A stretch of DNA of 64,000 nucleotides from Marinobacter sp. LQ44 (lineage in GTDB: Bacteria > Pseudomonadota > Gammaproteobacteria > Pseudomonadales > Oleiphilaceae). How positions within the stretch are numbered: the stretch's first letter is position 1; every line of letters begins with the position of its first letter. The stretch lies in the NCBI RefSeq assembly GCF_001447155.2, contig NZ_CP014754.1, forward strand, positions 558,001-622,000, in the 5' to 3' direction. The position numbers and the translations under genes are program-made. Under the pieces are notes generated by a model that made no database searches, had not been told where the DNA came from, and saw nothing but the letters and a program-made list of their open reading frames with translations. This document shows positions 1-64,000 of the stretch, one piece after another.

Positions 1-1
1 T

Positions 2-550
2 GTCAATGACGACAAAATTATCTATCTCGACTTGGAGTTTGTCTCGAGAAAGTACGAGCAAAAAATTGGCGGTGATCCGGCTGCAACTATCACCAAGCAG
101 CAAGGCGGAAACGCCGGAATTAACGCCTTATTTGCTCACGCGGGTGTTACGACCCAGGAATCGCGTACTTTTTCAGTCACCTCGCGACAGATGTTCCAGT
201 CTATTTGGAACCAGTTGATAGATGAATACGATAACTTCTCAGAGTTTGAAAACTACTCAGGTACCAAGGTTTTATGGCTGGAAGGAGAGCTAACTCTCGG
301 CGAATGGAAGAGCTCTGGTAGCAAAGAGGCCGGATACCAGTTCTATCAACTTAATCATAATGGCGAGCGTACGGCTTTTGTAGCTAACCAAAGCTATTTG
401 GCCCCGGGGTTTTCTGAGATATTCGGTGCGTCTTCGGCCTTAAAGGGAAATATTGGTATTCCAGTGAAATGCCTGGCCCGAGTGATGTGGCACGTAGATG
501 ATGCAAAAAATTACGTAGCCTGTCCGTATGTTATTGTCGAACAAAGCTAA
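2..550 (+). CDS. Hypothetical protein, C-terminal part (cut by the window edge)
   Basis: The reading frame is open from the first bases and ends with TAA at 548-550, so the gene starts to the left of the window; the TTG at 32 is only an internal leucine candidate. About 182 residues are visible. The readable N-terminal stretch (IIYLDLEFVSRKYEQ) is followed by a serine/glycine-rich region and a mixed alpha/beta C-terminal half with no membrane segment. I do not recognise the family with confidence. The stop codon overlaps the TAACAA of an attC-like site, the normal arrangement for an integron cassette gene. Neighbours give no function. It is most likely a complete cassette protein with its first residues outside the window. 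Confidence 0.7.
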   Translation, partial: VNDDKIIYLDLEFVSRKYEQKIGGDPAATITKQQGGNAGINALFAHAGVTTQESRTFSVTSRQMFQSIWNQLIDEYDNFSEFENYSGTKVLWLEGELTLGEWKSSGSKEAGYQFYQLNHNGERTAFVANQSYLAPGFSEIFGASSALKGNIGIPVKCLARVMWHVDDAKNYVACPYVIVEQS

Positions 551-642
551 CAAAACGCATCAGTACGCGGCCGATGGCCGCCGGACGCCCTTTACGTGGC
601 TCCTTCGTCGCCACTCCAAGGTCGCCGCTGTGCTTCGGCTAC
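549..642 (+). other. attC-like cassette recombination site, left part (split by an IS)
   Basis: The site starts with TAACAAAACGC overlapping the stop codon of the upstream gene and continues with inverted-repeat segments (CGGCCGATGGCCG, and GTGGC..GCCAC). It shares the blocks CCGGACGCCCTTT and AAGGTCGCCGCTG with the intact attC at 4445-4546. The matching right end, with a core like GTTATAT (about 2021-2027), lies on the other side of the IS110-family element. Joining 642 to 2014 would restore one site of about 110 bp. The assignment rests on core-site form and similarity to the intact copy. Confidence 0.65.
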
Positions 643-657
643 ATGGACTCCCCCTGC

Positions 658-902
658 GGTCAAGCAACGCCATTTGATTCCGAAGCGGTTTGAGACTGCA
701 GCTCTACATTCGGCCTCTGTGTGGGCGTTTCAGCCCGGGCCAGGATGATGATGCGTGTGAGTGATGACCTCATTCGTTAGTCGGCTTGTATCAGCCGCAA
801 AGCACAACAGGTTCAATCACTCTCGGTCTGACCGTTCCGTCATCGCTTGCCGTTGCAAGACTCGGCTGGCAGGCGTGTTCTGCCTGTCGTTGTTGCCCGT
901 TA
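658..902 (-). ncRNA. Predicted bridge/seek RNA region of the IS1111-like element
   Basis: This is the long non-coding stretch between the transposase stop codon and the element end. In IS110-family elements a non-coding RNA encoded in an element end guides the recombinase to its target and donor; in the IS1111 subgroup it comes from the end downstream of the gene. Position and length fit, and no protein-coding frame is convincing here. The RNA boundaries and guide loops were not folded, so only the region is claimed. Confidence 0.35.
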
Positions 903-1928
903 TCAGCCCTCTGCAGGCTGTGTTTTAAACTCAGTTTGGTTCATCAACAGTGCCCAGATAATCCGGGCATTCTTGGCGGCCAATGCCACGGCGGCTCGTT
1001 TGTAGCCGCGGCGTTCCACCAACCCTTTGGCCCACTCGCTGAGTTGATCGTGTTTGTCGTCGAGTTTGGCAATCACCGCTCGAGTGCCGTGGATTAATAG
1101 TGTTCGCAGGTACTTGTCCCCGCGCTTGGTGATTCTACCCAGCCGGGGCTTGCCTCCGGTCGAGTACTGCCTGGGCACGAGCCCGAGCCAGGCGGCAAAG
1201 TGTCGTCCGCTTTTGAACTGTCTGGGATCCGGCGCACTGGCCAATATCGCAGTGGCTGTTTGTGGGCCGATGCCGGGAATGGCCATCAACCGTTTGGCCT
1301 GCTCGTCGCGCCGGGCCATGGCTTCGATTTCCCGGTCATAGGCCAGGATCTCTTCATCGAGCTGGAGAATGCGCTGGTTGATGTTGTTGAGTAAACGCCG
1401 GGCCAGCATGGGTAAACCGTTTTCGGCATCTTCCAGGATTTCGGGAATCCGGTGTCGGGCATGATAGCGCCCCTGGGGGATGATCAGTCCGAACTCGGCT
1501 AACAGCCCGCGAATCTGATTGATCTGGGCTGTGCGCTCTTTGGTTAACCCACGGCGAATGCGGTGAAGGCACAGTACCGCTTGTTGGTCCTCAGTCTTAA
1601 CTGGAACAAAGCGCATATTGGGCCGGCTGACGGCTTCGCAGATGGCCTCGGCATCGTTGTCGTCGTTCTTGCTGCTCTTGCGATACGGAGCGACAAAGCG
1701 GGGCGCAATGATCCGGGCATCGTGGCCGAGTTTGGTTAACTCCCGAGCCCAGTAATGGGCACCGGAACAGGCTTCCATGCCGATCAGGCACGGCGGCAGT
1801 TGTGCGAAGAACGCCAACAGTTTGGGGCGATTGAGCCGTTTGCGAACCACGACCTTGCCGTGTTGATTGGTGCCATGAATACTGAACACAGTTTTCGCCA
1901 GATCGATGCCAATGGTTGTAACATTCAT
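903..1928 (-). CDS. IS110-family (IS1111-like) transposase
   Basis: The 341-residue protein has the IS110 architecture. An N-terminal RuvC-like DEDD domain starts with IGIDLAKTVFSIHG, followed by GMEACSGAHYW and the acidic stretch KNDDNDAEAI. A C-terminal transposase_20-type domain contains AIPGIGPQTATAILA and then WLGLVPRQYSTGGK, where the serine is the likely nucleophile. Length is normal for the family and no frame break is seen, so the enzyme may be active. The ATG at 1928 is about 85 bp from the element end. It catalyses RNA-guided insertion and excision of its own element, here placed within an attC site. Confidence 0.9.
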   Translation of the reverse strand: MNVTTIGIDLAKTVFSIHGTNQHGKVVVRKRLNRPKLLAFFAQLPPCLIGMEACSGAHYWARELTKLGHDARIIAPRFVAPYRKSSKNDDNDAEAICEAVSRPNMRFVPVKTEDQQAVLCLHRIRRGLTKERTAQINQIRGLLAEFGLIIPQGRYHARHRIPEILEDAENGLPMLARRLLNNINQRILQLDEEILAYDREIEAMARRDEQAKRLMAIPGIGPQTATAILASAPDPRQFKSGRHFAAWLGLVPRQYSTGGKPRLGRITKRGDKYLRTLLIHGTRAVIAKLDDKHDQLSEWAKGLVERRGYKRAAVALAAKNARIIWALLMNQTEFKTQPAEG

Positions 1929-2040
1929 GATGACTCCTCCTGCTTCGGATTGAAGATGTCAGACACCTTCAATGTGGCACATGACTGATGCCGTGGGAGC
2001 AGGGGGAGTCCATATCATTCGTTATATTTAAAAGGATCTC

Positions 2041-2976
2041 ATGCTTATGGATCAAGAACGACCCTTCGTAGTTCTCAGATACTTTCTGATTGAAGAGGAC
2101 CAGCGCTCGATTAATCCTAAGCCATTGCCAGCGGTAAAAGGTGCGGCCGTTCTTGACGCCCTTGTTCCAGAACGGGACTGGATCAAGAATGGAGTCAAAT
2201 ATAGCTTTGTTGGTTTTGCCCCTGTTAACCCAAGCCGCAACGAAACCTTCCCCGAAAATCGTTTCTTTGTCGGTAAGATCGCAAAATTGCGCAAAGCTCA
2301 CGTAGGCGAGAAAGTGCCTGGAGACATAATTGAGCATGAGGAAGATGATTGGATTCCGCTTGTAGCGGTATTCGATTCTGTGAGTCAGACTGTTTTCGTC
2401 CAGAAGGATTGGCGGTTTGGGACCCCATCTCAAATATGTACGGCTATTGAGGCCGGTCTGCGTGAACCGACTCTTGCAGTTTATAACCATAGAGTTTTTG
2501 TGGAGCCCAAACCTACGGAAGGTAAATTCTGGGAAATCGTAGGCACTCACAATAAACTATATAATTTAGAGCTTCGACTAATATCGCCCAATATATTGCA
2601 GACGAACGTCAAGGCAAGAGAGGCTTTAGCGGCATTAAAAGACCTGTTCGGTCAGGATGAAATTATCTTAAAAATGAAAAACGATTCAGGTTCTTTAGAA
2701 GTACCAAAAGAGCCTACGTCAGATTACATTGAATATATAGAAGAGGGCGAAGGGACGTGGAGAGTGACCACTGAGGGAGATCACGGGGGCAAAAAATCTC
2801 ACAGTAGCGCTGATACTGCAGAAACCATAGAGTTAGAGGTGCCGACACACAATGGCGATGAGGAGGAGGGCCAGCTAGATCTTGAGACCGGCGAGCCCTC
2901 CTCAACTCGCGGCGAAAGAGATAAGCGAATGGTGGAGAGGGTATTTCGCTACATAGCCGGTAAATTTGGCACATGA
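2041..2976 (+). CDS. Hypothetical protein with acidic C-terminal tail, first gene of a three-gene cassette
   Basis: The 311-residue protein starts at ATG 2041, shortly after the attC core, with an AAAAGGA ribosome-binding site. Residues 1-220 look like a folded alpha/beta region. The last about 90 residues are rich in Glu, Asp, Ser and Thr and probably disordered, ending in a basic amphipathic segment (RDKRMVERVFRYIAGKF). No catalytic motif or signal peptide is visible and I do not recognise the family. The next gene starts one base after its stop codon, so the two are translationally linked. With a membrane protein and a Cys/His protein downstream it resembles the composition of small defence modules, which is inference only. 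Confidence 0.8.
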   Translation: MLMDQERPFVVLRYFLIEEDQRSINPKPLPAVKGAAVLDALVPERDWIKNGVKYSFVGFAPVNPSRNETFPENRFFVGKIAKLRKAHVGEKVPGDIIEHEEDDWIPLVAVFDSVSQTVFVQKDWRFGTPSQICTAIEAGLREPTLAVYNHRVFVEPKPTEGKFWEIVGTHNKLYNLELRLISPNILQTNVKAREALAALKDLFGQDEIILKMKNDSGSLEVPKEPTSDYIEYIEEGEGTWRVTTEGDHGGKKSHSSADTAETIELEVPTHNGDEEEGQLDLETGEPSSTRGERDKRMVERVFRYIAGKFGT

Positions 2977-2977
2977 T

Positions 2978-3472
2978 ATGCTCAAGCTGATTATTGCTTT
3001 TCTAATATCTAGCGGGCTATCCTTTGTCGCACTTTACTTTTCGTGTGGCATGGCTACCCCTGTATTTGAAAATACTCTTTCTGCCTTTGTGACTATTGCA
3101 ATATTGTTTGGCGCCCTTTCCTTTGCTTTATATAATTATCTTGACGGCATAACTAAGGATATCCCAAAAGAACTTTCAAAAAATAAGCCAAATAAGTATA
3201 AGCATGCATTAAAGGCCTTGAGCGATCTGAAGCGTGAAGTTATCTATAATATAGCATTGATAATATTGCTGCTTCTCTTGGAAAGAACGCTTTTTGGCAT
3301 TAGCGAAGTTATCTATGGCGCGAGCTCAAGTCTCCCAATATGGGTAGGTTGGGCAATCATTTCGGCAAGGGTTTCTTGTCTGGTTGTTGGAATATATGCA
3401 GCGATAGTCCAATTTCGAGGCTTCCTCACGGCGAACGATCTAAGAACCATCCTTATGGAAAACGGTGACTAA
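2978..3472 (+). CDS. Small four-helix membrane protein
   Basis: The ATG at 2978 follows the upstream TGA (2974-2976) by one base; a TTG at 2966 in the same frame is a less likely start. The 164-residue product has hydrophobic segments at about 3-22, 34-54, 89-103 and 119-143. A basic loop (KELSKNKPNKYKHALK) between the second and third segments is likely cytoplasmic. It has no recognisable enzymatic motif. AT-rich codon use contrasts with the GC-rich chromosome to the right and points to acquisition. It probably sits in the inner membrane and works with the proteins encoded on either side, as partner or effector; the role is unknown. Confidence 0.75.
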   Translation: MLKLIIAFLISSGLSFVALYFSCGMATPVFENTLSAFVTIAILFGALSFALYNYLDGITKDIPKELSKNKPNKYKHALKALSDLKREVIYNIALIILLLLLERTLFGISEVIYGASSSLPIWVGWAIISARVSCLVVGIYAAIVQFRGFLTANDLRTILMENGD

Positions 3473-3500
3473 TTGCTGTGATATTTGGAGGAGTTGAACG

Positions 3501-4454
3501 TTGTCTTTAGATGTAGCCTATAGCATTGAAGCTCGGGATTACCTTGATCCTGATAGAGCATATGATCTTTATTGGTCTGGAAATATAACCGACAAGAAAA
3601 AATTCATATGCCCAGGCACTGGCTGCATGGCCCAAGTTACGTGCGCTAACTTGGATGAAGACATTCAAGATATGAAAGTGGTACCTCATTTTAGGGTTTA
3701 TGGGGATCACTCAAGAGACTGTGAGATAAGCAAAAATATACCACTGAACCTCCACTATGAAGACGGCACTCCGGTGAAGGAGGAGCGTCTTAGCGTTGAC
3801 CAGTCCATCGTTGACGTTTTTGAGCTTGATCGCCCTGAATCCTATTACGACGAGCCACGAGAAAGTGATTCGCCAAAGGCACAAGGCGCTAATAAGCCAA
3901 AATGTGCAAGGAAAACGAAGGAAACGAGGCTTCGGGAAAATGGCAGTATTGGCACAGTGTACTCTGTGCGTTCAGTCGTCAGCAGATATATACGTTATAA
4001 GAAAGATGGTTCTATAAAGTTCCGAAGAATAAATATTTCAGGTAAGGATGTTTACTACAGCAGTATATTCAAATGTATTTGGGAGCAAGACCTGGATGAC
4101 CTTCCAGATTTTCCGGTCATATACTACGGTTGGGCGTTCGTTAATAGGCTTCCATCTGATCGCGGCTACCAGATAAAATTTAAGAAAAAACTAAAGCAAA
4201 GGGATGATGAACTTACGACCACTGTAATGATTGCTGATAGCACCATAGATAATTATAAGATAAAAAAGCTAATGGCAACTAGGCTGGAGAAGATTTATCA
4301 AAAAGACACACCCACTGCCTTTGTTTTTATATACGCTCAACCTGAAGTAAATACCTCAAAATCTGACATAAAGTATGCCAACTTTAGCTTGAAAAACTTG
4401 GATATGATTGATGTTAACTATGAGTGTCCGCTACCAAAAGAATATAACAAATAG
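3501..4454 (+). CDS. Hypothetical protein with N-terminal Cys/His cluster
   Basis: The start is TTG 3501, chosen because a strong GGAGGAG (3487-3493) lies seven bases upstream. The 317-residue protein has a putative zinc site built from C37, C42, C48, H63, H70 and C74 (FICPGTGCMAQVTC, then HFR and HSRDC). This spacing is reminiscent of zinc-ribbon heads found in front of nuclease-like proteins. A charged linker (about 110-145) leads to an alpha/beta C-terminal region of about 170 residues without a motif I can name. Its stop codon lies inside the attC at 4445, so genes 2041-4454 form one long cassette. Function unknown; a nucleic-acid-linked role is possible. Confidence 0.7.
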   Translation: MSLDVAYSIEARDYLDPDRAYDLYWSGNITDKKKFICPGTGCMAQVTCANLDEDIQDMKVVPHFRVYGDHSRDCEISKNIPLNLHYEDGTPVKEERLSVDQSIVDVFELDRPESYYDEPRESDSPKAQGANKPKCARKTKETRLRENGSIGTVYSVRSVVSRYIRYKKDGSIKFRRINISGKDVYYSSIFKCIWEQDLDDLPDFPVIYYGWAFVNRLPSDRGYQIKFKKKLKQRDDELTTTVMIADSTIDNYKIKKLMATRLEKIYQKDTPTAFVFIYAQPEVNTSKSDIKYANFSLKNLDMIDVNYECPLPKEYNK

Positions 4455-4546
4455 TTCCAGTATGTTCCGGGCCTGGCGGCCCTCCACCGGACGCCCTTTT
4501 CTCCGCTTCGCTGCAAAAAGGTCGCCGCTGAACAAAAGCGTTATAC
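4445..4546 (+). other. attC site of the three-gene cassette
   Basis: A complete site of 102 bp begins TAACAA (overlapping the upstream stop codon) and ends with the core AAAGCGTTATAC. Internal complementary segments (CGGGCCTGGCGGCCC; CTCCGCTTCGCTGC) allow the folded single-strand form that integron integrases use. It shares the CCGGACGCCCTTT and AAGGTCGCCGCTG blocks with the interrupted site at 549, so the two cassettes have related sites. The next gene starts 17 bp downstream of the core. Confidence 0.75.
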
Positions 4547-4562
4547 ATGAGAGGGAACTCAG

Positions 4563-5105
4563 GTGAGCCTGAAAGATCACTTTGAATTGTTGTCCATTTA
4601 CAATCAATGGATGAATTCCAAAATTTACGAGTCTGCAAGTTCGCTCCCTGCAACAGACTTAACTCAGGATCGCGGAGCTTTTTTCGGCTCTATTCTTGGA
4701 ACTCTGAATCACATCGTCGTTGGTGACACCATCTGGCTGAAGCGGTTTGCTACCCATCCATCCTGCGAGGGTTCCTTGCAGGAGGTCGCCAACCTTCCAA
4801 ATCCGACAAGCCTAAGCCAGATAGTATTTGAGGATATTAGTCGCTTATCTGAACATCGGGCTTGGCTTGACCGACAAATTACCAGCTGGGTAGCCGGGCT
4901 AACCGAAGGCGATCTGGATTTCATTCTCAGCTATCACAACACCAAAGGGGTTCCGGCCAACAAGCGATATTCGAGCCTTGTTCTTCATTTTTTTAACCAT
5001 CAGACTCACCATCGAGGGCAAGTTTCTGCTTTGCTATCACAGGCAGGCGCGGACGTTGGGGTTACCGACCTATTGACTCTGATTCCGGAGGAAACTCATG
5101 TATAA
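4563..5105 (+). CDS. DinB-family protein (cassette copy 1)
   Basis: The 180-residue protein starts at GTG 4563, just after the attC core, behind GAGAGGGAA. It has the four-helix DinB/YfiT-like fold signature, with a probable metal-binding His triad made of H50 (GTLNH) and H146/H150 (FNHQTHHRG). DinB-like proteins often act as thiol- or metal-dependent transferases or hydrolases, but the substrate cannot be read here. A second gene at 14306-14848 encodes a same-length protein, about 70% identical by eye. The IS110-family element 5112-8213 begins immediately after the stop codon, inside the gene's attC. Confidence 0.85.
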   Translation: MSLKDHFELLSIYNQWMNSKIYESASSLPATDLTQDRGAFFGSILGTLNHIVVGDTIWLKRFATHPSCEGSLQEVANLPNPTSLSQIVFEDISRLSEHRAWLDRQITSWVAGLTEGDLDFILSYHNTKGVPANKRYSSLVLHFFNHQTHHRGQVSALLSQAGADVGVTDLLTLIPEETHV

Positions 5106-5518
5106 CACATATGAGCCTTCTCTGAGTCAACAGGCAATAGTATTTTTTTGGCCGCGCCAGCGGCCAACCTAAACCCATGAGCGAGAACGCCTGCTTCGTC
5201 AGTCTCGCGGAGCTGTCAGGCACTTACAGCAAACACATATAGGGGCTCTCTTACGTGGCTTTAGACCACAGCCTGACCGGTTGTTCCATCGGTGGGTCAG
5301 GGGCACCAGACATTCATCGGTTAACCGGCCACTGGCACTATTCAAGGATCTGGCTGCGTAGCTCCAGTTAGCGTCAGGCTCAGGGCCGGTGTAAGCGCAC
5401 TGGCTCATAGCATTAAGGCACGCCCACGGGGCGGCTAATCAAGGCGACTGGCTTCAACGACGGTGATAGAAAGCCGGTTCGGTATCAGGTACCAGTCAGC
5501 AGACACCCGGCTTTTAGT

Positions 5519-7046
5519 TAGTCGGCCCTGCAAAAGATAAAAACACCAATGATGCCAGCAGGTTGGCCTGATTTCAGGGTATAATTTCCACCACAAATCT
5601 CCCCGTTTCGCCCAAAAACCGGAAGAAAAGCCCATGATCCCACGGGATAAACGCCAAGCACCGCAGCGAGACCTGCTGGAAACCTACCTCGAAGACATCC
5701 TCAACCCCCGGCACGAACTGGTGCAGATGGGCAAGCGGATCGACTGGACGGCTTGCGAGCAGCATTTTGGTCAGCTGTACGCGGTGGAGGCCGGGCGTCC
5801 TGGGCTTCCCATCCGCTTGCACGTGGGCTTGCAGCTTCTCAAGCACATGTACGCTTTGTCCGACCGGGATATTCTGGATCGCTGGGTGGAAAACCCCTAC
5901 TGGCAACAGTTCTGCGGCGAAGTGATCTTCCAGCACCGGTTCCCGATGGACGAAACCACCATGATGCGGTTCCGCCACCGCATTGGCGAAGACGGAGCCC
6001 GTGAACTTCTGACAATGAGCATCGCCCTGGGCCAGGATACCGGTGTCATCGCTCCGGAAAGCCTGAAAGTCGCAGTGATCGACACCACGGTCATGCCCAA
6101 GGCCATTGCCTACCCCAGTGACGCCCGGTTGGCGGGCCGCTGCCACCGGCAACTGGTGGCGCTCGCTGGCCAAGGACGAAGGCATCAAATTCCGCCAGAC
6201 CTTCTGCAAGCGGCTGCCGGGAATGATCTGGCAAGTGGGCCGCTATGCCCATGCCCGCCAGTTCAAGCGGATGCACCGGGTGCTGCGCCAGATGCACTGG
6301 AATCTGGCCAAAGTCTGCAACGCCATCGTTGAACAGCGTCCGATGGAGCAGCGCTCCGAGCGCCTGAACCACAAGCTCCACCAGGCACTTCAACTGCTGA
6401 ATCAGTATGGCGACCGCACCGTCAAACCCCGGCTTTACAGTCTGCACGAACCAGAGGTGGTGTGTATTGCCAAGGGCAAGGCCCGTACCCGGTATGAGTT
6501 CGGCGCCAAGGTCAGCGTGGTGACCACCGCCAAAGAGGGCTTTGTGCTGGATTGCCAGGCCCTGACCGGCAACCCCTACGATGGCCACACCGTCGACACG
6601 GCGCTCAAACGGGTCCTTCTGCACACCAGCAAGATGCCGGAGCATCTGCTGGCCGACCGGGGGTACCGTGGCAGTGAGAGCACATTTCTCGCGAAAATTC
6701 ATATCACCGGCAAGCGGCGAGGGCGCGGCAAGGCCCACCCTGACCAACAACACCGACGAAATAGTATCGAGCCGATCATCGGCCACCTGAAAAGCGATGG
6801 CCTGATGTTCCGGAGCTTCCTCAGAGGATTCCAGGGCGACAAGATACACGCGGTACTGTGCGGCGTGGGCCTGAACCTGAGGAAGGTTCTGAGGAAGCTC
6901 GCCGAGCTTCTTTGGCCTTATGAAAATGGACGGTATTTGCGGATGATTTTGGCTGTTTTATGGTCAATTCCGACATTACCGGATGAATCAACAGAGACCG
7001 GTGAATTGCTGGTTATCTGAAAACGGCGTTTTTGCAGGGGCGACTA
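5519..7046 (+). mobile_element. IS5-family element nested in the IS110-family element
   Basis: Imperfect 17-bp terminal inverted repeats, TAGTCGGCCCTGCAAAA at the left and its near-complement ending CGACTA at the right (one mismatch), bound a 1.53 kb element. The exact outer base is uncertain because TAG/TTAG occurs repeatedly at both edges. It carries one transposase gene, frameshifted in the middle, so the copy is probably not autonomous. It lies in the non-coding end of the surrounding IS110-family element. Confidence 0.75.
5634..7020 (+). pseudogene. IS5-family transposase, frameshifted
   Basis: Two overlapping frames encode the two halves of one DDE transposase. The first (from ATG 5634) carries the N-terminal DUF772-like domain (LPIRLHVGLQLLKHMYALSD) and the first catalytic aspartate in AVIDTTVMPKAIAYPSDARL. 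The second frame picks up at AKDEGIKFRQTF and carries the second aspartate (LADRGYRG) and the catalytic glutamate (NSIEPIIGHLK). The break is near 6155-6172 in GTGGCGCTCGCTGGCC. A 4-bp gain such as CTCG relative to an expected GTGGCGCTGGCC would explain it. All three catalytic residues survive but in different frames, so the gene is inactive unless a ribosomal frameshift joins them. Confidence 0.8.
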
Positions 7047-7097
7047 GTTATCATCCTGTTTGATCCAGTTAGACGTCATGCTCACCCCGTGGCGTGA

Positions 7098-8141
7098 CTA
7101 ACCCTTTAGGAATCGTTGTTCATCGAACACCCTCTGATGCTTGAGCATGAAGTAGGCGGCCCGGCCGAGCTTGTGGGCCAGCGCGGACAGCGCCTTGGGT
7201 TTGTTCATGCGTTTCTGGAGTTTCTGCAGGTAGCGCTGGGCTTTGTCATTGCCCCGCAGGTACAGCACCGCTGCTTCTGAGAAGGCCCACTTCAGGTGGG
7301 CGTTGCCGATCTTGTTGCCCTGAGTGCCGTAGACTTTGCCAGCAGATTCGGCTTTGCACTTGATGAGCCGAGCGTAAGAAGCAAATTTCTGCACCGTCTC
7401 AAATCGCTGGATGTCGCCGATTTCGTAGAGCATCGTCAGGGCTAGAATGCGGCCTACGCCAGGAATGGTTCGCAATACACTCAGGGAGGTAGGGTCGTGT
7501 TGCTTGGCCTGCCGTTCGAGGTGTTCTCCCAGCTTGCTGAGTTCCCGGTGATAGCACTCGATGATGGCCAGGTCGAGATCGATGTTGTGTTGGACATCCC
7601 GGTCGGCAAACGTCGCCCGGACTTGCTCCCGGGCCCCGACGTTCTTTAGATTTACCTTATTGGGCGGCAGGTTGTATTGGCTGGTGGTGTTGACCACATG
7701 GGCCTTGAGCATGGCCCCGTGCTGGACGATGCGGGTGCGTCTGCGAAGCAAGTCCCGGGTTGCTCGCATCTCCTTGGGATACACGTAGGCCAGCGGGAAG
7801 TTGCCGCCCTTCATGAGCATGGCGATTTTGAAGGAATCGATGCGGTCATTCTTAGTTTTACCGCCGTGAATGGCCTTCATATACAGGGCGTGGCCCAGGA
7901 TAAAGTGGATGCCGTGTTCTTCACACAGATCCGAGATCCAGTACCAGCAGTGCATGCATTCAACACCAACCACAAGGTCATCTCGAAAGGGTTCGAGCAG
8001 TGTCAGTAGCGGTTCCGGTCTGGCCTTGATCTCTTTGTGCAACAGCACCTCGCCTTGCTGGTCGAGGATGCAAACGTACAGGCTGCGGGCGTGCAGGTCG
8101 ATTCCACAATAGTGACGGTGAGTGCTATGGTAAAAGTTCAT
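7098..8141 (-). CDS. IS110-family transposase
   Basis: The 347-residue protein has the DEDD N-terminal domain (YCGIDLHARSLYVCILD, GVECMHCWYW, then KTKNDRIDSFKIAMLMKGG) and the C-terminal domain with TIPGVGRILALTMLYEIG and SAGKVYGTQGNKIGNAHLKWAF. The gene is intact from ATG 8141 to TAA 7098. It belongs to a different branch from the transposase at 903-1928; the shared features are only family motifs. The enzyme itself may work, but its element is broken at the guide-RNA end by the IS5-family insertion, so the element is probably immobile. Confidence 0.9.
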   Translation of the reverse strand: MNFYHSTHRHYCGIDLHARSLYVCILDQQGEVLLHKEIKARPEPLLTLLEPFRDDLVVGVECMHCWYWISDLCEEHGIHFILGHALYMKAIHGGKTKNDRIDSFKIAMLMKGGNFPLAYVYPKEMRATRDLLRRRTRIVQHGAMLKAHVVNTTSQYNLPPNKVNLKNVGAREQVRATFADRDVQHNIDLDLAIIECYHRELSKLGEHLERQAKQHDPTSLSVLRTIPGVGRILALTMLYEIGDIQRFETVQKFASYARLIKCKAESAGKVYGTQGNKIGNAHLKWAFSEAAVLYLRGNDKAQRYLQKLQKRMNKPKALSALAHKLGRAAYFMLKHQRVFDEQRFLKG

Positions 8142-8213
8142 GAGTCTTCTCCCTTGTAGTGCTTGGTCGCCTTCCAGCTTAGCGGGTAACCGCCGGGCTG
8201 GGGAGAAGGCTCA

Positions 8214-8276
8214 ATCAGTATCAAGGGCATCCAGCCGACACTGCATTGGCGGTGCGGCTGATGCCTGGCGTTAGGG
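8214..8276 (+). other. attC site of the DinB cassette, right part
   Basis: The segment contains the complementary arms GCATCCAGCCG and CGGCTGATGC and ends with the core GGCGTTAGGG. The left end of the site (TAACACA at 5103-5109) lies beyond the IS110-family element. The next gene starts 20 bp after the core. Site identity is supported by the core sequence, the palindrome and the position between two short genes. Confidence 0.6.
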
Positions 8277-8375
8277 CCCGTCAGTAAGGATTACTATGAT
8301 AAAAAACGACATAACCTATGAGCGTCCCGAATTAGATGCAGAGTATGACTATGTAGGGATTGTGGATGGCCTTAG

Positions 8376-9935
8376 CCCGGATTTCTCATAGGTCCCCGGC
8401 AAGTCTCGCAGACTGTGCAGGTTACCGCCATTACCGCTCATTTGCGGCCGAGATTGACTAATAACCGATCAATTTCTGTTGTCCGGACACACGACCCCCT
8501 TTCCCCCATTGCATCGGGCCGGGGGAGCCCGGGCTTCTATCCCGGAACCAGTTGACGTACCAGGTCAGAGAGTTCGTCTTTGTAAGGATAGGCATCGCTC
8601 ATCAACACCCGTATGCGCCGAGTGTTGCGAATGATGACCGCGCCCACCTTGATCAGTTTCAGCCGCAGGTTACTGGCGCTCATTCTCTCGAAGGGCGTCT
8701 TCTTCAAGTGGGCCCGTAATCGCTCGAACAACGTGTAGGCAAAGCCCGATAGGAGCAACCGCCACTGATTGGTCCACCACCGCGTGCTGGAGGTGCGATC
8801 TGCGAACAGACACAACTGCTGATCCTTGATCCGGTTTTCCATATCGCCACGGGCGCAGTACTGCTCGTAGTAGAGCTTGAGGCCGTCGTCATAGCGGGAA
8901 CTGATCACGAAGCGAGGGTTCGAGCCAAACTCACCTTCTTCCAGGCGAGCCACCACCCAGCGAGGGTATTTCCAGGTGTGGGCCTGGTACTGGAACCGGT
9001 AGGTGGCAGAGACTTTTTCTCCCAACTCCCCGTGAGCCCTGCGAACCAGCATCGAGGGCACGTCCACCTCCTTGAGCAGCCGGCTGTTTTTGCTGATGCC
9101 CACAAGGTAATCCACGTTATTCCGGTCGCACCAGCTCAGCAATCGGGGGCGATAGAAGCCGCTGTCACCCCGGAACACGATGCGGGTATCCGGCCAGTAC
9201 TGCCGGATGAACTTCACCAGCAGGGCCAGAATGGCCCAGCTGTGGCGGCTGTCGCTTCGATTGCTGGTGCGCAGGTAGCTCACCAACAGGTGACGGCCGC
9301 AGAACACGTACAGCGGGAAGTAACAATGGTGATCGTAGTAGGCGTTAAAGAACTTGCCGGGCTGGTCGCCATGCACTGGAATGTCAGTGCCATCAAAATC
9401 CAGCACAATTTCCTTGGGTGGAGTCTCGTGCTGTTCAATGAAGTGATGCCACAGCAGTTCGTGGGCGTTGATCACCGCCTGCCGGTCCACGCGCTGTTCC
9501 ATCCGGCACAAGGTCGATTTGCCCGCCAGAATGGCATCTTCACCGGTTGCGGTCTGAAGTGCCTGATCAGCGCGTAGCGCCTCGTGATCGTTGAGGTCTT
9601 CGTACCCGGCAGCCACGCCAAAGACCCGCTGCCGGACCATGGTTTGAAGCTTGTGGCGAACCAGCACGGGATTACGGGCATCGTCCAGCACCGTAGCCAG
9701 GCGCTGAGTGAGCTGGTGTTGTTTGTCGACTTCGCGAAGCAGGAGCAATCCGGCATCGGAGGTGATGTGGCCACCGGAGAAATCGGCTTCAATTTGGCGG
9801 CGAGAGAGTGGCGAGAAGGTCAGTTTTTCAGGTACCATTTCGGATAGCGGCTGTTGGTGCTTAGTGAACGGTGTAAGGTCCTGAAATTATACCGCTTTCA
9901 GCCGCTTTCTTTTATCCCCTCGTGAGAAATCCGGG
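8376..9935 (-). mobile_element. IS1380-family element with TTAG target duplication
   Basis: Terminal inverted repeats CCCGGATTTCTCA (8376-8388) and its exact complement (9923-9935) are flanked by the direct repeat TTAG at 8372-8375 and 9936-9939. The 1560-bp element holds one transposase gene. The intact duplication, and the clean reading frame obtained on excision, show a simple and probably recent insertion into a cassette gene. Confidence 0.93.
8537..9838 (-). CDS. IS1380-family transposase
   Basis: The 433-residue protein is full length for IS1380-type DDE transposases. It starts with a family-typical N-terminus (FSPLSRRQIEADFSGGHITSDAG). It has the first catalytic aspartate in EIVLDFDGTDIPVHG, the second in TRIVFRGDSGFYRP, and the downstream YxxRxxxEnRIK-type region (YCARGDMENRIKD) with the glutamate. 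No frame break is visible, so the element is probably mobile. The start at ATG 9838 lies about 100 bp from the right end of the element. Confidence 0.92.
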   Translation of the reverse strand: MVPEKLTFSPLSRRQIEADFSGGHITSDAGLLLLREVDKQHQLTQRLATVLDDARNPVLVRHKLQTMVRQRVFGVAAGYEDLNDHEALRADQALQTATGEDAILAGKSTLCRMEQRVDRQAVINAHELLWHHFIEQHETPPKEIVLDFDGTDIPVHGDQPGKFFNAYYDHHCYFPLYVFCGRHLLVSYLRTSNRSDSRHSWAILALLVKFIRQYWPDTRIVFRGDSGFYRPRLLSWCDRNNVDYLVGISKNSRLLKEVDVPSMLVRRAHGELGEKVSATYRFQYQAHTWKYPRWVVARLEEGEFGSNPRFVISSRYDDGLKLYYEQYCARGDMENRIKDQQLCLFADRTSSTRWWTNQWRLLLSGFAYTLFERLRAHLKKTPFERMSASNLRLKLIKVGAVIIRNTRRIRVLMSDAYPYKDELSDLVRQLVPG

Positions 9936-10491
9936 TTAGTGAGGCTGACAGGAACGAATTCCGAATCACAGAACAGTTGAAAAATTTGCTTTTGGGTGAG
10001 GGGCTAACCACTGTAACAGCTTTAGTCCACACAGCATCACAACTCTTTGGTGCATTAGATATATTCTATGATAAAGCTTTAGCTGGTGAGCGCTTTATGA
10101 TCCACTTTGTGTCTCATGGAAATGATGACGGCATTCAAGTAGGAGACGATTTTGTTACTTGGAGTATGCTGCGTCCATATCTACAAAAAATTAATGTGGC
10201 TACTGATCAAACGCTTTTATTGAACATGAGTACTTGCAAAGGGCTTCATGGCGTTAAGATCGTGGATAAAGACGGTGATTATCCGTTCTTTGGCTTGATT
10301 GGAGCCAAGGTAGACCTACTTGTAACTGATGCGCTTGAAGCAAATAAAATAATGTATCGAAAGTGGCTCAATGATATGCCTGTACAAAAACTTGTTCCTG
10401 AAACTAACCAAGAATTAGGCAGAAATGTCCTTTTTAATGTGTCCGCAGAGGGATTTCGAAAAATAAAACTATGATTACCTTTCATTCAAGC

Positions 10492-10568
10492 CCTAACAAT
10501 CGGCTGCACAGCGACCGATTTTCCGCTGCTTCGCAGCTCCAAACCGGCGCGTGAGCCGGGCGTTGAGG
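10492..10568 (+). other. attC site after the caspase-like cassette
   Basis: A compact site of about 77 bp runs from CCTAACAATCGGCTG to CCGGGCGTTGAGG. The arms CGGCT / AGCCG and GCTGC-TTC-GCAGC allow a folded hairpin. Both core ends are present and uninterrupted. The sequence right of the core (CTGTAGAAAAACCCC) looks like the end of an IS1182-family element, so the following cassette was hit at its very start. Confidence 0.75.
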
Positions 10569-10635
10569 CTGTAGAAAAACCCCGAAATCACCCTGTGTTT
10601 TGATAGGATCAGGCAAACGGACAAGGAGTGGTCAG

Positions 10636-10876
10636 ATGCCCCTCTTCAAGCACTACAACTACGACCAGGACACTATGGTCGTCATCAACTACCAGGAACA
10701 GCTCCAGCCCGGCACCTTTGAACACGCGGTGGACTACCTGATCGAGCACAAGCTGGACCTGGCGGTGTTTCATCCCAAGTACCGCAACGAAGACACTGGC
10801 CGGCTGGCCTACGATCCGGCCATCCTGCTGAAGATCATCCTGTTTGCCTACTCCAAGGGCATCACCTCGGTAATCC
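10636..10876 (+). pseudogene. IS1182-family transposase, N-terminal fragment
   Basis: About 80 codons from ATG 10636 (RBS AAGGAG) encode the conserved start of IS1182-type transposases: FKHYNYDQDTMVVINYQEQL, then VDYLIEHKLDLAVFHPKYRN and YDPAILLKIILFAYSKGITS. The homology stops near 10876 and the frame runs on, without a stop, into the acetyltransferase gene. The left element end is probably at about 10566. The rest of the element is missing, so this is a deletion remnant. A chimeric protein starting at 10636 is possible but would not be functional as a transposase. Confidence 0.75.
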
Positions 10877-10926
10877 CCCCATCGAGAACAAACGCCGGCC
10901 CCACGAGACTGCACAGGGAAAAATCA

Positions 10927-11460
10927 GTGCCATTGTTTGAAACAGAGAGGTTGGTTGTAAGAAAGCTCTCCCATCAAGACATTCCGGTGCTCACCGCAAT
11001 GCTCAGTGATCCGGAAGTCATGAAGTTTTCCGTTCGAGGAGTTTGCAACGAAGAAGCTACCCGAAAGTTCGTTGATTGGTGCCTTGAGTGTTACGCCTCT
11101 CATGGAATCGGGCCATGGGCTCTGTATGAGAAAGAATCAGGCGAATTTATCGGCTTCTGTGGCGTTGGGCCGGAGTTGGTTGGCGAAGTTGAAGAAATCA
11201 ATCTGGGTTATCGCCTGGCGCGCAGGTTCTGGCATCATGGGTATGCGACAGAGGCTGTCAAAGGTGTTCTCCGGTATGCTTTCCGGAAAAAACACTGTGA
11301 GTCGGTCATTGTTATTATCGAGCCGGAGCATATAGCCTCCGTTAGGGTGACGGAGAAGGTTGGGTTCCGAGACTACGCGCTTCAAGAGTTTCACAACCGA
11401 CCGGTGCGGGTGTATCGAATGACTTGCGAAGATTGGGCATTGCACAACAAATTGTTGTAG
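10927..11460 (+). CDS. GNAT-family acetyltransferase (RimJ/RimL-like)
   Basis: The 177-residue protein is read from GTG 10927 (AGGGA upstream), where homology to the family begins (PLFETERLVVRKLSHQD). It shows the RimJ/RimL-type layout: a strand with EFIGFCGVGPEL, the acetyl-CoA loop near LARRFWHHGYATEAVKGVLRYAF, and VTEKVGFRDY. It likely transfers acetyl from acetyl-CoA to an amine, but the substrate is unknown. The frame is continuous with the transposase fragment upstream, so the natural 5' end may have been replaced and expression may depend on the IS remnant. No clear attC follows it. Confidence 0.75.
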   Translation: MPLFETERLVVRKLSHQDIPVLTAMLSDPEVMKFSVRGVCNEEATRKFVDWCLECYASHGIGPWALYEKESGEFIGFCGVGPELVGEVEEINLGYRLARRFWHHGYATEAVKGVLRYAFRKKHCESVIVIIEPEHIASVRVTEKVGFRDYALQEFHNRPVRVYRMTCEDWALHNKLL

Positions 11461-11520
11461 TGCGCCCATTACCACTGGTTTTGGGAGATAAGGACATCCG
11501 TAAACATTGCAGGAGGCATC

Positions 11521-11907
11521 ATGATAGTCATCTATGGAATCAAAGAACATCTTAATCCGATCAAGGCTCAGCTCTCCGAGGTTATTCACGGATGTATGCA
11601 GTCCGTACTCGGTATGCCGGAAGACAAGCGGGCTCATCGTTTTATCCCCATGGAACCCGAGGACTTTTATTACCCCGGGGGCCGGACGCCCGCCTACACG
11701 GCCATCGAGATTAATATGATGCAGGGCCGAACGCCCGAGACCCAGAAAGCTCTGATCAAGGAGCTCTTCAGCAAGATTGAGTCCGTGATTGGCATCTCAC
11801 CCGTGGATGTTGAGATCATGATCAAGGAACAACCGCCCCACTGTTGGGGCTTTCGGGGCATGACTGGAGACGAGGTGCGTGACCTTAAGTACTCGGTCAA
11901 TGTGTAA
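11521..11907 (+). CDS. Tautomerase_2-like protein
   Basis: The 128-residue protein starts at ATG 11521 behind GGAGG. It carries the hallmarks of the Tautomerase_2 branch of the 4-oxalocrotonate tautomerase/MIF superfamily: the segment DKRAHRFIPMEPEDF, AIEINMMQGRTPETQKALIKEL, and the C-terminal WGFRGMTGDEVRDL. The N-terminus reads Met-Ile-Val, so the catalytic proline normally exposed after Met removal is absent; activity as a classical tautomerase is therefore doubtful. It is followed by a weak attC-like sequence, which suggests it is a cassette gene. Confidence 0.75.
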   Translation: MIVIYGIKEHLNPIKAQLSEVIHGCMQSVLGMPEDKRAHRFIPMEPEDFYYPGGRTPAYTAIEINMMQGRTPETQKALIKELFSKIESVIGISPVDVEIMIKEQPPHCWGFRGMTGDEVRDLKYSVNV

Positions 11908-11911
11908 CAAT

Positions 11912-11993
11912 GTTGTCAACGTGAAGTCATTGCTAGTAAGGCTTCACCGCCAGTAGTGGCGCGCATTGACAGGCGAAAATGGGACTGCGTTGA
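11912..11993 (+). other. Possible attC site after the tautomerase gene
   Basis: The outer segments GTCAACGTGAAGTCATT and AATGGGACTGCGTTGAT are complementary apart from small bulges, as in attC stems with extrahelical bases, and an inner CGCCA..TGGCG hairpin is present. The cores (TGTCAAC and CGTTGAT) depart from the consensus. Size, place and bulged-stem form support attC; the poor cores argue against it. Confidence 0.4.
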
Positions 11994-12039
11994 TTTTACT
12001 TATCGGAGTTTCGTCAGCCAATTTAACGGAGAGGACTGC

Positions 12040-12765
12040 ATGACAAGGATCAGTTTAATAATCGGTATGACCTTTACCTTCCTGCAAGGTTTTGGTTTAG
12101 CTGTATCAGCTGAAGAAAACATCAAAGCTATGCCAATAATTATGGCTATAAAAGAAACCGAGTCCACAGAGAATAGGATTGCTCGGCTAGGAAGAATTGA
12201 TAATCTAGTGGAGAAATACAAATTAAACCTAAATGAAAAGTACATTTATACTGGTGAAGGCTTAGCTGGCAGTCTTCATAATCTTGGAGTGGTATATAAA
12301 ATATCGGACAACGGATCTTCGAGCAATGTCATACAACTAAATTTTCGAAACGGCTTTGGCAGAAAAAAAGTCGTAGCTAATTCTAAGTTGATACCCGAGG
12401 CCAGCTTATCCAGAAATGATTACAATCAAAGAATTGCATCTCGTGTAATACTGAAAGACGAGCCAGGATCTAAGGCCAGGAAATACTATAAAGATTGGTA
12501 TGATGAATATTTTTCCTTGAGAGCTACTCTAGCTAAAAAGGTCTTGGATACGGGCAGGTGTGATACGGTTGTCAGCGCAGATATGTACCTAGTCAATGGA
12601 AATTCCTTCACAGCGTTTTGCGGTAATGGTTTTCATTATAGCCAGAACGAAAACCAAATAAGGAATGATAAACCGTTAGATAGCGAGGTAGTATATTGGA
12701 CTGCAACAGGGATCACTGTGCCTGATCAAGAACCCCATCCAAATCCAGACTTATACACCCAATAA
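12040..12765 (+). CDS. Hypothetical secreted protein
   Basis: The start is placed at ATG 12040 because GGAGAGG lies just upstream and the product then begins with a signal peptide (about residues 1-23, ending AVSAEEN); an upstream in-frame start at 11956 would bury it. The mature part, about 218 residues, is mixed alpha/beta with two cysteines (CDTV and FCGNG) that could pair in the periplasm. I do not recognise the family. Codon use is AT-rich compared with the neighbouring beta-lactamase gene, which starts 40 bp after its stop codon. The two could be co-transcribed but look to be of different origin. Confidence 0.7.
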   Translation: MTRISLIIGMTFTFLQGFGLAVSAEENIKAMPIIMAIKETESTENRIARLGRIDNLVEKYKLNLNEKYIYTGEGLAGSLHNLGVVYKISDNGSSSNVIQLNFRNGFGRKKVVANSKLIPEASLSRNDYNQRIASRVILKDEPGSKARKYYKDWYDEYFSLRATLAKKVLDTGRCDTVVSADMYLVNGNSFTAFCGNGFHYSQNENQIRNDKPLDSEVVYWTATGITVPDQEPHPNPDLYTQ

Positions 12766-12804
12766 ACTGGGCGCGCATAGCCTATGATGAAGGTTGAACC
12801 GTTG

Positions 12805-13686
12805 ATGAAATTTCATACGCTTATCGCGGCTACTTTACTTACCTTGTTCACCTCAGTTGCCGCTGCTGACCAACATAACTCCCTGATTAAAACTGTCGAG
12901 AAAGTCGCTGACGACCTGGAGGCCCATGTTGGCTTTGCTGCTTACGACGTGGAATCGGGCCAGAGGTGGGAATATCACGCTGATCAGCGGTTTGCGATGT
13001 CCAGCACGTTTAAAACCCCGGCTTGTGCCGCCCTGCTCCATCGGGTCGATACGGGACAGGCGAACCTCAGCAGAAAGGTGCATGTTTCAGAATCCGATCT
13101 CGTGACCTACTCCCCCATCACAGAGAAGCACGCTGGTGGTGAGGCGATGACCCTTTCAGATCTTTGCGAGGCCACACTGACAACGAGCGATAATACCGCC
13201 GCAAATCTGGTTTTACGAGAATTGGGCGGGCCAGAAGCAGTAACCTCGTTTGCGAGGCATTTGGGAGACGATGTAACGCGTCTCGACCGGTGGGAAACGG
13301 AACTGAATGAAGCGTTACCAGGCGATAACCGAGATACCACAACGCCAAATGCGATGGTCAGGAATCTTCAAACCTTGCTGTTGGGTGATGCCTTATCCGA
13401 ACCGTCCAGAGAGCAACTACGTGATTGGCTCGAGGGCAACCAGGTTGCGGACGGGCTTTTTCGGGCTGCTGTACCAGAGGGCTGGACTGTCGCAGATCGA
13501 ACCGGGGCGGGAGGTTTCGGGTCGAGGTCTATTACGGCCGTCATCTGGCCACCTGAGCGCCAACCTATAATTGTGGCGCTGTATCTGACTCAGACGGAGG
13601 CTTCCTTCGAAGAGCGGAATGCGGCAATTGCCGAGATAGGTAAAGCAATCGTGTTGACGGTGCCGTTTGACCCCAGCCGCCGCTAA
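12805..13686 (+). CDS. Class A beta-lactamase, carbenicillinase-like (RTG type)
   Basis: The ATG at 12805 gives a 293-residue precursor with a signal peptide (residues 1 to about 20, FTSVAAADQ), so the enzyme is periplasmic; earlier in-frame ATGs at 12784 and 12787 are less likely. All class A elements are present: S67-T-F-K70 (Ambler S70/K73), S128-D-N130, W163-E164 (Ambler E166) with the omega loop, and R232-T-G234 in place of the common KTG. The Arg at Ambler 234 and the ADRTGAGGFGSRSITAVIW region are typical of the CARB/PSE/RTG carbenicillinases. It should hydrolyse penicillins and carboxypenicillins by the acyl-serine mechanism. It lies in the accessory region next to cassette remnants. 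Confidence 0.92.
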   Translation: MKFHTLIAATLLTLFTSVAAADQHNSLIKTVEKVADDLEAHVGFAAYDVESGQRWEYHADQRFAMSSTFKTPACAALLHRVDTGQANLSRKVHVSESDLVTYSPITEKHAGGEAMTLSDLCEATLTTSDNTAANLVLRELGGPEAVTSFARHLGDDVTRLDRWETELNEALPGDNRDTTTPNAMVRNLQTLLLGDALSEPSREQLRDWLEGNQVADGLFRAAVPEGWTVADRTGAGGFGSRSITAVIWPPERQPIIVALYLTQTEASFEERNAAIAEIGKAIVLTVPFDPSRR

Positions 13687-13716
13687 GGGTTCATCTATGG
13701 AGCTAAGTAAGCGGGC

Positions 13717-13746
13717 TTGATAGAATTTTCGTGACATTGGGATAAT
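13717..13746 (+). promoter_or_regulatory. Predicted sigma-70 promoter upstream of 13789
   Basis: TTGATA (13717-13722) and GATAAT (13741-13746) are separated by 18 bp. It lies between the beta-lactamase stop codon and the next gene, which starts 42 bp downstream. Assigned by sequence only. Confidence 0.4.
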
Positions 13747-13788
13747 GCCAAAGAGTCATCCGCGAACCGGCAACAGGAAAAGGAATTC

Positions 13789-14250
13789 ATGGCAACAGAT
13801 TGGAAATTGGTTCGTAGGCTCGTAAATTCTGCGCTTGATGCCTGCGAAGCTTTGGATCACTTAGAAATTACGGATGATGAACGAAGCACCCCTGTTCGAG
13901 CTACCAACGGACAGACCACCGGCACTGTATGGGACGCTTTACAGAGTGCGCATATCTTCCCGGAAAACGTTCGGTATATGGTTATTAGGGGCCGAGGGCA
14001 GTTAGGCGACTCCGCCCCATTTGTTCAACCGGTCAGCCGCGTACTCCAACAAACGGGATTGCTGGCAGCTGAACTCGTTGGTTCGCAGCAGCTGCAAGCA
14101 CCAATAAAGGGTATCGACTTCTACTCACCAGAAAGGGAACAATCCCTGGAATCGGTAATCGAGAACCTTGCAACATGGTACAAGAGCCATCTGGTGCCCA
14201 ATGTTGAGATCGCGCTTGCCAATGCGCGTGGCGGTGACCACTCGTCATAA
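13789..14250 (+). CDS. Hypothetical protein
   Basis: The 153-residue protein starts at ATG 13789 with AAAGGAA upstream. It is soluble, has no cysteine-rich or catalytic motif that I can identify, and shows a helix-rich C-terminal half (ESVIENLATWYKSHLVP). A predicted promoter lies 42 bp upstream. The stop codon overlaps TAACGGGCGTTGCAA, which looks like two attC core ends brought together, so it may once have been a cassette gene. The function is unknown and I do not recognise the family. Confidence 0.65.
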   Translation: MATDWKLVRRLVNSALDACEALDHLEITDDERSTPVRATNGQTTGTVWDALQSAHIFPENVRYMVIRGRGQLGDSAPFVQPVSRVLQQTGLLAAELVGSQQLQAPIKGIDFYSPEREQSLESVIENLATWYKSHLVPNVEIALANARGGDHSS

Positions 14251-14262
14251 CGGGCGTTGCAA
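14248..14262 (+). other. Possible collapsed attC (core ends fused)
   Basis: The sequence TAACGGGCGTTGCAA joins the left-type end TAAC to a right-type GGGCGTTG, the same right end as in the attC at 10558-10565, with no spacer. It overlaps the stop codon of one small gene and precedes the DinB copy. Internal deletion of an attC would give this; chance is also possible. Confidence 0.25.
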
Positions 14263-14305
14263 CCTGATGCAGTAAAGTTGGCACTTTGAATGAAACGGAA
14301 TTCCA

Positions 14306-14848
14306 ATGAACGTGAAAAACCATTTTGAATTGCTCGCCACATACAATCAGTGGATGAACGCAAAGGTCTATGAGGCGGCGGGAAAGCTGTCGGCCGACGA
14401 ATTAACGAAAGACCGCGGCGCTTTCTTTGGCTCGATCCTGGGCACCCTGAACCATATTCTCGTTGGCGATACCATCTGGCTCAAGCGTTTTGCTACTCAC
14501 CCGTCGTGCCAGGAATCGCTGCGCGGAGTCACAGACCTTGATACTCCGACTAGCCTGGACCAAGTTCTCTTTGGTGATATTGAACACTTAACTGAGCATC
14601 GAATCTGGCTGGATCGACAGATCATCGATTGGATAGCTCAGCTTACCGAAGAAGACCTGGATGTAGTTCTCTCCTACCACAACACCAAAGGGGTTCCGGC
14701 AAAAAAGCGGTTTTCGAGCCTGGTGCTTCATTTCTTCAACCACCAAACTCATCATCGTGGGCAGGTGTCGACTTTGCTGTCCCAGGCAGGGGTGGATATC
14801 GGGGTGACTGATCTATTGGTTCAAATTCCAGAAGAGTCTCAAGCATGA
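14306..14848 (+). CDS. DinB-family protein (copy 2)
   Basis: The 180-residue protein starts at ATG 14306 and is collinear with the cassette copy at 4563-5105, with no gap and about 70% identity by eye. It keeps the probable metal-binding histidines (GTLNH and FNHQTHHRG) and the strictly shared blocks DRGAFFGSILGTLNH and LSYHNTKGVPA. As a DinB/YfiT-like four-helix protein it may act in thiol-dependent detoxification, but no substrate is indicated. Unlike copy 1 it has no clear attC downstream. The divergence between copies suggests separate capture rather than a recent tandem duplication. Confidence 0.85.
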   Translation: MNVKNHFELLATYNQWMNAKVYEAAGKLSADELTKDRGAFFGSILGTLNHILVGDTIWLKRFATHPSCQESLRGVTDLDTPTSLDQVLFGDIEHLTEHRIWLDRQIIDWIAQLTEEDLDVVLSYHNTKGVPAKKRFSSLVLHFFNHQTHHRGQVSTLLSQAGVDIGVTDLLVQIPEESQA

Positions 14849-14919
14849 CCCATCGCTTCAGTTCCGCGGCCTCCCCTGCGGCACCTCAGCCCCGCGATGG
14901 ACACCAATAAGGACAGCTT

Positions 14920-15810
14920 GTGCCTGCGTCAGCCCCCCTGGTCAGCATCATCACACCCACCTTCAACCGTGAGCGCACCATCACGCAAGCGGTCGAGTCT
15001 GTGTTGGCCCAGTCATATCCCCACTGGGAGCTGATCATCGTTGATGATGGCTCCCAGGATGGCACCAGCGAGAGTCTGGCCAGTTACCTGGATGATGACC
15101 GCATCCACTACCATTTTCAGGAGAATCAGGGCCAGAGCATTGCCCGGAATCTGGCGCTTCAGTACGCCCAGGGAGAGCTAATATGTTTTCTCGATTCTGA
15201 TGACCTGTGGGTGCCCGATAAGCTGGAACGGCAAGTGGCGCTGATGGAGGCTCACCCGGAGGTGGACGTGCTTCACAGTGATGAAATCATGATCGACGAA
15301 CAGGGCCGGGAGTTGTCCCGCAAGAATATGCGCCGGTACTCGGGCCGGATTGCCCGGCAGATGCTGGTGGACAACAGCGTGAGCATCAACACGGTCATGG
15401 CGCGGCGGGAATGTTTCGATACCATGGGCGGGTTTTCCGGCCGTTACGGCGTTGCCGACGATTACGACATCTGGCTGCGTTTTTCGGCCCGGTTTACGTT
15501 CCTTTATGTACCCGAATATTGGGGCTATTACCGGGTGATGGCAGATCAGATTTCCAGCGACAAACAACGACGCTTTGCAGCGAACGAGTCGATTATTCGG
15601 GATTTTATTGAGGAACACGGGAGCGCGCTTCAACCCTGGGAGATCCACTGGGGCCTGGCCCGCTTCTATTGCCGCAAAGCCCGTTATTTTGCGTCGGCGG
15701 GGAAAACGGCCATCGCCTGGGGCGCAATTGCCCAGGCCCTGCGATATGCTCCTCTGGACTCGGTAGTATGGCGCGCTGTTTATCGAGTGATAGTCCCCCG
15801 CCATGGGTGA
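14920..15810 (+). CDS. GT2-family glycosyltransferase
   Basis: The 296-residue protein starts at GTG 14920 with AAGGA upstream. It has the GT-A fold signature of family 2: PLVSIITPTFNRERTITQAVESV at the N-terminus (nucleotide binding), ELIIVDDGSQDGT, and the DXD-type motif CFLDSDDLW, followed by the acceptor-side region ADDYDIWLRFS. There is no membrane segment, so it works at the cytoplasmic face using a nucleotide-sugar donor. It stands alone, without other polysaccharide genes in the neighbourhood, so the acceptor cannot be inferred. Confidence 0.88.
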   Translation: MPASAPLVSIITPTFNRERTITQAVESVLAQSYPHWELIIVDDGSQDGTSESLASYLDDDRIHYHFQENQGQSIARNLALQYAQGELICFLDSDDLWVPDKLERQVALMEAHPEVDVLHSDEIMIDEQGRELSRKNMRRYSGRIARQMLVDNSVSINTVMARRECFDTMGGFSGRYGVADDYDIWLRFSARFTFLYVPEYWGYYRVMADQISSDKQRRFAANESIIRDFIEEHGSALQPWEIHWGLARFYCRKARYFASAGKTAIAWGAIAQALRYAPLDSVVWRAVYRVIVPRHG

Positions 15811-15867
15811 TACAGGATTGACATTGGTAGCCTCTCAGATTGGCTTTCATCAAAAAAAGGAATGACC

Positions 15868-16404
15868 ATGAAATGCCCCAAATGCAGAACCACTGACCTG
15901 AAACCCACCAAAATTGAGGATGGCCTCCCTGTTATGGGTTGTCCAGGCTGTGACGGCGCCTCTCTGTCACTGCTCTACTACCGCGACTGGGCGGAAAGAA
16001 ATGAGCCCGTCGAGCAGAGCGATAGCTTTGATGCGGATGTAACCGTCGAGAACGATGCTAAAACCGCCCTATCCTGCCCCAAGTGCAGCAAGCTGATGAC
16101 CAAGTACTCGGTATCCAGCGAGCACAAGAACCGTATTGATCTTTGCGGTTTCTGTGATGAGGCCTGGCTGGATGGCAGTGAATGGACATTGCTCAAATCC
16201 CTCGAACTGGCACACAAACTTCCCAAGGTCTTTACCGACCAATGGCAGCGGAAAGTGCGGGATGAAAAAATGGAGAGCAAAAAAGTCGACCGCTTGAAAA
16301 GGCTGGTTGGGGAAAGCGATACCGCAAAGGCCGTCGAGATCAGAGATTGGCTGAAGAACCACGATCGAAAGGTGGCTATTGTTCAGTTTATTGGCTCGGA
16401 ATAA
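15868..16404 (+). CDS. Zinc-ribbon protein (TFIIB-type zinc finger)
   Basis: The start at ATG 15868 is preferred over ATG 15862 because AAAGG is then correctly spaced. The 178-residue protein carries two zinc ribbons: CPKC...CPGC near the N-terminus and CPKCSKLM...CGFCDEAWLDGSEW in the middle, the latter typical of the zf-TFIIB family. The C-terminal 70 residues are charged and helical. Such proteins are widespread but poorly understood. It faces the 4-OT/SnoaL/GST operon convergently, with a hairpin between them. Confidence 0.8.
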   Translation: MKCPKCRTTDLKPTKIEDGLPVMGCPGCDGASLSLLYYRDWAERNEPVEQSDSFDADVTVENDAKTALSCPKCSKLMTKYSVSSEHKNRIDLCGFCDEAWLDGSEWTLLKSLELAHKLPKVFTDQWQRKVRDEKMESKKVDRLKRLVGESDTAKAVEIRDWLKNHDRKVAIVQFIGSE

Positions 16405-16405
16405 C

Positions 16406-16428
16406 GGTGGCGCGGTTACCGCGCCACC
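16406..16428. terminator. Hairpin between convergent genes
   Basis: A 10-bp perfect stem (GGTGGCGCGG-TTA-CCGCGCCACC) directly follows the zinc-ribbon gene and faces the tautomerase gene. There is only a short T run after it, so it may stop transcription weakly in both directions. Confidence 0.5.
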
Positions 16429-16459
16429 TTGAGCACACTCGTTGTGAAGGAGTCATGAC

Positions 16460-16696
16460 TCATTGATCGGTGGTCTTCGTGTCACCATCCAGGTTAGCTA
16501 TCCTGCGCCTGTATTCATTTACCGGAAGACCGCCGATACCCCAGTTCTCCATGTCGACCTCATCAATGACAACCATCGTGGCTGCCGGTGATTTTTGCAG
16601 CACGTCAACAAGAAGATTAGTTACTCCTTCAATCAGGGCCGCTTTCTGTGATTCTGTTACGCCTTCACGTGTAACCTTGATATTAACGTATGGCAT
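16460..16696 (-). CDS. 4-oxalocrotonate tautomerase-family protein
   Basis: The 78-residue protein starts Met-Pro-Tyr-Val-Asn-Ile, so removal of Met exposes the catalytic Pro1 of the 4-OT family. It continues with the family segment SQKAALIEGVTNLLVDVLQKSP and the WGIGG loop. It likely promotes keto-enol tautomerisation of a small unsaturated acid. It is the last gene of a three-gene minus-strand operon (GST, SnoaL-like, 4-OT) with 3-bp spacing to its upstream neighbour, facing a divergent HxlR regulator. Confidence 0.88.
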   Translation of the reverse strand: MPYVNIKVTREGVTESQKAALIEGVTNLLVDVLQKSPAATMVVIDEVDMENWGIGGLPVNEYRRRIANLDGDTKTTDQ

Positions 16697-16699
16697 TGC

Positions 16700-17074
16700 T
16701 CACTCCTTCTTTTCGATGATTTGAAATACTTTGGCAATAATAAGCCAGCGACCGTCAGTACGGACCAGTGACAGCATGTCCAGAAAGTCCCGCTCACCGA
16801 TGGAGCAACGAACACGGGCAAACGCTGTGTTTTCTCCTGCAACCTCAATGGCCTCCACGATGTCTCTACGCTGTTCTTTACGAGACGCCGGCGAACGGCG
16901 TGTAGCAATTACCTTGCGGTATTCGGGCATGCTCCTGTGGAGCAACGGCGCCTCGTCAGCCGTGGCGTATATTGCCTGGGGGTGGAAAACCGCATCGAAT
17001 TTTTCAAGGTCACAGAAATACAATGTGTCGAAGTACTGGCTTAGCACCTCTTGGATGTCAGAGAAAGCACTCAT
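16700..17074 (-). CDS. SnoaL/NTF2-like protein
   Basis: The 124-residue protein has the cone-shaped NTF2-like fold signature: IQEVLSQYFDTLYFCDLEKFDAVFHPQAIYAT at the N-terminus and the C-terminal strands DMLSLVRTDGRWLIIAKVFQI. It resembles the putative lumazine-binding/SnoaL-like group, whose members bind or isomerise small ring compounds. Its ATG overlaps the GST stop codon by four bases (ATGA), so translation is coupled. It probably works with the flanking GST and tautomerase on the same compound class; the substrate is unknown. Confidence 0.8.
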   Translation of the reverse strand: MSAFSDIQEVLSQYFDTLYFCDLEKFDAVFHPQAIYATADEAPLLHRSMPEYRKVIATRRSPASRKEQRRDIVEAIEVAGENTAFARVRCSIGERDFLDMLSLVRTDGRWLIIAKVFQIIEKKE

Positions 17075-17700
17075 TGTGCCGCTCCCTCAGGCAACAACCC
17101 TTCCGCCTCAAGCGCCTTTACTACACTCGGATGTGTGCCAAGCCTCTTCCAGAAAGAGTAAGTAGAGGGCCATGGGCTTAGCGAGAAAGAAATGAATTGG
17201 GACCAGTTGAGAATTACGAATGCATAGAAGTCCGCAACACTGAGTTGCCCGCCTAGAAGGTTGGCACCGGTATGCGAGAGCCGAGCTTCGATACGGTCGA
17301 TCCGCTTCGCTATTTTGGATTCTGCCACCTGCCGTTCTTCTACCGTAAGCTCCTCGCCTGAAAAAAACGGGCTGAATGCCTTATGTAACTCTGAGGACAA
17401 AAAGGCGAGTAATTCACGCAGGCGCGTACGTTCGAAAGAGCCTTCCTGCGGGGCTAAGCCTTGCGCTGGAATAAGATCCGCGAGGTACTCAAGAATTGCG
17501 GGATTCTCAGTGAGTACCACGCCGGGCTCCAGTTCCAAGGCGGGCACGTAGCCGTTCGGATTGATATCACTGTACTTCAGCCCATTCTCTGTGACGCCCT
17601 GAGCGGTATCGGTTCGCTCAAGAGAAAAGGCAATGCCCAGTTCGTTGAGTACGATGTGCGAGGCCATGGAGCAGGCACCAGGTTTGTAGTAAAGCTTCAT
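17071..17700 (-). CDS. Glutathione S-transferase, beta-class-like
   Basis: The ATG at 17700 (MKLYYKPGACSM) gives 209 residues, the usual GST length; an upstream in-frame start at 17748 would add residues that overlap the operator region. The N-terminal thioredoxin-like domain has Cys10 in GACS, the beta-class catalytic position, and the cis-proline motif GYVPALEL with ENPAILEYLADL for glutathione binding. The C-terminal helical domain contains SELHKAFSPFF. It conjugates or transfers glutathione to electrophiles. It is first in its operon and divergent from an HxlR-type regulator, which likely controls it. Confidence 0.9.
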   Translation of the reverse strand: MKLYYKPGACSMASHIVLNELGIAFSLERTDTAQGVTENGLKYSDINPNGYVPALELEPGVVLTENPAILEYLADLIPAQGLAPQEGSFERTRLRELLAFLSSELHKAFSPFFSGEELTVEERQVAESKIAKRIDRIEARLSHTGANLLGGQLSVADFYAFVILNWSQFISFSLSPWPSTYSFWKRLGTHPSVVKALEAEGLLPEGAAQ

Positions 17701-17749
17701 GCGTTGTGATTCCTTATGTTTCGTGGTCGACACACCAAGGATATCCATT

Positions 17750-17820
17750 GGTTATGTAATTACTAGAAGTAACCAGGCATTTATAGATAGAATTGGGTTA
17801 CCTCAAGGAAACCTGGTTAC
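17750..17820. promoter_or_regulatory. Operator-like repeats between GST operon and hxlR-type gene
   Basis: GGTTA...TAACC forms a 25-bp interrupted palindrome at 17750-17774, and GGTTACC...GGTTAC repeats recur at 17796-17820. GTTAC-type half-sites repeated in the 124-bp divergent intergenic region suit an HxlR dimer controlling both directions. The assignment rests on position and symmetry only. Confidence 0.5.
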
Positions 17821-17824
17821 TCTC

Positions 17825-18187
17825 ATGTCGCTGAAAGTTCGTCTAAACAAAAGCCCGGAACCACCGGAGCCGTGCATGCTGACTGAGTGCATGGCTGTCA
17901 TCGCAGGGGCTTGGGCGCCGAATGTAATCTGGTGTTTGCGCGCCGGGCCACGGCGCTTCAATGAGCTCAAAATCGACATTCCGCCTGTTTCGGCAAAGGT
18001 GCTTTCTACCCGGCTGGCCGAGTTGACGAAACGCGGCGTGGTCCAACGTAACGTCCGGGATACGTCACCACCGTCGGTTGAGTACGAGTTAACGGAGCTT
18101 GGTCAGGAGCTGGTCCCTGCTCTGGATGAAATCGTTAAGGTTGGTCACAAACTGAAGGCCAAGGGGTATCTTCACGGCAATGAATGA
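17825..18187 (+). CDS. HxlR-family transcriptional regulator
   Basis: The ATG at 17825 gives a 120-residue protein that matches the HxlR winged-helix family from its N-terminal cysteine (EPCMLTECMAVIAGAWAPNVIWCL) through the recognition helix (RRFNELKIDIPPVSAKVLSTRLAEL) and wing (GVVQRNVRDTSPPSVEYELTELG). The frame is open upstream to 17699, but homology starts here. The Cys near the N-terminus may sense electrophiles, as in quinone- or aldehyde-sensing members; that is inference. It lies divergent to the GST operon with palindromic repeats in between. Confidence 0.88.
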   Translation: MSLKVRLNKSPEPPEPCMLTECMAVIAGAWAPNVIWCLRAGPRRFNELKIDIPPVSAKVLSTRLAELTKRGVVQRNVRDTSPPSVEYELTELGQELVPALDEIVKVGHKLKAKGYLHGNE

Positions 18188-18308
18188 ATAGTTGCTTAAA
18201 TGGCGTTTTGCTCTCTGAAATTCCCACGAATCGCAATCACCTTCTATAGTTAAAGTTGCCACTAGCGCGGAGATTGACCACCACAAAATATCTGATCAAG
18301 GATTGATA

Positions 18309-19052
18309 ATGGACAGCGTTATTGACCTTCTCAACGAACGAGCAACAGAACTTCTAGAAGGTGCACGCGCATTAGACACTGAACTTAGCGACAGTGACAG
18401 CGAACCAAGCATTGAAGTAGCGGCCGAACAGTTCCGACACCTCTGTGAAACTCTGACTTTCATCGTATCCCAACTTGAACAAAGGGATTCACCGCTCCAT
18501 CAATTGGTTCGCACGATCGACGGTGTGAAACTAAGTCATTCAATCGAGAAGCTATCAAAATATCTCGCGGATCATCGCGCAACACTCATCCGCCTTCAAG
18601 TTCCGGAACATCTCGTTTCAGGAACTATTGATGCGCTCTCATTCGAAGCCTCCAATGGAGAAAACGCCCTCGACCAGCCGCAATCACTGGGAATTGATGA
18701 TGCACTGGAGCCACTACGACAGCTCCGCAATGTGGTTTGCGAGATCGCGAACTCAGCCGAGGTGGCAACGATAGTTGCGGATCACCGTATTCTCAAACAA
18801 GTGGCTGCTGGCTGTATTGGAGCCGCAACCGTCATATTGGATATCACGGCGGCAATCACCGCCGCACCAAGCGACCCAAGCGCTTGGGTTCTCTTCAAGG
18901 CTGTGAAGTCCATTTGGGGCGGTGGTAATTCCATTTATAAAGCCGTTCGTGAGTTGCGCGGAATGTTGACAACAATCCTGCAGCATTCAAAGTCTGAAAG
19001 TAACCAAGAAAGGCTCAGGCGTATCAGGCCCAGAAGACTCAAGGGGGAATGA
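18309..19052 (+). CDS. Hypothetical protein with one hydrophobic segment
   Basis: The ATG at 18309 is preferred, with AAGGA at about 18297-18301; a TTG lies two codons earlier. The 247-residue protein is helix-rich and acidic at the N-terminus. It has one hydrophobic stretch (AAGCIGAATVILDITAAITAA, about residues 160-182) and a basic C-terminal tail (RLRRIRPRRLKGE). No family is recognised. Downstream lies a solitary IS110-type end. It may be membrane-associated or pore-forming, but this is only a guess from the glycine/alanine-rich segment. Confidence 0.6.
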   Translation: MDSVIDLLNERATELLEGARALDTELSDSDSEPSIEVAAEQFRHLCETLTFIVSQLEQRDSPLHQLVRTIDGVKLSHSIEKLSKYLADHRATLIRLQVPEHLVSGTIDALSFEASNGENALDQPQSLGIDDALEPLRQLRNVVCEIANSAEVATIVADHRILKQVAAGCIGAATVILDITAAITAAPSDPSAWVLFKAVKSIWGGGNSIYKAVRELRGMLTTILQHSKSESNQERLRRIRPRRLKGE

Positions 19053-19069
19053 CGAAGTTAACTGCATCC

Positions 19070-19102
19070 AGCGGGCAACCGCCAGATTGGGGGGAAGGCT
19101 CA
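19070..19102 (+). repeat. Solitary IS110-type terminal sequence
   Basis: The 33-bp sequence matches the right end of the IS110-family element at 8181-8213 at 28 of 33 positions with no gaps, including AACCGCC and the terminal GAAGGCTCA. No transposase or opposite end is nearby. It is best read as a scar of a lost related element or a captured end. Confidence 0.55.
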
Positions 19103-19124
19103 TCCAGCAAGAGGGACCTTACAT

Positions 19125-19808
19125 ATGCCAGACACCAAACAAGCATTGCCACCAATTGTCTCGAATGAGGAATGGGAAGCCGCCCTCAGCCAGTTACTCG
19201 TTAAAGAAAAAGAGGCCACCAGAGCGCGGGATGCCTTGAGCGCTGAACGCCGAAGACTACCGATGGTTAAGGTAAAGAATGATTACCTGTTCCAGGGCGA
19301 AGAAGGCAGTGTGTCTTTTCTTGACCTGTTCAGCGGGCGCCGCCAGCTCATTGTTTATCATTTTATGTTCGCACCCGACTGGAAGGCCGGTTGCGACGGA
19401 TGCTCCTGGCTCGCCGACGCCATGACTCACCCTGCCCATCTGCATGCCCGCGATACGTCGCTTGTGATGGTGTCACGCGCACCTTACGAGAAGCTTGCGC
19501 AGTACAAAAAGCGGATGGGCTGGTCGATGCCCTGGTACTCGTCTTTCGAAAGTGACTTCAACTATGATTTTGGCGTAACGACAGCTGACGGAGAACGGCA
19601 CGGCGCAAGCGTATTTCTCCGTGACGGGAATGATGTATACCGCACTTACTTTACGGGTGCCCGTGGCGTCGAGTACCTGGGTAGCCTCTGGACGTATCTG
19701 GATTTGACGCCGTATGGTCGCCAGGAAACCTGGGAAGATTCGCCGGAAGGTTGGCCTCAGACAAAGCCGTATGTGTGGAATCGTCGTCACGATGAATATG
19801 ACGTGTGA
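19125..19808 (+). CDS. DUF899-family thioredoxin-like protein
   Basis: The 227-residue protein begins at ATG 19125. It has the DUF899 layout: a helical N-terminus (SNEEWEAALSQLLVKEKEATRARD), the segment LPMVKVKNDYLFQGEEG, and the thioredoxin-like core with HFMFAPDWKAGCDGCSWLAD, where the CxxC (C-D-G-C) would be redox active. The C-terminal part (DVYRTYFTGARGVEYLGSLWTYLDLTPYG) is also typical. The biochemical role of the family is not settled. The gene appears to be single, starting just after a solitary IS end. Confidence 0.88.
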   Translation: MPDTKQALPPIVSNEEWEAALSQLLVKEKEATRARDALSAERRRLPMVKVKNDYLFQGEEGSVSFLDLFSGRRQLIVYHFMFAPDWKAGCDGCSWLADAMTHPAHLHARDTSLVMVSRAPYEKLAQYKKRMGWSMPWYSSFESDFNYDFGVTTADGERHGASVFLRDGNDVYRTYFTGARGVEYLGSLWTYLDLTPYGRQETWEDSPEGWPQTKPYVWNRRHDEYDV

Positions 19809-19842
19809 GGATGCACGGCAAACAGGATACCGGTGTCAGGTA

Positions 19843-20220
19843 ATGGCCATAATGACATTGATCGTTTTTATCCTGGGGGCTTTACCTGCCATTGGATTAG
19901 CCGAGACTGAACAGCACTTTTACTTATGCTCGTCCTACGTGGAAACCTCTGCAGTTGGTGAACAGACAGCTCTCGGTTGGCCGGTTTACATCAAATTGAC
20001 AGCGGTTGGATCCCGGAGTTTTGAGGCATACACGGAAGCCAATGTCGGAACCATTCTCCGCATTATGGTTGGCAGTCGTGAGTTTGAGAGGGCAACAATA
20101 AGGGCGCCAATTTCAACGGGAAGTATTCAACGGGCATTCGAATCCCAGGATGAAGCTTTAGCTTGGCAAGGAACGTTGGCCGGCAAACTTCCCGCGGCCC
20201 CTTGCGGTATAAGGAATTGA
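19843..20220 (+). CDS. Small exported protein with SecD-P1-head-like region
   Basis: The ATG at 19843 gives 125 residues with a signal peptide (IMTLIVFILGALPAIGLAETE); longer in-frame starts at 19792 and 19714 overlap the DUF899 gene. The mature part has the pattern of a P1-head-like subdomain of SecD/SecDF (VYIKLTAVGSRSFEAYT, NVGTILRIMVGSREF, IRAPISTGSIQRAF). Stand-alone exported versions of this domain are common and of unknown function. Two cysteines may form a disulphide. The domain call is by pattern only. Confidence 0.65.
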   Translation: MAIMTLIVFILGALPAIGLAETEQHFYLCSSYVETSAVGEQTALGWPVYIKLTAVGSRSFEAYTEANVGTILRIMVGSREFERATIRAPISTGSIQRAFESQDEALAWQGTLAGKLPAAPCGIRN

Positions 20221-20338
20221 TGGAGAAATGGCCATCGACCAGCTCACCTGTTCACGGCAGAAACCGTATCTAGGCCTTTTCGATTCCCCCACTCTCGCGG
20301 CGCCGTCTGCTGCGCGTTAAATTTGGAGGCGCACCCTC

Positions 20339-20959
20339 ATGGCAGGCATGATGACCGAAAACAGATGGCAAACCCTGATGAACGCTATGGGGCTTCCGCC
20401 TTCAAAAGAGTGTTATGTCGCGCTCCACGCCGCCTACTCAGAGAAGCGCCGGTTCTACCATACGGTCGACCACATTGATGCCATGCTCACCCACTTTGAC
20501 GGCGTAAAGCACATCGCTAAAAGACCGGAAGAGCTGGAACTGGCGATCTGGTTCCACGATGCCATCTACAAGTCCCTGTCAAAGACCAACGAGCTGGACA
20601 GCGCAAACTGGGCACAGGCGTTTCTTGCCTCCCATGGTTACGGTGAGGCGGGTATTGAGCGCGTGCACAACCTGATCATGGCCACACTGCACAACGGCAG
20701 TGTAAAGAGCCACGATGAGCAACTCATCGTCGATATCGATCTCGCCATTCTGGGTGCCCCGCCCGCGGTGTACGATCAGTTTGAACGGAACGTGCGAAAG
20801 GAATACAGGCTGGTGCCGTGGTTTATCTACCGCAAGAAGCGAAAGGAGCTGCTTCAGTCGTTTCTCAGCAATGCCAGTATTTACAACCTTGATCCGTTCA
20901 AGGAAAACTACGAGAGCACCGCGAGATATAACCTCGGCAGAGCCATCGATATGCTCTAG
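20339..20959 (+). CDS. HD-superfamily metal-dependent phosphohydrolase-like protein
   Basis: The 206-residue protein starts at ATG 20339 behind GGAGG (ATGs four and five codons later are alternatives). It carries an HD-type metal site: YHTVDHIDAML, the central WFHDAIY, and downstream VDIDLAILG. It resembles the stand-alone predicted HD phosphohydrolases of about 200 residues often seen in proteobacteria, whose substrate is not established. It is cytoplasmic and not obviously in an operon. Confidence 0.82.
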   Translation: MAGMMTENRWQTLMNAMGLPPSKECYVALHAAYSEKRRFYHTVDHIDAMLTHFDGVKHIAKRPEELELAIWFHDAIYKSLSKTNELDSANWAQAFLASHGYGEAGIERVHNLIMATLHNGSVKSHDEQLIVDIDLAILGAPPAVYDQFERNVRKEYRLVPWFIYRKKRKELLQSFLSNASIYNLDPFKENYESTARYNLGRAIDML

Positions 20960-21125
20960 GGTGGATGGCGGCGTGCTCGCCGGTTCCGCTGCAAGCCCTG
21001 GCGCGTCCTCGTAGATTTCGATTGGAAGCCACCACGGTAACGCCGTATCGATGTCGAAAATCTTCAATACCGATCCCAGGCCATTCATTACCGTGTAACT
21101 CCACAACAATTGGAGGACATGGATC

Positions 21126-21584
21126 ATGACGGCACGCGCGAACTACATCGGTCTGGCGCCGAAAGCTATGCAGATTCTGATGAATCAGGAAGCGTATTTG
21201 AGGGAGCAGTTCCGGACATCAGACACCCTCAGCACGGCTGCCTGGGAGCTGGTGAAGCTGAGGGTGTCGCAAATCAATCAGTGCGCCTTCTGCATCGACA
21301 TGCACAGCAAAGATGCCACGGCGCAGGGTGAAACCCCGGAGCGAATGTTGGGCTTGAGCGCCTGGCATGACATGCCTTTCTATTCTCCCGCAGAACGAGC
21401 TGCGCTTGATTGGGCGGAGCATCTTACCTATGGCAGGCCGGTAGACGACCAGAAATATCAGAACGCGGTGAATGCGCTGGGTGAGCAGGCTCTGGTAGAT
21501 TTAACCATCGCGGTTAACGCCATCAACAGTTGGAACCGGATCGCCAAAGCCTTCAAGCCAGAGGTAGGCAGCTATAAACCATAA
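21126..21584 (+). CDS. Carboxymuconolactone decarboxylase/AhpD-like protein
   Basis: The 152-residue protein starts at ATG 21126. The AhpD-type redox motif is CAFCIDMHSKDA, with a CxxC followed by HxxxA, in the family's helical fold. Such proteins act as alkylhydroperoxidase-like reductants; true decarboxylase activity is unlikely with this motif. An AraC-type regulator follows almost directly (about 50 bp), as often seen, and probably controls or is co-transcribed with it. Confidence 0.9.
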   Translation: MTARANYIGLAPKAMQILMNQEAYLREQFRTSDTLSTAAWELVKLRVSQINQCAFCIDMHSKDATAQGETPERMLGLSAWHDMPFYSPAERAALDWAEHLTYGRPVDDQKYQNAVNALGEQALVDLTIAVNAINSWNRIAKAFKPEVGSYKP

Positions 21585-21636
21585 TAGCCTTTCCAGACCA
21601 GCGTTCGATTTTCAGCTGTCCTGCCCGTCAGGACAG

Positions 21637-22350
21637 TTGTCGGCGTTTGTGCAAGGGATTTGGTCAGCGTCAGTATCCGAGCTGGCAAACGAGCCGGTGG
21701 TGAAGTTATTGCATTCTGAGGCCTGCAGCAGCATCTGGTTTAATCTGGCGGGTAACGTGACGATCGGCGACACCGCCATTCCGGAGGGTGTCATTCTGCT
21801 GCCGGTTGAGAAGGTATCAGAGACTGTTTCCCTGTCTCCCAAATCGCAGCTCGCGGGTATTCGGTTTCAACCCGCGATTGGCTATGGGCTAATCGGGCAA
21901 CACTTTGACCAGCCCACAGCCCTGACCGCAGACCCAGCGCATCTAGCCGGCCTCAGCCAGCTCTACTCCAACCTCAAGTCAGACCATGACAACGTAAGCC
22001 GGGTGAACACTCTGCAACGATGGCTGAGCAGGCATTTCCGACTCACGAAGACCATTCCCGGGCCGCTGAAGCAGGCCCTGGACAGCTTCAACGAAACCAC
22101 AACACCGGGGGCGCTTAACGAACAAATCGGCGTCAGCCAGCGGCATGTGGAGCGGCTTTTCAAACACTGGATGGAAATGACACCCAAGCAGTACCAGCGC
22201 ATCCTGCGAGTGAAACGAGCCATCGACTATATCCGCGAGCACAGCCGGGCAAACCTGGCAGAGGTTGCCCATCAGTTTGGCTTTAGTGATCAAGCTCATA
22301 TGACGAGGGAGTTCCGAGCCATTGCGCGCATTACGCCTGGGAAGGTGTGA
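21637..22350 (+). CDS. AraC-family transcriptional regulator
   Basis: The protein has an N-terminal sensing region and a C-terminal double helix-turn-helix: LNEQIGVSQRHVERLFKHWMEMTPKQYQRILRVKRA, then LAEVAHQFGFSDQAHMTREFRAIARITPGKV. No ATG lies in a suitable place. TTG 21637 is used here, but the frame is open further upstream and the residues before it (FDFQLSCPSGQ) look family-like, so a non-ATG start such as CTG 21616 is possible. It follows the AhpD-like gene closely and probably senses the same stress. Confidence 0.82.
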   Translation: MSAFVQGIWSASVSELANEPVVKLLHSEACSSIWFNLAGNVTIGDTAIPEGVILLPVEKVSETVSLSPKSQLAGIRFQPAIGYGLIGQHFDQPTALTADPAHLAGLSQLYSNLKSDHDNVSRVNTLQRWLSRHFRLTKTIPGPLKQALDSFNETTTPGALNEQIGVSQRHVERLFKHWMEMTPKQYQRILRVKRAIDYIREHSRANLAEVAHQFGFSDQAHMTREFRAIARITPGKV

Positions 22351-22440
22351 GGTATAGGTAAAGAACCAGGCGACCTTGAGTTGGGATTCAAAACAGAATA
22401 ACTTGGGCGTTTCTGGGTAATCACCATATGGAGTTCAATC

Positions 22441-22935
22441 ATGCAAAGGATCGCATCATCCGTTGTCTCTCTACTTGGCCTTACCGCACTGGGACTGGTT
22501 CCCGGATTTACACATGCCGGCGGCCCAACTCCCGAACACTTCCTTAATAGCAGTTCGATGATTTTGGAGATTCGCTATTGCGAATGCCAAGCCACAGAGC
22601 CCGATGGCAGCCCTTCGGAACTGCGCCCGGAATTTCTGGAACGTTCTCACCTCTTGCGGGTAGGTCTTGCCGACGAAGGCCGGGGGTACGCGTCTTCACC
22701 GGAACTGACTATTGGCTTCAAGTTAACTCCACTGCCGGAATCCCATGGCGCTTTCGCCTTCAATTTTGCCGGCCGTTATGGGGCTGGAAATCAGAGCAGC
22801 ACTGGTAGCGGAGAAGTGTTGCTAAGCCGCGACCAGTGGATCAACCTTTTCGGTTCACATCATGAGGCCCAGCAAGGCTCGCAACTCAGTGGTGTTGCGG
22901 TGAGATTGGTCGAGGCGAATACTTTGATCAATTAG
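22441..22935 (+). CDS. Hypothetical secreted protein
   Basis: The 164-residue protein starts at ATG 22441 with a signal peptide of about 26 residues (LLGLTALGLVPGFTHAGG). The mature part contains a Cys-x-Cys (RYCECQ) and a glycine/serine-rich central segment with beta-strand character, so it is likely periplasmic or outer-surface. No family is recognised. It stands alone between the AraC gene and a small membrane protein. Confidence 0.7.
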   Translation: MQRIASSVVSLLGLTALGLVPGFTHAGGPTPEHFLNSSSMILEIRYCECQATEPDGSPSELRPEFLERSHLLRVGLADEGRGYASSPELTIGFKLTPLPESHGAFAFNFAGRYGAGNQSSTGSGEVLLSRDQWINLFGSHHEAQQGSQLSGVAVRLVEANTLIN

Positions 22936-23089
22936 GTGGCATGCCTGTGGTAAAGTTCGCCACACAAGTTGGAAAGGGAATTTTCAATGATGTAGAGGTT
23001 TATACTGTTCACAATATTATCGTTCTTTTCCATCCGCTCCGTTTAGCAACCTGCAATTGCCGGTTTCGTATACATCAGGGATAGATGCT

Positions 23090-23533
23090 ATGAAAACTCA
23101 AATTCTACGTGGTCTTTCTTTAGCCACATGTGTAATCGGCGTAGTCCTTTCGATTTCAACGTTTGTAGGGCTTCCCGACACCCTCCCGGAGTTCGCCGCC
23201 GGACTCATCATGATGATGGCGGGTTATGGTAGCTTCAGGTGGGTTTCCAACACCAGCTCACATACTGAACAGCCAAACGCTAAACCGTCTTCCACCGTTC
23301 GTTTTGTTGGGTTGCTGTTTATTATTGTCGGCAGTTTGCTTTTACTACGCGGGATGTTTGGCGTTTTGAGTACTGCGTTTCTGTTGGTGCAAGGAGGGCT
23401 AGATCAGGAGGGTGTGATCATCCTGCTGAAGGTTCTCGTAACTGGCGCAGTTCCGGGCTTATTACTTGTCTTCGCGGGTCGCAAACTTCGTATGGCGGGC
23501 TTGGGACATTTGGCTGGAGCCAGCCAAAATTAG
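23090..23533 (+). CDS. Small hypothetical membrane protein
   Basis: The ATG at 23090 (CAGGGATAG upstream) gives 147 residues with hydrophobic segments at about 7-25, 33-49, 72-93 and 111-134. A short hydrophilic linker rich in Ser, Thr and Pro lies between the second and third. There is no enzymatic motif. It is probably an inner-membrane protein of unknown role. The preceding 150 bp are AT-rich and non-coding. Confidence 0.65.
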   Translation: MKTQILRGLSLATCVIGVVLSISTFVGLPDTLPEFAAGLIMMMAGYGSFRWVSNTSSHTEQPNAKPSSTVRFVGLLFIIVGSLLLLRGMFGVLSTAFLLVQGGLDQEGVIILLKVLVTGAVPGLLLVFAGRKLRMAGLGHLAGASQN

Positions 23534-23688
23534 GTTCCAAACAGCAAGAGCCGGGGGAGCATGATGAATCCTGCGAGTTCCAGTCGGACCAACTCTCTGT
23601 GCATGTGAGCCTGTACGAGTTTCTTGGCGTATCGTGGTTATAGGTTGAATGCGTCCACTACCGCACGGCCACGAATAAAGGGAACTCT

Positions 23689-24687
23689 ATGCAGCGGTTT
23701 TTCAATTGGCATCTCGCACTTTTACTCCTTTTCGTACCTATGCTGTCCCAAGCACAGCCCTCGGATTGGCAAGCCCAGGTCGAGCAAGAAGCCGTACAAC
23801 TTGATCGCCTGCACACCCTGATCGTCACCCATCAGGGCGAAGAAATTCTGGCACTGGATTTACGTGGCCAGGGTCTGGATACGCCCGTTAACATCAAGTC
23901 TTTGTCTAAAACGGTGCTGGCTGCACTGGTGGGTATGGGTATCAAGAACGATGTACTCGAGGGCACCGATCAGCCTGTGGTAGAAACTCTGGGCAACCGG
24001 GTGCCAGCATCGGCCACCGAGGGTGTTGAGCGCATTACGCTCGGCCATTTGTTGTCCTTGCAAGCGGGGTTACAGCGTACCTCTGGTGGCAACTATGGGC
24101 CCTGGGTGGCCAGTAGTAACTGGGTCAGCCACGTGCTTACCCGGCCCTTTGTGGATGAACCGGGCGGGCGCATGTTGTATTCCTCAGGCAGCAGCCACCT
24201 GCTCTCGGCCGCACTCACCGAAAGCGCGGGCCGCAGCACCCTGTCACTGGCCCGGGAGTGGCTGGGGGAACCTCTGGACATAGATATCCCGCCCTGGGAC
24301 CAAGACCCGCAAGGGGTTTATTTCGGCGGTAACAACATGCTGCTCTCTCCCCGTGATCTGGTAAAAGTCGGCGAGCTGTATCGCAATAACGGCCGTGTGG
24401 GCGGCCAACAATTATTCCCGGAGGACTGGGTGACTGAATCCTGGACCGGTCGCGGCGAATCCGCTTACACTGATGATCCCTATGGCTACGGCTGGTTCCT
24501 GCGGCCCATGGCGGGTGAGATGGGGTACTACGGGCGCGGTTTTGGCGGCCAGGTGCTCTATGTAGTGCCAACACTGGCACTGACCGTGGTGATGACCTCA
24601 GACCCTACCCCACCCTCGCCGGGGTCCCGTTACCTGCGGCGCCAGTTCCAGTTAATTGAAGACCACATTATTCCGGCCCTGCCCTAG
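23689..24687 (+). CDS. Serine hydrolase of the class C beta-lactamase/penicillin-binding fold
   Basis: The 332-residue protein starts at ATG 23689 with a signal peptide (LALLLLFVPMLSQAQ). The serine nucleophile motif SxxK is SLSK (IKSLSKTVLAAL), the Tyr motif YxS is YSSGSSHLLSA, and the third motif is replaced by GRGFGGQ near residue 285. The fold is that of class C beta-lactamases and DD-peptidase-like esterases; the weak third motif favours an esterase/peptidase rather than a true beta-lactamase. The next gene, a histone deacetylase-family protein, starts three bases after its stop, so they form an operon. Confidence 0.88.
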   Translation: MQRFFNWHLALLLLFVPMLSQAQPSDWQAQVEQEAVQLDRLHTLIVTHQGEEILALDLRGQGLDTPVNIKSLSKTVLAALVGMGIKNDVLEGTDQPVVETLGNRVPASATEGVERITLGHLLSLQAGLQRTSGGNYGPWVASSNWVSHVLTRPFVDEPGGRMLYSSGSSHLLSAALTESAGRSTLSLAREWLGEPLDIDIPPWDQDPQGVYFGGNNMLLSPRDLVKVGELYRNNGRVGGQQLFPEDWVTESWTGRGESAYTDDPYGYGWFLRPMAGEMGYYGRGFGGQVLYVVPTLALTVVMTSDPTPPSPGSRYLRRQFQLIEDHIIPALP

Positions 24688-24690
24688 CGA

Positions 24691-25602
24691 ATGACCATAC
24701 CTATCGTTCATCACCCGGATTACAGCTTCCCTTTCCCGCAGAAGCACCGCTTCCCCATGGAGAAGTTCGGTCTTCTGGCGGAATACATGCGTTCCACGGG
24801 GCTGCTCACACGCAGCAACAGCTTCCGCCCTGCCCCTTGCCGCCAGGGGTGGCTAACACAGACCCATTGCCCAGATTACCTTGCCCGTTTTGCGCAAGGC
24901 CGGCTGACGGCACGGGAACAACGGCAAGTGAACCTGCCGTGGAGCACCGGCCTGGTGCGACGTACGTTTCTGGCGCCCTCCGGCACCGTGCTTGCGGCGC
25001 AACTGGCCCTGCAACACGGCATTGCCTGCCATCTTGCCGGCGGCACCCATCACGCCCATTTCGATTACGCCTCCGGGTTCTGCATCCTCAATGACCTGGC
25101 GATTGCTGCCAACGTGCTGCTTGGGCAGGAGGGCATCAACAGGGTGCTGGTCTTCGATGTGGACGTGCATCAAGGGGATGGCACTGCAGCCCTGCTCGCC
25201 AACACGCCGGGGGCATTCACCTGTTCCATCCACTGCGAACGTAATTTCCCGTTTGAAAAACAAATGAGTGATCTAGACGTGGCGCTGCCCGATGGCCTGG
25301 GTGATGAAGACTATCTGGCGGTTGTTCACGAAACCCTGCAACAGGCCCTGGCGCAATCCAGACCAGACATCGTGCTCTACGACGCCGGCGTGGATGTCTA
25401 CCAGGGCGATCCGCTCGGCAAGCTCAATATATCGGAGCAAGGTATTCGGCAGCGGGACCGGCTAGTGCTGGGGGAACTCAAGCGCCGGGGTATTCCTGTA
25501 GCCACGGTGATTGGCGGTGGTTACGATGACAACCGGGCCAATCTCGCGAAACGGCATGGGATTGTGGCCGAAGAGGCCTGCAGCGTGTTCGGCTTGGATT
25601 GA
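24691..25602 (+). CDS. Histone deacetylase-family (acetylpolyamine amidohydrolase-like) protein
   Basis: The 303-residue protein begins at ATG 24691. It has the arginase-deacetylase fold motifs: the His pair GGTHHAHFD, the zinc-binding DVDVHQGDGTA, and DAGVDVYQGDPLG with the second Asp, then IGGGYDDN. It probably removes acetyl groups from small amides such as acetylated polyamines, or from acetyl-lysine; bacterial members of this short class are poorly defined. Coupling to a periplasmic serine hydrolase is conserved only by spacing here, and a shared pathway is not evident. Confidence 0.9.
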   Translation: MTIPIVHHPDYSFPFPQKHRFPMEKFGLLAEYMRSTGLLTRSNSFRPAPCRQGWLTQTHCPDYLARFAQGRLTAREQRQVNLPWSTGLVRRTFLAPSGTVLAAQLALQHGIACHLAGGTHHAHFDYASGFCILNDLAIAANVLLGQEGINRVLVFDVDVHQGDGTAALLANTPGAFTCSIHCERNFPFEKQMSDLDVALPDGLGDEDYLAVVHETLQQALAQSRPDIVLYDAGVDVYQGDPLGKLNISEQGIRQRDRLVLGELKRRGIPVATVIGGGYDDNRANLAKRHGIVAEEACSVFGLD

Positions 25603-25780
25603 TTGTCCGCGCCGACCAGACTCCACTGGCCCCATCAGCCCCTTTGACAAGCTGCAGACAAGGCGCTTGACTCAGGCAATTCTAAGGCTGGATTTTCCTG
25701 CGGTTGTCGGTATGCTGACTGGAGTAGCGGGTTTATGGGTTATTAACCCGCGCTCCAACACAGGTACACACTGAGTCATC

Positions 25781-26266
25781 ATGAGCACAATCACGTCGAT
25801 CACTATTCGCAAGTACCGTATCCAGGATTTGAGCCCGGTGGTTCGCCTGTTTACCGATTCCGTGCATGAACTCACGGCCGGCGCCTATGATGAAACCCAG
25901 CGGTTTGCCTGGGCCTCCCGTACGCCGCACCTGGATACCTGGCGGCAAAGGCTGGAGTCACTGGAAACCCTGGTGGCGGAGGAAGGCCAAGACCTGGCCG
26001 GGTTTATCTCCTACGATGACGACGGCACCATTGATCTGGTATTTACCGCCCCCAACTATGCCCGCCGTGGCATTGCCTCCACCCTGTACCATGAGGCTGA
26101 GCAACAGCTGATTGCCAAGGGCGCAAAGGAGCTGAAAACCGAAGCCAGCGTGGTGGCCAAGCCCTTCTTTGAGCGCCACGGTTTTGAAGTGGTGGATGAA
26201 CAGCGGGTGACGGTTCGCGGTGCCCAGTTCCTGCGCTACAACATGCGCAAGGACCTGACAGCGTAA
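25781..26266 (+). CDS. GNAT-family acetyltransferase
   Basis: The 161-residue protein starts at ATG 25781. It has the GNAT pattern: ITIRKYRIQDLSPVVRLFTDSVH at the N-terminus, the beta4/beta5 region DLAGFISYDDDGTIDLVFTAPNYARRGIASTLYHEAE (the acetyl-CoA-binding R-x-x-G-I-A), and KPFFERHGFEVVDE. It transfers acetyl from acetyl-CoA to an unknown amine. It is convergent with the next gene, with a hairpin in between. Confidence 0.87.
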   Translation: MSTITSITIRKYRIQDLSPVVRLFTDSVHELTAGAYDETQRFAWASRTPHLDTWRQRLESLETLVAEEGQDLAGFISYDDDGTIDLVFTAPNYARRGIASTLYHEAEQQLIAKGAKELKTEASVVAKPFFERHGFEVVDEQRVTVRGAQFLRYNMRKDLTA

Positions 26267-26272
26267 TCAGGC

Positions 26273-26293
26273 GGGCAGCCTTTGCGGCTGCCC
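26273..26293. terminator. Bidirectional hairpin between convergent genes
   Basis: An 8-bp stem GGGCAGCC-TTTGC-GGCTGCCC sits seven bases after the acetyltransferase stop codon and 25 bases from the end of the opposing gene. There is no strong T run. Confidence 0.45.
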
Positions 26294-26317
26294 CTCGACG
26301 AATGCAAGTGGTGCTGC

Positions 26318-27196
26318 TCAGCCTTGAAGTGAGGCCGGCAACCAACGCTTCTTGGCCCTCTCCACCAGATCCCGGGCATCGTTGTCCCAGGGGTGGAAGT
26401 TCGGGCTGTAATACTTCAGGTAGGACGGGATCAGTTTGCGGAAGACCCCCGGTTTGCCCCACATGTAGTTCAGGCCCTTCGCCCAGGATTTCAGGTTGCC
26501 CAGCTGGCCATCGGCTTTCATCAGTTGTACCAGGTGAACGGTGCTGAATAGCGGGAACATCACGCTGACAAACATCATTTCGGTTACCCGAATGAACTCG
26601 CTGCCGCCCACGCTCTTGTACACATCAAATGCGACGGCCTTGTGCTCGGACTCCTCAATGGCGTGCCAGGCCCAGACCGGCGCTATGCGCGGGTCCATTT
26701 CTTCCAAGGCATCATATTTAAGCAGGAACTCCTCCGCCATCAGAGCAGTAAAGTGTTCCACCGCAACGGTGTGCGCCAGCTGGCGCTCCGGGGTGAAGCG
26801 TTTGCGCATCCAGTTCATGAACCACTGGACTTCCCGCTCAAGCCGGCTGAGGTTAACCCCCCGCTCTTCAAGGAAGCCGTTCATCATTTTATGCTCTTTC
26901 GAGTGGTGAGCTTCCTGGCCGATGAACGCGCGAATCGCTTTTTTCAGTTCGGGATCGGTAATCTGGTTCTGGTAGTGGCGAACGGTATCAATGAAGAATC
27001 TCTCTCCCGGCGGGAAGCTGGCAGACAACGCCGCCAGCAAAAGGGTTTTTGCCGGGTCGTTGTCCCACCAGTACCTTGGCAGGTCTTCCGGAAACTCGAA
27101 ATCCGGGCTGCGTACTTCCGGTAGAAATCCAGGGGGCGTTGCGGTCCGGTAGGCTGCATTGCTGGTTTTCTTGATCTGTGACACTGGCGCGTTCAT
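26318..27196 (-). CDS. Predicted metal-dependent hydrolase (PF10118-type)
   Basis: The 292-residue protein starts at ATG 27196. Ferritin-like helices carry likely metal ligands: FIGQEAHHSKEHKMMN, then VAVEHFTALMAEE, and the C-terminal WHAIEESEHKAVAFDVY. The E-x-x-H repeats form the putative two-metal site of this family, annotated as metal-dependent hydrolases and sometimes found near fatty-acid genes. The next gene to the right on the same strand is an AAR-like fatty acyl reductase, so a lipid-related role is plausible. Confidence 0.87.
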   Translation of the reverse strand: MNAPVSQIKKTSNAAYRTATPPGFLPEVRSPDFEFPEDLPRYWWDNDPAKTLLLAALSASFPPGERFFIDTVRHYQNQITDPELKKAIRAFIGQEAHHSKEHKMMNGFLEERGVNLSRLEREVQWFMNWMRKRFTPERQLAHTVAVEHFTALMAEEFLLKYDALEEMDPRIAPVWAWHAIEESEHKAVAFDVYKSVGGSEFIRVTEMMFVSVMFPLFSTVHLVQLMKADGQLGNLKSWAKGLNYMWGKPGVFRKLIPSYLKYYSPNFHPWDNDARDLVERAKKRWLPASLQG

Positions 27197-27324
27197 GGCA
27201 GAACTCTCCCGAAGCCATTCGTTTATTGCGTAGTCAACAGGCTACGCTGCTCCGGGAGTGGGCGGCAGGTGTTTGTGGGCCAAAATCCACCGTTACCCGC
27301 ACACTTCACAGGCCTTTACCTGGT

Positions 27325-29379
27325 TCAGGCCGGTTCGGTGGCGTGGGCGGCCAAGGTGCGCACTCTCTCGAAATCTTCCTCGGTAAACACCCCGTTAACG
27401 CCGGATACAGCCGCAAGCTCCATGCCGTGTTTCAGGCCCAGTTTGTATATTTCCCGCACCTTTTCCCATTCAATGTTTCGGCCCAGGGTGAAATTCTCGA
27501 ACCTTGCCTCCAGCGCCAGCACGATGGTTTCTGCCAGGCAGGCATAGGCAATGCCCTTGGGCAAGCCGATATCTTTCATTTTCACGATGCCAGGCAGTTT
27601 GATCTCTCCAGATTCAATCACCAGCACATCGGGCCGCTTGGCGACGTCTTCCGCCGGGATATCCAGGGGCCTGGCCACGTCTGTGATCACGCAGCCGGGT
27701 TTCACCTGCATAATGTCCAGAATACGTTTACCGGCACCGGAGGTGGCAGTGACCACCATGTCCATATCACCCAGATCACGGTTGGTGGTGGCGGCCACAT
27801 GTACGATGGCGCCGGGGGTTTCCTGTTCAATGCTTTCTTTAAGGGATAACAACTTGGCGGCTTCCGGTGCCACCAGGTAGATTTCATCCACGGCCTTGGC
27901 CAACAACCGGGCGCAGACCGAGCCGATAGCGCCGGTGGCGCCGACAACCATGGCTTTGCCGGCCATCTTCCCGCTCTTGCCAATGCTGACACGGCCAATC
28001 CTCTTTGCCGCATCGTGGGCCGCCCAAAGTGCGCCCGAGGCGCTGTAGCTGTTGCCAGTAGTGATCGGCAGCGGTGCCCGCTTGGCCACGGTGATCCCCG
28101 CATCACCCACTACCTTGGTGAACGCCCCCAGCCCCATGATCTGGGCGCCCAGCTTTTTCGCCAGATTCGCCGCCGCCAGCAATCGGCTGTAGGTGAATAC
28201 CGGATCGTGGGCCATGATTTCCCTGGGTGTGCCGCCTACGGTGATCAGCCAGCCTTCCACCTCATCGCCGGTGGGCGACTGGATGCCCGAAACCTTGGAG
28301 TAAACAAACGGAGGCGTGTAGGCAATGGCCTTTTCCACAAGGTTCATCACCGCCGGTGGCGACACGCTCGCTACCCAATCCAGGGGCGGGGTTTTGGTCA
28401 GGTATTGCTGCGACAACGGGTGAATCACAAAGGCAAAGCGGTTGATCCGACGGTAGCCGTTCGGGTACAGGATGCGGGGCTCTACCCCCAACTGTTCAAT
28501 CACGTCCAGGAAATCGTCCGCACCCAGTTGCTCCGGTGTGCGAGACAGAGCCGCGCTGATCATGGCCTCCATCATGTTGACCCCCACGGGGCGACCTTCC
28601 AGCCAGGGGCTGTAATCCACCACCATGGCCACGCGCCGGGAGCGGAACCAGTCCAGGGCGGATGCGGTGACTCTGGAGGTAATCACAGTTTTGCCATCCA
28701 GTTCCTTCTCGGAAAACACTTCAAGATCTCCCATAGCACCAACGATCACATGGCAGTCTTTTACCGCCTCATGCAACGAGCCGCTGATCAGCTTCTCCCC
28801 CATGCGGTACAGGGGGCTTCGGTGCAATCGTTCTATAACCCTGACGGCGTTGGGGCTGAACATCACCGGGGCCGTGAGCTTGGTATAGGCTTCGAGCTGG
28901 TTCAGCGAATTGAGTAGCCGGGGCACGCCAAAGTCCAGGTATGGATCGGCGAAGAACAGATTGTCGGTATGCTCAGACAAGGCCCTGGCAATGCGGAATC
29001 CGGCCTGGCCATTGAGGAACAACACCCGGGCGTTATCGAAAAAGTGGCCCAGCTCTGTCTGGGTATGGCGAACCGCCCACTCCTGGAGGATGCCCCGCAA
29101 TCCCGCCCCGGTGGTGATCGGTTTGTCTGGCACGCAGGCTTCCAGCCTGGCGGTATCCGGGTGTTCAAGCTGCTCACGGCCCACCTGGTAGTGGTCGTGA
29201 ATCATGCTCAGGCCAATGGCATCAGCCTGTGCGCGAATCGAATCGAGAACAGCCTCGGCCCGATCAAGATTGCCATCGGTGCCCACTCGCACCACGCGAA
29301 ACGTATGGCCCAGAAATTCGGTTTCCAGCTCATAGTCGTACTCAGACGATCCCTGGCTGACGCTGACGACGGTTTTCAT
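27325..29379 (-). CDS. Long-chain acyl reductase-like (AAR-type) protein
   Basis: The 684-residue protein starts at ATG 29379. The C-terminal half (about 340-684) resembles cyanobacterial acyl-ACP reductase: PPFVYSKVSGIQSPTG, EGWLITVGGTPREIM, a Rossmann motif VVGATGAIGSVCARLLA, and AATTNRDLGDMDMVVTATSGAGK. The N-terminal half (1-340) is an additional domain not found in the about 340-residue cyanobacterial enzyme. Aldehyde formation from acyl-CoA or acyl-ACP with NADPH would fit wax-ester metabolism of marine oil-degrading bacteria. The catalytic cysteine could not be assigned. It faces the aldolase gene divergently. Confidence 0.75.
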   Translation of the reverse strand: MKTVVSVSQGSSEYDYELETEFLGHTFRVVRVGTDGNLDRAEAVLDSIRAQADAIGLSMIHDHYQVGREQLEHPDTARLEACVPDKPITTGAGLRGILQEWAVRHTQTELGHFFDNARVLFLNGQAGFRIARALSEHTDNLFFADPYLDFGVPRLLNSLNQLEAYTKLTAPVMFSPNAVRVIERLHRSPLYRMGEKLISGSLHEAVKDCHVIVGAMGDLEVFSEKELDGKTVITSRVTASALDWFRSRRVAMVVDYSPWLEGRPVGVNMMEAMISAALSRTPEQLGADDFLDVIEQLGVEPRILYPNGYRRINRFAFVIHPLSQQYLTKTPPLDWVASVSPPAVMNLVEKAIAYTPPFVYSKVSGIQSPTGDEVEGWLITVGGTPREIMAHDPVFTYSRLLAAANLAKKLGAQIMGLGAFTKVVGDAGITVAKRAPLPITTGNSYSASGALWAAHDAAKRIGRVSIGKSGKMAGKAMVVGATGAIGSVCARLLAKAVDEIYLVAPEAAKLLSLKESIEQETPGAIVHVAATTNRDLGDMDMVVTATSGAGKRILDIMQVKPGCVITDVARPLDIPAEDVAKRPDVLVIESGEIKLPGIVKMKDIGLPKGIAYACLAETIVLALEARFENFTLGRNIEWEKVREIYKLGLKHGMELAAVSGVNGVFTEEDFERVRTLAAHATEPA

Positions 29380-29526
29380 GGCGGGCTCCAGTATGATCTT
29401 GTTATGCCTTAAGTCTAGAAGCTGCGATGCGTTCCCGCCTTAGCCCAGATCAAATAACAGCCGGGCTTTTTGAGACTACACTGAATACATCTCGACCACT
29501 GCAGAATCAGCAACCAAGGAGGAGCC

Positions 29527-30546
29527 ATGAGCGTTAAACAGGAGCTGTTAGCCACCATTGCCGACCTGGTCCAGCCGGGCAAAGGTATTCTCGCGGCAGA
29601 TGAGAGCGCCCCAACCATTGCCAAGCGGTTCAAGGCGGTGGGCGTTGAATCCACGGAAGCCACCCGGCGCGAATACCGCAGCATCATCTTTTCCACACCA
29701 AGGCTTGGAGCGCACGTAAGTGGCGTTATTCTGTACGAAGAAACGCTGGAGCAACTGAGCCTGGACGATGTGGCCATCCCCAAGCTGCTGGCCAGCCAGG
29801 GCATTGTTCCTGGCATCAAGGTGGACCAGGGTAAAGGCCCGCTGGTAAACGCCCCGGGCGATGAAATCACCTACGGGCTGGATGGCCTTGGCACGCGCCT
29901 CGAGCACTACAAATCCATGGGCGCGCGCTTTGCCAAGTGGCGGGATGTGTTCCATATCTCCGACACCCTACCCTCGTTCCAGGCGATCAAATCCAATGCC
30001 GAGGTGCTGGCCCGCTACGCCGCCGTATGCCAGTCCATGGGCATAGTGCCCATTGTGGAACCGGAGGTTCTGATCGATGGCAACCACAGCATCGAACGCG
30101 CGGCAGAAGTCAGTGAAGATGTGTTGCTGGAAGTGTTCAAGGCACTGCACCGCCACCGGGTGGACCTGGAAACCATGGTGCTGAAACCCAGTATGGTGAC
30201 ACCAGGCAAAGAAACGGGCAAAGCCAGCCCGGAACAGGTTGCCGAAGCGACCCTGAGCGTGTTCCGGAGGGTGGTGCCGGCGGCTGTACCGGGCATATTC
30301 TTCCTGTCCGGTGGCCAAACCCCGGAGGAATCCACCGAAAACCTGAACGCCCTGAACAGCATGGGTTATCACCCCTGGGAGCTTAGCTTTTCCTACGGCC
30401 GGGCCCTACAGGAACCAGCCCAGAAAGCCTGGGCCGGCAAACTGGACAATGCAGACAAAGCCCAGGCGGCCATGAAAAAACGGGCCAGGCTTAATGGCCT
30501 GGCCCGTTCCGGCAGTTACTCTCCAGAGCTGGAGAGCTCTGACTAA
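29527..30546 (+). CDS. Class I fructose-bisphosphate aldolase
   Basis: The 339-residue protein starts at ATG 29527 behind AAGGAGGAG. It has class I features: PGKGILAADES near the N-terminus, GVILYEETL, GIKVDQGKG, and the Schiff-base lysine in VLKPSMVTPGK, then FFLSGGQTPEESTENLNALN. It cleaves fructose-1,6-bisphosphate to two triose phosphates without a metal, serving mostly gluconeogenesis in organisms feeding on lipids. The last 60 bp of the gene contain two strong inverted repeats (30480-30507 and 30519-30536), which may act as an intragenic terminator. Confidence 0.95.
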   Translation: MSVKQELLATIADLVQPGKGILAADESAPTIAKRFKAVGVESTEATRREYRSIIFSTPRLGAHVSGVILYEETLEQLSLDDVAIPKLLASQGIVPGIKVDQGKGPLVNAPGDEITYGLDGLGTRLEHYKSMGARFAKWRDVFHISDTLPSFQAIKSNAEVLARYAAVCQSMGIVPIVEPEVLIDGNHSIERAAEVSEDVLLEVFKALHRHRVDLETMVLKPSMVTPGKETGKASPEQVAEATLSVFRRVVPAAVPGIFFLSGGQTPEESTENLNALNSMGYHPWELSFSYGRALQEPAQKAWAGKLDNADKAQAAMKKRARLNGLARSGSYSPELESSD

Positions 30547-30552
30547 AGCGCC

Positions 30553-31359
30553 TCAATTACAGCCGCTGATGCAACCGGCCGCACCATTGAATGCCATGGT
30601 CCGGCCACTAAGGGGCACGTGTACGGCCGCAGACACCAGTTCGGTGAACCGGGCCGTGCGCGTGCCGGCTACCACCTTGCCGTTCTCCGTAGCGGCTTCA
30701 TTGGCGTGCGAGGCGATCACCGCAGCCGGGCTGATCAGGTCGTTGATCACATAGGCAGCTTCCGTGGGCCCGGTGGTGAAGGTATCACCAATGTTCATAA
30801 CCACCAGTTGCGCGCCGTAGTGCTCCTTCACCACAAGCTTCTGCTCTGCAGTAATGCCGGTGTCGCCAGACAGGTATACGACGAGCCCGTTAGAGAATGT
30901 CAGCACATAGCCAGTTGGTGGCCCAACACTGGCACTGACCCCGGCAGCGGCCAGGTAATCCGCCAGCGGGCCGGTCAGAAACGACGGCGAAACACCGTTG
31001 CTGTGCACGGCCGGAACCGTGGTAATGGAGACGCCACCCACATCCCGACTCCCGCCAAAACGAACCAGAAGTGACTTACCGGGATCACCGCCGCCCTCTT
31101 TCAGCTTGGCGGCAAAGAACGCGGGCATCTCACTGCCAGTGACGATGGTTGAATTCTTTTTCAAGGCGATATCAACGGTATTGGACTGGGGCAAGCTGGA
31201 AACCGAGGTCTCCGGGTTGCCACAGCTCCCTTGATTGGTTTTGTCGATTCGCTGGTCGCCCACGTGGTCCCCATGCATGTGGGACACCAGGATAATGTCG
31301 ATATTACCCAGGCGTGGGTCGTCCGGGCCAAGGGCTATCTGGCGTTTCATTGTTTTCAT
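30553..31359 (-). CDS. MBL-fold metallohydrolase, N-terminally short
   Basis: ATG 31359 is preceded by GAGAGGG; a TTG at 31383 would add eight residues. The protein (268 residues) carries the metallo-beta-lactamase ligands: SHMHGDHVGD, VPAVHSNG, YLSGDTGI and SHANE. In related proteins about 80-100 residues, with a signal peptide and first strands, precede the HxHxDH motif, but here only about 25 do. The upstream DNA does not encode them in any frame I can see, so the gene is probably truncated at its 5' end and may be inactive. It is convergent with the aldolase gene. Confidence 0.75.
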   Translation of the reverse strand: MKTMKRQIALGPDDPRLGNIDIILVSHMHGDHVGDQRIDKTNQGSCGNPETSVSSLPQSNTVDIALKKNSTIVTGSEMPAFFAAKLKEGGGDPGKSLLVRFGGSRDVGGVSITTVPAVHSNGVSPSFLTGPLADYLAAAGVSASVGPPTGYVLTFSNGLVVYLSGDTGITAEQKLVVKEHYGAQLVVMNIGDTFTTGPTEAAYVINDLISPAAVIASHANEAATENGKVVAGTRTARFTELVSAAVHVPLSGRTMAFNGAAGCISGCN

Positions 31360-31453
31360 CGTGCCATCCCTCTCGTTTTTCAAAACCGAAAAGATTTACG
31401 ACAACTACACCGATTCGTACCAGTGTAGTCGAGGGGAAAGCACAAGGGATGAG

Positions 31454-32431
31454 TCAGGCAGCGTTGGTGCGCTGGGTAGGCAAGTCAACCGGCTGGCCCA
31501 GGCAAGCCAGCATGGGCGCCACGTCCCGGAGCTTCCGAGCCTGGGGCCAAAGCGCCTCGGCTTCGGCAAAGCCCTGGCGCAGGTAATTGAGCCATTGCTT
31601 GATGCGACCGGTCACGTATTTGTCTTCCAGGCGGGTTTGCAGGGCTGCGGCATATTCCCGCACAAGGCCCATCGCTTCCGGCCAGGTCATGGGTTCTATG
31701 GAGTCACCTTGCTGCGAGGCTTTGATCTGCGCCGCCAGGTCTGGTCGGGCAATCAGGCCACGGCCAATCATCACGTCATCACAGCCAGAGACTTTGCGGC
31801 AGCGCCAGTAGTCTTCCACGGTCCAGATTTCGCCGTTGGCAATGACATGGCTTTGGACCGCTTCGCGCACTTTGGCAATCTCTTCCCAGTAGGCGGGCGG
31901 TTTGTAGCCATCCACTTTACTGCGGGCGTGGATCACGATCTCCGATGCTCCGGCGGCTTCCAGTGCCTGGCCACAGGCCACACCCATGGAGCGGTCGTCG
32001 TAGCCCAGACGCATCTTGGCGGTTACAGGAATATTGGCAGGCACTGCTTTGCGCACGGCCGCGGTGATGTCATACATCAACTCTGGCTCCCGCATCAGCA
32101 CGCAACCACCTTTATGCTTGTTGACGGTTTTGGCTGGGCAGCCAAAATTGATATCCACCTGCCTTGCTCCCAGTTCAGCGGCCTTGGCACCGTGGCGGCC
32201 CATCATTTCAGCGTTTGAACCCAGCAACTGCACGGCCACGGGCGTGCCCACTTCGGTCAGCGCGTTGTTATAAAGTTCCGGGGCGTACTTGTAGAAAATC
32301 CGGGGCGGCAGCATGCCGTGGGTCACGCGAATGAATTCGGTTACGCACCGGTCAATCCCGCCGACCTTGGTCAGGGTTTCGCGGATGGGTGCGTCGACCA
32401 GCCCTTCCATCGGGGCAAGGATGATTCGCAT
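31454..32431 (-). CDS. dusC: tRNA-dihydrouridine(16) synthase
   Basis: The 325-residue protein starts at ATG 32431. It shows the Dus TIM-barrel: FMN-binding IILAPMEGLVDAPIRETL, catalytic Cys in NFGCPAKTVNKHKGG, KMRLGYDD, and IVIHARSKVDGYKPPAYWEEI; the helical C-terminal domain (YVTGRIKQWLNYLR) fits DusC rather than DusA or DusB. It reduces uridine 16 in tRNA with NADPH. It sits alone upstream of the MBL gene. Confidence 0.9.
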   Translation of the reverse strand: MRIILAPMEGLVDAPIRETLTKVGGIDRCVTEFIRVTHGMLPPRIFYKYAPELYNNALTEVGTPVAVQLLGSNAEMMGRHGAKAAELGARQVDINFGCPAKTVNKHKGGCVLMREPELMYDITAAVRKAVPANIPVTAKMRLGYDDRSMGVACGQALEAAGASEIVIHARSKVDGYKPPAYWEEIAKVREAVQSHVIANGEIWTVEDYWRCRKVSGCDDVMIGRGLIARPDLAAQIKASQQGDSIEPMTWPEAMGLVREYAAALQTRLEDKYVTGRIKQWLNYLRQGFAEAEALWPQARKLRDVAPMLACLGQPVDLPTQRTNAA

Positions 32432-32521
32432 GAAAGCTCCAGATACTGAAAAGAAAAGATCAAAGACGGCTGATCAAAAATCAGGCGGAGCGGATTGTAA
32501 GGAATTCGGGGGCAAATAGGT

Positions 32522-32552
32522 AGCCGGGCATCCCGAAACAGGATGCCCGGCT
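32522..32552 (-). terminator. Hairpin downstream of katG
   Basis: A 12-bp perfect stem (AGCCGGGCATCC and its complement) with a 7-nt loop lies just after the katG stop codon. On the minus strand it is followed by ACCTATTT, a poor U run, so termination strength is uncertain. Confidence 0.55.
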
Positions 32553-32564
32553 GGTTACTGCGGC

Positions 32565-34775
<2,211 letters not shown>

Positions 34776-34894
34776 TCACGATCAAGGGCATCACTAAATA
34801 TAGATCATTCACAGGCCGCTGCTTGAATGTTTACTACCGCCTGTATAGTGAATCCCTATGGACTTCCCGCAGCCCGGGCAAAGCGACAGAACGA

Positions 34895-34987
34895 TCACTG
34901 GGCGATTGCGTAATCCTGATAGTAGTCCACCAGAATCCCGAGCAAGTCCTTCCATGCTACCGATGCAAATTCGTTTGACACTGACAT
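34895..34987 (-). CDS. Possible small protein of 30 residues
   Basis: A 30-codon frame starts at ATG 34987 with AAGGAG seven bases upstream, ending in TGA at 34895. The product (WKDLLGILVDYYQDYAIAQ at its C-terminus) is acidic and helical in appearance. It lies alone between katG and the DUF2835 gene in a region otherwise without genes. The good ribosome-binding site is the main evidence; conservation is unknown. It could also be the remnant of a longer gene. Confidence 0.35.
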   Translation of the reverse strand: MSVSNEFASVAWKDLLGILVDYYQDYAIAQ

Positions 34988-35123
34988 GGCGCAACTCCTT
35001 GATTGCGAGAACACCCTCACCTTATCGCGGGGGAGCGACCAACAGACAATTAATTAAAAATATACTTTTGAAAGGTTTTCTTTATCGATAAAGGCGCAGG
35101 AAGGTCAGCCTTGAAGGCGGGCG

Positions 35124-35342
35124 TTACAAACGCTCGATCGAGGCAAATTTGCCCTGATTGTCAAACAGAATGCGGAAACTGCCCTGAATGCCGTCTTTAA
35201 GGAAGAAACGAGAAAGGATACGGGCCGGGAAACGGACAGAGCGTCCGTCCCGGGCCGTGGTGCGAACATCGGTGGCAACGCCCTGATAGAGTTTGATCCA
35301 CTCATCAGGACTGATGCTGATATCCACAATAATCTGCTGCAT
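35124..35342 (-). CDS. DUF2835-family protein
   Basis: The 72-residue protein starts at ATG 35342. It matches the DUF2835 pattern: ISPDEWIKLYQGVATDV, DGRSVRFPARILSRFF, GIQGSFRILFDNQGKFASI. The function is unknown; members are small beta-rich proteins in gammaproteobacteria. The htpG gene ends 13 bp upstream on the same strand, so the two are probably co-transcribed. Confidence 0.85.
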   Translation of the reverse strand: MQQIIVDISISPDEWIKLYQGVATDVRTTARDGRSVRFPARILSRFFLKDGIQGSFRILFDNQGKFASIERL

Positions 35343-35355
35343 GGTCAGGGCCGGC

Positions 35356-37248
35356 TCAGTTAGCCAGCTCCAGCAGCAGACGGTTCAGGCGGCTGACATA
35401 GGCGCCGGGGTCTTTCAGTTGCTCGCCACTGGCCAGGGTGGCCTGGTCGAACAGCACGGCAGACAATTCCTTGAAGCGCTCTTCACCCTGCTCGGTTTCC
35501 AGCCGCTGTACCAGCGGATGGTCCACATTGATTTCGAAGATCGGCTTGCTCTCCGGCACCTTCTGGCCGGCGGCTTCCATGATCTTCTTCATCTGGGCAC
35601 CCATATCGAACTGGCCCACCACCAGGCACGCCGGCGAATCGGTCAGGCGGTTGGTTACCCGCACTTCCTGTACCTGGTCTTCCAAGGCGGCCTTGATTCG
35701 CTCCAGCAGATCCTTGTGTTCCTTGGCGGCTTCTTCCTGGTGCTTCTTGTCTTCCTCGGTTTCTACCTCGCCCAGGTCCAGGTCACCACGTGCAACATCC
35801 TGGAACTGCTTGCCCTCGTATTCGTTCAGGTAACCCATCATCCACTCATCGATACGATCAGACAGGATGAGCACCTCGATGCCCTTCTTGCGGAATACTT
35901 CCAGGTGCGGGCTGCTCTTGGCGGCGGCAAAGTTGTCGCCGGTGATGTAGTAGATCTTGCTCTGACCGTCTTTCATCCGGCTGATGTAATCATCCAGGGA
36001 CACATTCTGGGTGGCTTCACCGGTATGGGTGGACGCGAAGCGCAGCAGGCCGGCGATTTTCTCGCGGTTGCTGAAGTCTTCTGCCGGGCCTTCTTTCAGA
36101 ACGGTACCAAATTCGTCCCAGAAGCCCTGGTATTCGTCGCCGCCTTTCTTGGCCAGCTTGGACAGCATATCCAGTACCCGCTTGGTCAGCGCTGTACGGA
36201 TGCTTTCTACAGTACTGTCATTCTGCAGAATCTCCCGTGACACGTTCAGGGACAGATCGTTGGAATCGATCACACCCTTGGTGAAGCGCAGGTACAGCGG
36301 CAGGAACTGCTCGGCGTCGTCCATGATGAACACACGCTGCACGTACAGCTTCAGACCACGGGGCGCTTCCCGGTTGTACAGATCGAACGGCGCACGCTTG
36401 GGGATATACAGCAGGCTGGTGTAGTCCAGCTTGCCTTCCACCTTGTTGTGGGACCAGGTCAGCGGGTCTTCGAAGTCGTGGGCGATGTGTTTGTAGAACT
36501 CCTTGTACTCTTCGTCTGTGATCTCGGTACGGGGCAAGGTCCACAGGGCGGTGGCATCGTTAACCGTCTCTTCTTCGCCCTTCTTGTCCTCTTCCTCGGA
36601 TTCAGACTTCATTACTACCGGGAAGGAGATGTGATCGGAGTACTTCTTGACCAGGCTGCGCAGCTTCCAGCCATCGGCGAATTCCTTGGCGTCGGATTTC
36701 AGGTGCAGAACAATCTCGGTTCCACGCTGCTCGCGGGTCACCGGCTCGATGGTGAACTCGCCATCGCCCTTGGATTCCCAGTGCACGCCGTTGTCGGCAG
36801 GCTCGCCCGCCTTGCGGGTGAACACTTCCACTTTGTCCGCCACGATGAACGCGGAGTAGAAACCAACACCGAACTGACCGATCAGCTTGCTGTCTTTTTT
36901 CTCGTCGCCAGACAGCTGCTTGAGGAACTCGGCGGTGCCGGACTTGGCGATGGTGCCCAGGTTGGCAATCACATCGTCGCGGTTCATGCCGATGCCGTTG
37001 TCGGCGATGGTGATGGTGCCGGCGTCTTTGTCGTAGTCCAGGCGGATTTTGAGTTCGGAGTCGCCTTCGTAGAGTTTGTCGTCTTTCAGGGCGGCGAAGC
37101 GGAGCTTGTCTTCGGCGTCTGAGGCGTTGGATATGAGCTCACGAAGGAAGATTTCCTTGTTCGAGTACAGAGAGTGGATCATCAGGTGAAGCAGTTGCTT
37201 TACTTCGGTCTGGAATCCCAGGGTCTCTTTGTTTGTTTCTACCGTCAT
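35356..37248 (-). CDS. htpG: Molecular chaperone HtpG (Hsp90)
   Basis: The ATG at 37248 (METVETNKE-like start: [16 protein letters not shown]) gives 630 residues, close to the E. coli protein; the frame is open upstream into the hairpin repeat but homology starts here. The ATP site is intact: [34 protein letters not shown]. The middle domain ([29 protein letters not shown]) and the C-terminal dimerisation domain follow. It is a dimeric ATP-dependent cytosolic chaperone. The 5' flank up to 37632 contains two long hairpin repeats, so its promoter must lie in the short 37249-37293 gap or in or beyond these hairpins. Confidence 0.96.
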
Positions 37249-37293
37249 GGCTGTGTTTTTCTCCTGCTCGGGTTTTAACTTTTGTGGAGCGGC

Positions 37294-37396
37294 CTGGGCC
37301 GGTAGGTTCTTCCAAAACACGCTGTGAATACGTCCATGTACGCTCTGCTCCGCCATCCATGGCTCCGCAAGGTTTTGGAAGAACCTACCGGCCCAG
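37294..37396 (+). repeat. Long hairpin repeat, copy 1
   Basis: Arms of 25 bp (37294-37318 and 37372-37396) are perfectly complementary. The central 53 nt contain two small hairpins (TAC-GTCCAT-GTA and GCC-ATCCAT-GGC), related to but diverged from the core of the copies at 51366, 63526 and 63776. It lies 45 bp upstream of the htpG start codon. It encodes nothing convincing. Confidence 0.85.
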
Positions 37397-37443
37397 CCCA
37401 CCCGACTTTTGAGTTAGGCCAGTGAAAGCACAATGTCTGGGCG

Positions 37444-37632
37444 AGCGGGTGGGGATGGCTTTCCGGAACCGTGCGGAGCCATGGGTGAAGAGCGAAAGCT
37501 CTTCACGGGCTGGCCATGGACGGCCAGCCCAGGACCCGCAGTGCGCCGCAGGAGCAATAAGCCCTGCGGGGCGGAGCCCGAGCCGCACAGGGACGTCTCG
37601 AGGCGTGTTTCGGAAAGCCATCCCCACCCGCT
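37444..37632 (+). repeat. Long multi-branched hairpin repeat, copy 2
   Basis: Outer arms of 26 bp (37444-37469 and 37607-37632, one G-T pair) enclose three further hairpins: a 9-bp stem with a GAAA tetraloop (37485-37506), a 9-bp stem with loop ATGGAC (37507-37530) and a third around 37544-37571. The loop ATGGAC is close to the complement of the ATCCAT loops of the other copies. It lies 47 bp after copy 1 and 78 bp from the end of the thioesterase gene. Confidence 0.75.
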
Positions 37633-37710
37633 TGCCTGCACCAATGCTGAAATTTCTTGAACCAGAGATGGGGGGTCAGCCGGGGCATTTCAACCCCAGT
37701 CAAAACCAAA

Positions 37711-38145
37711 TCAGTCTTCGAGCAGGAAGTGGGCCCGGGCCGTGGCGATGGGTTGGGAACGGGACTTTTGCCAGGCCGAGATCATCACATTGGCAACCCG
37801 GTTGCCCTGGCGGGTCAGGCGGCATTCTGCGTAGGTTTCGCGGTTAAGACCCGCACGCAGGTAATCCAGGGAAAAGTCGACAATTCTCGGCATCCGCAGT
37901 GTGTCCTGGGACATGATCAGGTAGATCGCTGCCGACATTTCCATGAAGCCACCAATCACACCGCCGTGAATCGCCGGCAAAATCGGATTGCCCAGGTTCT
38001 CTTCTTTCTTTGGCAACCGGAAAATCAGGTCGTCTCCAAAGCGGTCGCATTGCAAACCAATCCAGGTGGCGTAGGGAATGCTCTCCAGCATGCGGGAGAA
38101 GTCGCCGGTTTGTTGGGTGTATTTGAGGATTTCCGGGTCGGTCAT
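37711..38145 (-). CDS. PaaI-type thioesterase (hotdog fold), gene 2 of a pair
   Basis: The 144-residue protein starts at ATG 38145, overlapping the stop of the upstream gene by four bases. The hotdog features are NPILPAIHGGVIGGFMEMSAAIYL and RIVDFSLDYLRAGL; the HGG segment is the family's catalytic region. It probably hydrolyses acyl-CoA thioesters. It differs clearly from its neighbour, so the pair is not a recent duplication and may form a heteromer. Confidence 0.87.
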   Translation of the reverse strand: MTDPEILKYTQQTGDFSRMLESIPYATWIGLQCDRFGDDLIFRLPKKEENLGNPILPAIHGGVIGGFMEMSAAIYLIMSQDTLRMPRIVDFSLDYLRAGLNRETYAECRLTRQGNRVANVMISAWQKSRSQPIATARAHFLLED

Positions 38146-38612
38146 TCCTCGCCTCCGGTGATCAGGTCTCGGTAGGATTTCGGGGTGGCTTCTTTGCCGA
38201 TTCTCATGAACGTGCCAACACAGTTGGCAATGGTTTCACCGCCGTACTGATAGGCCTCGCAGCGGGTAAAGATGATATTCTTGGTGATCTTGTAGGTCTC
38301 GGCCCGGGCGTAGACAGGTTTGTGGGGTTCGGCCGGGCGCATGTAGTCCACCCGCAAATCCAGGGTCGGGCAAAGTTCGAAGTCTTCCAGGGCGCAGATC
38401 ATGACCGACCCGGAGGCGGTGTCCATAAGGGTGGTAATGGCACCACCATGAATCACGCCGGTGTCCGGGTTACCAATGATCTTGTCGCTGTACGGCAGTT
38501 CCATGACCAGGTAACCCTCGCCCGCTTCCTTTGCACTCAGGCCCAGTTCACAGGCCTGGTTGAGGGTGTTCACAAACCGGTTAACCCGGTTAATTCGGGT
38601 TTCATCGTTCAT
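38142..38612 (-). CDS. PaaI-type thioesterase (hotdog fold), gene 1 of a pair
   Basis: The 156-residue protein starts at ATG 38612. It has the hotdog motif NPDTGVIHGGAITTLMDTASGSVM, typical of PaaI thioesterases, and LDLRVDYMRPAEPHKP. It probably hydrolyses aromatic or medium-chain acyl-CoA. It is translationally coupled to the second thioesterase and lies 18 bp downstream of a DUF599 membrane-protein gene, suggesting a three-gene operon. Confidence 0.88.
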   Translation of the reverse strand: MNDETRINRVNRFVNTLNQACELGLSAKEAGEGYLVMELPYSDKIIGNPDTGVIHGGAITTLMDTASGSVMICALEDFELCPTLDLRVDYMRPAEPHKPVYARAETYKITKNIIFTRCEAYQYGGETIANCVGTFMRIGKEATPKSYRDLITGGEE

Positions 38613-38630
38613 TCAGGGATGTCCTGCAAT

Positions 38631-39371
38631 TCAGCTTTTCGGAGTGGTTTCTGCAGCCTGCTTACCAGGCACGGGTTCTTCGAACACTTTCCCGGCACGC
38701 AGGGCAGCCAACGCATCAGACTGGAATTCCCGACGGTAGAGTACGACAACCACCAGGGTAGAAGCCGCGATAAACACCATGGGATGGATAAACCAGGCCA
38801 CCACGGCCAGGGCGTAATAATAGGACCGCAACCCAAGGTTAAACGCGTCCCCTGCCAGGTTGCAGATGTTGCCGGCACTGCGGGCAAAGGCCTCCCGGGC
38901 GGCGGGGCTGGTTTTGGTGTCGTCCGGTAGGGGCGCGCTGCCTATCATCACCGCCACAAAGTTGTACATGCGCATGGACCAGGTGAACTTGAAGAAGGCA
39001 TAAACGAACACCACCAGCAATACCACCAGTCGAAGCTCCCAGATTTCCCGGGTGGGCACAGGGCTGAAAGGCATGGTGGCGAACACTTCCATAGCTTCTC
39101 GGGTGTACCCAAGGGCGGTGATGATACCAGCCAGTATCAGCAGGCAGCTGGATGCGAAGAAGGCACCATTGCGCTCAAGATTACCGACCACGGAAGCGTC
39201 CGATATCCGGTTCTCCCGCTTGAGCATTACCCGCATCCAGTCTTCGCGGTACATATCCAGCGTGTTTGAGAGGCAGGCGCGAGTACTTGCCCGATTTCGG
39301 GAATACCAGGTGTAGCCTACCCAGCACACCAGAAACCAGAACAAAGCAATGAGTTCCAGGTAATAGCCCAT
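38631..39371 (-). CDS. DUF599-family membrane protein
   Basis: ATG 39371 (MGYYLELIALF) is preferred over an upstream start at 39470, giving 246 residues. It has four main hydrophobic segments (about 4-22, 75-95, 118-140 and 190-220), with family motifs YREDWMRVMLKRENRISDASV, LERNGAFFASS and FKFTWSMRMYNFVAVMIG. The function is unknown. It is first in an apparent operon with two thioesterase genes and divergent from the M48 peptidase gene. Confidence 0.82.
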   Translation of the reverse strand: MGYYLELIALFWFLVCWVGYTWYSRNRASTRACLSNTLDMYREDWMRVMLKRENRISDASVVGNLERNGAFFASSCLLILAGIITALGYTREAMEVFATMPFSPVPTREIWELRLVVLLVVFVYAFFKFTWSMRMYNFVAVMIGSAPLPDDTKTSPAAREAFARSAGNICNLAGDAFNLGLRSYYYALAVVAWFIHPMVFIAASTLVVVVLYRREFQSDALAALRAGKVFEEPVPGKQAAETTPKS

Positions 39372-39558
39372 GCGTGGTTGTCGATCCGTTGTAACGTATA
39401 TGGCAGAGAGGTTGCGTGACAATGATACGCGAAGGTGCATGAACCGGCCACAACCCGGGTGGTCTGACACTAAAACACCGGTCGTACTGTGCTATATAAT
39501 GAAACACCCAAATCAACAATTGCGCGTCCACGGAACCGGTCGCCCAAAGGAGTCGGAT

Positions 39559-40836
39559 GTGAACCCCGGACAAATTCTGAGACTGACGTTACTCTCGGTG
39601 ATGTTTCTTGCCATCGCGGGCTGTGCCGTAAACCCGGTCACCGGCAAAAAGCAGCTGTCTTTGATCCCTGAAAGCCAGGAATTGGCGCTCGGGGCCGAGC
39701 ACTACACCCCAACCCAGCAAACCCAGGGTGGGCAGTTTTATCTGGACCCGGAATTGACAGTCTATGTTCGCGAAGTCGGCATGAAGCTGGCTCGGGTTAG
39801 TGATCGCCCCGATTTGCCGTACGAGTTTGTGGTACTCAATAGCAGCGTACCCAATGCCTGGGCCTTGCCGGGGGGCAAGATCGCCATCAACCGGGGCCTG
39901 CTGGTCAAGTTTGAGGATGAGGCCCAGTTAGCCGCTGTGATGGGGCATGAGATTGTCCACGCTGCGGCGCGGCACAGCGTGCAACGCATGCAACAGGGCA
40001 TGCTGATCAGCGCTGGCGTCGCCGGCCTTGGTTTTGCGCTGTCTGATAACGAGTGGGCCGGGCTGATTATGGGCGGCGCGGCCGTGGGCGCCCAGCTGGC
40101 TCTCGCACAGTACAGCCAGGGTGATGAGCTGGAATCCGACCACTACGGCATTCGTTACATGAAAGCCGCCGGTTACGACCCTCAGGCAGCGGTTGAGCTG
40201 CAAGAGCTGTTTCTGGAATTATCCCAGGGCAGGCAGACAAGTTGGCTGGACGGCATGTTCGCCACCCACCCGCCTTCAGCCAGGCGGGTTCGGGAGAACC
40301 AGGCCCTGGCCTCAGAGCTGGGAACCGGTGGCTTCCGGGGCCGCGACATTTACCAACGGCGCATTGCCCTGCTGAAAGAACTCCAACCCGCCTATGACGC
40401 CCACGATAAAGCCATGGAACTGGCATCCAAAGGTGATATGAAAGCCGCCCTTGATTCCATCAACAAGGCGATCGAGCTGGAACCGCGCGAGGCCATGTTC
40501 TTCGCCCTCAGGGGGCGGATCTACAAAGAACAGAAGCAAACAGAGAAAGCCCAGGCGGATTTCGACAAGGCGGTGTCGCTATACCCGGAGATGTTCCAGT
40601 ACCAGCTCTACAACGGCCTGAACTCACTGGCCATGAATAATCTGGACAAAGCCCGTGGGCACCTTGAGCGGGCCAATCAGGTGGTGCCTACCTCCATTGC
40701 CTATCTGCGGCTTGGCGATATTGCCAGCCGTCAGAACCGTCGGAATGACGCCATTGGCCATTACTCGAAAGCCGCCGAAGCCGGCGGCGATGTGGGCGAG
40801 GAAGCCAAAAGAAAACTAGCCGATCTGTCCCAATAG
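39559..40836 (+). CDS. M48-family metalloprotease lipoprotein with TPR repeats
   Basis: The GTG at 39559 is chosen because AAAGGAG lies eight bases upstream and the product then begins with a lipoprotein signal peptide (LLSVMFLAIAGCAVNP, lipidated Cys). The 425-residue protein has the zinc motif HEIVHAAARH with the third ligand in DELESDHYG, and a C-terminal TPR region from about 290 (AHDKAMELASKGDMKAALDSINKAIEL onward). It resembles BepA/YfgC- and LoiP-type periplasmic proteases that survey outer-membrane protein assembly. A terminator follows. Confidence 0.9.
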   Translation: MNPGQILRLTLLSVMFLAIAGCAVNPVTGKKQLSLIPESQELALGAEHYTPTQQTQGGQFYLDPELTVYVREVGMKLARVSDRPDLPYEFVVLNSSVPNAWALPGGKIAINRGLLVKFEDEAQLAAVMGHEIVHAAARHSVQRMQQGMLISAGVAGLGFALSDNEWAGLIMGGAAVGAQLALAQYSQGDELESDHYGIRYMKAAGYDPQAAVELQELFLELSQGRQTSWLDGMFATHPPSARRVRENQALASELGTGGFRGRDIYQRRIALLKELQPAYDAHDKAMELASKGDMKAALDSINKAIELEPREAMFFALRGRIYKEQKQTEKAQADFDKAVSLYPEMFQYQLYNGLNSLAMNNLDKARGHLERANQVVPTSIAYLRLGDIASRQNRRNDAIGHYSKAAEAGGDVGEEAKRKLADLSQ

Positions 40837-40855
40837 CAAACACGTGGCGGGGATA

Positions 40856-40887
40856 AAAACCGGGGGCTTAACGCTCCCGGTTTTTTT
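40856..40887 (+). terminator. Rho-independent terminator of the M48 gene
   Basis: The stem AAAACCGGG / CCCGGTTTT with a 10-nt loop is followed by a run of T. It sits 20 bp beyond the stop codon. Confidence 0.88.
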
Positions 40888-40988
40888 ATGGCTAAAGCAT
40901 TTGCCACGCTGACGCAAAAAAGCCGTCACAGATTGCATTGACATTTAGAGCAATAACTCTAAAAATCAGTCAAACAAACAACAATCGG

Positions 40989-41543
40989 ATGGCGATCATG
41001 CTCGTAAAGCGACTTCAACCGATGATTTCCCACGCAAGGCGGTCCTATGTGGAACTGATGTTCCAGGTAATGGGCCGGGCCCTGCAGGCAATCAGCGAAG
41101 TAGACGAACAAACCCGGAACGAAACTCGCGCCCTGCCCGAAGGATTTCTGTTCGAGATGCAGGTGATGCCCAATGGCCCCAAGCTGATCGTTGAGCACAC
41201 CGGAGATGGCAAACTGCATTTCCACGGCGACAGCGCTCCCCGGCCGGTGGACCTTTCCATTCAGTTCAAGCATATGGCCCATGCGTTCCTGGTACTGTCC
41301 TTCCAGGAAAAGACCTCGGTGGCCTTTGCCAACGACCGCATGCTGGTAGATGGTGATGTCAGTTACGCCGTGCGTATGACCCGTGTGCTCAACCGCCTGG
41401 AGTCATTCATCCTACCCAAGCTGGTCGCACAGCGAGCGGTCAAGGAATACCCAGCCAACCTGCATCTGCCTGAAAAACTGATCAGCGGTGCCCGCATCTA
41501 CCTGAAAGTCGCCACCAACTTTGTCGAGACAGTGAGAGCATAA
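40989..41543 (+). CDS. SCP2-like lipid-binding protein
   Basis: ATG 40989 (MAIMLVKRL) gives 184 residues; an ATG three codons later is equally possible, and an upstream start at 40938 is unlikely. The central part (LIVEHTGDGKLHFHGDSAPRPVDLSIQFKHMAHAFLVLSFQEKTSVAFANDRMLVDGD) has the layout of the sterol-carrier-protein-2-like domain of bacterial lipid-handling proteins. Its stop overlaps the ATG of the alcohol dehydrogenase (TAATG), so the two are coupled; lipid or long-chain alcohol handling is a reasonable joint role. Confidence 0.72.
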   Translation: MAIMLVKRLQPMISHARRSYVELMFQVMGRALQAISEVDEQTRNETRALPEGFLFEMQVMPNGPKLIVEHTGDGKLHFHGDSAPRPVDLSIQFKHMAHAFLVLSFQEKTSVAFANDRMLVDGDVSYAVRMTRVLNRLESFILPKLVAQRAVKEYPANLHLPEKLISGARIYLKVATNFVETVRA

Positions 41544-42730
41544 TGACCAACAAATACTACGAGTTCTTCTGCCCGGTAAAAGTGATTGCCGGCAAAGCTG
41601 CCCTGGAACACATTCCGTTTGAATTGACCGGCCTGGCCGCCAAGCGCCCGATGATTGTTACCGATAAGGGTGTTCGGGCGGCAGGCCTGCTTGACCCTGT
41701 GATTGCCGCTTGCGAAGAAAGCGGACTGGAAGTCGTCTCTATTTATGACGACGTACCCCCGGATTCCTCCACAACGGTGGTTCGCGATATCGCCACGGTT
41801 TACCGCAAGGAAAAGTGCGATTCCATTATTGCCGTGGGCGGCGGTTCCGCCATTGATACCGGCAAAGCCGTCAACATTCTGGTTTCCGAAGGTGGCGATG
41901 ACATCGCCAAGTACAGTGGCGCAGGTATTCTGAAGCATCCCCTGAAGCCCTTCTTCGTGGTACCAACCACAGCCGGAACGGGCTCTGAAGTCACATCCGT
42001 TGCCGTGATTACCGATGAGAAAAAAGGCGCGAAGCTGCCGTTCACCTCATCGTTCCTGTTGCCGAATGCGGCGATCATCGACCCACGGATGACGCTGACC
42101 CTGCCTCCCCATATCACCGCCGCAACCGCCATGGATGCCATGACTCACGCGGTGGAAGCGTTTACCTGCATGGCCAAGAATCCGCTGAGCGATGCCTACG
42201 CCACGGCTGCCATCAAAAAGGTGAGCCAGTCACTTCTGGCGGTGATGGACAACCCCAAAGACGAGAACGGGCGGCTTGAACTGGCCCAGGCCTCTACCAT
42301 GGCCGGCATTGCCTTCTCCAACTCCATGGTTGGGCTGGTACACTCCCTGGGCCACGCAACCGGCGCGATCTGCCACCTGCCCCATGGCCTGTGCATGAGC
42401 CTGTACCTGCCGTATGTGCTCGAATTCAATATTGAAAGCATCCGTGAACCCCTGGGCGAACTGCTGCTCTACCTGGAAGGACCGGAAGTATACTCGGCAA
42501 CCCCTGCAGCCCGCCGTGCCGAGGCCAGCATTTCTGCCATCCGCAAGCTCAGGGACGCACTGCATAAACGCTGTGAGCTGCCCCGTACCCTGAAGGAAAC
42601 CGGCAAGGTGCTGGAGAGTCAGCTGGAGGCCATCGCCGAAATGGCGCTGGATGACGGCTCCATCATGTTCAACCCGCGGGAAGTCACCAAGGAAGACGCC
42701 CTTGCCGTGCTGCGGCGCGCCTGGGCCTGA
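41543..42730 (+). CDS. Iron-containing alcohol dehydrogenase
   Basis: The 395-residue protein starts at ATG 41543 within the upstream stop codon. It has the NAD(P)-binding GGGSAIDTGKAVN, the signature TTAGTGSEVTSVAVIT, and metal ligands in TAATAMDAMTHAVEAF and VHSLGHATGAICHLPHG. The enzyme oxidises an alcohol, possibly long-chain given its coupling to an SCP2-like gene. A strong hairpin follows at 42746. Confidence 0.93.
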   Translation: MTNKYYEFFCPVKVIAGKAALEHIPFELTGLAAKRPMIVTDKGVRAAGLLDPVIAACEESGLEVVSIYDDVPPDSSTTVVRDIATVYRKEKCDSIIAVGGGSAIDTGKAVNILVSEGGDDIAKYSGAGILKHPLKPFFVVPTTAGTGSEVTSVAVITDEKKGAKLPFTSSFLLPNAAIIDPRMTLTLPPHITAATAMDAMTHAVEAFTCMAKNPLSDAYATAAIKKVSQSLLAVMDNPKDENGRLELAQASTMAGIAFSNSMVGLVHSLGHATGAICHLPHGLCMSLYLPYVLEFNIESIREPLGELLLYLEGPEVYSATPAARRAEASISAIRKLRDALHKRCELPRTLKETGKVLESQLEAIAEMALDDGSIMFNPREVTKEDALAVLRRAWA

Positions 42731-42745
42731 TCGCAGAGTTAGCTG

Positions 42746-42773
42746 GGCTAACCCATCGTTCGATGGGTTAGCC
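42746..42773 (+). terminator. Strong hairpin after the alcohol dehydrogenase gene
   Basis: A perfect 13-bp stem with a TT loop (GGCTAACCCATCG and its complement) begins 15 bp after the stop codon. It is not followed by a T run, so it may stabilise the 3' end rather than terminate. Confidence 0.5.
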
Positions 42774-42903
42774 TAAAGCCAGATTCACAATAATTGATTT
42801 ATAGTAGGAAGTCGTTACTATTTAGCAAGGTTCTGGCAGGGAGTTGGCCGGGTAAGTTTGATCGATATACCGCAGTGGCCTGCAACAACCTGAGTTTCTT
42901 TGA

Positions 42904-43683
42904 ATGAAAGATCTATTGTCCAGAGCATCGCTTTTTTCACGCCGTAGCCTTGCCATCCTGACGGCGAGCCTGTGCCTGTCCATGGCGGCACACAGTGGCG
43001 AAGACCAATCCGGGACCTTCCGTTTCAACATATCCCCCAACGGCTATCCCCCATACCTGATTGTGGATGGTGAGAAGCCCTCCGGCATCATGTGGGACGT
43101 GGTCGCGCTGATCGTGCCGCGCCTCGGTTACGATCTGGAGTTCATGAAAATTCCAAGAAAGCGGGTCGACCAGATGCTGGCCGACGGTTTCCTGGACGGC
43201 ACCCCCCGTGCCATCGAATGGACGGAAAAGCCCGAGCAGTATCTGTTCACCAACCCGGTTGTCCATGTAGAAGAAGTGTTCTTCTTCGCAAACGGTGCCG
43301 AATTTGAGTACAACCACCCGAGCGACCTGTTCGGAAAAACCGTGGTTACTCACCTGGGCTACATGTACCCTGCTCTTGATTCCTACTTCGAAAGTGAACA
43401 GATTCGGCGTTTTGACGTCTCCCGTGACCGGGATATGTTCCGGTTTCTGCTGCACGGCGAGCGCTTTGATACCGCCCTGGCTGATCGACTTGTCGGCCAG
43501 TGGATTCTGAAAACCGAGGGCATGGCAGAACATTTCAGCAGCTCCGAGACTGCCATCAGCCAGTATGGTTTCCGGATCATGGTTCGCCCGGAGTGGACGG
43601 AGTTCGTGCAGGCCTTCAACGAGGAGCTGCAGAGGGTTCGCGAGAACGGCGAGCTACAGGCCATTCTCGCGAACTATCGCTGA
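42904..43683 (+). CDS. Periplasmic substrate-binding protein (SBP_bac_3-like)
   Basis: The 259-residue protein starts at ATG 42904 with a signal peptide (SLAILTASLCLSMAAHSG). The family-3 solute-binding fold is seen in FNISPNGYPPYLIVDGEKPSGIMWDVVALI and in the middle part FTNPVVHVEEVFFFANG. No transporter permease or ATPase gene for it is adjacent, so it may serve as an orphan receptor or feed a remote transporter. It is convergent with the FtsX-like permease gene, four bases apart. Confidence 0.85.
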   Translation: MKDLLSRASLFSRRSLAILTASLCLSMAAHSGEDQSGTFRFNISPNGYPPYLIVDGEKPSGIMWDVVALIVPRLGYDLEFMKIPRKRVDQMLADGFLDGTPRAIEWTEKPEQYLFTNPVVHVEEVFFFANGAEFEYNHPSDLFGKTVVTHLGYMYPALDSYFESEQIRRFDVSRDRDMFRFLLHGERFDTALADRLVGQWILKTEGMAEHFSSSETAISQYGFRIMVRPEWTEFVQAFNEELQRVRENGELQAILANYR

Positions 43684-43687
43684 CAGT

Positions 43688-46174
43688 TTATTCCAGCCGC
43701 CGCAACAGCAGCATGGGTGACACACTGAGAACCGGGCGCAACTGCCAGCGCCCGAACAACGCCAGCAGCATTGCGCTGATGAAAGGAATGGGCAGCATCA
43801 CCTGCCAGTGCCAGCGGAAATTGCCCTCAAACATCCGGAGCTGTAGCGCATAGACCGCAGCCTCTGCCGCAAGAACCCCCATGATACCCGCCACAAAGCC
43901 CAGTAAGGCAAACTCCAGCATGGTACTGCGGGCAAGCAACGACTGCTGACCGCCCAGGGTGCGAAGCAAAGCGCCCTCCCGCTGACGATCCCGCAGGGTG
44001 GCGCTGACCACCGCCGCCATGACCACCAGAGCCGCCGCCAGGATTAACGCTAGAATGGCTTCAATGGCCTGGGTAACCTGGCGCACAATCTGCTGGATAC
44101 GCTCGATGATATGGTCGATCTCCAGTACCGAGACGGTCGGGAACTGGCGTGAAAACTCGTTCAGCGCCACTTTGTTACCCTCATCCAGATGGAAACTGGT
44201 AATCCAGGTGCCAGGCATATCCGTCAGCCCACCGCCCGGCGGGAAGGCCATATAGAAGTTGGGTTTCATGCTGTCCCATTGCACCGTACGAATGCTGGTG
44301 ACCGGCTCTGTGACTGTTTCCGAACCAATGGTGAAGGTCAGGCGATCCCCCATGACCAGCCCCATACGTTCCGCCAGCTCTGCCTCAACCGACACACCGA
44401 TGGTGTCGCCGGGGGCAAACCACTCGCCGGCGACAATCTCATTATCTTCAGGCAGCTCCGCCATCCAGGTCAGGTTCAGCTCACGGTTCAGGGCACCAAT
44501 GCGTTCATCCTTGCTCACGGCCTCCAGCACTGGCTGATCATTCAGTTCCGTCAAACGCCCGCGCACCATGGGATAGATTGTATCCAATGGGGCGTCACGC
44601 TCTGCCCAGAAGGCTTCCACGTCGTCCACCGCATCCGGCGCGATGTTGATCAAAAAGTGATTGGGGGCATTATCCGGTAACTGGGCCTGCCAGTCGTCCA
44701 GCAACGAGGTGCGCACCAGGATCAGGGTGGCCGCCAGCATCAGAGTCATGGCAAACACCGCCATTTGCGCCATGCTGGCCTGCCGATGCCGGTAAAGACC
44801 TACCAGGGCCAGGCGCCAGGCATTGCCGCCACCCCGTACACGGCGCAGAATCGCCACCATCAGGCCACCAACCAGCGCCAACACCGCCAATAAGAGAGCC
44901 AGGCCACCCAACAAGGCAAACACCAGTGCAACCTCGCCAGCGTATAACCACACCAAACCAAACACGGCCAGAATGGCAATCGCAATATCGGGGATCGCGT
45001 CTCGCCCACTTTCCCCGGGCTGCGCCCGCAAAACACGCATGGCAGCCACATTACGCAGCCGGCGAATGGGCGGATAGGCAAACGCGAACAGGGAAACCAG
45101 GGCCGTGAGCAAGGCCGGCACCAGGGCCGAAGGCGCCAGATGGAAATCGACCGGTTGCTCCAATACGTCACTCAACAGGCGAACCAGAATCCAGAACAGC
45201 GGCAGCGCCACCAGAAGACCGCCAATCACCCCGGCGATACCCCACAGCGCCAACCGGCGCAGGTAAAGGCCGCCAATTCCCCGGCTAGACAGCCCGAGGG
45301 TCTTAAGAAGTGCCACGGTATCCCTCTGAGACAAGGCGTACTGCCGGCTGGCAACCGCCACAGCCACTGCCGCCAGCAGAACCGCCAGGCTGCCACCGAG
45401 CAACAGGAAACGTTCAGCACGCTCCAGGGACCGGGAGAAGGTTTCGCCATCGCGTACGCTTTCCCATTCATGGCTTGGTTCCAGGCGCGGCTCCAGCCAT
45501 TGATAGTAATCGTCAAGCAGGTTGTCCGGGCCGGCGAACAAGTACACGTACTCGGCACGGCTGCCTTCCTGTATCACGCCGGTGCCGGGCACATCGTCCA
45601 CATGAATCATCACACGGGGTGCCAGGGAAGAGAGCCGGAAGCCGCCATCTGGCTCCCTAATCAGCAGGCTGGTGATCTCCAGTTCAAGATTACCCACCTC
45701 CAGCGTTTCACCAATCTCCAGCTCCAACAAACGCAGCAACCTGGGGTTGACCCAGATCTCGCCCCGCCCGGGGCCGGCGCCCACGGTTTGGCGAGCAGCA
45801 TCCGCGCCTGGCTGAATTTCGATCTCGCCACGCAACGGGTATTCGTCGCTGACAGCCTTGACCGACACCAGCTGGAACCCGCCCTCACCAAAGACCATGG
45901 TGGAGAATTCAATCAGCTGGCCGGTTTCCAGGCCCCGATCACGAGCTTCGTCAATCCATTCACCTGGCACTGGCCGGCCATTTTCCGCCTCAAGCTGACG
46001 GTCCGCGGCCAGAAAGGAGCTGGCCGAAGACACCAGGGTTCGCTGCAGCTGGTTGGCGAACAGGGCAATGGTGGCCACGGTGGCCACGGCAATCACCAGG
46101 GCCACCAGCACAACCCGTACATCACGTTCGCGCCAGTCCCGGCGCACCGACATCAGTTTTTTTGCAGCTGCCAT
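43688..46174 (-). CDS. ABC transporter permease, FtsX-like (YbbP type)
   Basis: The 828-residue protein starts at ATG 46174, overlapping the ATPase stop codon (ATGA). It has an N-terminal helix (VVLVALVIAVATVATIALFANQL), a long periplasmic domain, and then the FtsX-type transmembrane bundles, ten segments in all, ending LLRTLGGQQSLLARSTMLEFALLGFVAG. This is the YbbP/DUF214 class linked to macromolecule or lipid export, paired with a LolD-like ATPase and divergent from tesA as in E. coli. Confidence 0.88.
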   Translation of the reverse strand: MAAAKKLMSVRRDWRERDVRVVLVALVIAVATVATIALFANQLQRTLVSSASSFLAADRQLEAENGRPVPGEWIDEARDRGLETGQLIEFSTMVFGEGGFQLVSVKAVSDEYPLRGEIEIQPGADAARQTVGAGPGRGEIWVNPRLLRLLELEIGETLEVGNLELEITSLLIREPDGGFRLSSLAPRVMIHVDDVPGTGVIQEGSRAEYVYLFAGPDNLLDDYYQWLEPRLEPSHEWESVRDGETFSRSLERAERFLLLGGSLAVLLAAVAVAVASRQYALSQRDTVALLKTLGLSSRGIGGLYLRRLALWGIAGVIGGLLVALPLFWILVRLLSDVLEQPVDFHLAPSALVPALLTALVSLFAFAYPPIRRLRNVAAMRVLRAQPGESGRDAIPDIAIAILAVFGLVWLYAGEVALVFALLGGLALLLAVLALVGGLMVAILRRVRGGGNAWRLALVGLYRHRQASMAQMAVFAMTLMLAATLILVRTSLLDDWQAQLPDNAPNHFLINIAPDAVDDVEAFWAERDAPLDTIYPMVRGRLTELNDQPVLEAVSKDERIGALNRELNLTWMAELPEDNEIVAGEWFAPGDTIGVSVEAELAERMGLVMGDRLTFTIGSETVTEPVTSIRTVQWDSMKPNFYMAFPPGGGLTDMPGTWITSFHLDEGNKVALNEFSRQFPTVSVLEIDHIIERIQQIVRQVTQAIEAILALILAAALVVMAAVVSATLRDRQREGALLRTLGGQQSLLARSTMLEFALLGFVAGIMGVLAAEAAVYALQLRMFEGNFRWHWQVMLPIPFISAMLLALFGRWQLRPVLSVSPMLLLRRLE

Positions 46175-46902
46175 CAGTCAGCCAACTCCCGGGCCGCTTC
46201 CGGCTCTGTCAGCACACCGGCTTCAATGTGAAGTTGCCGGCCACACCGGGCTGCCAGGTGTTCATCGTGGGTGACCATGACCAATGTAGTGCCCTGCTCC
46301 CGGTTCAGATCCATCAGCAGATCCGACACCGCCTGGCCCGTGCGGTTATCCAGATTGCCGGTGGGCTCATCGGCAAACAGAATCACCGGGTCTGAAGCAA
46401 AGGCCCGGGCAATGGCGACCCGCTGCTGCTCACCACCAGACAATTGCCGTGGCGTGTGGCTCAGGCGCTCACCCAACCCTACACGCTCCAGTAGCTCTTT
46501 GGCCCGCGCCTCCGGCGATTCCATCCCCGCCAGTTCGAGGGGCAGCATGACGTTCTCCAGCGCGCTCAGCGCCGGCAACAGCTGGAATGACTGGAACACG
46601 AAGCCAACCCGGCTCGCCCGGAGCTGGGCGCGTTGGTCTTCCGTCAGGCTGCTGATTACAGCACCGTCCAGCTCTACTTTCCCTTCGGTCGGCGTGTCCA
46701 GCCCGGCAAGCAATCCCAGTAAAGTGGTTTTCCCGGAACCAGACCGGCCAACGATGGCTACGGACTCTCCCCGATTGATTTCCAGACTGACCCCCTGCAA
46801 GATCGTCAACGTATCAGTTTCCAGGCTCACCCGGTGGGTAAGATCGGTCACCCGTAACATCGGGTTTGTAGCGGCTAACTTGGGATCCGTCATCTGGTTC
46901 AC
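46174..46902 (-). CDS. ABC transporter ATP-binding protein (YbbA type)
   Basis: The 242-residue protein starts at ATG 46902. It shows Walker A GRSGSGKTTLLG, the Q loop FQSFQLLP, signature LSGGEQQRVAIARAFA, Walker B VILFADEPTGNLD and the H loop MVTHDEHLA. It is of the LolD/MacB-like group and powers the adjacent FtsX-like permease. The gene is divergent to tesA, with 60 bp between the start codons; this order is conserved with E. coli. Confidence 0.93.
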   Translation of the reverse strand: MNQMTDPKLAATNPMLRVTDLTHRVSLETDTLTILQGVSLEINRGESVAIVGRSGSGKTTLLGLLAGLDTPTEGKVELDGAVISSLTEDQRAQLRASRVGFVFQSFQLLPALSALENVMLPLELAGMESPEARAKELLERVGLGERLSHTPRQLSGGEQQRVAIARAFASDPVILFADEPTGNLDNRTGQAVSDLLMDLNREQGTTLVMVTHDEHLAARCGRQLHIEAGVLTEPEAARELAD

Positions 46903-46962
46903 GGTGGCTCCGTTGTCTGGTGCTGTGTTTTATTGAATCTGTAAAGGGTATACGAATTTACT

Positions 46963-47622
46963 ATGAATACGGTATCGGCGTTGGTCAGATCATTTGCCCT
47001 CTCAGCACTGATGTTGCTGTCGCTCTCCGCCCTGGCCAGCCAGAACACACTGCTGGTAGTCGGCGACAGCCTCAGTGCCGCCTATGGCGTGCCATCCGAA
47101 ACCGCCTGGGTTCAACTGCTGAGGGACAGGCTTGATGAACAGGGCCTGAACTGGAGCGTTGTGAACGCCAGCATCAGCGGCGAAACGACCGATGGCGGCC
47201 TTCGGCGGCTGCCTGACCTGCTTCAGAAAAACCAGCCAGACGTCGTGATCATTGAGCTTGGCGGTAACGACGGCCTGCGCGGCTTTCCACCGAATGTGAT
47301 CGAATCCAACCTCGCCGACATGATCGAGCAAGTGCGGGATGTAGGTGCCATCCCGGTGCTGGTGGGCATGCAGATTCCACCGAACTATGGCCAACGTTAT
47401 ACCCGCATGTTTGCGGACATCTTCCCGAACCTGTCTGACCGCTACGACACCCCCCTGGTTCCCTTCTTTCTCGAGGGAATCTACAACGTCGATGGATTAA
47501 TGCAGGAAGACGGCATTCACCCCACCGAAGCCGCCCAGCCGGTGCTGCTGGACAACGTATGGCCTCAGCTGGAGCCGTTAATTCTGGACAGGAACCCCAG
47601 CGCCCTGCGCTCAGACCAGTAA
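46963..47622 (+). CDS. tesA: Arylesterase/thioesterase TesA (SGNH hydrolase)
   Basis: The 219-residue protein starts at ATG 46963 with a signal peptide (SALMLLSLSALASQN), so it is periplasmic. The SGNH blocks are VVGDSLSAAYGV (catalytic Ser), NASISGETTDGG, GGNDGLRG and DGIHPTEAAQP (Asp and His). It hydrolyses acyl thioesters, esters and lysophospholipids. Its 3' end overlaps the convergent hydrolase gene by 58 bp. The divergent ybbA/ybbP pair supports the name. Confidence 0.93.
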   Translation: MNTVSALVRSFALSALMLLSLSALASQNTLLVVGDSLSAAYGVPSETAWVQLLRDRLDEQGLNWSVVNASISGETTDGGLRRLPDLLQKNQPDVVIIELGGNDGLRGFPPNVIESNLADMIEQVRDVGAIPVLVGMQIPPNYGQRYTRMFADIFPNLSDRYDTPLVPFFLEGIYNVDGLMQEDGIHPTEAAQPVLLDNVWPQLEPLILDRNPSALRSDQ

Positions 47623-48539
47623 TAACCATCACGGGCGTGTTCAACAAACCCCACATGCCCGCCCCACTTTGGCGCCTCAACGGTAACGTAGGCGCCGAGA
47701 ACCTTACGGCCTTCCGGGAAACACTGGGCTGACAGGAAGGGATCGTCTACCGCATTAACCATCAACGCCGGTACCCGTATGTCCTTCAACCGAAACAGTG
47801 CCGAGCAGCTGGCCCAGTAGTCCTGGGCATCCCGGAAGCCATGCAGGGGTGCGGTGTAGCGTTTATCAAATTCGTGAAAGTTGCGGATGTTGTCGAACCC
47901 GGTTACGTCAATCAGGTCCGGAAACCGACGGGCCTTTTCCTGCATTTTGCCGTGCAGATCCCTCAGAAAGCGCTGCATGTAGATCCTGCGACTGGGCAGG
48001 GCCAGCATATCCGCGCTGCCAGCCAGGTCTGCGGGCACTGAGTAGGCAACGGCACCGCTGATGCGACTATCAACCCGCTCGCCCTGCTGGCCGAGGTAAA
48101 GCAGGGTGAGGTTGCCGCCCATACTGAAGCCAGACAGGAACAGGTTGCTGTAGTGTCCTTCCAGCGCGTGGGACACCACCGTATGCAGGTCTTCCGTGGC
48201 GCCGCTGTGGTAGAACCGGGGTTGGTGGTTCATCACCCCGCCGCAGGATCGGAAGTTCCAGGCCAGCACATCCCAGCCATCCGCCATTAATGCCCGCGCC
48301 AGCCCGAGCACATAGGGGCGCCGGCTGTGGCCCTCCAAACCATGGGACACGATGGCCAGGCGGTCACTGCCCTGACGGTACCAATCCAGGTGCAGTTCGT
48401 CGTTATCCGGCGTGGCCAGAACAGCGGTTTCCGGCTGTGGCATAGCCACGTTCCGGAACAGCGTTGGCCACACAGACTGGATGTGCCCGTTACGTAACCA
48501 GACCGGTGGGCGGTAGCCCGATTGACTGCGCTTGTGCAA
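47565..48539 (-). CDS. Alpha/beta hydrolase (YheT-like)
   Basis: TTG 48539 behind AAAGG is the likely start because homology begins about there (SGYRPPVWLRNGHIQSVWPTL); longer frames run into the tRNA promoter. The 324-residue protein has the nucleophile elbow GFSMGGN, the oxyanion-region HGLEGHS, and the C-terminal Asp (VDDPFL) and His (WGGHVGFVEH). It is the YheT/ABHD1 type of carboxylesterase with unknown substrate. It overlaps the end of tesA. Confidence 0.88.
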   Translation of the reverse strand: MHKRSQSGYRPPVWLRNGHIQSVWPTLFRNVAMPQPETAVLATPDNDELHLDWYRQGSDRLAIVSHGLEGHSRRPYVLGLARALMADGWDVLAWNFRSCGGVMNHQPRFYHSGATEDLHTVVSHALEGHYSNLFLSGFSMGGNLTLLYLGQQGERVDSRISGAVAYSVPADLAGSADMLALPSRRIYMQRFLRDLHGKMQEKARRFPDLIDVTGFDNIRNFHEFDKRYTAPLHGFRDAQDYWASCSALFRLKDIRVPALMVNAVDDPFLSAQCFPEGRKVLGAYVTVEAPKWGGHVGFVEHARDGYYWSERRALGFLSRINGSS

Positions 48540-48563
48540 ATTTTGACCTTTCTTTTCAGGGGG

Positions 48564-48592
48564 TTGACGAACACTATTAAAGAACTTAATAT
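48564..48592 (+). promoter_or_regulatory. tRNA-Asn promoter (first copy)
   Basis: TTGACG and TAATAT are separated by 17 bp, followed by a GC-rich GCCCGCC discriminator, the usual form of stringently controlled stable-RNA promoters. It lies 20 bp upstream of the tRNA. Confidence 0.85.
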
Positions 48593-48611
48593 GCCCGCCA
48601 CTTGATGCTGT

Positions 48612-48687
48612 TCCCCGATAGCTCAGTTGGTAGAGCAACGGACTGTTAATCCGTTTGTCCCTGGTTCGAGCCCAGGTCGGGGAGCCA
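48612..48687 (+). tRNA. tRNA-Asn (GTT), copy 1
   Basis: The 76-nt gene, including CCA, folds as a standard cloverleaf: acceptor TCCCCGA/TCGGGGA, D arm with AGCTCAGTTGGTAGAGC, anticodon loop ACTGTTAAT (anticodon GTT), and T arm with GGTTCGAGCC. It is identical to the second copy at 63338-63413. Confidence 0.97.
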
Positions 48688-48701
48688 CTTATTCCGAGAA
48701 A

Positions 48702-48730
48702 GCCGCTGATTCAACATCAGCGGCCTTTTT
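48702..48730 (+). terminator. Rho-independent terminator of tRNA-Asn copy 1
   Basis: A 9-bp stem (GCCGCTGAT / ATCAGCGGC) with a 5-nt loop is followed by CTTTTT. Confidence 0.9.
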
Positions 48731-48740
48731 CATTTCTACC

Positions 48741-50030
48741 TCAGAAAACCTCTTCCCGCTGCATGAATTCCTTCAGAACCTGATACAGGGTATAGCCATC
48801 CTGACTACCGATCATTTCACGGATGGAATGCATGGCGAACTGCGGCACACCGATATCCAGAGTGGTCACACCCAGATTACCGGCAGTCAGCGGCCCGATG
48901 GTGCTGCCACAACCCATGTCACTGCGTACCACAAATGTCTGGTGCGGCAGGCCAAGCTCATCACTGATATGCCGGCACAAAGCGGCCGACCGGCTGTTGG
49001 TGGCGTAGCGTTGGTTGTGGTTCACCTTGATGACCGGCCCCTGGTTCAGGATCGGGCCGTGGTTTTCATCGTGTTTGTCCATGAAGTTGGGGTGCACGCC
49101 ATGGGCGTTATCCGCAGAGATCATCATGGAGCGGGCAATCGCCCTACCCTTGCCAGCGCCACACCAACGCTCCAGAACGGCTCCCAGGAATGGCCCCTGG
49201 GCACCCTCCGCCGACATGCTGCCGACTTCTTCGTGATCATTGCACACCAGCAGCGCAGCTTCATCACCAGAGGTATTCAACAGCGACTGCAAACCGATAT
49301 AGCAGCTCAACAGGTTATCAAGCCGGGCAGAAGCCAGAAACTCTTCACGCAGCCCCACGAAAGACGCGCCCTGGGCATCGTAGAAACTCAACTCATAGCC
49401 CAGCACCTTACGAATCTTCAGGCCGGATTCACTGATCAACTGCTCACGCAACAAGTCAGCGAATGACGTTGTATCGGTTTCCGGCAGTTGCATAACCAAC
49501 GGAGGCAGGTCGGTCTGGGCATTCACCGACCGATTGCTGTTGGCTTCCCGGTCCAGGTGAATGGCCAGGCTGGGAATAATCGCCACCGGCTTACGGAAGT
49601 CCACCAAGGTATCCCGAACCTTACCGTCCTCATCCAGAACCGTGACCCGGCCGGCTAGCGACAGATCCCGGTCAAACCACGGGTTCAGCAACACACCGCC
49701 GTATACTTCCACACCCAACTGGAAAAAGCCCTTGCGGCGGATTTCGGGGTTTGGCTTTACCTTCAGGCAGGGGCTGTCGGTATGGGCACCCACCATCCGG
49801 ATGCCGGAAGTCACTACGTCATTCTTACCGGTGCGGAGGGCAATGATGGAGGAGCCATTGCGAATGGCGTAATAGCCCCGGCCCTGCTCCAGCGCCCACT
49901 CTTCCCTCTCATCCAGCTGCTGAAAACCGGCGGCATCAAGCCGGGATTTCATGGTGCTTACTGCATGCCACGGTGTTGGAGAGGCATTCAGAAATTCAAT
50001 CAAGTCATTATTAAATTCAGTGTGTTCCAT
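48741..50030 (-). CDS. apeB: M18-family aminopeptidase
   Basis: ATG 50030 gives 429 residues; an upstream in-frame start at 50171 would overlap the divergent gene. The two-zinc M18 site is intact: [13 protein letters not shown] (first His), NDHEEVGS (Glu pair), [11 protein letters not shown] (Asp) and the C-terminal [12 protein letters not shown] (His). It is a tetrahedral, cytosolic aminopeptidase with preference for acidic or bulky N-terminal residues. It is divergent to the 50146 gene. Confidence 0.93.
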
Positions 50031-50145
50031 GATCTTCCTGATTGCATGATAATGGCGGCTACAGTATGGCATGAAGCCGGCCCAGCTCCTACCAGGCTGC
50101 CGGTTAGTCCCTATACGCACCCACTGATCAACGCCGGAGCCCACT

Positions 50146-50631
50146 GTGTCGATACCCCGATTCCTGGACATCGAATACTGTCAGACTGACGACGCCCTGT
50201 TTCCCGTCGCCATGGCCTGGTCGCTGGCAGACGGCCAGATGAAAACCGTCGTTATTGCCCCGGAGGAAGCCTGGCTGCCAGACGACGGCGATTTGGGCGA
50301 CTTTGACCTGCTGTACCTCGAAGAACAGGGCGTGCCACTACTCGAACTGGTTCAGGAACTCCATCAGGACCTTCCAGACCAGACCATATACGTGGATGGC
50401 ATAGACCCGGATGAAATTCTGATCGACCTGATTTTCAGTGCCGTCAGCCAGGACGCCCCTTTCGAGATTGCCCCGATTTCCGAACTGATTTCCGGCATCG
50501 ACAGCAACACCCTTGAAGACCGCCGTCGGCAACTGATGTTCGACGAAGGCCTGGAACCACAACTCCCGGAGAATGGCGTTTACGCCCTATTGATGCTCGC
50601 GCAGGAGGAAGGCCTTCTGGCTGACCTGTAA
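50146..50631 (+). CDS. Hypothetical protein, possible exonuclease-like fold
   Basis: The 161-residue protein starts at GTG 50146. The N-terminal [20 protein letters not shown] resembles the first strand of RNase H-fold 3'-5' exonucleases, with the acidic IDxE, but later acidic residues do not fall in a clear DnaQ pattern. It is very acidic overall and cytoplasmic. I cannot assign a family. It stands between apeB and an outer-membrane protein gene. Confidence 0.6.
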
Positions 50632-50736
50632 GCGGGCCGGCTGACACGGGGAAGTGTGACCGGCGTCTGCGTAACAAAGCGTTACACAAGGCAGAATCTG
50701 GCGTCAGCAACGTTACTGACAGGAAGCCGGATAATA

Positions 50737-51342
50737 ATGAATAAGGTCGCACTACGTTTCCTCAGCTCCAGCCTGATGGCCATCAGCCTCGCCCCATTGG
50801 CGGCACAGGCACAAGATACTCCTCGTTCTGACAAGCGCTACGTTGGCCTTCTGGTGACCGCACTGGAGCACCGCTCTATCGGCGGGCGCACCAAGGAGGA
50901 TGCCTGGGGCCAAGCCGGTACGCTGGTGATCGGTGGTCACCTGAACGACCTGATTCACGCGGAGATCCGCCTGGGTGGCGGGTTCAATGATGCCGATGTT
51001 TCCGGTGGCGACCTGACCCTGGCTGTCGATTACTTCGCCAGCTGGTACATGGGCCTGCACTACCCGATTACCGATTATGCCAACGTGTATGCGCAGGCCG
51101 GTTTTACCCACGTAAAAGGCGAGGCAACCCTGCCCAACCGTGAGGAAGGCTACAACGCGCAGTTCCGAGATATCGAGGGCGATTACCCGGACAGCAGTTT
51201 CAGCATCAGCTGGCTGGCGGGGGTGGATTTTGAGTTGGTGAGCAACACCTTTCTGGTGTTTGAGGGTGGGCGGTTGTTCAAAGACACTGGCAGTAGTGCC
51301 AATACGTTTCAGTTTTCTACGGGTCTACGTTACGAGTTTTGA
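50737..51342 (+). CDS. Outer-membrane beta-barrel protein
   Basis: ATG 50737 gives 201 residues with a signal peptide of about 26 residues (LMAISLAPLAAQAQ). The mature protein is of OmpX/OmpA-like small-barrel type: alternating strands (AEIRLGGGFNDADV, YFASWYMGLHYPITDYANVYAQAGFTHV) and a terminal phenylalanine (GLRYEF), the C-terminal signature for outer-membrane insertion. An in-frame start at 50656 is unlikely. The long hairpin repeat follows its stop. Confidence 0.85.
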   Translation: MNKVALRFLSSSLMAISLAPLAAQAQDTPRSDKRYVGLLVTALEHRSIGGRTKEDAWGQAGTLVIGGHLNDLIHAEIRLGGGFNDADVSGGDLTLAVDYFASWYMGLHYPITDYANVYAQAGFTHVKGEATLPNREEGYNAQFRDIEGDYPDSSFSISWLAGVDFELVSNTFLVFEGGRLFKDTGSSANTFQFSTGLRYEF

Positions 51343-51365
51343 GTGTGCTGCTTTCTTCGGTGCCG

Positions 51366-51479
51366 GTTAAGAGGGCCGGATATCCTTTCCTGGAAACGCT
51401 ACGAGCACATCCATGTGCGCTTCGCTCCGGCCATCCATGGCCTCCGAGATTCCAGGAAAGGATATCCGGCTCTCTTAAC
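51366..51479 (+). repeat. Long hairpin repeat, copy 3
   Basis: Arms of 30 bp (51366-51395 and 51450-51479; one mismatch, G-T pair) enclose a 54-nt core identical, in reverse orientation, to that of the copy at 63776. The core has two small hairpins, GCAC-ATCCAT-GTGC and GGCC-ATCCAT-GGCC. It lies between the convergent outer-membrane protein gene and rlmKL, where it can act as a terminator for both. Confidence 0.92.
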
Positions 51480-51514
51480 GCATACTTGAGTGCAGGCCGC
51501 TGTTAATCCGACCT

Positions 51515-53701
51515 TTAATCGGTGAGCTTGTGCTGGATATGCCAGCAGTGGTGAATCTTCTGGTTGCGTTGAAAATCCTTGTCCAGAGTGCTTGCCGTTA
51601 CCTCTTTGACTTCAAACTCTGCTTCAAGATCTTCGTCCAGTTTGAACTTCCGGAAATTGTTGGAGAATATCAACAGGCCGTCGCTGGATAACCGTTCCAT
51701 ACACTGACGAACCATGGTGCCGTGATCCCGCTGGATATCCAGAACCCCGGCCATTCTTGCTGAGTTGGAGAACGTGGGCGGGTCCATGAAGATCAGGTCG
51801 AAGGTCTGGTTGGCGGTTTTGCGGTCCGCCAACCAGGACAGACAATCCGCCTGCTCTACCACGTGCTTTCTCAGATCTGCGCCGTTCAGGGCCAGGTTGT
51901 CCTGGGCCCAGCTCACGTAGGTTTTCGACATATCCAGACTCAGGGACCGGCTGGCGCCGCCAACGGCTGCGTGTACCGTGGCTGCGCCGGTGTAGCAGAA
52001 CAGGTTCAGGAAGCGTTTGCCTCGGGCGTGCTGCTGTATCCAGTGGCGCACCGGGCGATGGTCCAGGAACAGGCCGGTGTCGAGATAGTCTTTCAGGTTT
52101 ACCTTCAGGGTACAGCCGTGTTCTTGCACGTTAAAGTATTCGCCGGTTGCGGCCTGTTTCTCATACTGTTTGGTGCCGGTTTGGCGCTGGCGTTGTTTGC
52201 AAACCAGATTCTCGGGGTCAACGTCCAGCACTTCCGGTATGACCGCCAGAGCCTCGGCCAGACGTTCCCGGGCGGCTTTTTCGTCGATAGACTTCGGAGC
52301 CAGGTACTCCTGCACGTGTACATTGCCATCGTATAGGTCGATGGCCAACGCGTATTCAGGCATATCGGCATCGTAAAGCCGGTAACAGCTGATACTCTGC
52401 TTCCGCGCCCACTGACCAATGGTTTTCAGGTTCTTCTTCAGGCGATTGCGTAGCATGTCTGCCCGTTCGGGGTTGGCAATGCGTGGCATAACCTGCCCTG
52501 GCGCAGCCGGGTCTCGCGGTGTTCGGGCATTTTCGGGCTGCACCTCGAACAACAACAGCTGCGCTGGCAGCTTGCCGTTGAACAATTTGTATTGTTTGAA
52601 GCTTCGCAGGCCAATGGACTTACCGAATTCCGGTACACCGGTGAACACGGCCAGGCGCCAACCCGGGAGTTCACGCAAGACGGTTTCACCCAGGGTTTGA
52701 TAGAGCGCGGCCAGCTCTTTGCGCTCGCTCAAGCGTTCACCATAGGGGGGATTGGTCAGCACCAGCCCCTTATCCGCCCAGTCCGGTTGCCGCTCAAACG
52801 CAGATGCCGGCCGGGGCTCTACGCTTACGATGCTGTCCAGACCAGCCCGGCGCAGGTTGTTGCGGGCCGTTTCGATCACCCGGGCGTCCTGATCGAAACC
52901 GGCAAATGCCGGTATGCGCTTGTTTTTGCCTTCATGTGCGCGGCGCTCAACTTCCTGGCGTAATGCCAGCCAAAGTTCCGGCTGATGCCCTGGCCATTTT
53001 TCAAATCCAAAACGCTCTGTTTTCCGGCCCGGCGCAATGTCCAGCGCCATCAATGCTGCTTCAATCACCACAGTTCCGGAACCACACATGGGATCAACAA
53101 AGTCGCCGCCGGCGGCGGCAATATCCGGCCATCCGGCCCGCAGCAGCAACGCGGCCGCGAGATTTTCCTTCAACGGCGCAAGACCCTGTTCAGTACGGTA
53201 TCCCCGCATGTGCAAGCTATGCCCGCTAAGGTCCAGCCCAACCGACAGCCGCCCTCGGTTCAGGCGGGCAGAGATGGTGACATCCGGATCTTTTGGCGCG
53301 ACCGAGGGCCGTGGCAGGCCCGCGCCCCGAATGCTGTCTACGATACCGTCTTTAACTTTCTGGGCACCGAACTGTGTGTTCCGAATTTCTTCGTTCTGCC
53401 CCAGGAAAGTTACTCGAAAGCTGCCGTTGACCGGAATGTGCGATTGCCAGTCCAGAGCCACCACGCCCTCATAAAGTTCGTCAGCACTACGGGCATCCAT
53501 CTCGGCAATGTGCAGGATGACCCGGTTGGCCAGCCGGGACCACAAACAGGCGCGATATCCGGCTTCCAGCTCCCCTTCTACCCAGACGCCCGCCGGCGCG
53601 TTGCGCACTTGAGCCAGGCCAAAGCTTTCCAGCTCATCGGCCAGGAGATACTCAACACCCTTGGGGCAGGTTACGAAAAAGACATGCTTGGACAAAATCA
53701 A
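51515..53701 (-). CDS. rlmKL: Bifunctional 23S rRNA m7G2069/m2G2445 methyltransferase
   Basis: The 728-residue protein starts at ATG 53701. The N-terminal half has a THUMP domain (about 50-160) and the RlmL methyltransferase with FVDPMCGSGTVVIEAALMALD and the catalytic LTNPPYGERL. The C-terminal half (RlmK) has FLNLFCYTGAATVHAA and FIMDPPTFSNS... (residues LIFMDPPTFSN). Both active sites are intact. It modifies G2445 and G2069 in the peptidyl transferase region using S-adenosylmethionine. It sits next to rmf and near pyrD, in line with the order seen in other gammaproteobacteria. Confidence 0.95.
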   Translation of the reverse strand: MILSKHVFFVTCPKGVEYLLADELESFGLAQVRNAPAGVWVEGELEAGYRACLWSRLANRVILHIAEMDARSADELYEGVVALDWQSHIPVNGSFRVTFLGQNEEIRNTQFGAQKVKDGIVDSIRGAGLPRPSVAPKDPDVTISARLNRGRLSVGLDLSGHSLHMRGYRTEQGLAPLKENLAAALLLRAGWPDIAAAGGDFVDPMCGSGTVVIEAALMALDIAPGRKTERFGFEKWPGHQPELWLALRQEVERRAHEGKNKRIPAFAGFDQDARVIETARNNLRRAGLDSIVSVEPRPASAFERQPDWADKGLVLTNPPYGERLSERKELAALYQTLGETVLRELPGWRLAVFTGVPEFGKSIGLRSFKQYKLFNGKLPAQLLLFEVQPENARTPRDPAAPGQVMPRIANPERADMLRNRLKKNLKTIGQWARKQSISCYRLYDADMPEYALAIDLYDGNVHVQEYLAPKSIDEKAARERLAEALAVIPEVLDVDPENLVCKQRQRQTGTKQYEKQAATGEYFNVQEHGCTLKVNLKDYLDTGLFLDHRPVRHWIQQHARGKRFLNLFCYTGAATVHAAVGGASRSLSLDMSKTYVSWAQDNLALNGADLRKHVVEQADCLSWLADRKTANQTFDLIFMDPPTFSNSARMAGVLDIQRDHGTMVRQCMERLSSDGLLIFSNNFRKFKLDEDLEAEFEVKEVTASTLDKDFQRNQKIHHCWHIQHKLTD

Positions 53702-54020
53702 CTCCTGGTTTTCTGGATAGAGCCGGTAAGCCGCCGGAAAAGCAGCAAAACCCGAATTCGGGCCGTCATCGTTATTTCACAAACCTATAAGAAAAGCTTC
53801 ATATAGATGAAATAAATAGTGTACATCCGCGCAAGGTTCGTCTTACCTTGTAGTTGACGCGTCGTTCTGGAAGCCAACATAACCGTGCTTCCGTTAACAG
53901 GATCCTGACTGCTCTGGCCGGAACTGGCAATAGTGGGTTATCCCGGATGGGTGCCTTCTTTACCAAGGCCACGGCAGATGTGTACACGCTTGTTCTGTTA
54001 ATCCATCAGTGAGGAACGGC

Positions 54021-54233
54021 ATGAAAAGACAGAAGAGAGACATGTACGCTCGTGCATTCAAGCGGGGTTATCTCGCTGGCGTGTCCGGCAAATCCAAAGA
54101 CAGCTGCCCGTTAGACCAAGCAGAGGTGCGCCAGGAATGGCTGAACGGGTGGCGAGAAGGCCGCACAGATAACTGGGAGGGCATGACCGGCGTCTCCGGC
54201 ATCCACAAACTTGCCAACGTAACCGCAACGTGA
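54021..54233 (+). CDS. rmf: Ribosome modulation factor
   Basis: ATG 54021 gives 70 residues. The protein matches RMF along its length: MKRQKRDMYARAFKRGYLAG, CPL....RQEWLNGWREGRTDNWEGMTG. It binds 70S ribosomes in stationary phase and promotes 100S dimer formation. It is divergent from rlmKL, as expected for the region. Its 3' flank carries two GC-rich hairpins. Confidence 0.93.
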   Translation: MKRQKRDMYARAFKRGYLAGVSGKSKDSCPLDQAEVRQEWLNGWREGRTDNWEGMTGVSGIHKLANVTAT

Positions 54234-54318
54234 CCGCGGTGTTGGCATACCCCGTTTAACCTGATCTCTTTTAGTTGTAGCTACACCACAATCTGACGCA
54301 GTAACCAGAGCAACCAAA

Positions 54319-54394
54319 ACGGGGCCTCCCGCCCCGTACCATGCGAAGAAGCGCTACGGGGTTCGTTCCCCGCAAGGGCCCGCTCAGCGGGCCC
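54319..54394. terminator. Two GC-rich hairpins between rmf and pyrD
   Basis: ACGGGGC-CTCCC-GCCCCGT (54319-54337) and GGGCCCGC-TCA-GCGGGCCC (54376-54394) lie between the convergent rmf and pyrD genes. The second is followed by ACCTTCTTTC on the plus strand. They probably limit read-through in both directions. Confidence 0.55.
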
Positions 54395-54412
54395 ACCTTC
54401 TTTCTGGCCTCA

Positions 54413-55438
54413 CTACTTATGCTGTTCTTTCCTGATCGCTTCTACTGCTTCGTTAATCAAAGCTGGGCCTTTGTAAATAAAGCCGGTGTAGATTTGCACC
54501 AGTTTCGCCCCAGCCCGGATTTTCTCGGCCGCACTCTCGCCATCAGTGATACCGCCAACGCCAATAACCGGGATTCTGTCCCCCAACTCGGCGTACAACC
54601 CCTGAATAACCCGTAAAGACGCCTCGCGCACCGGTGCTCCGCTCAAACCGCCAGCTTCCTGCTCGTGCTTGTGTCCTTGCACCGCTTCCCGGCTGATGGT
54701 GGTGTTTGTGGCAATCACACCATCCAGGCCCGCCTCGAGTAATGCCCCGGCAACAAAGCGAATGCCTGCATCATCCATATCCGGGGCAATCTTCACGGCA
54801 ACCGGTACATAGCGACCAATATTTTTTTCGCAGATCGCCTGTTCGTCTTTGATCGCGTGCAGTAGCTGCTTCAGCGAGTCGCCAAACTGCAGATCACGCA
54901 ATCCCGGGGTATTCGGCGAGGACACGTTTACCGTGATGTAGTCGGCATGGGGGTAAACTGCGGCGATACCCTTGCGGTAGTCCTGTTCGGACTGCTCATT
55001 CGGGGTATCTTTGTTCTTGCCCACGTTAATGCCCAGGATACCGCGATAACGACGCTTCTCAACATTGCTCACCAGATGACCAAGGCCTTCATTATTAAAG
55101 CCCATGCGGTTGATGATGGCCCGGTGTTCGGGCAGGCGGAACATCCGCGGCTTGGGGTTGCCCGGCTGAGCCAAGGGTGTGACGGTGCCCACTTCAATGA
55201 ACCCGAAACCCAGGGCTCCCAGGGCATCCAAGTGGTCGGCATTTTTGTCCAGGCCGGCGGCCAGGCCTACCGGATTGGGGAACTCCAGCCCCATGACATT
55301 AACCGGGCACGGCTCCGGGCGCTTTGAAACAACATTGAGAATACCGGTTTTGTAGGCCAGATCCAGGCCACTGAGGGCGACATTATGGGCCTGTTCCGGG
55401 GGCAGCCGGAAAAGTAAATTACGTAGAATGCTGTACAT
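54413..55438 (-). CDS. pyrD: Dihydroorotate dehydrogenase (quinone), class 2
   Basis: ATG 55438 (MYSILRNLLFRLPPEQAH) gives 341 residues with the N-terminal membrane-associating helices typical of class 2. FMN and substrate sites are present: FPNPVGLAAGLDKN, NRMGFNNEG, VNVSSPNTPGLRDLQ (catalytic Ser), ATNTTISRE, and GVGGITDGESAAEKIRAGA. It oxidises dihydroorotate to orotate with electrons passed to quinone. Homology does not extend to the upstream in-frame start at 55555. Confidence 0.95.
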   Translation of the reverse strand: MYSILRNLLFRLPPEQAHNVALSGLDLAYKTGILNVVSKRPEPCPVNVMGLEFPNPVGLAAGLDKNADHLDALGALGFGFIEVGTVTPLAQPGNPKPRMFRLPEHRAIINRMGFNNEGLGHLVSNVEKRRYRGILGINVGKNKDTPNEQSEQDYRKGIAAVYPHADYITVNVSSPNTPGLRDLQFGDSLKQLLHAIKDEQAICEKNIGRYVPVAVKIAPDMDDAGIRFVAGALLEAGLDGVIATNTTISREAVQGHKHEQEAGGLSGAPVREASLRVIQGLYAELGDRIPVIGVGGITDGESAAEKIRAGAKLVQIYTGFIYKGPALINEAVEAIRKEQHK

Positions 55439-55480
55439 CTTGGAGCTCCTTGCCGAGGGGTGGCCGGAGTATACCGGAAG

Positions 55481-55753
55481 TTTTCCACACCATCCTCCCG
55501 AACCTTCAATGCAACGTAAAAGCCCATGCCTCAGCGGTTGGCGAGGCTTTTCCACGGAATCTGTGGATAACTCTGTTGAAAATGCCGGGGCAAGCGTCTC
55601 GACCCCTTGATAACTGCGCCAGCCTACAGATTGATCATTTTTTAATCAGTTAATTTTTAACTAAAAATCAATAACTTAAAAAGGCAGAATAACCATTTGA
55701 CGACTTTAGTTACAAAGTGATAGCGGGTAACAACTTTGTCATCATGTGCATAA
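55481..55753. other. DnaA-box cluster next to an AT-rich stretch
   Basis: The gene-free 403-bp interval between pyrD and the CDF gene holds three matches to the DnaA-box consensus TTWTNCACA: TTTTCCACA (55481-55489), TGTGGATAA (55562-55570) and TGTGCATAA (55745-55753), plus a near match TTTTCCACG (55548-55556). An AT-rich run lies at about 55632-55682. It could be a DnaA-titrating or DnaA-regulated site. No dnaA or other origin genes are nearby. Confidence 0.4.
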
Positions 55754-55841
55754 ATCGACCTGCGTTCCCCGATTAATTCTCCCCAAATTTTCCATTCCTG
55801 CCGCTATACTGGCTACCAACAGAATTATCGGAGCCTGAGCC

Positions 55842-57005
55842 ATGGATCAGCCCCCAAAGGCCCATTTACGGACTGACAAGCACTTGCAACAGGAAAAACA
55901 CGCCGCCTCCCGGGTCACCATCATTGGCATGCTCCTGGATGCAATCCTTGGTGTGATGAAAATTATTGGCGGCACTCTTTTTCATTCCCACGCTCTGGTG
56001 GTGGATGGCATCCACTCGTTTACCGACGTTGTTTCAGACTGGGTTGTGCTTGCAGTGATGCGGCTGTCACGTAAAGGCCCGGATGATGACCACCCCTACG
56101 GACATCAGCGCATTGAGACGCTCGGCACACTTTTGCTGGGGAGCATACTGATTGCCGTGGGCGCTGCCCTTGCCTGGGAAAATATTCTGCGCCTGGTCTC
56201 CGGAGAGGATCTCGCGGTACCGGGCTGGCCGGTTCTGGTTGCTGCGGGAATATCGGTCGCCTCGAAGGAATGGATCTACCGTTATACCCGCCATGTGGGT
56301 ATGAAAATTCGATCCGACCTGCTGATCGCCAACGCCTGGCACAGCCGGACAGACGCGTTTTCATCGGTCGTTGTTCTGGTTTCCACTGTCGGTGCCATGG
56401 TCGGATATGTTTGGCTGGATACCCTTGCCGCTGTGGTTATCTCCGGCATCATTATTCATATTGGCTGGAAATTCACCTGGGACAGCGTTAAGGAACTCGT
56501 CGATACCGGACTGTCTGCGGAGGATACCCGGGTGTTGCGTGCCATTGCCATGGACACAGACGGCGTGCGCAATGTTCACGAGCTACGCAGCCGGCGTATG
56601 GGTCACGACATACTGCTGGATGTCCATCTGGTTGTTCGGCCTGAGATAAGCGTTTCTGAGGGACACCAGATCGGCATGAAGGTGGTTTCCGGCATGAGGG
56701 ATGCCATCGATAATATCCGGGACATCAACTTTCATATCGATGCCGAGAACGACGAACACACACCGCATCAGACCGACCCGCATTTACCCAGCCGCGAGGA
56801 TATCCGCCACTTGCTGTCGCAGCAGCTCGGTGAGCTGCCGCCGCACAGCCGGCTGAGACTGCATTACCTCAAAAACCGGGTTCATATCGAAGTCTTCCTG
56901 GACGAACAGCATCCGGCACCCGCGTTGACCACCGAAAGCATTCGGGAGGTACTTTCCCCCTATCCCTGGTTTGGTTCAGTCCGGGTTTGGGTGTCCGCAA
57001 GCTGA
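55842..57005 (+). CDS. Cation diffusion facilitator transporter
   Basis: The 387-residue protein starts at ATG 55842. It has six transmembrane segments (about 25-210) with the intramembrane metal residues in VVDGIHSFTDVVSDW and NAWHSRTDAFSSV. A cytoplasmic ferredoxin-like domain follows (RRMGHDILLDVHLVVRPEISVSEGHQI), and a further 90-residue C-terminal extension makes it longer than FieF. It exports divalent cations such as zinc, iron or manganese in exchange for protons. It is convergent with the RimK-like gene. Confidence 0.93.
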   Translation: MDQPPKAHLRTDKHLQQEKHAASRVTIIGMLLDAILGVMKIIGGTLFHSHALVVDGIHSFTDVVSDWVVLAVMRLSRKGPDDDHPYGHQRIETLGTLLLGSILIAVGAALAWENILRLVSGEDLAVPGWPVLVAAGISVASKEWIYRYTRHVGMKIRSDLLIANAWHSRTDAFSSVVVLVSTVGAMVGYVWLDTLAAVVISGIIIHIGWKFTWDSVKELVDTGLSAEDTRVLRAIAMDTDGVRNVHELRSRRMGHDILLDVHLVVRPEISVSEGHQIGMKVVSGMRDAIDNIRDINFHIDAENDEHTPHQTDPHLPSREDIRHLLSQQLGELPPHSRLRLHYLKNRVHIEVFLDEQHPAPALTTESIREVLSPYPWFGSVRVWVSAS

Positions 57006-57009
57006 TCAA

Positions 57010-57028
57010 GCGCCGGTATTACCGGCGC
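57010..57028. terminator. Hairpin between convergent genes
   Basis: An 8-bp stem GCGCCGGT-ATT-ACCGGCGC is followed by CGGTTTTC on the plus strand. It overlaps the end of the RimK-like gene. Confidence 0.5.
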
Positions 57029-58518
57029 CGGTTTTCTTCCATACGGGACAGGAACTCCTGCATGACCAGGGTATAAAGCTCGCCACCCAGGAATTTGTCT
57101 TCCACACCGGAATCGATGCTGGGGTTGTCGTTAACTTCAATGACGGCCACCCGGTTACCGGCCTGTTTGATGTCCACCCCATACAATCCATTACCGATCA
57201 GTCGGGTGGAGTTCAGCGCCGCCTGAATAACATTCCGGGGCACCTCATAGGTGGGCATGGTTTCAAACCCGCCACTTTCCACCGCCGCGCCACCGTGTTG
57301 GTAGATCTGCCAGTGCCCCTTCACCATCATGTATTTGCAGGCATAGATGGCGCGGCCGCCCAATACACCAATGCGCCAGTCGTACTCGGTGTAGAAATAC
57401 TCCTGGGCCAACACCAGTGCTGATTGCTTGAACAACTCTTTAAGGCCGGCCCGCAGCTCTTTCTCATCCTTGGCTTTGGCCACGCCCCTTGAGAAGGCGC
57501 CGTCCGGAATCTTGATGACCACCGGGAAACCCAGCTCACTGACCACTTGATCAACCGCATCTTTCTGATCTTTGGACAGGATCAGTGTTTTTGGGGTTGG
57601 CACCTTGTTGTTCTTGAGCAGGTCCGCCAGGAACACTTTGTTGGTGCAACGCAGTATCGAGACCGGGTCATCAATAACCACCATGCCCTCCGCCTCTGCC
57701 TTGCGGGCAAACCGGTAGGTGTGGTGATCAATCGCGGTGGTTTCCCGAATGAACAGGCCATCGTATTCCGGCAACCGCATGTAGTCCCGACGGGTAATTC
57801 TCTCTACATTGATGCCCAGCTTTCGCCCTGCCCGCTCGAATCTTTTTAGGGCAGCCTCATCACTCGGGGGCATTTCCTCTTCCGGGTTCACCAGCATGGC
57901 CAGATCAAAACGATAGCGCCGACGCGTTCTCGGCTTACGCCAGATCATGCTGCTGAAACGATCCAGCGCTGCCGCAAACACGTCCTGTTCGCGCTCATCC
58001 AGATCGGCCGGGGCGGCCGGTTTCATGGATTCAATCTGCCATTGCTTGCGGTGGCGGAACACCACTTCCAGGATTGGGCAGGGAAAGCGCTCAAACAAGG
58101 CCCGGGCTACCGGCTTGAGATCCGCATGCTCCGCCTGGCCAAAATAGGTGCGAATGCGCACTTCGTGGGTGGCGTCCCGCTCATCAGTGGCCGGGTCGAT
58201 TTCCCTGGCTTCCTGCTCCAGCCACTGAATGACGCTGTGATCCAGCTCCTCCAGTTCCAGCGAAAACAAGCCCTTGCGACTCAAATCGTTCAAGGTCATC
58301 ACCGAGGGCACCACATGGTGGCCCCGGGCCTCTGCCAACAAGGAGCAGTAATAACCCCGGCTCAGGTATTTCGCGCTCTGGCAAAGGTTGATCACGCGCA
58401 CCCGGCTATTGGCGGGGGCGGAAAAATTCAGATACTGATCAAAGGTCAGTACATCCTCGCTGGGGTAATAGGGTGACCAGTCTTTGGCACGGTCCACAAC
58501 GATTAACAAACGGGACAT
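57019..58518 (-). CDS. RimK-family alpha-L-glutamate ligase-like protein
   Basis: The 499-residue protein starts at ATG 58518. An N-terminal RimK-like accessory domain (about 1-200) precedes the ATP-grasp domain, with TPKTLILSKDQKDAVDQVVSELGFPVVIKIPDGAFSRGV, the EYDWRIGVLGG strand and VIEVNDNPSIDSGVEDKF (metal ligands). It probably adds glutamate or another amino acid to a protein or peptide. The divergent neighbour is a GNAT-C39 fusion; these two are recurrent partners in proteobacteria, so they may share a substrate. Confidence 0.87.
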   Translation of the reverse strand: MSRLLIVVDRAKDWSPYYPSEDVLTFDQYLNFSAPANSRVRVINLCQSAKYLSRGYYCSLLAEARGHHVVPSVMTLNDLSRKGLFSLELEELDHSVIQWLEQEAREIDPATDERDATHEVRIRTYFGQAEHADLKPVARALFERFPCPILEVVFRHRKQWQIESMKPAAPADLDEREQDVFAAALDRFSSMIWRKPRTRRRYRFDLAMLVNPEEEMPPSDEAALKRFERAGRKLGINVERITRRDYMRLPEYDGLFIRETTAIDHHTYRFARKAEAEGMVVIDDPVSILRCTNKVFLADLLKNNKVPTPKTLILSKDQKDAVDQVVSELGFPVVIKIPDGAFSRGVAKAKDEKELRAGLKELFKQSALVLAQEYFYTEYDWRIGVLGGRAIYACKYMMVKGHWQIYQHGGAAVESGGFETMPTYEVPRNVIQAALNSTRLIGNGLYGVDIKQAGNRVAVIEVNDNPSIDSGVEDKFLGGELYTLVMQEFLSRMEENRRR

Positions 58519-58716
58519 TAAAGGCGTTCCTCCCTGAAAGGTTCAGCCGGGTAATGGGCGCAACAATACGCCGCTGTGACGCCTGGTACAATCCAGCCTG
58601 GATGCGTGCTTTTACGCATGATCGCCCGCTATCGAAACCAACCTGTCTCTACCATAATAGCTGCGGTGGAAGTGCTCGCCAGCTTCTGCGATTTTCGCGA
58701 CCGGGATTTGTTAACC

Positions 58717-59832
58717 ATGCATGATGTTTTGCTTCGACAAGCAGTCGCCGACGATCTGACTGCCCTGGTGCAGCTGGAAAATCGGTGTTTTACCGAGGAC
58801 CGTATTTCCCGACGCAGTTTCCGACGGTTTCTGGAAATGCCAAGGGACCGCCTGATAGTGGCGGAGCAAGGCTCCGAGCTGGTGGGCTATTGCCTGGTAT
58901 TGATGAATGCCGCCACCCGTTTGGCGCGGATTTATTCAATCGCTGTATCGCCAACCGTTCGTGGCAGAGGCGTGGGCGAGCAATTGGTGCGGGAAGCGGA
59001 GAAGGAAGCCGTAGAGGCAGACCGCATCATCATGCGCCTGGAGGTTCGGGAAGATAACGCCGGTGCCATCAATCTATACAAGCGATTGGGCTATCGCCAA
59101 TTCGGTACCTACCGGGACTATTACGAAGATCATGGCGATGCCCTGCGCTTCGAACGGCGTATTCTTTACTACGAACCTTCCCGGGAGTATCTCCCGGTAC
59201 CCTATTACCCCCAAACCACCGAGTTTACCTGCGGCCCCTCTGCCCTGATCATGGCCATGGCTGCCCTGGACGAAGATCAGCAGCTGAACACCCTGGAAGA
59301 ATTGAAGATATGGCGGGAGGCCACTACCATTTTCATGCTCGCCGGTCACGGTGGCTGCGGGCCCCATGGCCTGGCCTTGTCAGCCTGGCACCGAGGCTTT
59401 GAGGCCAGCGCCTGGATCAGTCAGGAAGGCGCCCTGTTTAAGGATACCGTGCGCAACGACGATAAAAAGCGGGTATTGGAACTGGTGCATGAAGGCTTCC
59501 TGCACGATATTGGTCAGACCGGCATCCAGCTGCACCACGACCCACTGACCCTGGAAGCCATGGAAGCCGCACTGCACGAGGGCCGCATCCCGGTCATCCT
59601 GATCAGTACCTGGCAGCTCAACCGCAGTCGTGTACCCCACTGGGTGACCGTATGCGCCATGGATGAAGACTTTGTGTACCTGCACGACCCGGAAATCGAC
59701 ACTGATGTGGGCGAGACCGTCGCCGACAAACAATATTTGCCTGTCGACAAACGGGTATTTGGCAAGATGTCCAGCTACGGCCGCAACCAACCCTTGCAGG
59801 CGGCCGTGATCGTCGGGCCGAAACGGCCCTGA
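58717..59832 (+). CDS. GNAT acetyltransferase fused to a C39-like peptidase domain
   Basis: ATG 58717 (MHDVLLRQA) gives 371 residues; a start at 58576 is possible but has no homology. The N-terminal GNAT domain (1 to about 155) has LARIYSIAVSPTVRGRGVGEQLVREAE and NAGAINLYKRLGYRQFG. The C-terminal domain is peptidase C39-like: YYPQTTEFTCGPSALIMAM (Cys), HWVTVCAMDEDFVYLHDP (His and Asp). Both catalytic sets look intact. It may acetylate and cleave a peptide, perhaps the product of the divergent RimK-like ligase. The uvrB gene converges and its stop directly abuts. Confidence 0.87.
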   Translation: MHDVLLRQAVADDLTALVQLENRCFTEDRISRRSFRRFLEMPRDRLIVAEQGSELVGYCLVLMNAATRLARIYSIAVSPTVRGRGVGEQLVREAEKEAVEADRIIMRLEVREDNAGAINLYKRLGYRQFGTYRDYYEDHGDALRFERRILYYEPSREYLPVPYYPQTTEFTCGPSALIMAMAALDEDQQLNTLEELKIWREATTIFMLAGHGGCGPHGLALSAWHRGFEASAWISQEGALFKDTVRNDDKKRVLELVHEGFLHDIGQTGIQLHHDPLTLEAMEAALHEGRIPVILISTWQLNRSRVPHWVTVCAMDEDFVYLHDPEIDTDVGETVADKQYLPVDKRVFGKMSSYGRNQPLQAAVIVGPKRP

Positions 59833-61890
59833 TCAGCCGGTACGAATCGCCGCTTCCTTGAGTTCGGAAATCTGGTCCCGCAATCGCGCTGCGGTTTCGA
59901 AATCCAGGTCTGCGGCGGCCTTGTACATGTCGTCCTCCAGGCGCGTCACTTCCTTGAGCAACTCTTCCGGAGAGCGCTTGCCTGCCTTGACCATATAACC
60001 TTCCGCCTCTTCCGCGGCCTTCTGGCCCGGGCGTTCCGCCTTACGGCGACCGCGTCCACCGCCGGTGGCTCCCTCCATGACATCGGCGATCTTCTTGTTC
60101 AGGCCTTTCGGGGTAATACCGTGCTCTTCGTTATGGGCCGTCTGCTTCGCTCGCCGGCGTTCGGTTTCGTCAATGGCCCGCTGCATGGAGCCGGTGATGC
60201 GGTCCCCGTACAGAATGGCTTTACCATTGAGGTTACGGGCGGCACGGCCGATGGTCTGGATCAACGAGCGTTCGCTGCGCAGGAAGCCTTCCTTGTCTGC
60301 GTCCAGAATCGCCACCAGAGACACTTCCGGCATATCCAGGCCTTCCCGCAACAGGTTGATGCCTACCAGCACATCAAACTCGCCCCGGCGTAAATCCCGG
60401 ATAATCTCGACGCGCTCCACGGTGTCGATGTCTGAGTGCAGATACCGAACGCGAATGTCGTGTTCCATAAGGAAATCGGTAAGGTCTTCGGCCATGCGCT
60501 TGGTCAGGGTAGTGACCAGCACCCGCTCCTCCACCGCCACCCGTGCGTGGATTTCCGAGAGCAGGTCATCCACCTGGGTAGACGCTGGCCGCACCTCGAT
60601 CACCGGGTCCAGCAGGCCGGTCGGCCGAACCACCTGCTCCACCACCTGGCCGGCGTGCTCCGCCTCATAGTTACCCGGCGTGGCCGACACGAAGATCATC
60701 TGGGGGGCAATCCGCTCCCACTCCTCAAACCGCATGGGCCGGTTATCCAGTGCCGACGGCAGGCGAAAACCATACTCCACCAGCGTTTCCTTCCGGGACC
60801 GGTCACCTTTATACATGGCACCAATCTGCGGAATGGTCACGTGGGACTCGTCCACCACCAGCAATGCGTTGGGCGGCAGGTAATCAAACAGGGTGGGTGG
60901 CGGCTCGCCAGGCGCGCGGCCAGACAGGTAGCGGGAGTAGTTCTCGATGCCGTTGCAGTAACCCAGCTCCATCATCATTTCCATGTCGTAGCGGGTGCGT
61001 TCCTCAAGGCGCTGGGCCTCCACCAGCCGGTGGTTATCCCGCAACTGCTGCAAACGCACGTCTAGCTCAGCACGGATATTCTCGACCGCATCCAGCACCT
61101 TCTGCCGGGGCGTCACATAGTGAGACTTCGGATAGATGGTGACCCGTGGCACACGGCGCAGTACCTCACCGGTCAGCGGATCGAAGTAGCTGAGGTTTTC
61201 CACTTCATCGTCAAACAACTCGATGCGAATGGCCTCCCGCTCCGATTCCGCCGGGAACACATCAATCACATCGCCCCGAACCCGGTAGTTGGCGCGGTGG
61301 AACTCGATATCATTACGGGTGTACTGCAGCTCTGCCAGCCGGCGCAGAATCGAGCGCTGATCTATCTGATCACCCCGGTCCAGGTGCAGCATCATCTTCA
61401 GGTAGGATTCCGGATCACCCAAACCGTAAATGGAAGATACCGTGGCAACGATAATGGCATCCGGCCGCTCCAACAGAGCCTTGGTAGCAGACAGGCGCAT
61501 TTGTTCAATGTGTTCGTTGATGGAGGCATCTTTCTCGATGAAGGTGTCAGACGACGGCACATAGGCTTCCGGCTGGTAGTAATCGTAGTAAGACACGAAA
61601 TACTCCACCGCGTTATCCGGAAAGAACTCCTTGAACTCGCCGTATAACTGCGCCGCCAGGGTCTTGTTATGGGCCATGATGATGGTGGGCCGCTGCACGT
61701 CCTGGATCACATTGGCGATGGTGAACGTCTTGCCTGAGCCAGTCACCCCCAGCAACGTCTGGTGCGCCAGCCCGGAATGAATGCCATCCACCAGGCCGGC
61801 GATGGCCTTGGGCTGGTCACCGGCCGGCTGATATGGGGAATCAACTCGGAACACACCTTCACGGGAAGCGCTGGATGCTTTACTGGCCAT
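59833..61890 (-). CDS. uvrB: Excinuclease ABC subunit B
   Basis: The 685-residue protein starts at ATG 61890. Helicase motifs are Walker [25 protein letters not shown], and [31 protein letters not shown]; the beta-hairpin region [15 protein letters not shown] and the C-terminal UVR domain ([24 protein letters not shown]) are intact. UvrB verifies damage and pairs with UvrA and UvrC in nucleotide excision repair. No LexA box (CTG-N10-CAG) is seen in the 190 bp upstream. Confidence 0.97.
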
Positions 61891-62081
61891 AACTGGCGAT
61901 TAACCTCCGGGTTCGGCGCCGGCCGCAATACGGCACAACCCCTACAAGAAATTTAGTGTTCTGGCTGCTTCATGATACCATCTGTGCGATCGACGGCTGG
62001 GAGAAAAACAGCCAGCACCTTTGGCTCCATAGTTGCCCGGCCGATCGCAGCCCATAAGACGCAGCTTTAAGGAGCTCAAGT

Positions 62082-63266
62082 TTGGACCTTCAACTTTCCA
62101 GCCGAGTACAGGCGATCAAGCCTTCCCCCACCCTCGCAGTCACCAACAAAGCCGCAGAACTCCGCGCGGCCGGCCAGGATATTATCGGCCTGGGTGCTGG
62201 CGAGCCGGACTTCGACACCCCCGAGCACATCAAACAGGCAGCCATTGAAGCCATTAACAACGGCCAGACCAAGTACACCGCCGTTGATGGTACGCCGGCC
62301 CTGAAGAAAGCGATTATTGCGAAGTTCAAACGGGACAACGGTCTGGATTATGAAGCCAATCAGATCCTGGTAAGCAGTGGTGGCAAACAGAGCTTTTTCA
62401 ACCTAGCCCTGGCCACATTGAACGCGGGCGACGAAGCCATCATCCCCGCGCCTTACTGGGTTTCCTACCCGGACATGGTGCTGGTGGCTGAAGGCAAGCC
62501 GGTGATTATCGAAACCTCTGCTGAGACCCGCTTCAAGATCACCCCCGAGCAGCTGGAAAACGCCATTACCGAGCGCACCCGCCTGTTTGTGATCAACAGC
62601 CCGTCCAACCCCAGTGGCATGGCTTACACCCTGGAAGAGCTGCAGGCGATTGGCGAGGTGCTGAAAAAGCACCCGAACATCATGATTGCCACCGACGACA
62701 TGTACGAGCCGATTCTGTGGACTGGCAAGCCGTTCTGCAACATCCTGAACGCCTGCCCGGAACTGTACGACCGTACCTTTGTGCTGAACGGTGTGTCCAA
62801 GGCCTACTCCATGACTGGCTGGCGTATCGGCTACGCCGCTGGCCCGGCGAAGATCATCGGTGCCATGAAGAAAATCCAGTCCCAGAGCACCTCTAACCCG
62901 GCGTCGATCTCCCAGGCCGCCGCCCAGGCAGCCCTGGACGGCCCGCAGGAGTGCGTTGGCGAAATGGTCAAGGCGTTCAAAGAACGCCACGACTGGCTGG
63001 TAGCCGCCCTGAACAAGTTGCCCGGCGTTGAGTGCCTGAACGGCGACGGTACTTTCTATGTGTTTCCGAGCTTCCAGGGCGCAATCGATGCCACTGACGG
63101 CGTGAGCACAGACGTAGAGTTTGCCGAGAAGCTGCTGACCGAAGCGGGCGTTGCCCTGGTGCCGGGATCTGCTTTCGGCACGCCTGGCCACATGCGCCTG
63201 AGCTTTGCGACCAGCATGGATAACCTGCAGAAGGCAGTTGAGCGTTTGCAGAAGGCGCTTGGCTAA
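62082..63266 (+). CDS. Pyridoxal-phosphate aminotransferase (aspartate-type)
   Basis: TTG 62082 with AAGGAG seven bases upstream gives 394 residues. Class I aminotransferase motifs are present: IGLGAGEPDFDTPEHIKQAA, NSPSNPSGMAYTLEEL, IATDDMYEPI, and the PLP lysine in NGVSKAYSMTGWRIGYAAGP, then the substrate Arg in GHMRLSFATSMDN. It is close to the aspartate/prephenate-type AspC group of proteobacteria. The enzyme transfers amino groups between aspartate and 2-oxoglutarate. The tRNA-Asn follows downstream, 19 bp plus its promoter. Confidence 0.93.
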   Translation: MDLQLSSRVQAIKPSPTLAVTNKAAELRAAGQDIIGLGAGEPDFDTPEHIKQAAIEAINNGQTKYTAVDGTPALKKAIIAKFKRDNGLDYEANQILVSSGGKQSFFNLALATLNAGDEAIIPAPYWVSYPDMVLVAEGKPVIIETSAETRFKITPEQLENAITERTRLFVINSPSNPSGMAYTLEELQAIGEVLKKHPNIMIATDDMYEPILWTGKPFCNILNACPELYDRTFVLNGVSKAYSMTGWRIGYAAGPAKIIGAMKKIQSQSTSNPASISQAAAQAALDGPQECVGEMVKAFKERHDWLVAALNKLPGVECLNGDGTFYVFPSFQGAIDATDGVSTDVEFAEKLLTEAGVALVPGSAFGTPGHMRLSFATSMDNLQKAVERLQKALG

Positions 63267-63284
63267 AAATTTTTAGTCACAGGG

Positions 63285-63313
63285 TTGACGAGGCGGTATA
63301 GCCAACTTAATAT
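63285..63313 (+). promoter_or_regulatory. tRNA-Asn promoter (second copy)
   Basis: TTGACG and TAATAT with 17-bp spacing are followed by ACGCGCC. The hexamers are identical to those of the first tRNA-Asn promoter, but the spacer differs. Confidence 0.85.
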
Positions 63314-63337
63314 ACGCGCCTCGTCACATGACGACGT

Positions 63338-63413
63338 TCCCCGATAGCTCAGTTGGTAGAGCAACGGACTGTTAATCCGTTTGTCCCTGGTTCGAGCCCA
63401 GGTCGGGGAGCCA
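63338..63413 (+). tRNA. tRNA-Asn (GTT), copy 2
   Basis: The 76-nt gene is identical to the copy at 48612-48687: acceptor TCCCCGA/TCGGGGA, anticodon GTT in ACTGTTAAT, encoded CCA. It follows the aminotransferase gene. Confidence 0.97.
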
Positions 63414-63423
63414 CTATTCCGAA

Positions 63424-63456
63424 AGCCCGCTAGTTCTCTGAATTAGCGGGCTTTTT
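63424..63456 (+). terminator. Rho-independent terminator of tRNA-Asn copy 2
   Basis: The stem AAGCCCGCTA / TAGCGGGCTT with an 8 to 10-nt loop runs into CTTTTTC. Confidence 0.9.
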
Positions 63457-63525
63457 CGTTTGCTCTCGTTTGTTTCTATTGCCTGCAACTTTTGGCGGTT
63501 TTGCAGGACTCCTGCCCCAGCCTTT

Positions 63526-63658
63526 GAGTTTAGCGGGTGGGAACGGATGGATACCCCTCCCGAAAAACGCTACGAGCACATCCATGTGCGCTTCGCTCCG
63601 GCCATCCATGGCCTACGAGATTTTCGGGAGGGGTATCCATCCGTTCCTTTCTAAACTC
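63526..63658 (+). repeat. Long hairpin repeat, copy 4
   Basis: Arms 63526-63566 and 63621-63658 pair with 26 perfect bp next to the core and 8 more at the base (GAGTTTAG), around a small internal mismatch. The 54-nt core is the same as in copy 3 apart from one base. It lies downstream of the tRNA-Asn terminator. Confidence 0.92.
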
Positions 63659-63775
63659 GGTGGCATAGTCCGGTTGTTTGGTGAATGTCCAGTCGAAATC
63701 TTATGAGGTCTGGCAGACTGCCTTCCCATTCCACAGTGCTAGGCATCTACGTGACTATTCTTGCGCTGCCTGAAT

Positions 63776-63883
63776 GGCAGTGTGGGACGGCCTTTCCAAA
63801 AATCTCGGAGGCCATGGATGGCCGGAGCGAAGCGCACATGGATGTGCTCGTAGCGTTTTTTGGAAAGGCCGTCCCACACTGCC
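63776..63883 (-). repeat. Long hairpin repeat, copy 5 (reverse orientation)
   Basis: Arms of 27 bp (63776-63802 and 63857-63883) are perfectly complementary. The core is the exact reverse complement of the core of copy 3. It lies 118 bp from copy 4 in opposite orientation and 52 bp from the end of the minus-strand gene at 63935. Confidence 0.92.
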
Positions 63884-63934
63884 GCCCCACCAAACCAAGC
63901 AGGCTAGGGCCACAGCTCGACCACCCGAACAAGG

Positions 63935-64000
63935 TCAGACCGAGATCACCTCAGCGTGAATAGCCTCCAAGGCGGCCAGAGGATCGGGCGCCTGGGTAAT
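63935..64000 (-). CDS. C-terminal end of an unidentified protein (cut by the window edge)
   Basis: An open minus-strand frame enters from the right edge and stops with TGA at 63935-63937. The last 21 residues (ITQAPDPLAALEAIHAEVIS V) are all that is visible, which is too little to assign. The DNA around it has normal coding composition and the hairpin repeats lie just downstream, so it is probably a true gene end. Confidence 0.5.
   Translation of the reverse strand: MTQAPDPLAALEAIHAEVISV

Follow-up and report, generated by a model that had tools for sequence, protein, structure and literature searches.

The hairpin elements of Marinobacter sp. LQ44 described here are best read as very high-copy, TwoAYGGAY-like, putatively CsrA-binding hairpins carried in read-through RNA, where they would serve as distributed decoys, with arms that would be selected as RNA and scrambled by hairpin instability; on the basis of sequence analysis, we put the probability of this reading at about 60%. 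The family is characterized by its architecture, near-invariant GGA loops, covarying arms, a strand-specific wobble and loci shared between species; it is real, old and of very high copy number, is probably under selection as RNA and most likely binds CsrA. Five copies lie in the window, meaning the whole stretch of 64,000 nucleotides that was analysed, which belongs to a genome of 4.44 Mb in a single contig.

Copy 3 (51366..51479) is flanked by an RlmL-type methyltransferase gene on the minus strand (51515-53701) and by an outer-membrane beta-barrel gene that ends at 51342. Its GGA strand, taken as the RNA strand, is the minus strand, on which arms of 30 nt (5' arm 51450..51479, 3' arm 51366..51395), identified by their 97% complementarity and 54 nt apart, enclose two side hairpins recognized by hexaloop and stem, GGCC-AUGGAU-GGCC at 51429..51442 and GCAC-AUGGAU-GUGC at 51405..51418, each with a CANGGANG site; the predicted fold of the whole element has -69.1 kcal/mol. 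Arms, core and side hairpins are as an earlier note on this DNA had reported, except that the note described the less informative strand: its ATCCAT loops read AUGGAU on the complement, which is the GGA strand.

Copies 4 and 5 have arms of 27 nt, 100% complementary and also 54 nt apart, and together form an outward-facing pair. In copy 4 (63526..63658, GGA strand minus) the arms at 63540-63566 and 63621-63647 are accompanied by an outer, partly paired stretch, and the hexaloop sites are at 63603-63610 and 63579-63586 (minus strand), while copy 5 (63776..63883, GGA strand plus) has its sites at 63813-63820 and 63837-63844. Copy 1 (37284..37406, GGA strand minus) has another core type within the same architecture. 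Copy 2 (37440..37636, plus strand) is a longer variant, also of another core type, with several side hairpins, arms of 30 nt and a single CANGGANG hexaloop, at 37515-37522, whose stem has at least four pairs; it adjoins copy 1 and has a predicted fold of -145.8 kcal/mol. The core pattern matched three times in the window and never in 100 shuffles, and eight of the nine CANGGANG hexaloops found on stems of at least four pairs in the window (both strands) are inside the five hairpin copies. Both side hairpins were predicted in all 18 LQ44 copies that were folded, with a substitution in one of them (L011) weakening the first hairpin.

Read on the GGA strand, each side hairpin consists of a stem closed by C-G and an ANGGAX hexaloop. 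An ANGGAX loop directly on a stem is given, in passages of PMC4005645, as the high-affinity consensus of CsrA/RsmE, in which N and X loop out and can vary, and this placement of the hexaloop, as in CsrA/RsmA-binding RNA, is the one found in the copies. When six genomes were searched with both loops left as NNNNNN, 142 matches were obtained, with GGA in the first loop of 142/142 and in the second of 141/142; a re-reading by script of 141 of those matches gave GGA in both loops in 141/141. Variation in the loops of 149 copies falls on the N and X of ANGGAX, and a minority of copies carry a purine at the first N, which makes the loop ANGGAY and not strictly AYGGAY. The LQ44 genome has one csrA gene.

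Among known RNA families, the best Rfam match of copy 3, with an E-value threshold, was TwoAYGGAY (RF01731, clan CL00106), end to end on the minus (GGA) strand with 34.6 bits (E 3.1e-4 in a search of 171 bases), compared with a gathering score of 43; the match of copy 1, at 27.1 bits, was also under the cut-off. At the curated threshold, Rfam reported in the whole window two tRNAs only and no TwoAYGGAY. As the window copies lie under the score that defines the family, they are not members of it and are therefore termed TwoAYGGAY-like, even if the two AYGGAY-type loop hairpins and the enclosing outer stem of RF01731 are both present. When 17 LQ44 loci were searched jointly, three matches were obtained at E<=1 (best 36.4 bits), one on a class-I copy (L008) and two on further elements at the same loci. 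In the genus, RF01731 matched at E<=0.01 in 34/41 genomes and in 0/14 control genomes, and the cut-off was passed in 6/41 genomes, with eight listed matches that all represent a second core type of the same architecture. Low-scoring Rfam matches to microRNA, SRP and CRISPR families were taken as chance, and those of copy 2 (RsmW, 18.5 bits) were at chance level. The two tRNA genes of the window, at 48612-48684 and 63338-63410, have equal Rfam scores, and copy 4 comes after the second.

A passage of PMC2864571 listed TwoAYGGAY in 2010 as 'probably' RNA, and in 2014 it was proposed, in part of the text of PMC4333381, to bind CsrA, its outer stem being poorly conserved. The elements described here resemble it in having two AYGGAY-type hairpins and a long outer stem of variable sequence, but differ from it in their tens of copies per genome, their several core types, their near-perfect private stems of 26-38 bp and the lack of any apparent expression of their own. 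Among the titles listed from open-licence papers none describes this repeat, subscription journals being outside the scope of the search.

The genome has far more than five copies: 18 at three or fewer mismatches to the core, 24 to 26 with looser patterns and 88 by a general two-hexaloop pattern, whose reversed control gave 0. The class-I core was detected in 104/120 genomes of the genus and was absent from 16/120, and 7/41 genomes had no RF01731 match, so members of the genus can do without the family. Across the order, the class-I core was present in 25/293 genomes and the general pattern in 85/293 (44/118 genera), with the reversed control giving one match in each of three genomes; outside the genus many genomes had only one or two matches to the general pattern, with arms unchecked. 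Class-I-like cores also appeared, among the matches listed, in records of Halieaceae, Microbulbifer, Ketobacter and Sedimenticola.

The arms of this large set are almost always paired. Using the best register for real and swapped arms alike, at least 19 of 24 Watson-Crick arm pairs were formed in 85/88 LQ44 matches, compared with 10/300 when arms were swapped between copies. The rare outcome of a core without complementary arms, named by the earlier note as one that would speak against the family, was thus confined to 3/88: L266, likely a chance match without arms, L285, with hybrid arms, and L311, which is eroded. The stems of the 85 copies measure 26-38 bp with G.U allowed (median 32). In a set of 113 copies from many genomes, 23 or 24 of 25 positions were paired in 90, and the register was the same in 111/113. 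The arms covary: in 18 LQ44 copies, pairing holds in 96.4% of cells, whereas shuffling lowers this to 70.5% and a shift of one to three columns to 33.8-51.5%, and changes on both sides were found in 178 cells against 52 after shuffling.

The arms had been called unrelated to one another, which holds for their outer part and not for the inner ~12 nt, where a consensus is shared, CTTTCCAAAA on the GGA strand, together with a GG located some 25 nt away from the first hairpin. Privacy is a property of the outer 14 nt: among 3570 pairs of LQ44 copies the best agreement was 12/14, and six pairs reached 11 or more. Over a 24-nt arm segment that includes the inner consensus, at least 20 positions were alike in 23/3570 pairs; the best pair reached 23, and its outer parts differ. 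The highest arm matches are mostly ortholog pairs, and some (L019/L038, L024/L065) are of unchecked orthology. The other outcome that was to count against the family, arms conserved between copies, did not occur, since outer arms are not shared between LQ44 copies. A constant core with private, self-complementary arms is not a simple dispersed repeat, in agreement with the earlier note, and an ordinary dispersed repeat with shared arms is ruled out by the 85/88 paired stems and the private outer arms.

At arm positions without a Watson-Crick pair, a process acting on DNA only is expected to produce G.T and A.C in equal numbers, whichever strand is read. At arm positions 2-25 of the 149 copies, G.U on the GGA strand was found 67 times versus 19 cases of G.T on the other strand (p 1.9e-7), and 54 versus 16 when each locus and position was counted once (p 5.9e-6). 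The figures were 45 versus 7 in 65 copies of other genomes (p 7e-8) and 16 versus 3 in the LQ44 census, with 10 versus 2 outside class I (p 0.04). Restricted to arm positions 2-20, the bias was weak (26 versus 12, p 0.03), and other arm mismatches were also frequent, with 61 in the 149-copy set. The G.U asymmetry points to RNA of the GGA strand as the molecule that is probably under selection, a possibility that the earlier note had not taken into account.

This asymmetry bears on the strongest alternative, a selfish or mobile palindromic DNA repeat of MITE- or REP-like type, whose transposase would recognize core and ends as folded single-stranded DNA and whose likeness to CsrA sites would be incidental. 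In favour of such a repeat are the high copy number, outer motifs of weak conservation that a minority of copies carry at a constant distance (TAGCCT in 33/149 copies, control 0; ATAGTC in 14/149, control 1) and ten close pairs, 160-300 bp apart, in which the GGA strands face outward in 10/10, where 0.7 close pairs would be expected. We nevertheless consider it unlikely, since G.U is favoured on a single strand, GGA is kept in both loops of 141/142 matches and the copies are largely shared between genomes: the 149 class-I copies of six genomes fall into 41 locus clusters, some of which may unite the two members of a close pair, and 36/41 of these are present in at least two genomes, 25 of 26 LQ44 copies having a counterpart among the six. 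The one empty/filled comparison that was read gave no clean target duplication. REP/BIME elements with their RAYT are likewise dispersed intergenic palindromes, some in inverted pairs, but the stems here are far longer and private. The claim that the family is not REP-like stands for the LQ44 genome, where REP with RAYT was rejected: the only Y1-transposase gene is flanked by a different repeat, with no core-like sequence in its locus. This RAYT-like gene (L078, near 986048) is surrounded by GGGGTCAGACCCC-type repeats of another family.

Comparison of orthologous loci revealed how the arms change. Over 33 pairs of orthologs that share orientation and have 90% or more identity in each flank, and that are not independent of one another, the arms agreed at 19 or more of 22 positions in 15 pairs and at 14 or fewer in 14. 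Within these 14 arm-divergent pairs, the cores were identical at 40-46 of 46 positions, and in 13/14 both copies had 22-24 of 25 arm positions paired, the fourteenth pair being eroded in both. Between LQ44 and G018, over 16 locus pairs chosen for alignability (L010 and L012, unplaced in G018, were omitted), identity was 94.8% in coding sequence, 95.5% in other intergenic sequence and 94.5% in cores, with 81.5% in the arms and 70.8% within 120 bp outside. Arms at a given locus can often still be recognized as homologous; this is so at a locus adjoining a gene which, from its C-terminal sequence, we take to be rpsA, where the arm changes are compensated.

At the copy 3 locus, the left arm is common to LQ44 and G018, the right arm of G018 is different and its core larger; in G035, G032 and G013 the core is reversed and the arms are others, and part of the right-arm sequence of these three recurs downstream in G018, G031 and G005. 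This suggests that the locus consists of two neighbouring elements, of which one was lost or both were fused depending on the lineage, and a similar collapse of elements is seen in L120/L136. In L118/L135 and L018/L125 the core type has changed with the arms nearly unchanged, which suggests exchange between cores. Some cores (L081, L113, L135) contain an extra stretch of ~80 nt holding further hairpins, by which LQ44 and G018 differ at one locus where the arms are nearly alike. In a close pair common to LQ44 and G018 (L002/L003 versus L129/L130), the arms look swapped with the cores in place, which resembles the result of an inversion of the arms or of the pair.

Two origins of the arms had been put forward previously, and neither was borne out. 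If the core entered existing palindromes, core-less arms should be seen, but no clear case was found in 22 intergenic regions at the orthologous site of copy 3, and insertion of the core into a pre-existing terminator was rejected because no clear core-less palindrome was seen at that site in these regions, although G029 (L100) has a short hairpin with a stem resembling one arm type. Nor was any outer flank found turned into an arm in the ortholog alignments read, as copying of the flank in inverted orientation would imply. In G023 (L089) and G021 (L101) the intergenic site that corresponds to copy 3 is taken up by a different long palindrome, with TAGGTCGGATTAGCGCAGCGTAATCCGAC arms, and a fragment resembling it is present in the window near 51503-51516.

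The compensated arm changes could also be expected from a purely mutational palindrome, in which template switching would keep the arms complementary and flip the core with no RNA function involved. According to the portion of PMC8604942 consulted, template switching homogenizes the arms of inverted repeats and inverts spacers, with local hypermutability, and this likeness extends to the four core-flip comparisons, at two loci, in which arms agree at 19 or more of 22 positions, and to the existence of hybrid and eroded copies. Quasipalindrome correction is, however, a mutational process and not an element, and predicts neither conserved loops nor a strand bias of G.U versus A.C, which is present here in independent sets; the conservation of the loops at exactly the CsrA contacts and the architecture shared across core types would be left unexplained. 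We regard this explanation as improbable on its own, and template switching between arms may contribute to their pairing within the preferred reading of CsrA-binding RNA hairpins.

With respect to expression, a consensus scan revealed no promoter-like signal near copy 3, and TTGACA or TATAAT occurred in at most 3/85 copies on either side. A T-run, as in the own terminator of a Csr/Rsm sRNA gene, was absent in 85/85 copies, the criterion being five consecutive T no more than 14 nt past the 3' arm. Expression would therefore depend on read-through. Placement relative to genes, which were called by a codon-usage heuristic trained on 26 ORFs and not from annotation, followed no significant rule over the 41 locus clusters (27/41 and 21/41), and no fixed 3'-UTR or 5'-UTR position is claimed: the 5' neighbour gene of the GGA strand was in sense in 27/41 clusters (p 0.06) and, for LQ44 and G018 copies with orthologs not removed, in 31/41. 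At close pairs, the transcript of a neighbouring gene would cross one copy in antisense first. ORF calls overlapped 14/149 cores.

That the elements are terminators or 3'-end stabilizing hairpins with loops of little importance, as their very stable stems and the sense counts above might suggest, is very improbable, because the T-run is lacking throughout, the alignment of the rpsA locus places a separate terminator-like hairpin ahead of the copy, the sequence between the tRNA gene and copy 4 includes a hairpin that ends T-rich, and loop conservation would have no explanation.

From the loop sequence we infer CsrA binding and, through it, a role as distributed decoy, and from the palindrome the rewriting of the arms. 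In the mechanism proposed for the CsrA-binding hairpins, each private stem of 26-38 bp would present two side hairpins with ANGGAX sites, predicted to be of high affinity and of CsrA/RsmA/RsmE type; copies, presumably lacking their own promoter and terminator, would be made inside neighbouring transcripts, and one CsrA dimer would bind both loops, with the stem holding the loops and protecting the RNA. Together the copies would then titrate the only CsrA, or link the transcripts that carry them to it. The long palindrome would destabilize its site, leading to arm rewriting, deletions and core inversion, while cores would be homogenized by exchange between copies and selection on the RNA would keep or restore pairing, leaving private arms around a constant core.

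More tentatively, these elements could constitute a genome-encoded, distributed CsrA sponge, with dozens of two-site decoys attached to transcripts of the ordinary kind; the level of free CsrA would then report total transcription, or else individual loci would recruit CsrA to their own mRNA, without relying solely on one or two genes of the CsrB/RsmZ type. In such a system, it would be the private stems that keep apart the numerous copies of a regulatory module with a common core. CsrB, RsmX, RsmY and RsmZ are each encoded by one gene, which has its promoter and terminator and includes several sites. They are similar to the elements in their GGA hexaloops on stems, and CsrA sequestration is the action expected of both, whereas here each copy has two clear sites, the copies are numerous and dispersed, and there is no T-run. 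A description of RsmZ is given in PMC4005645.

With tens of copies per genome, loci common to several species and a clear signature of RNA selection on one strand, the genus is well suited for testing the role of the TwoAYGGAY family. If CsrA does bind, a spread-out sponge would be new in the global control exerted by CsrA in these marine bacteria. Apart from this, the orthologous copies provide a natural record of long hairpins that rewrite their stems with pairing kept. Elsewhere in the order, a genome from a different family has six two-hexaloop matches, all oriented alike and spaced by ~227 bp, in an apparent tandem array (G161:C1:94456-95624).
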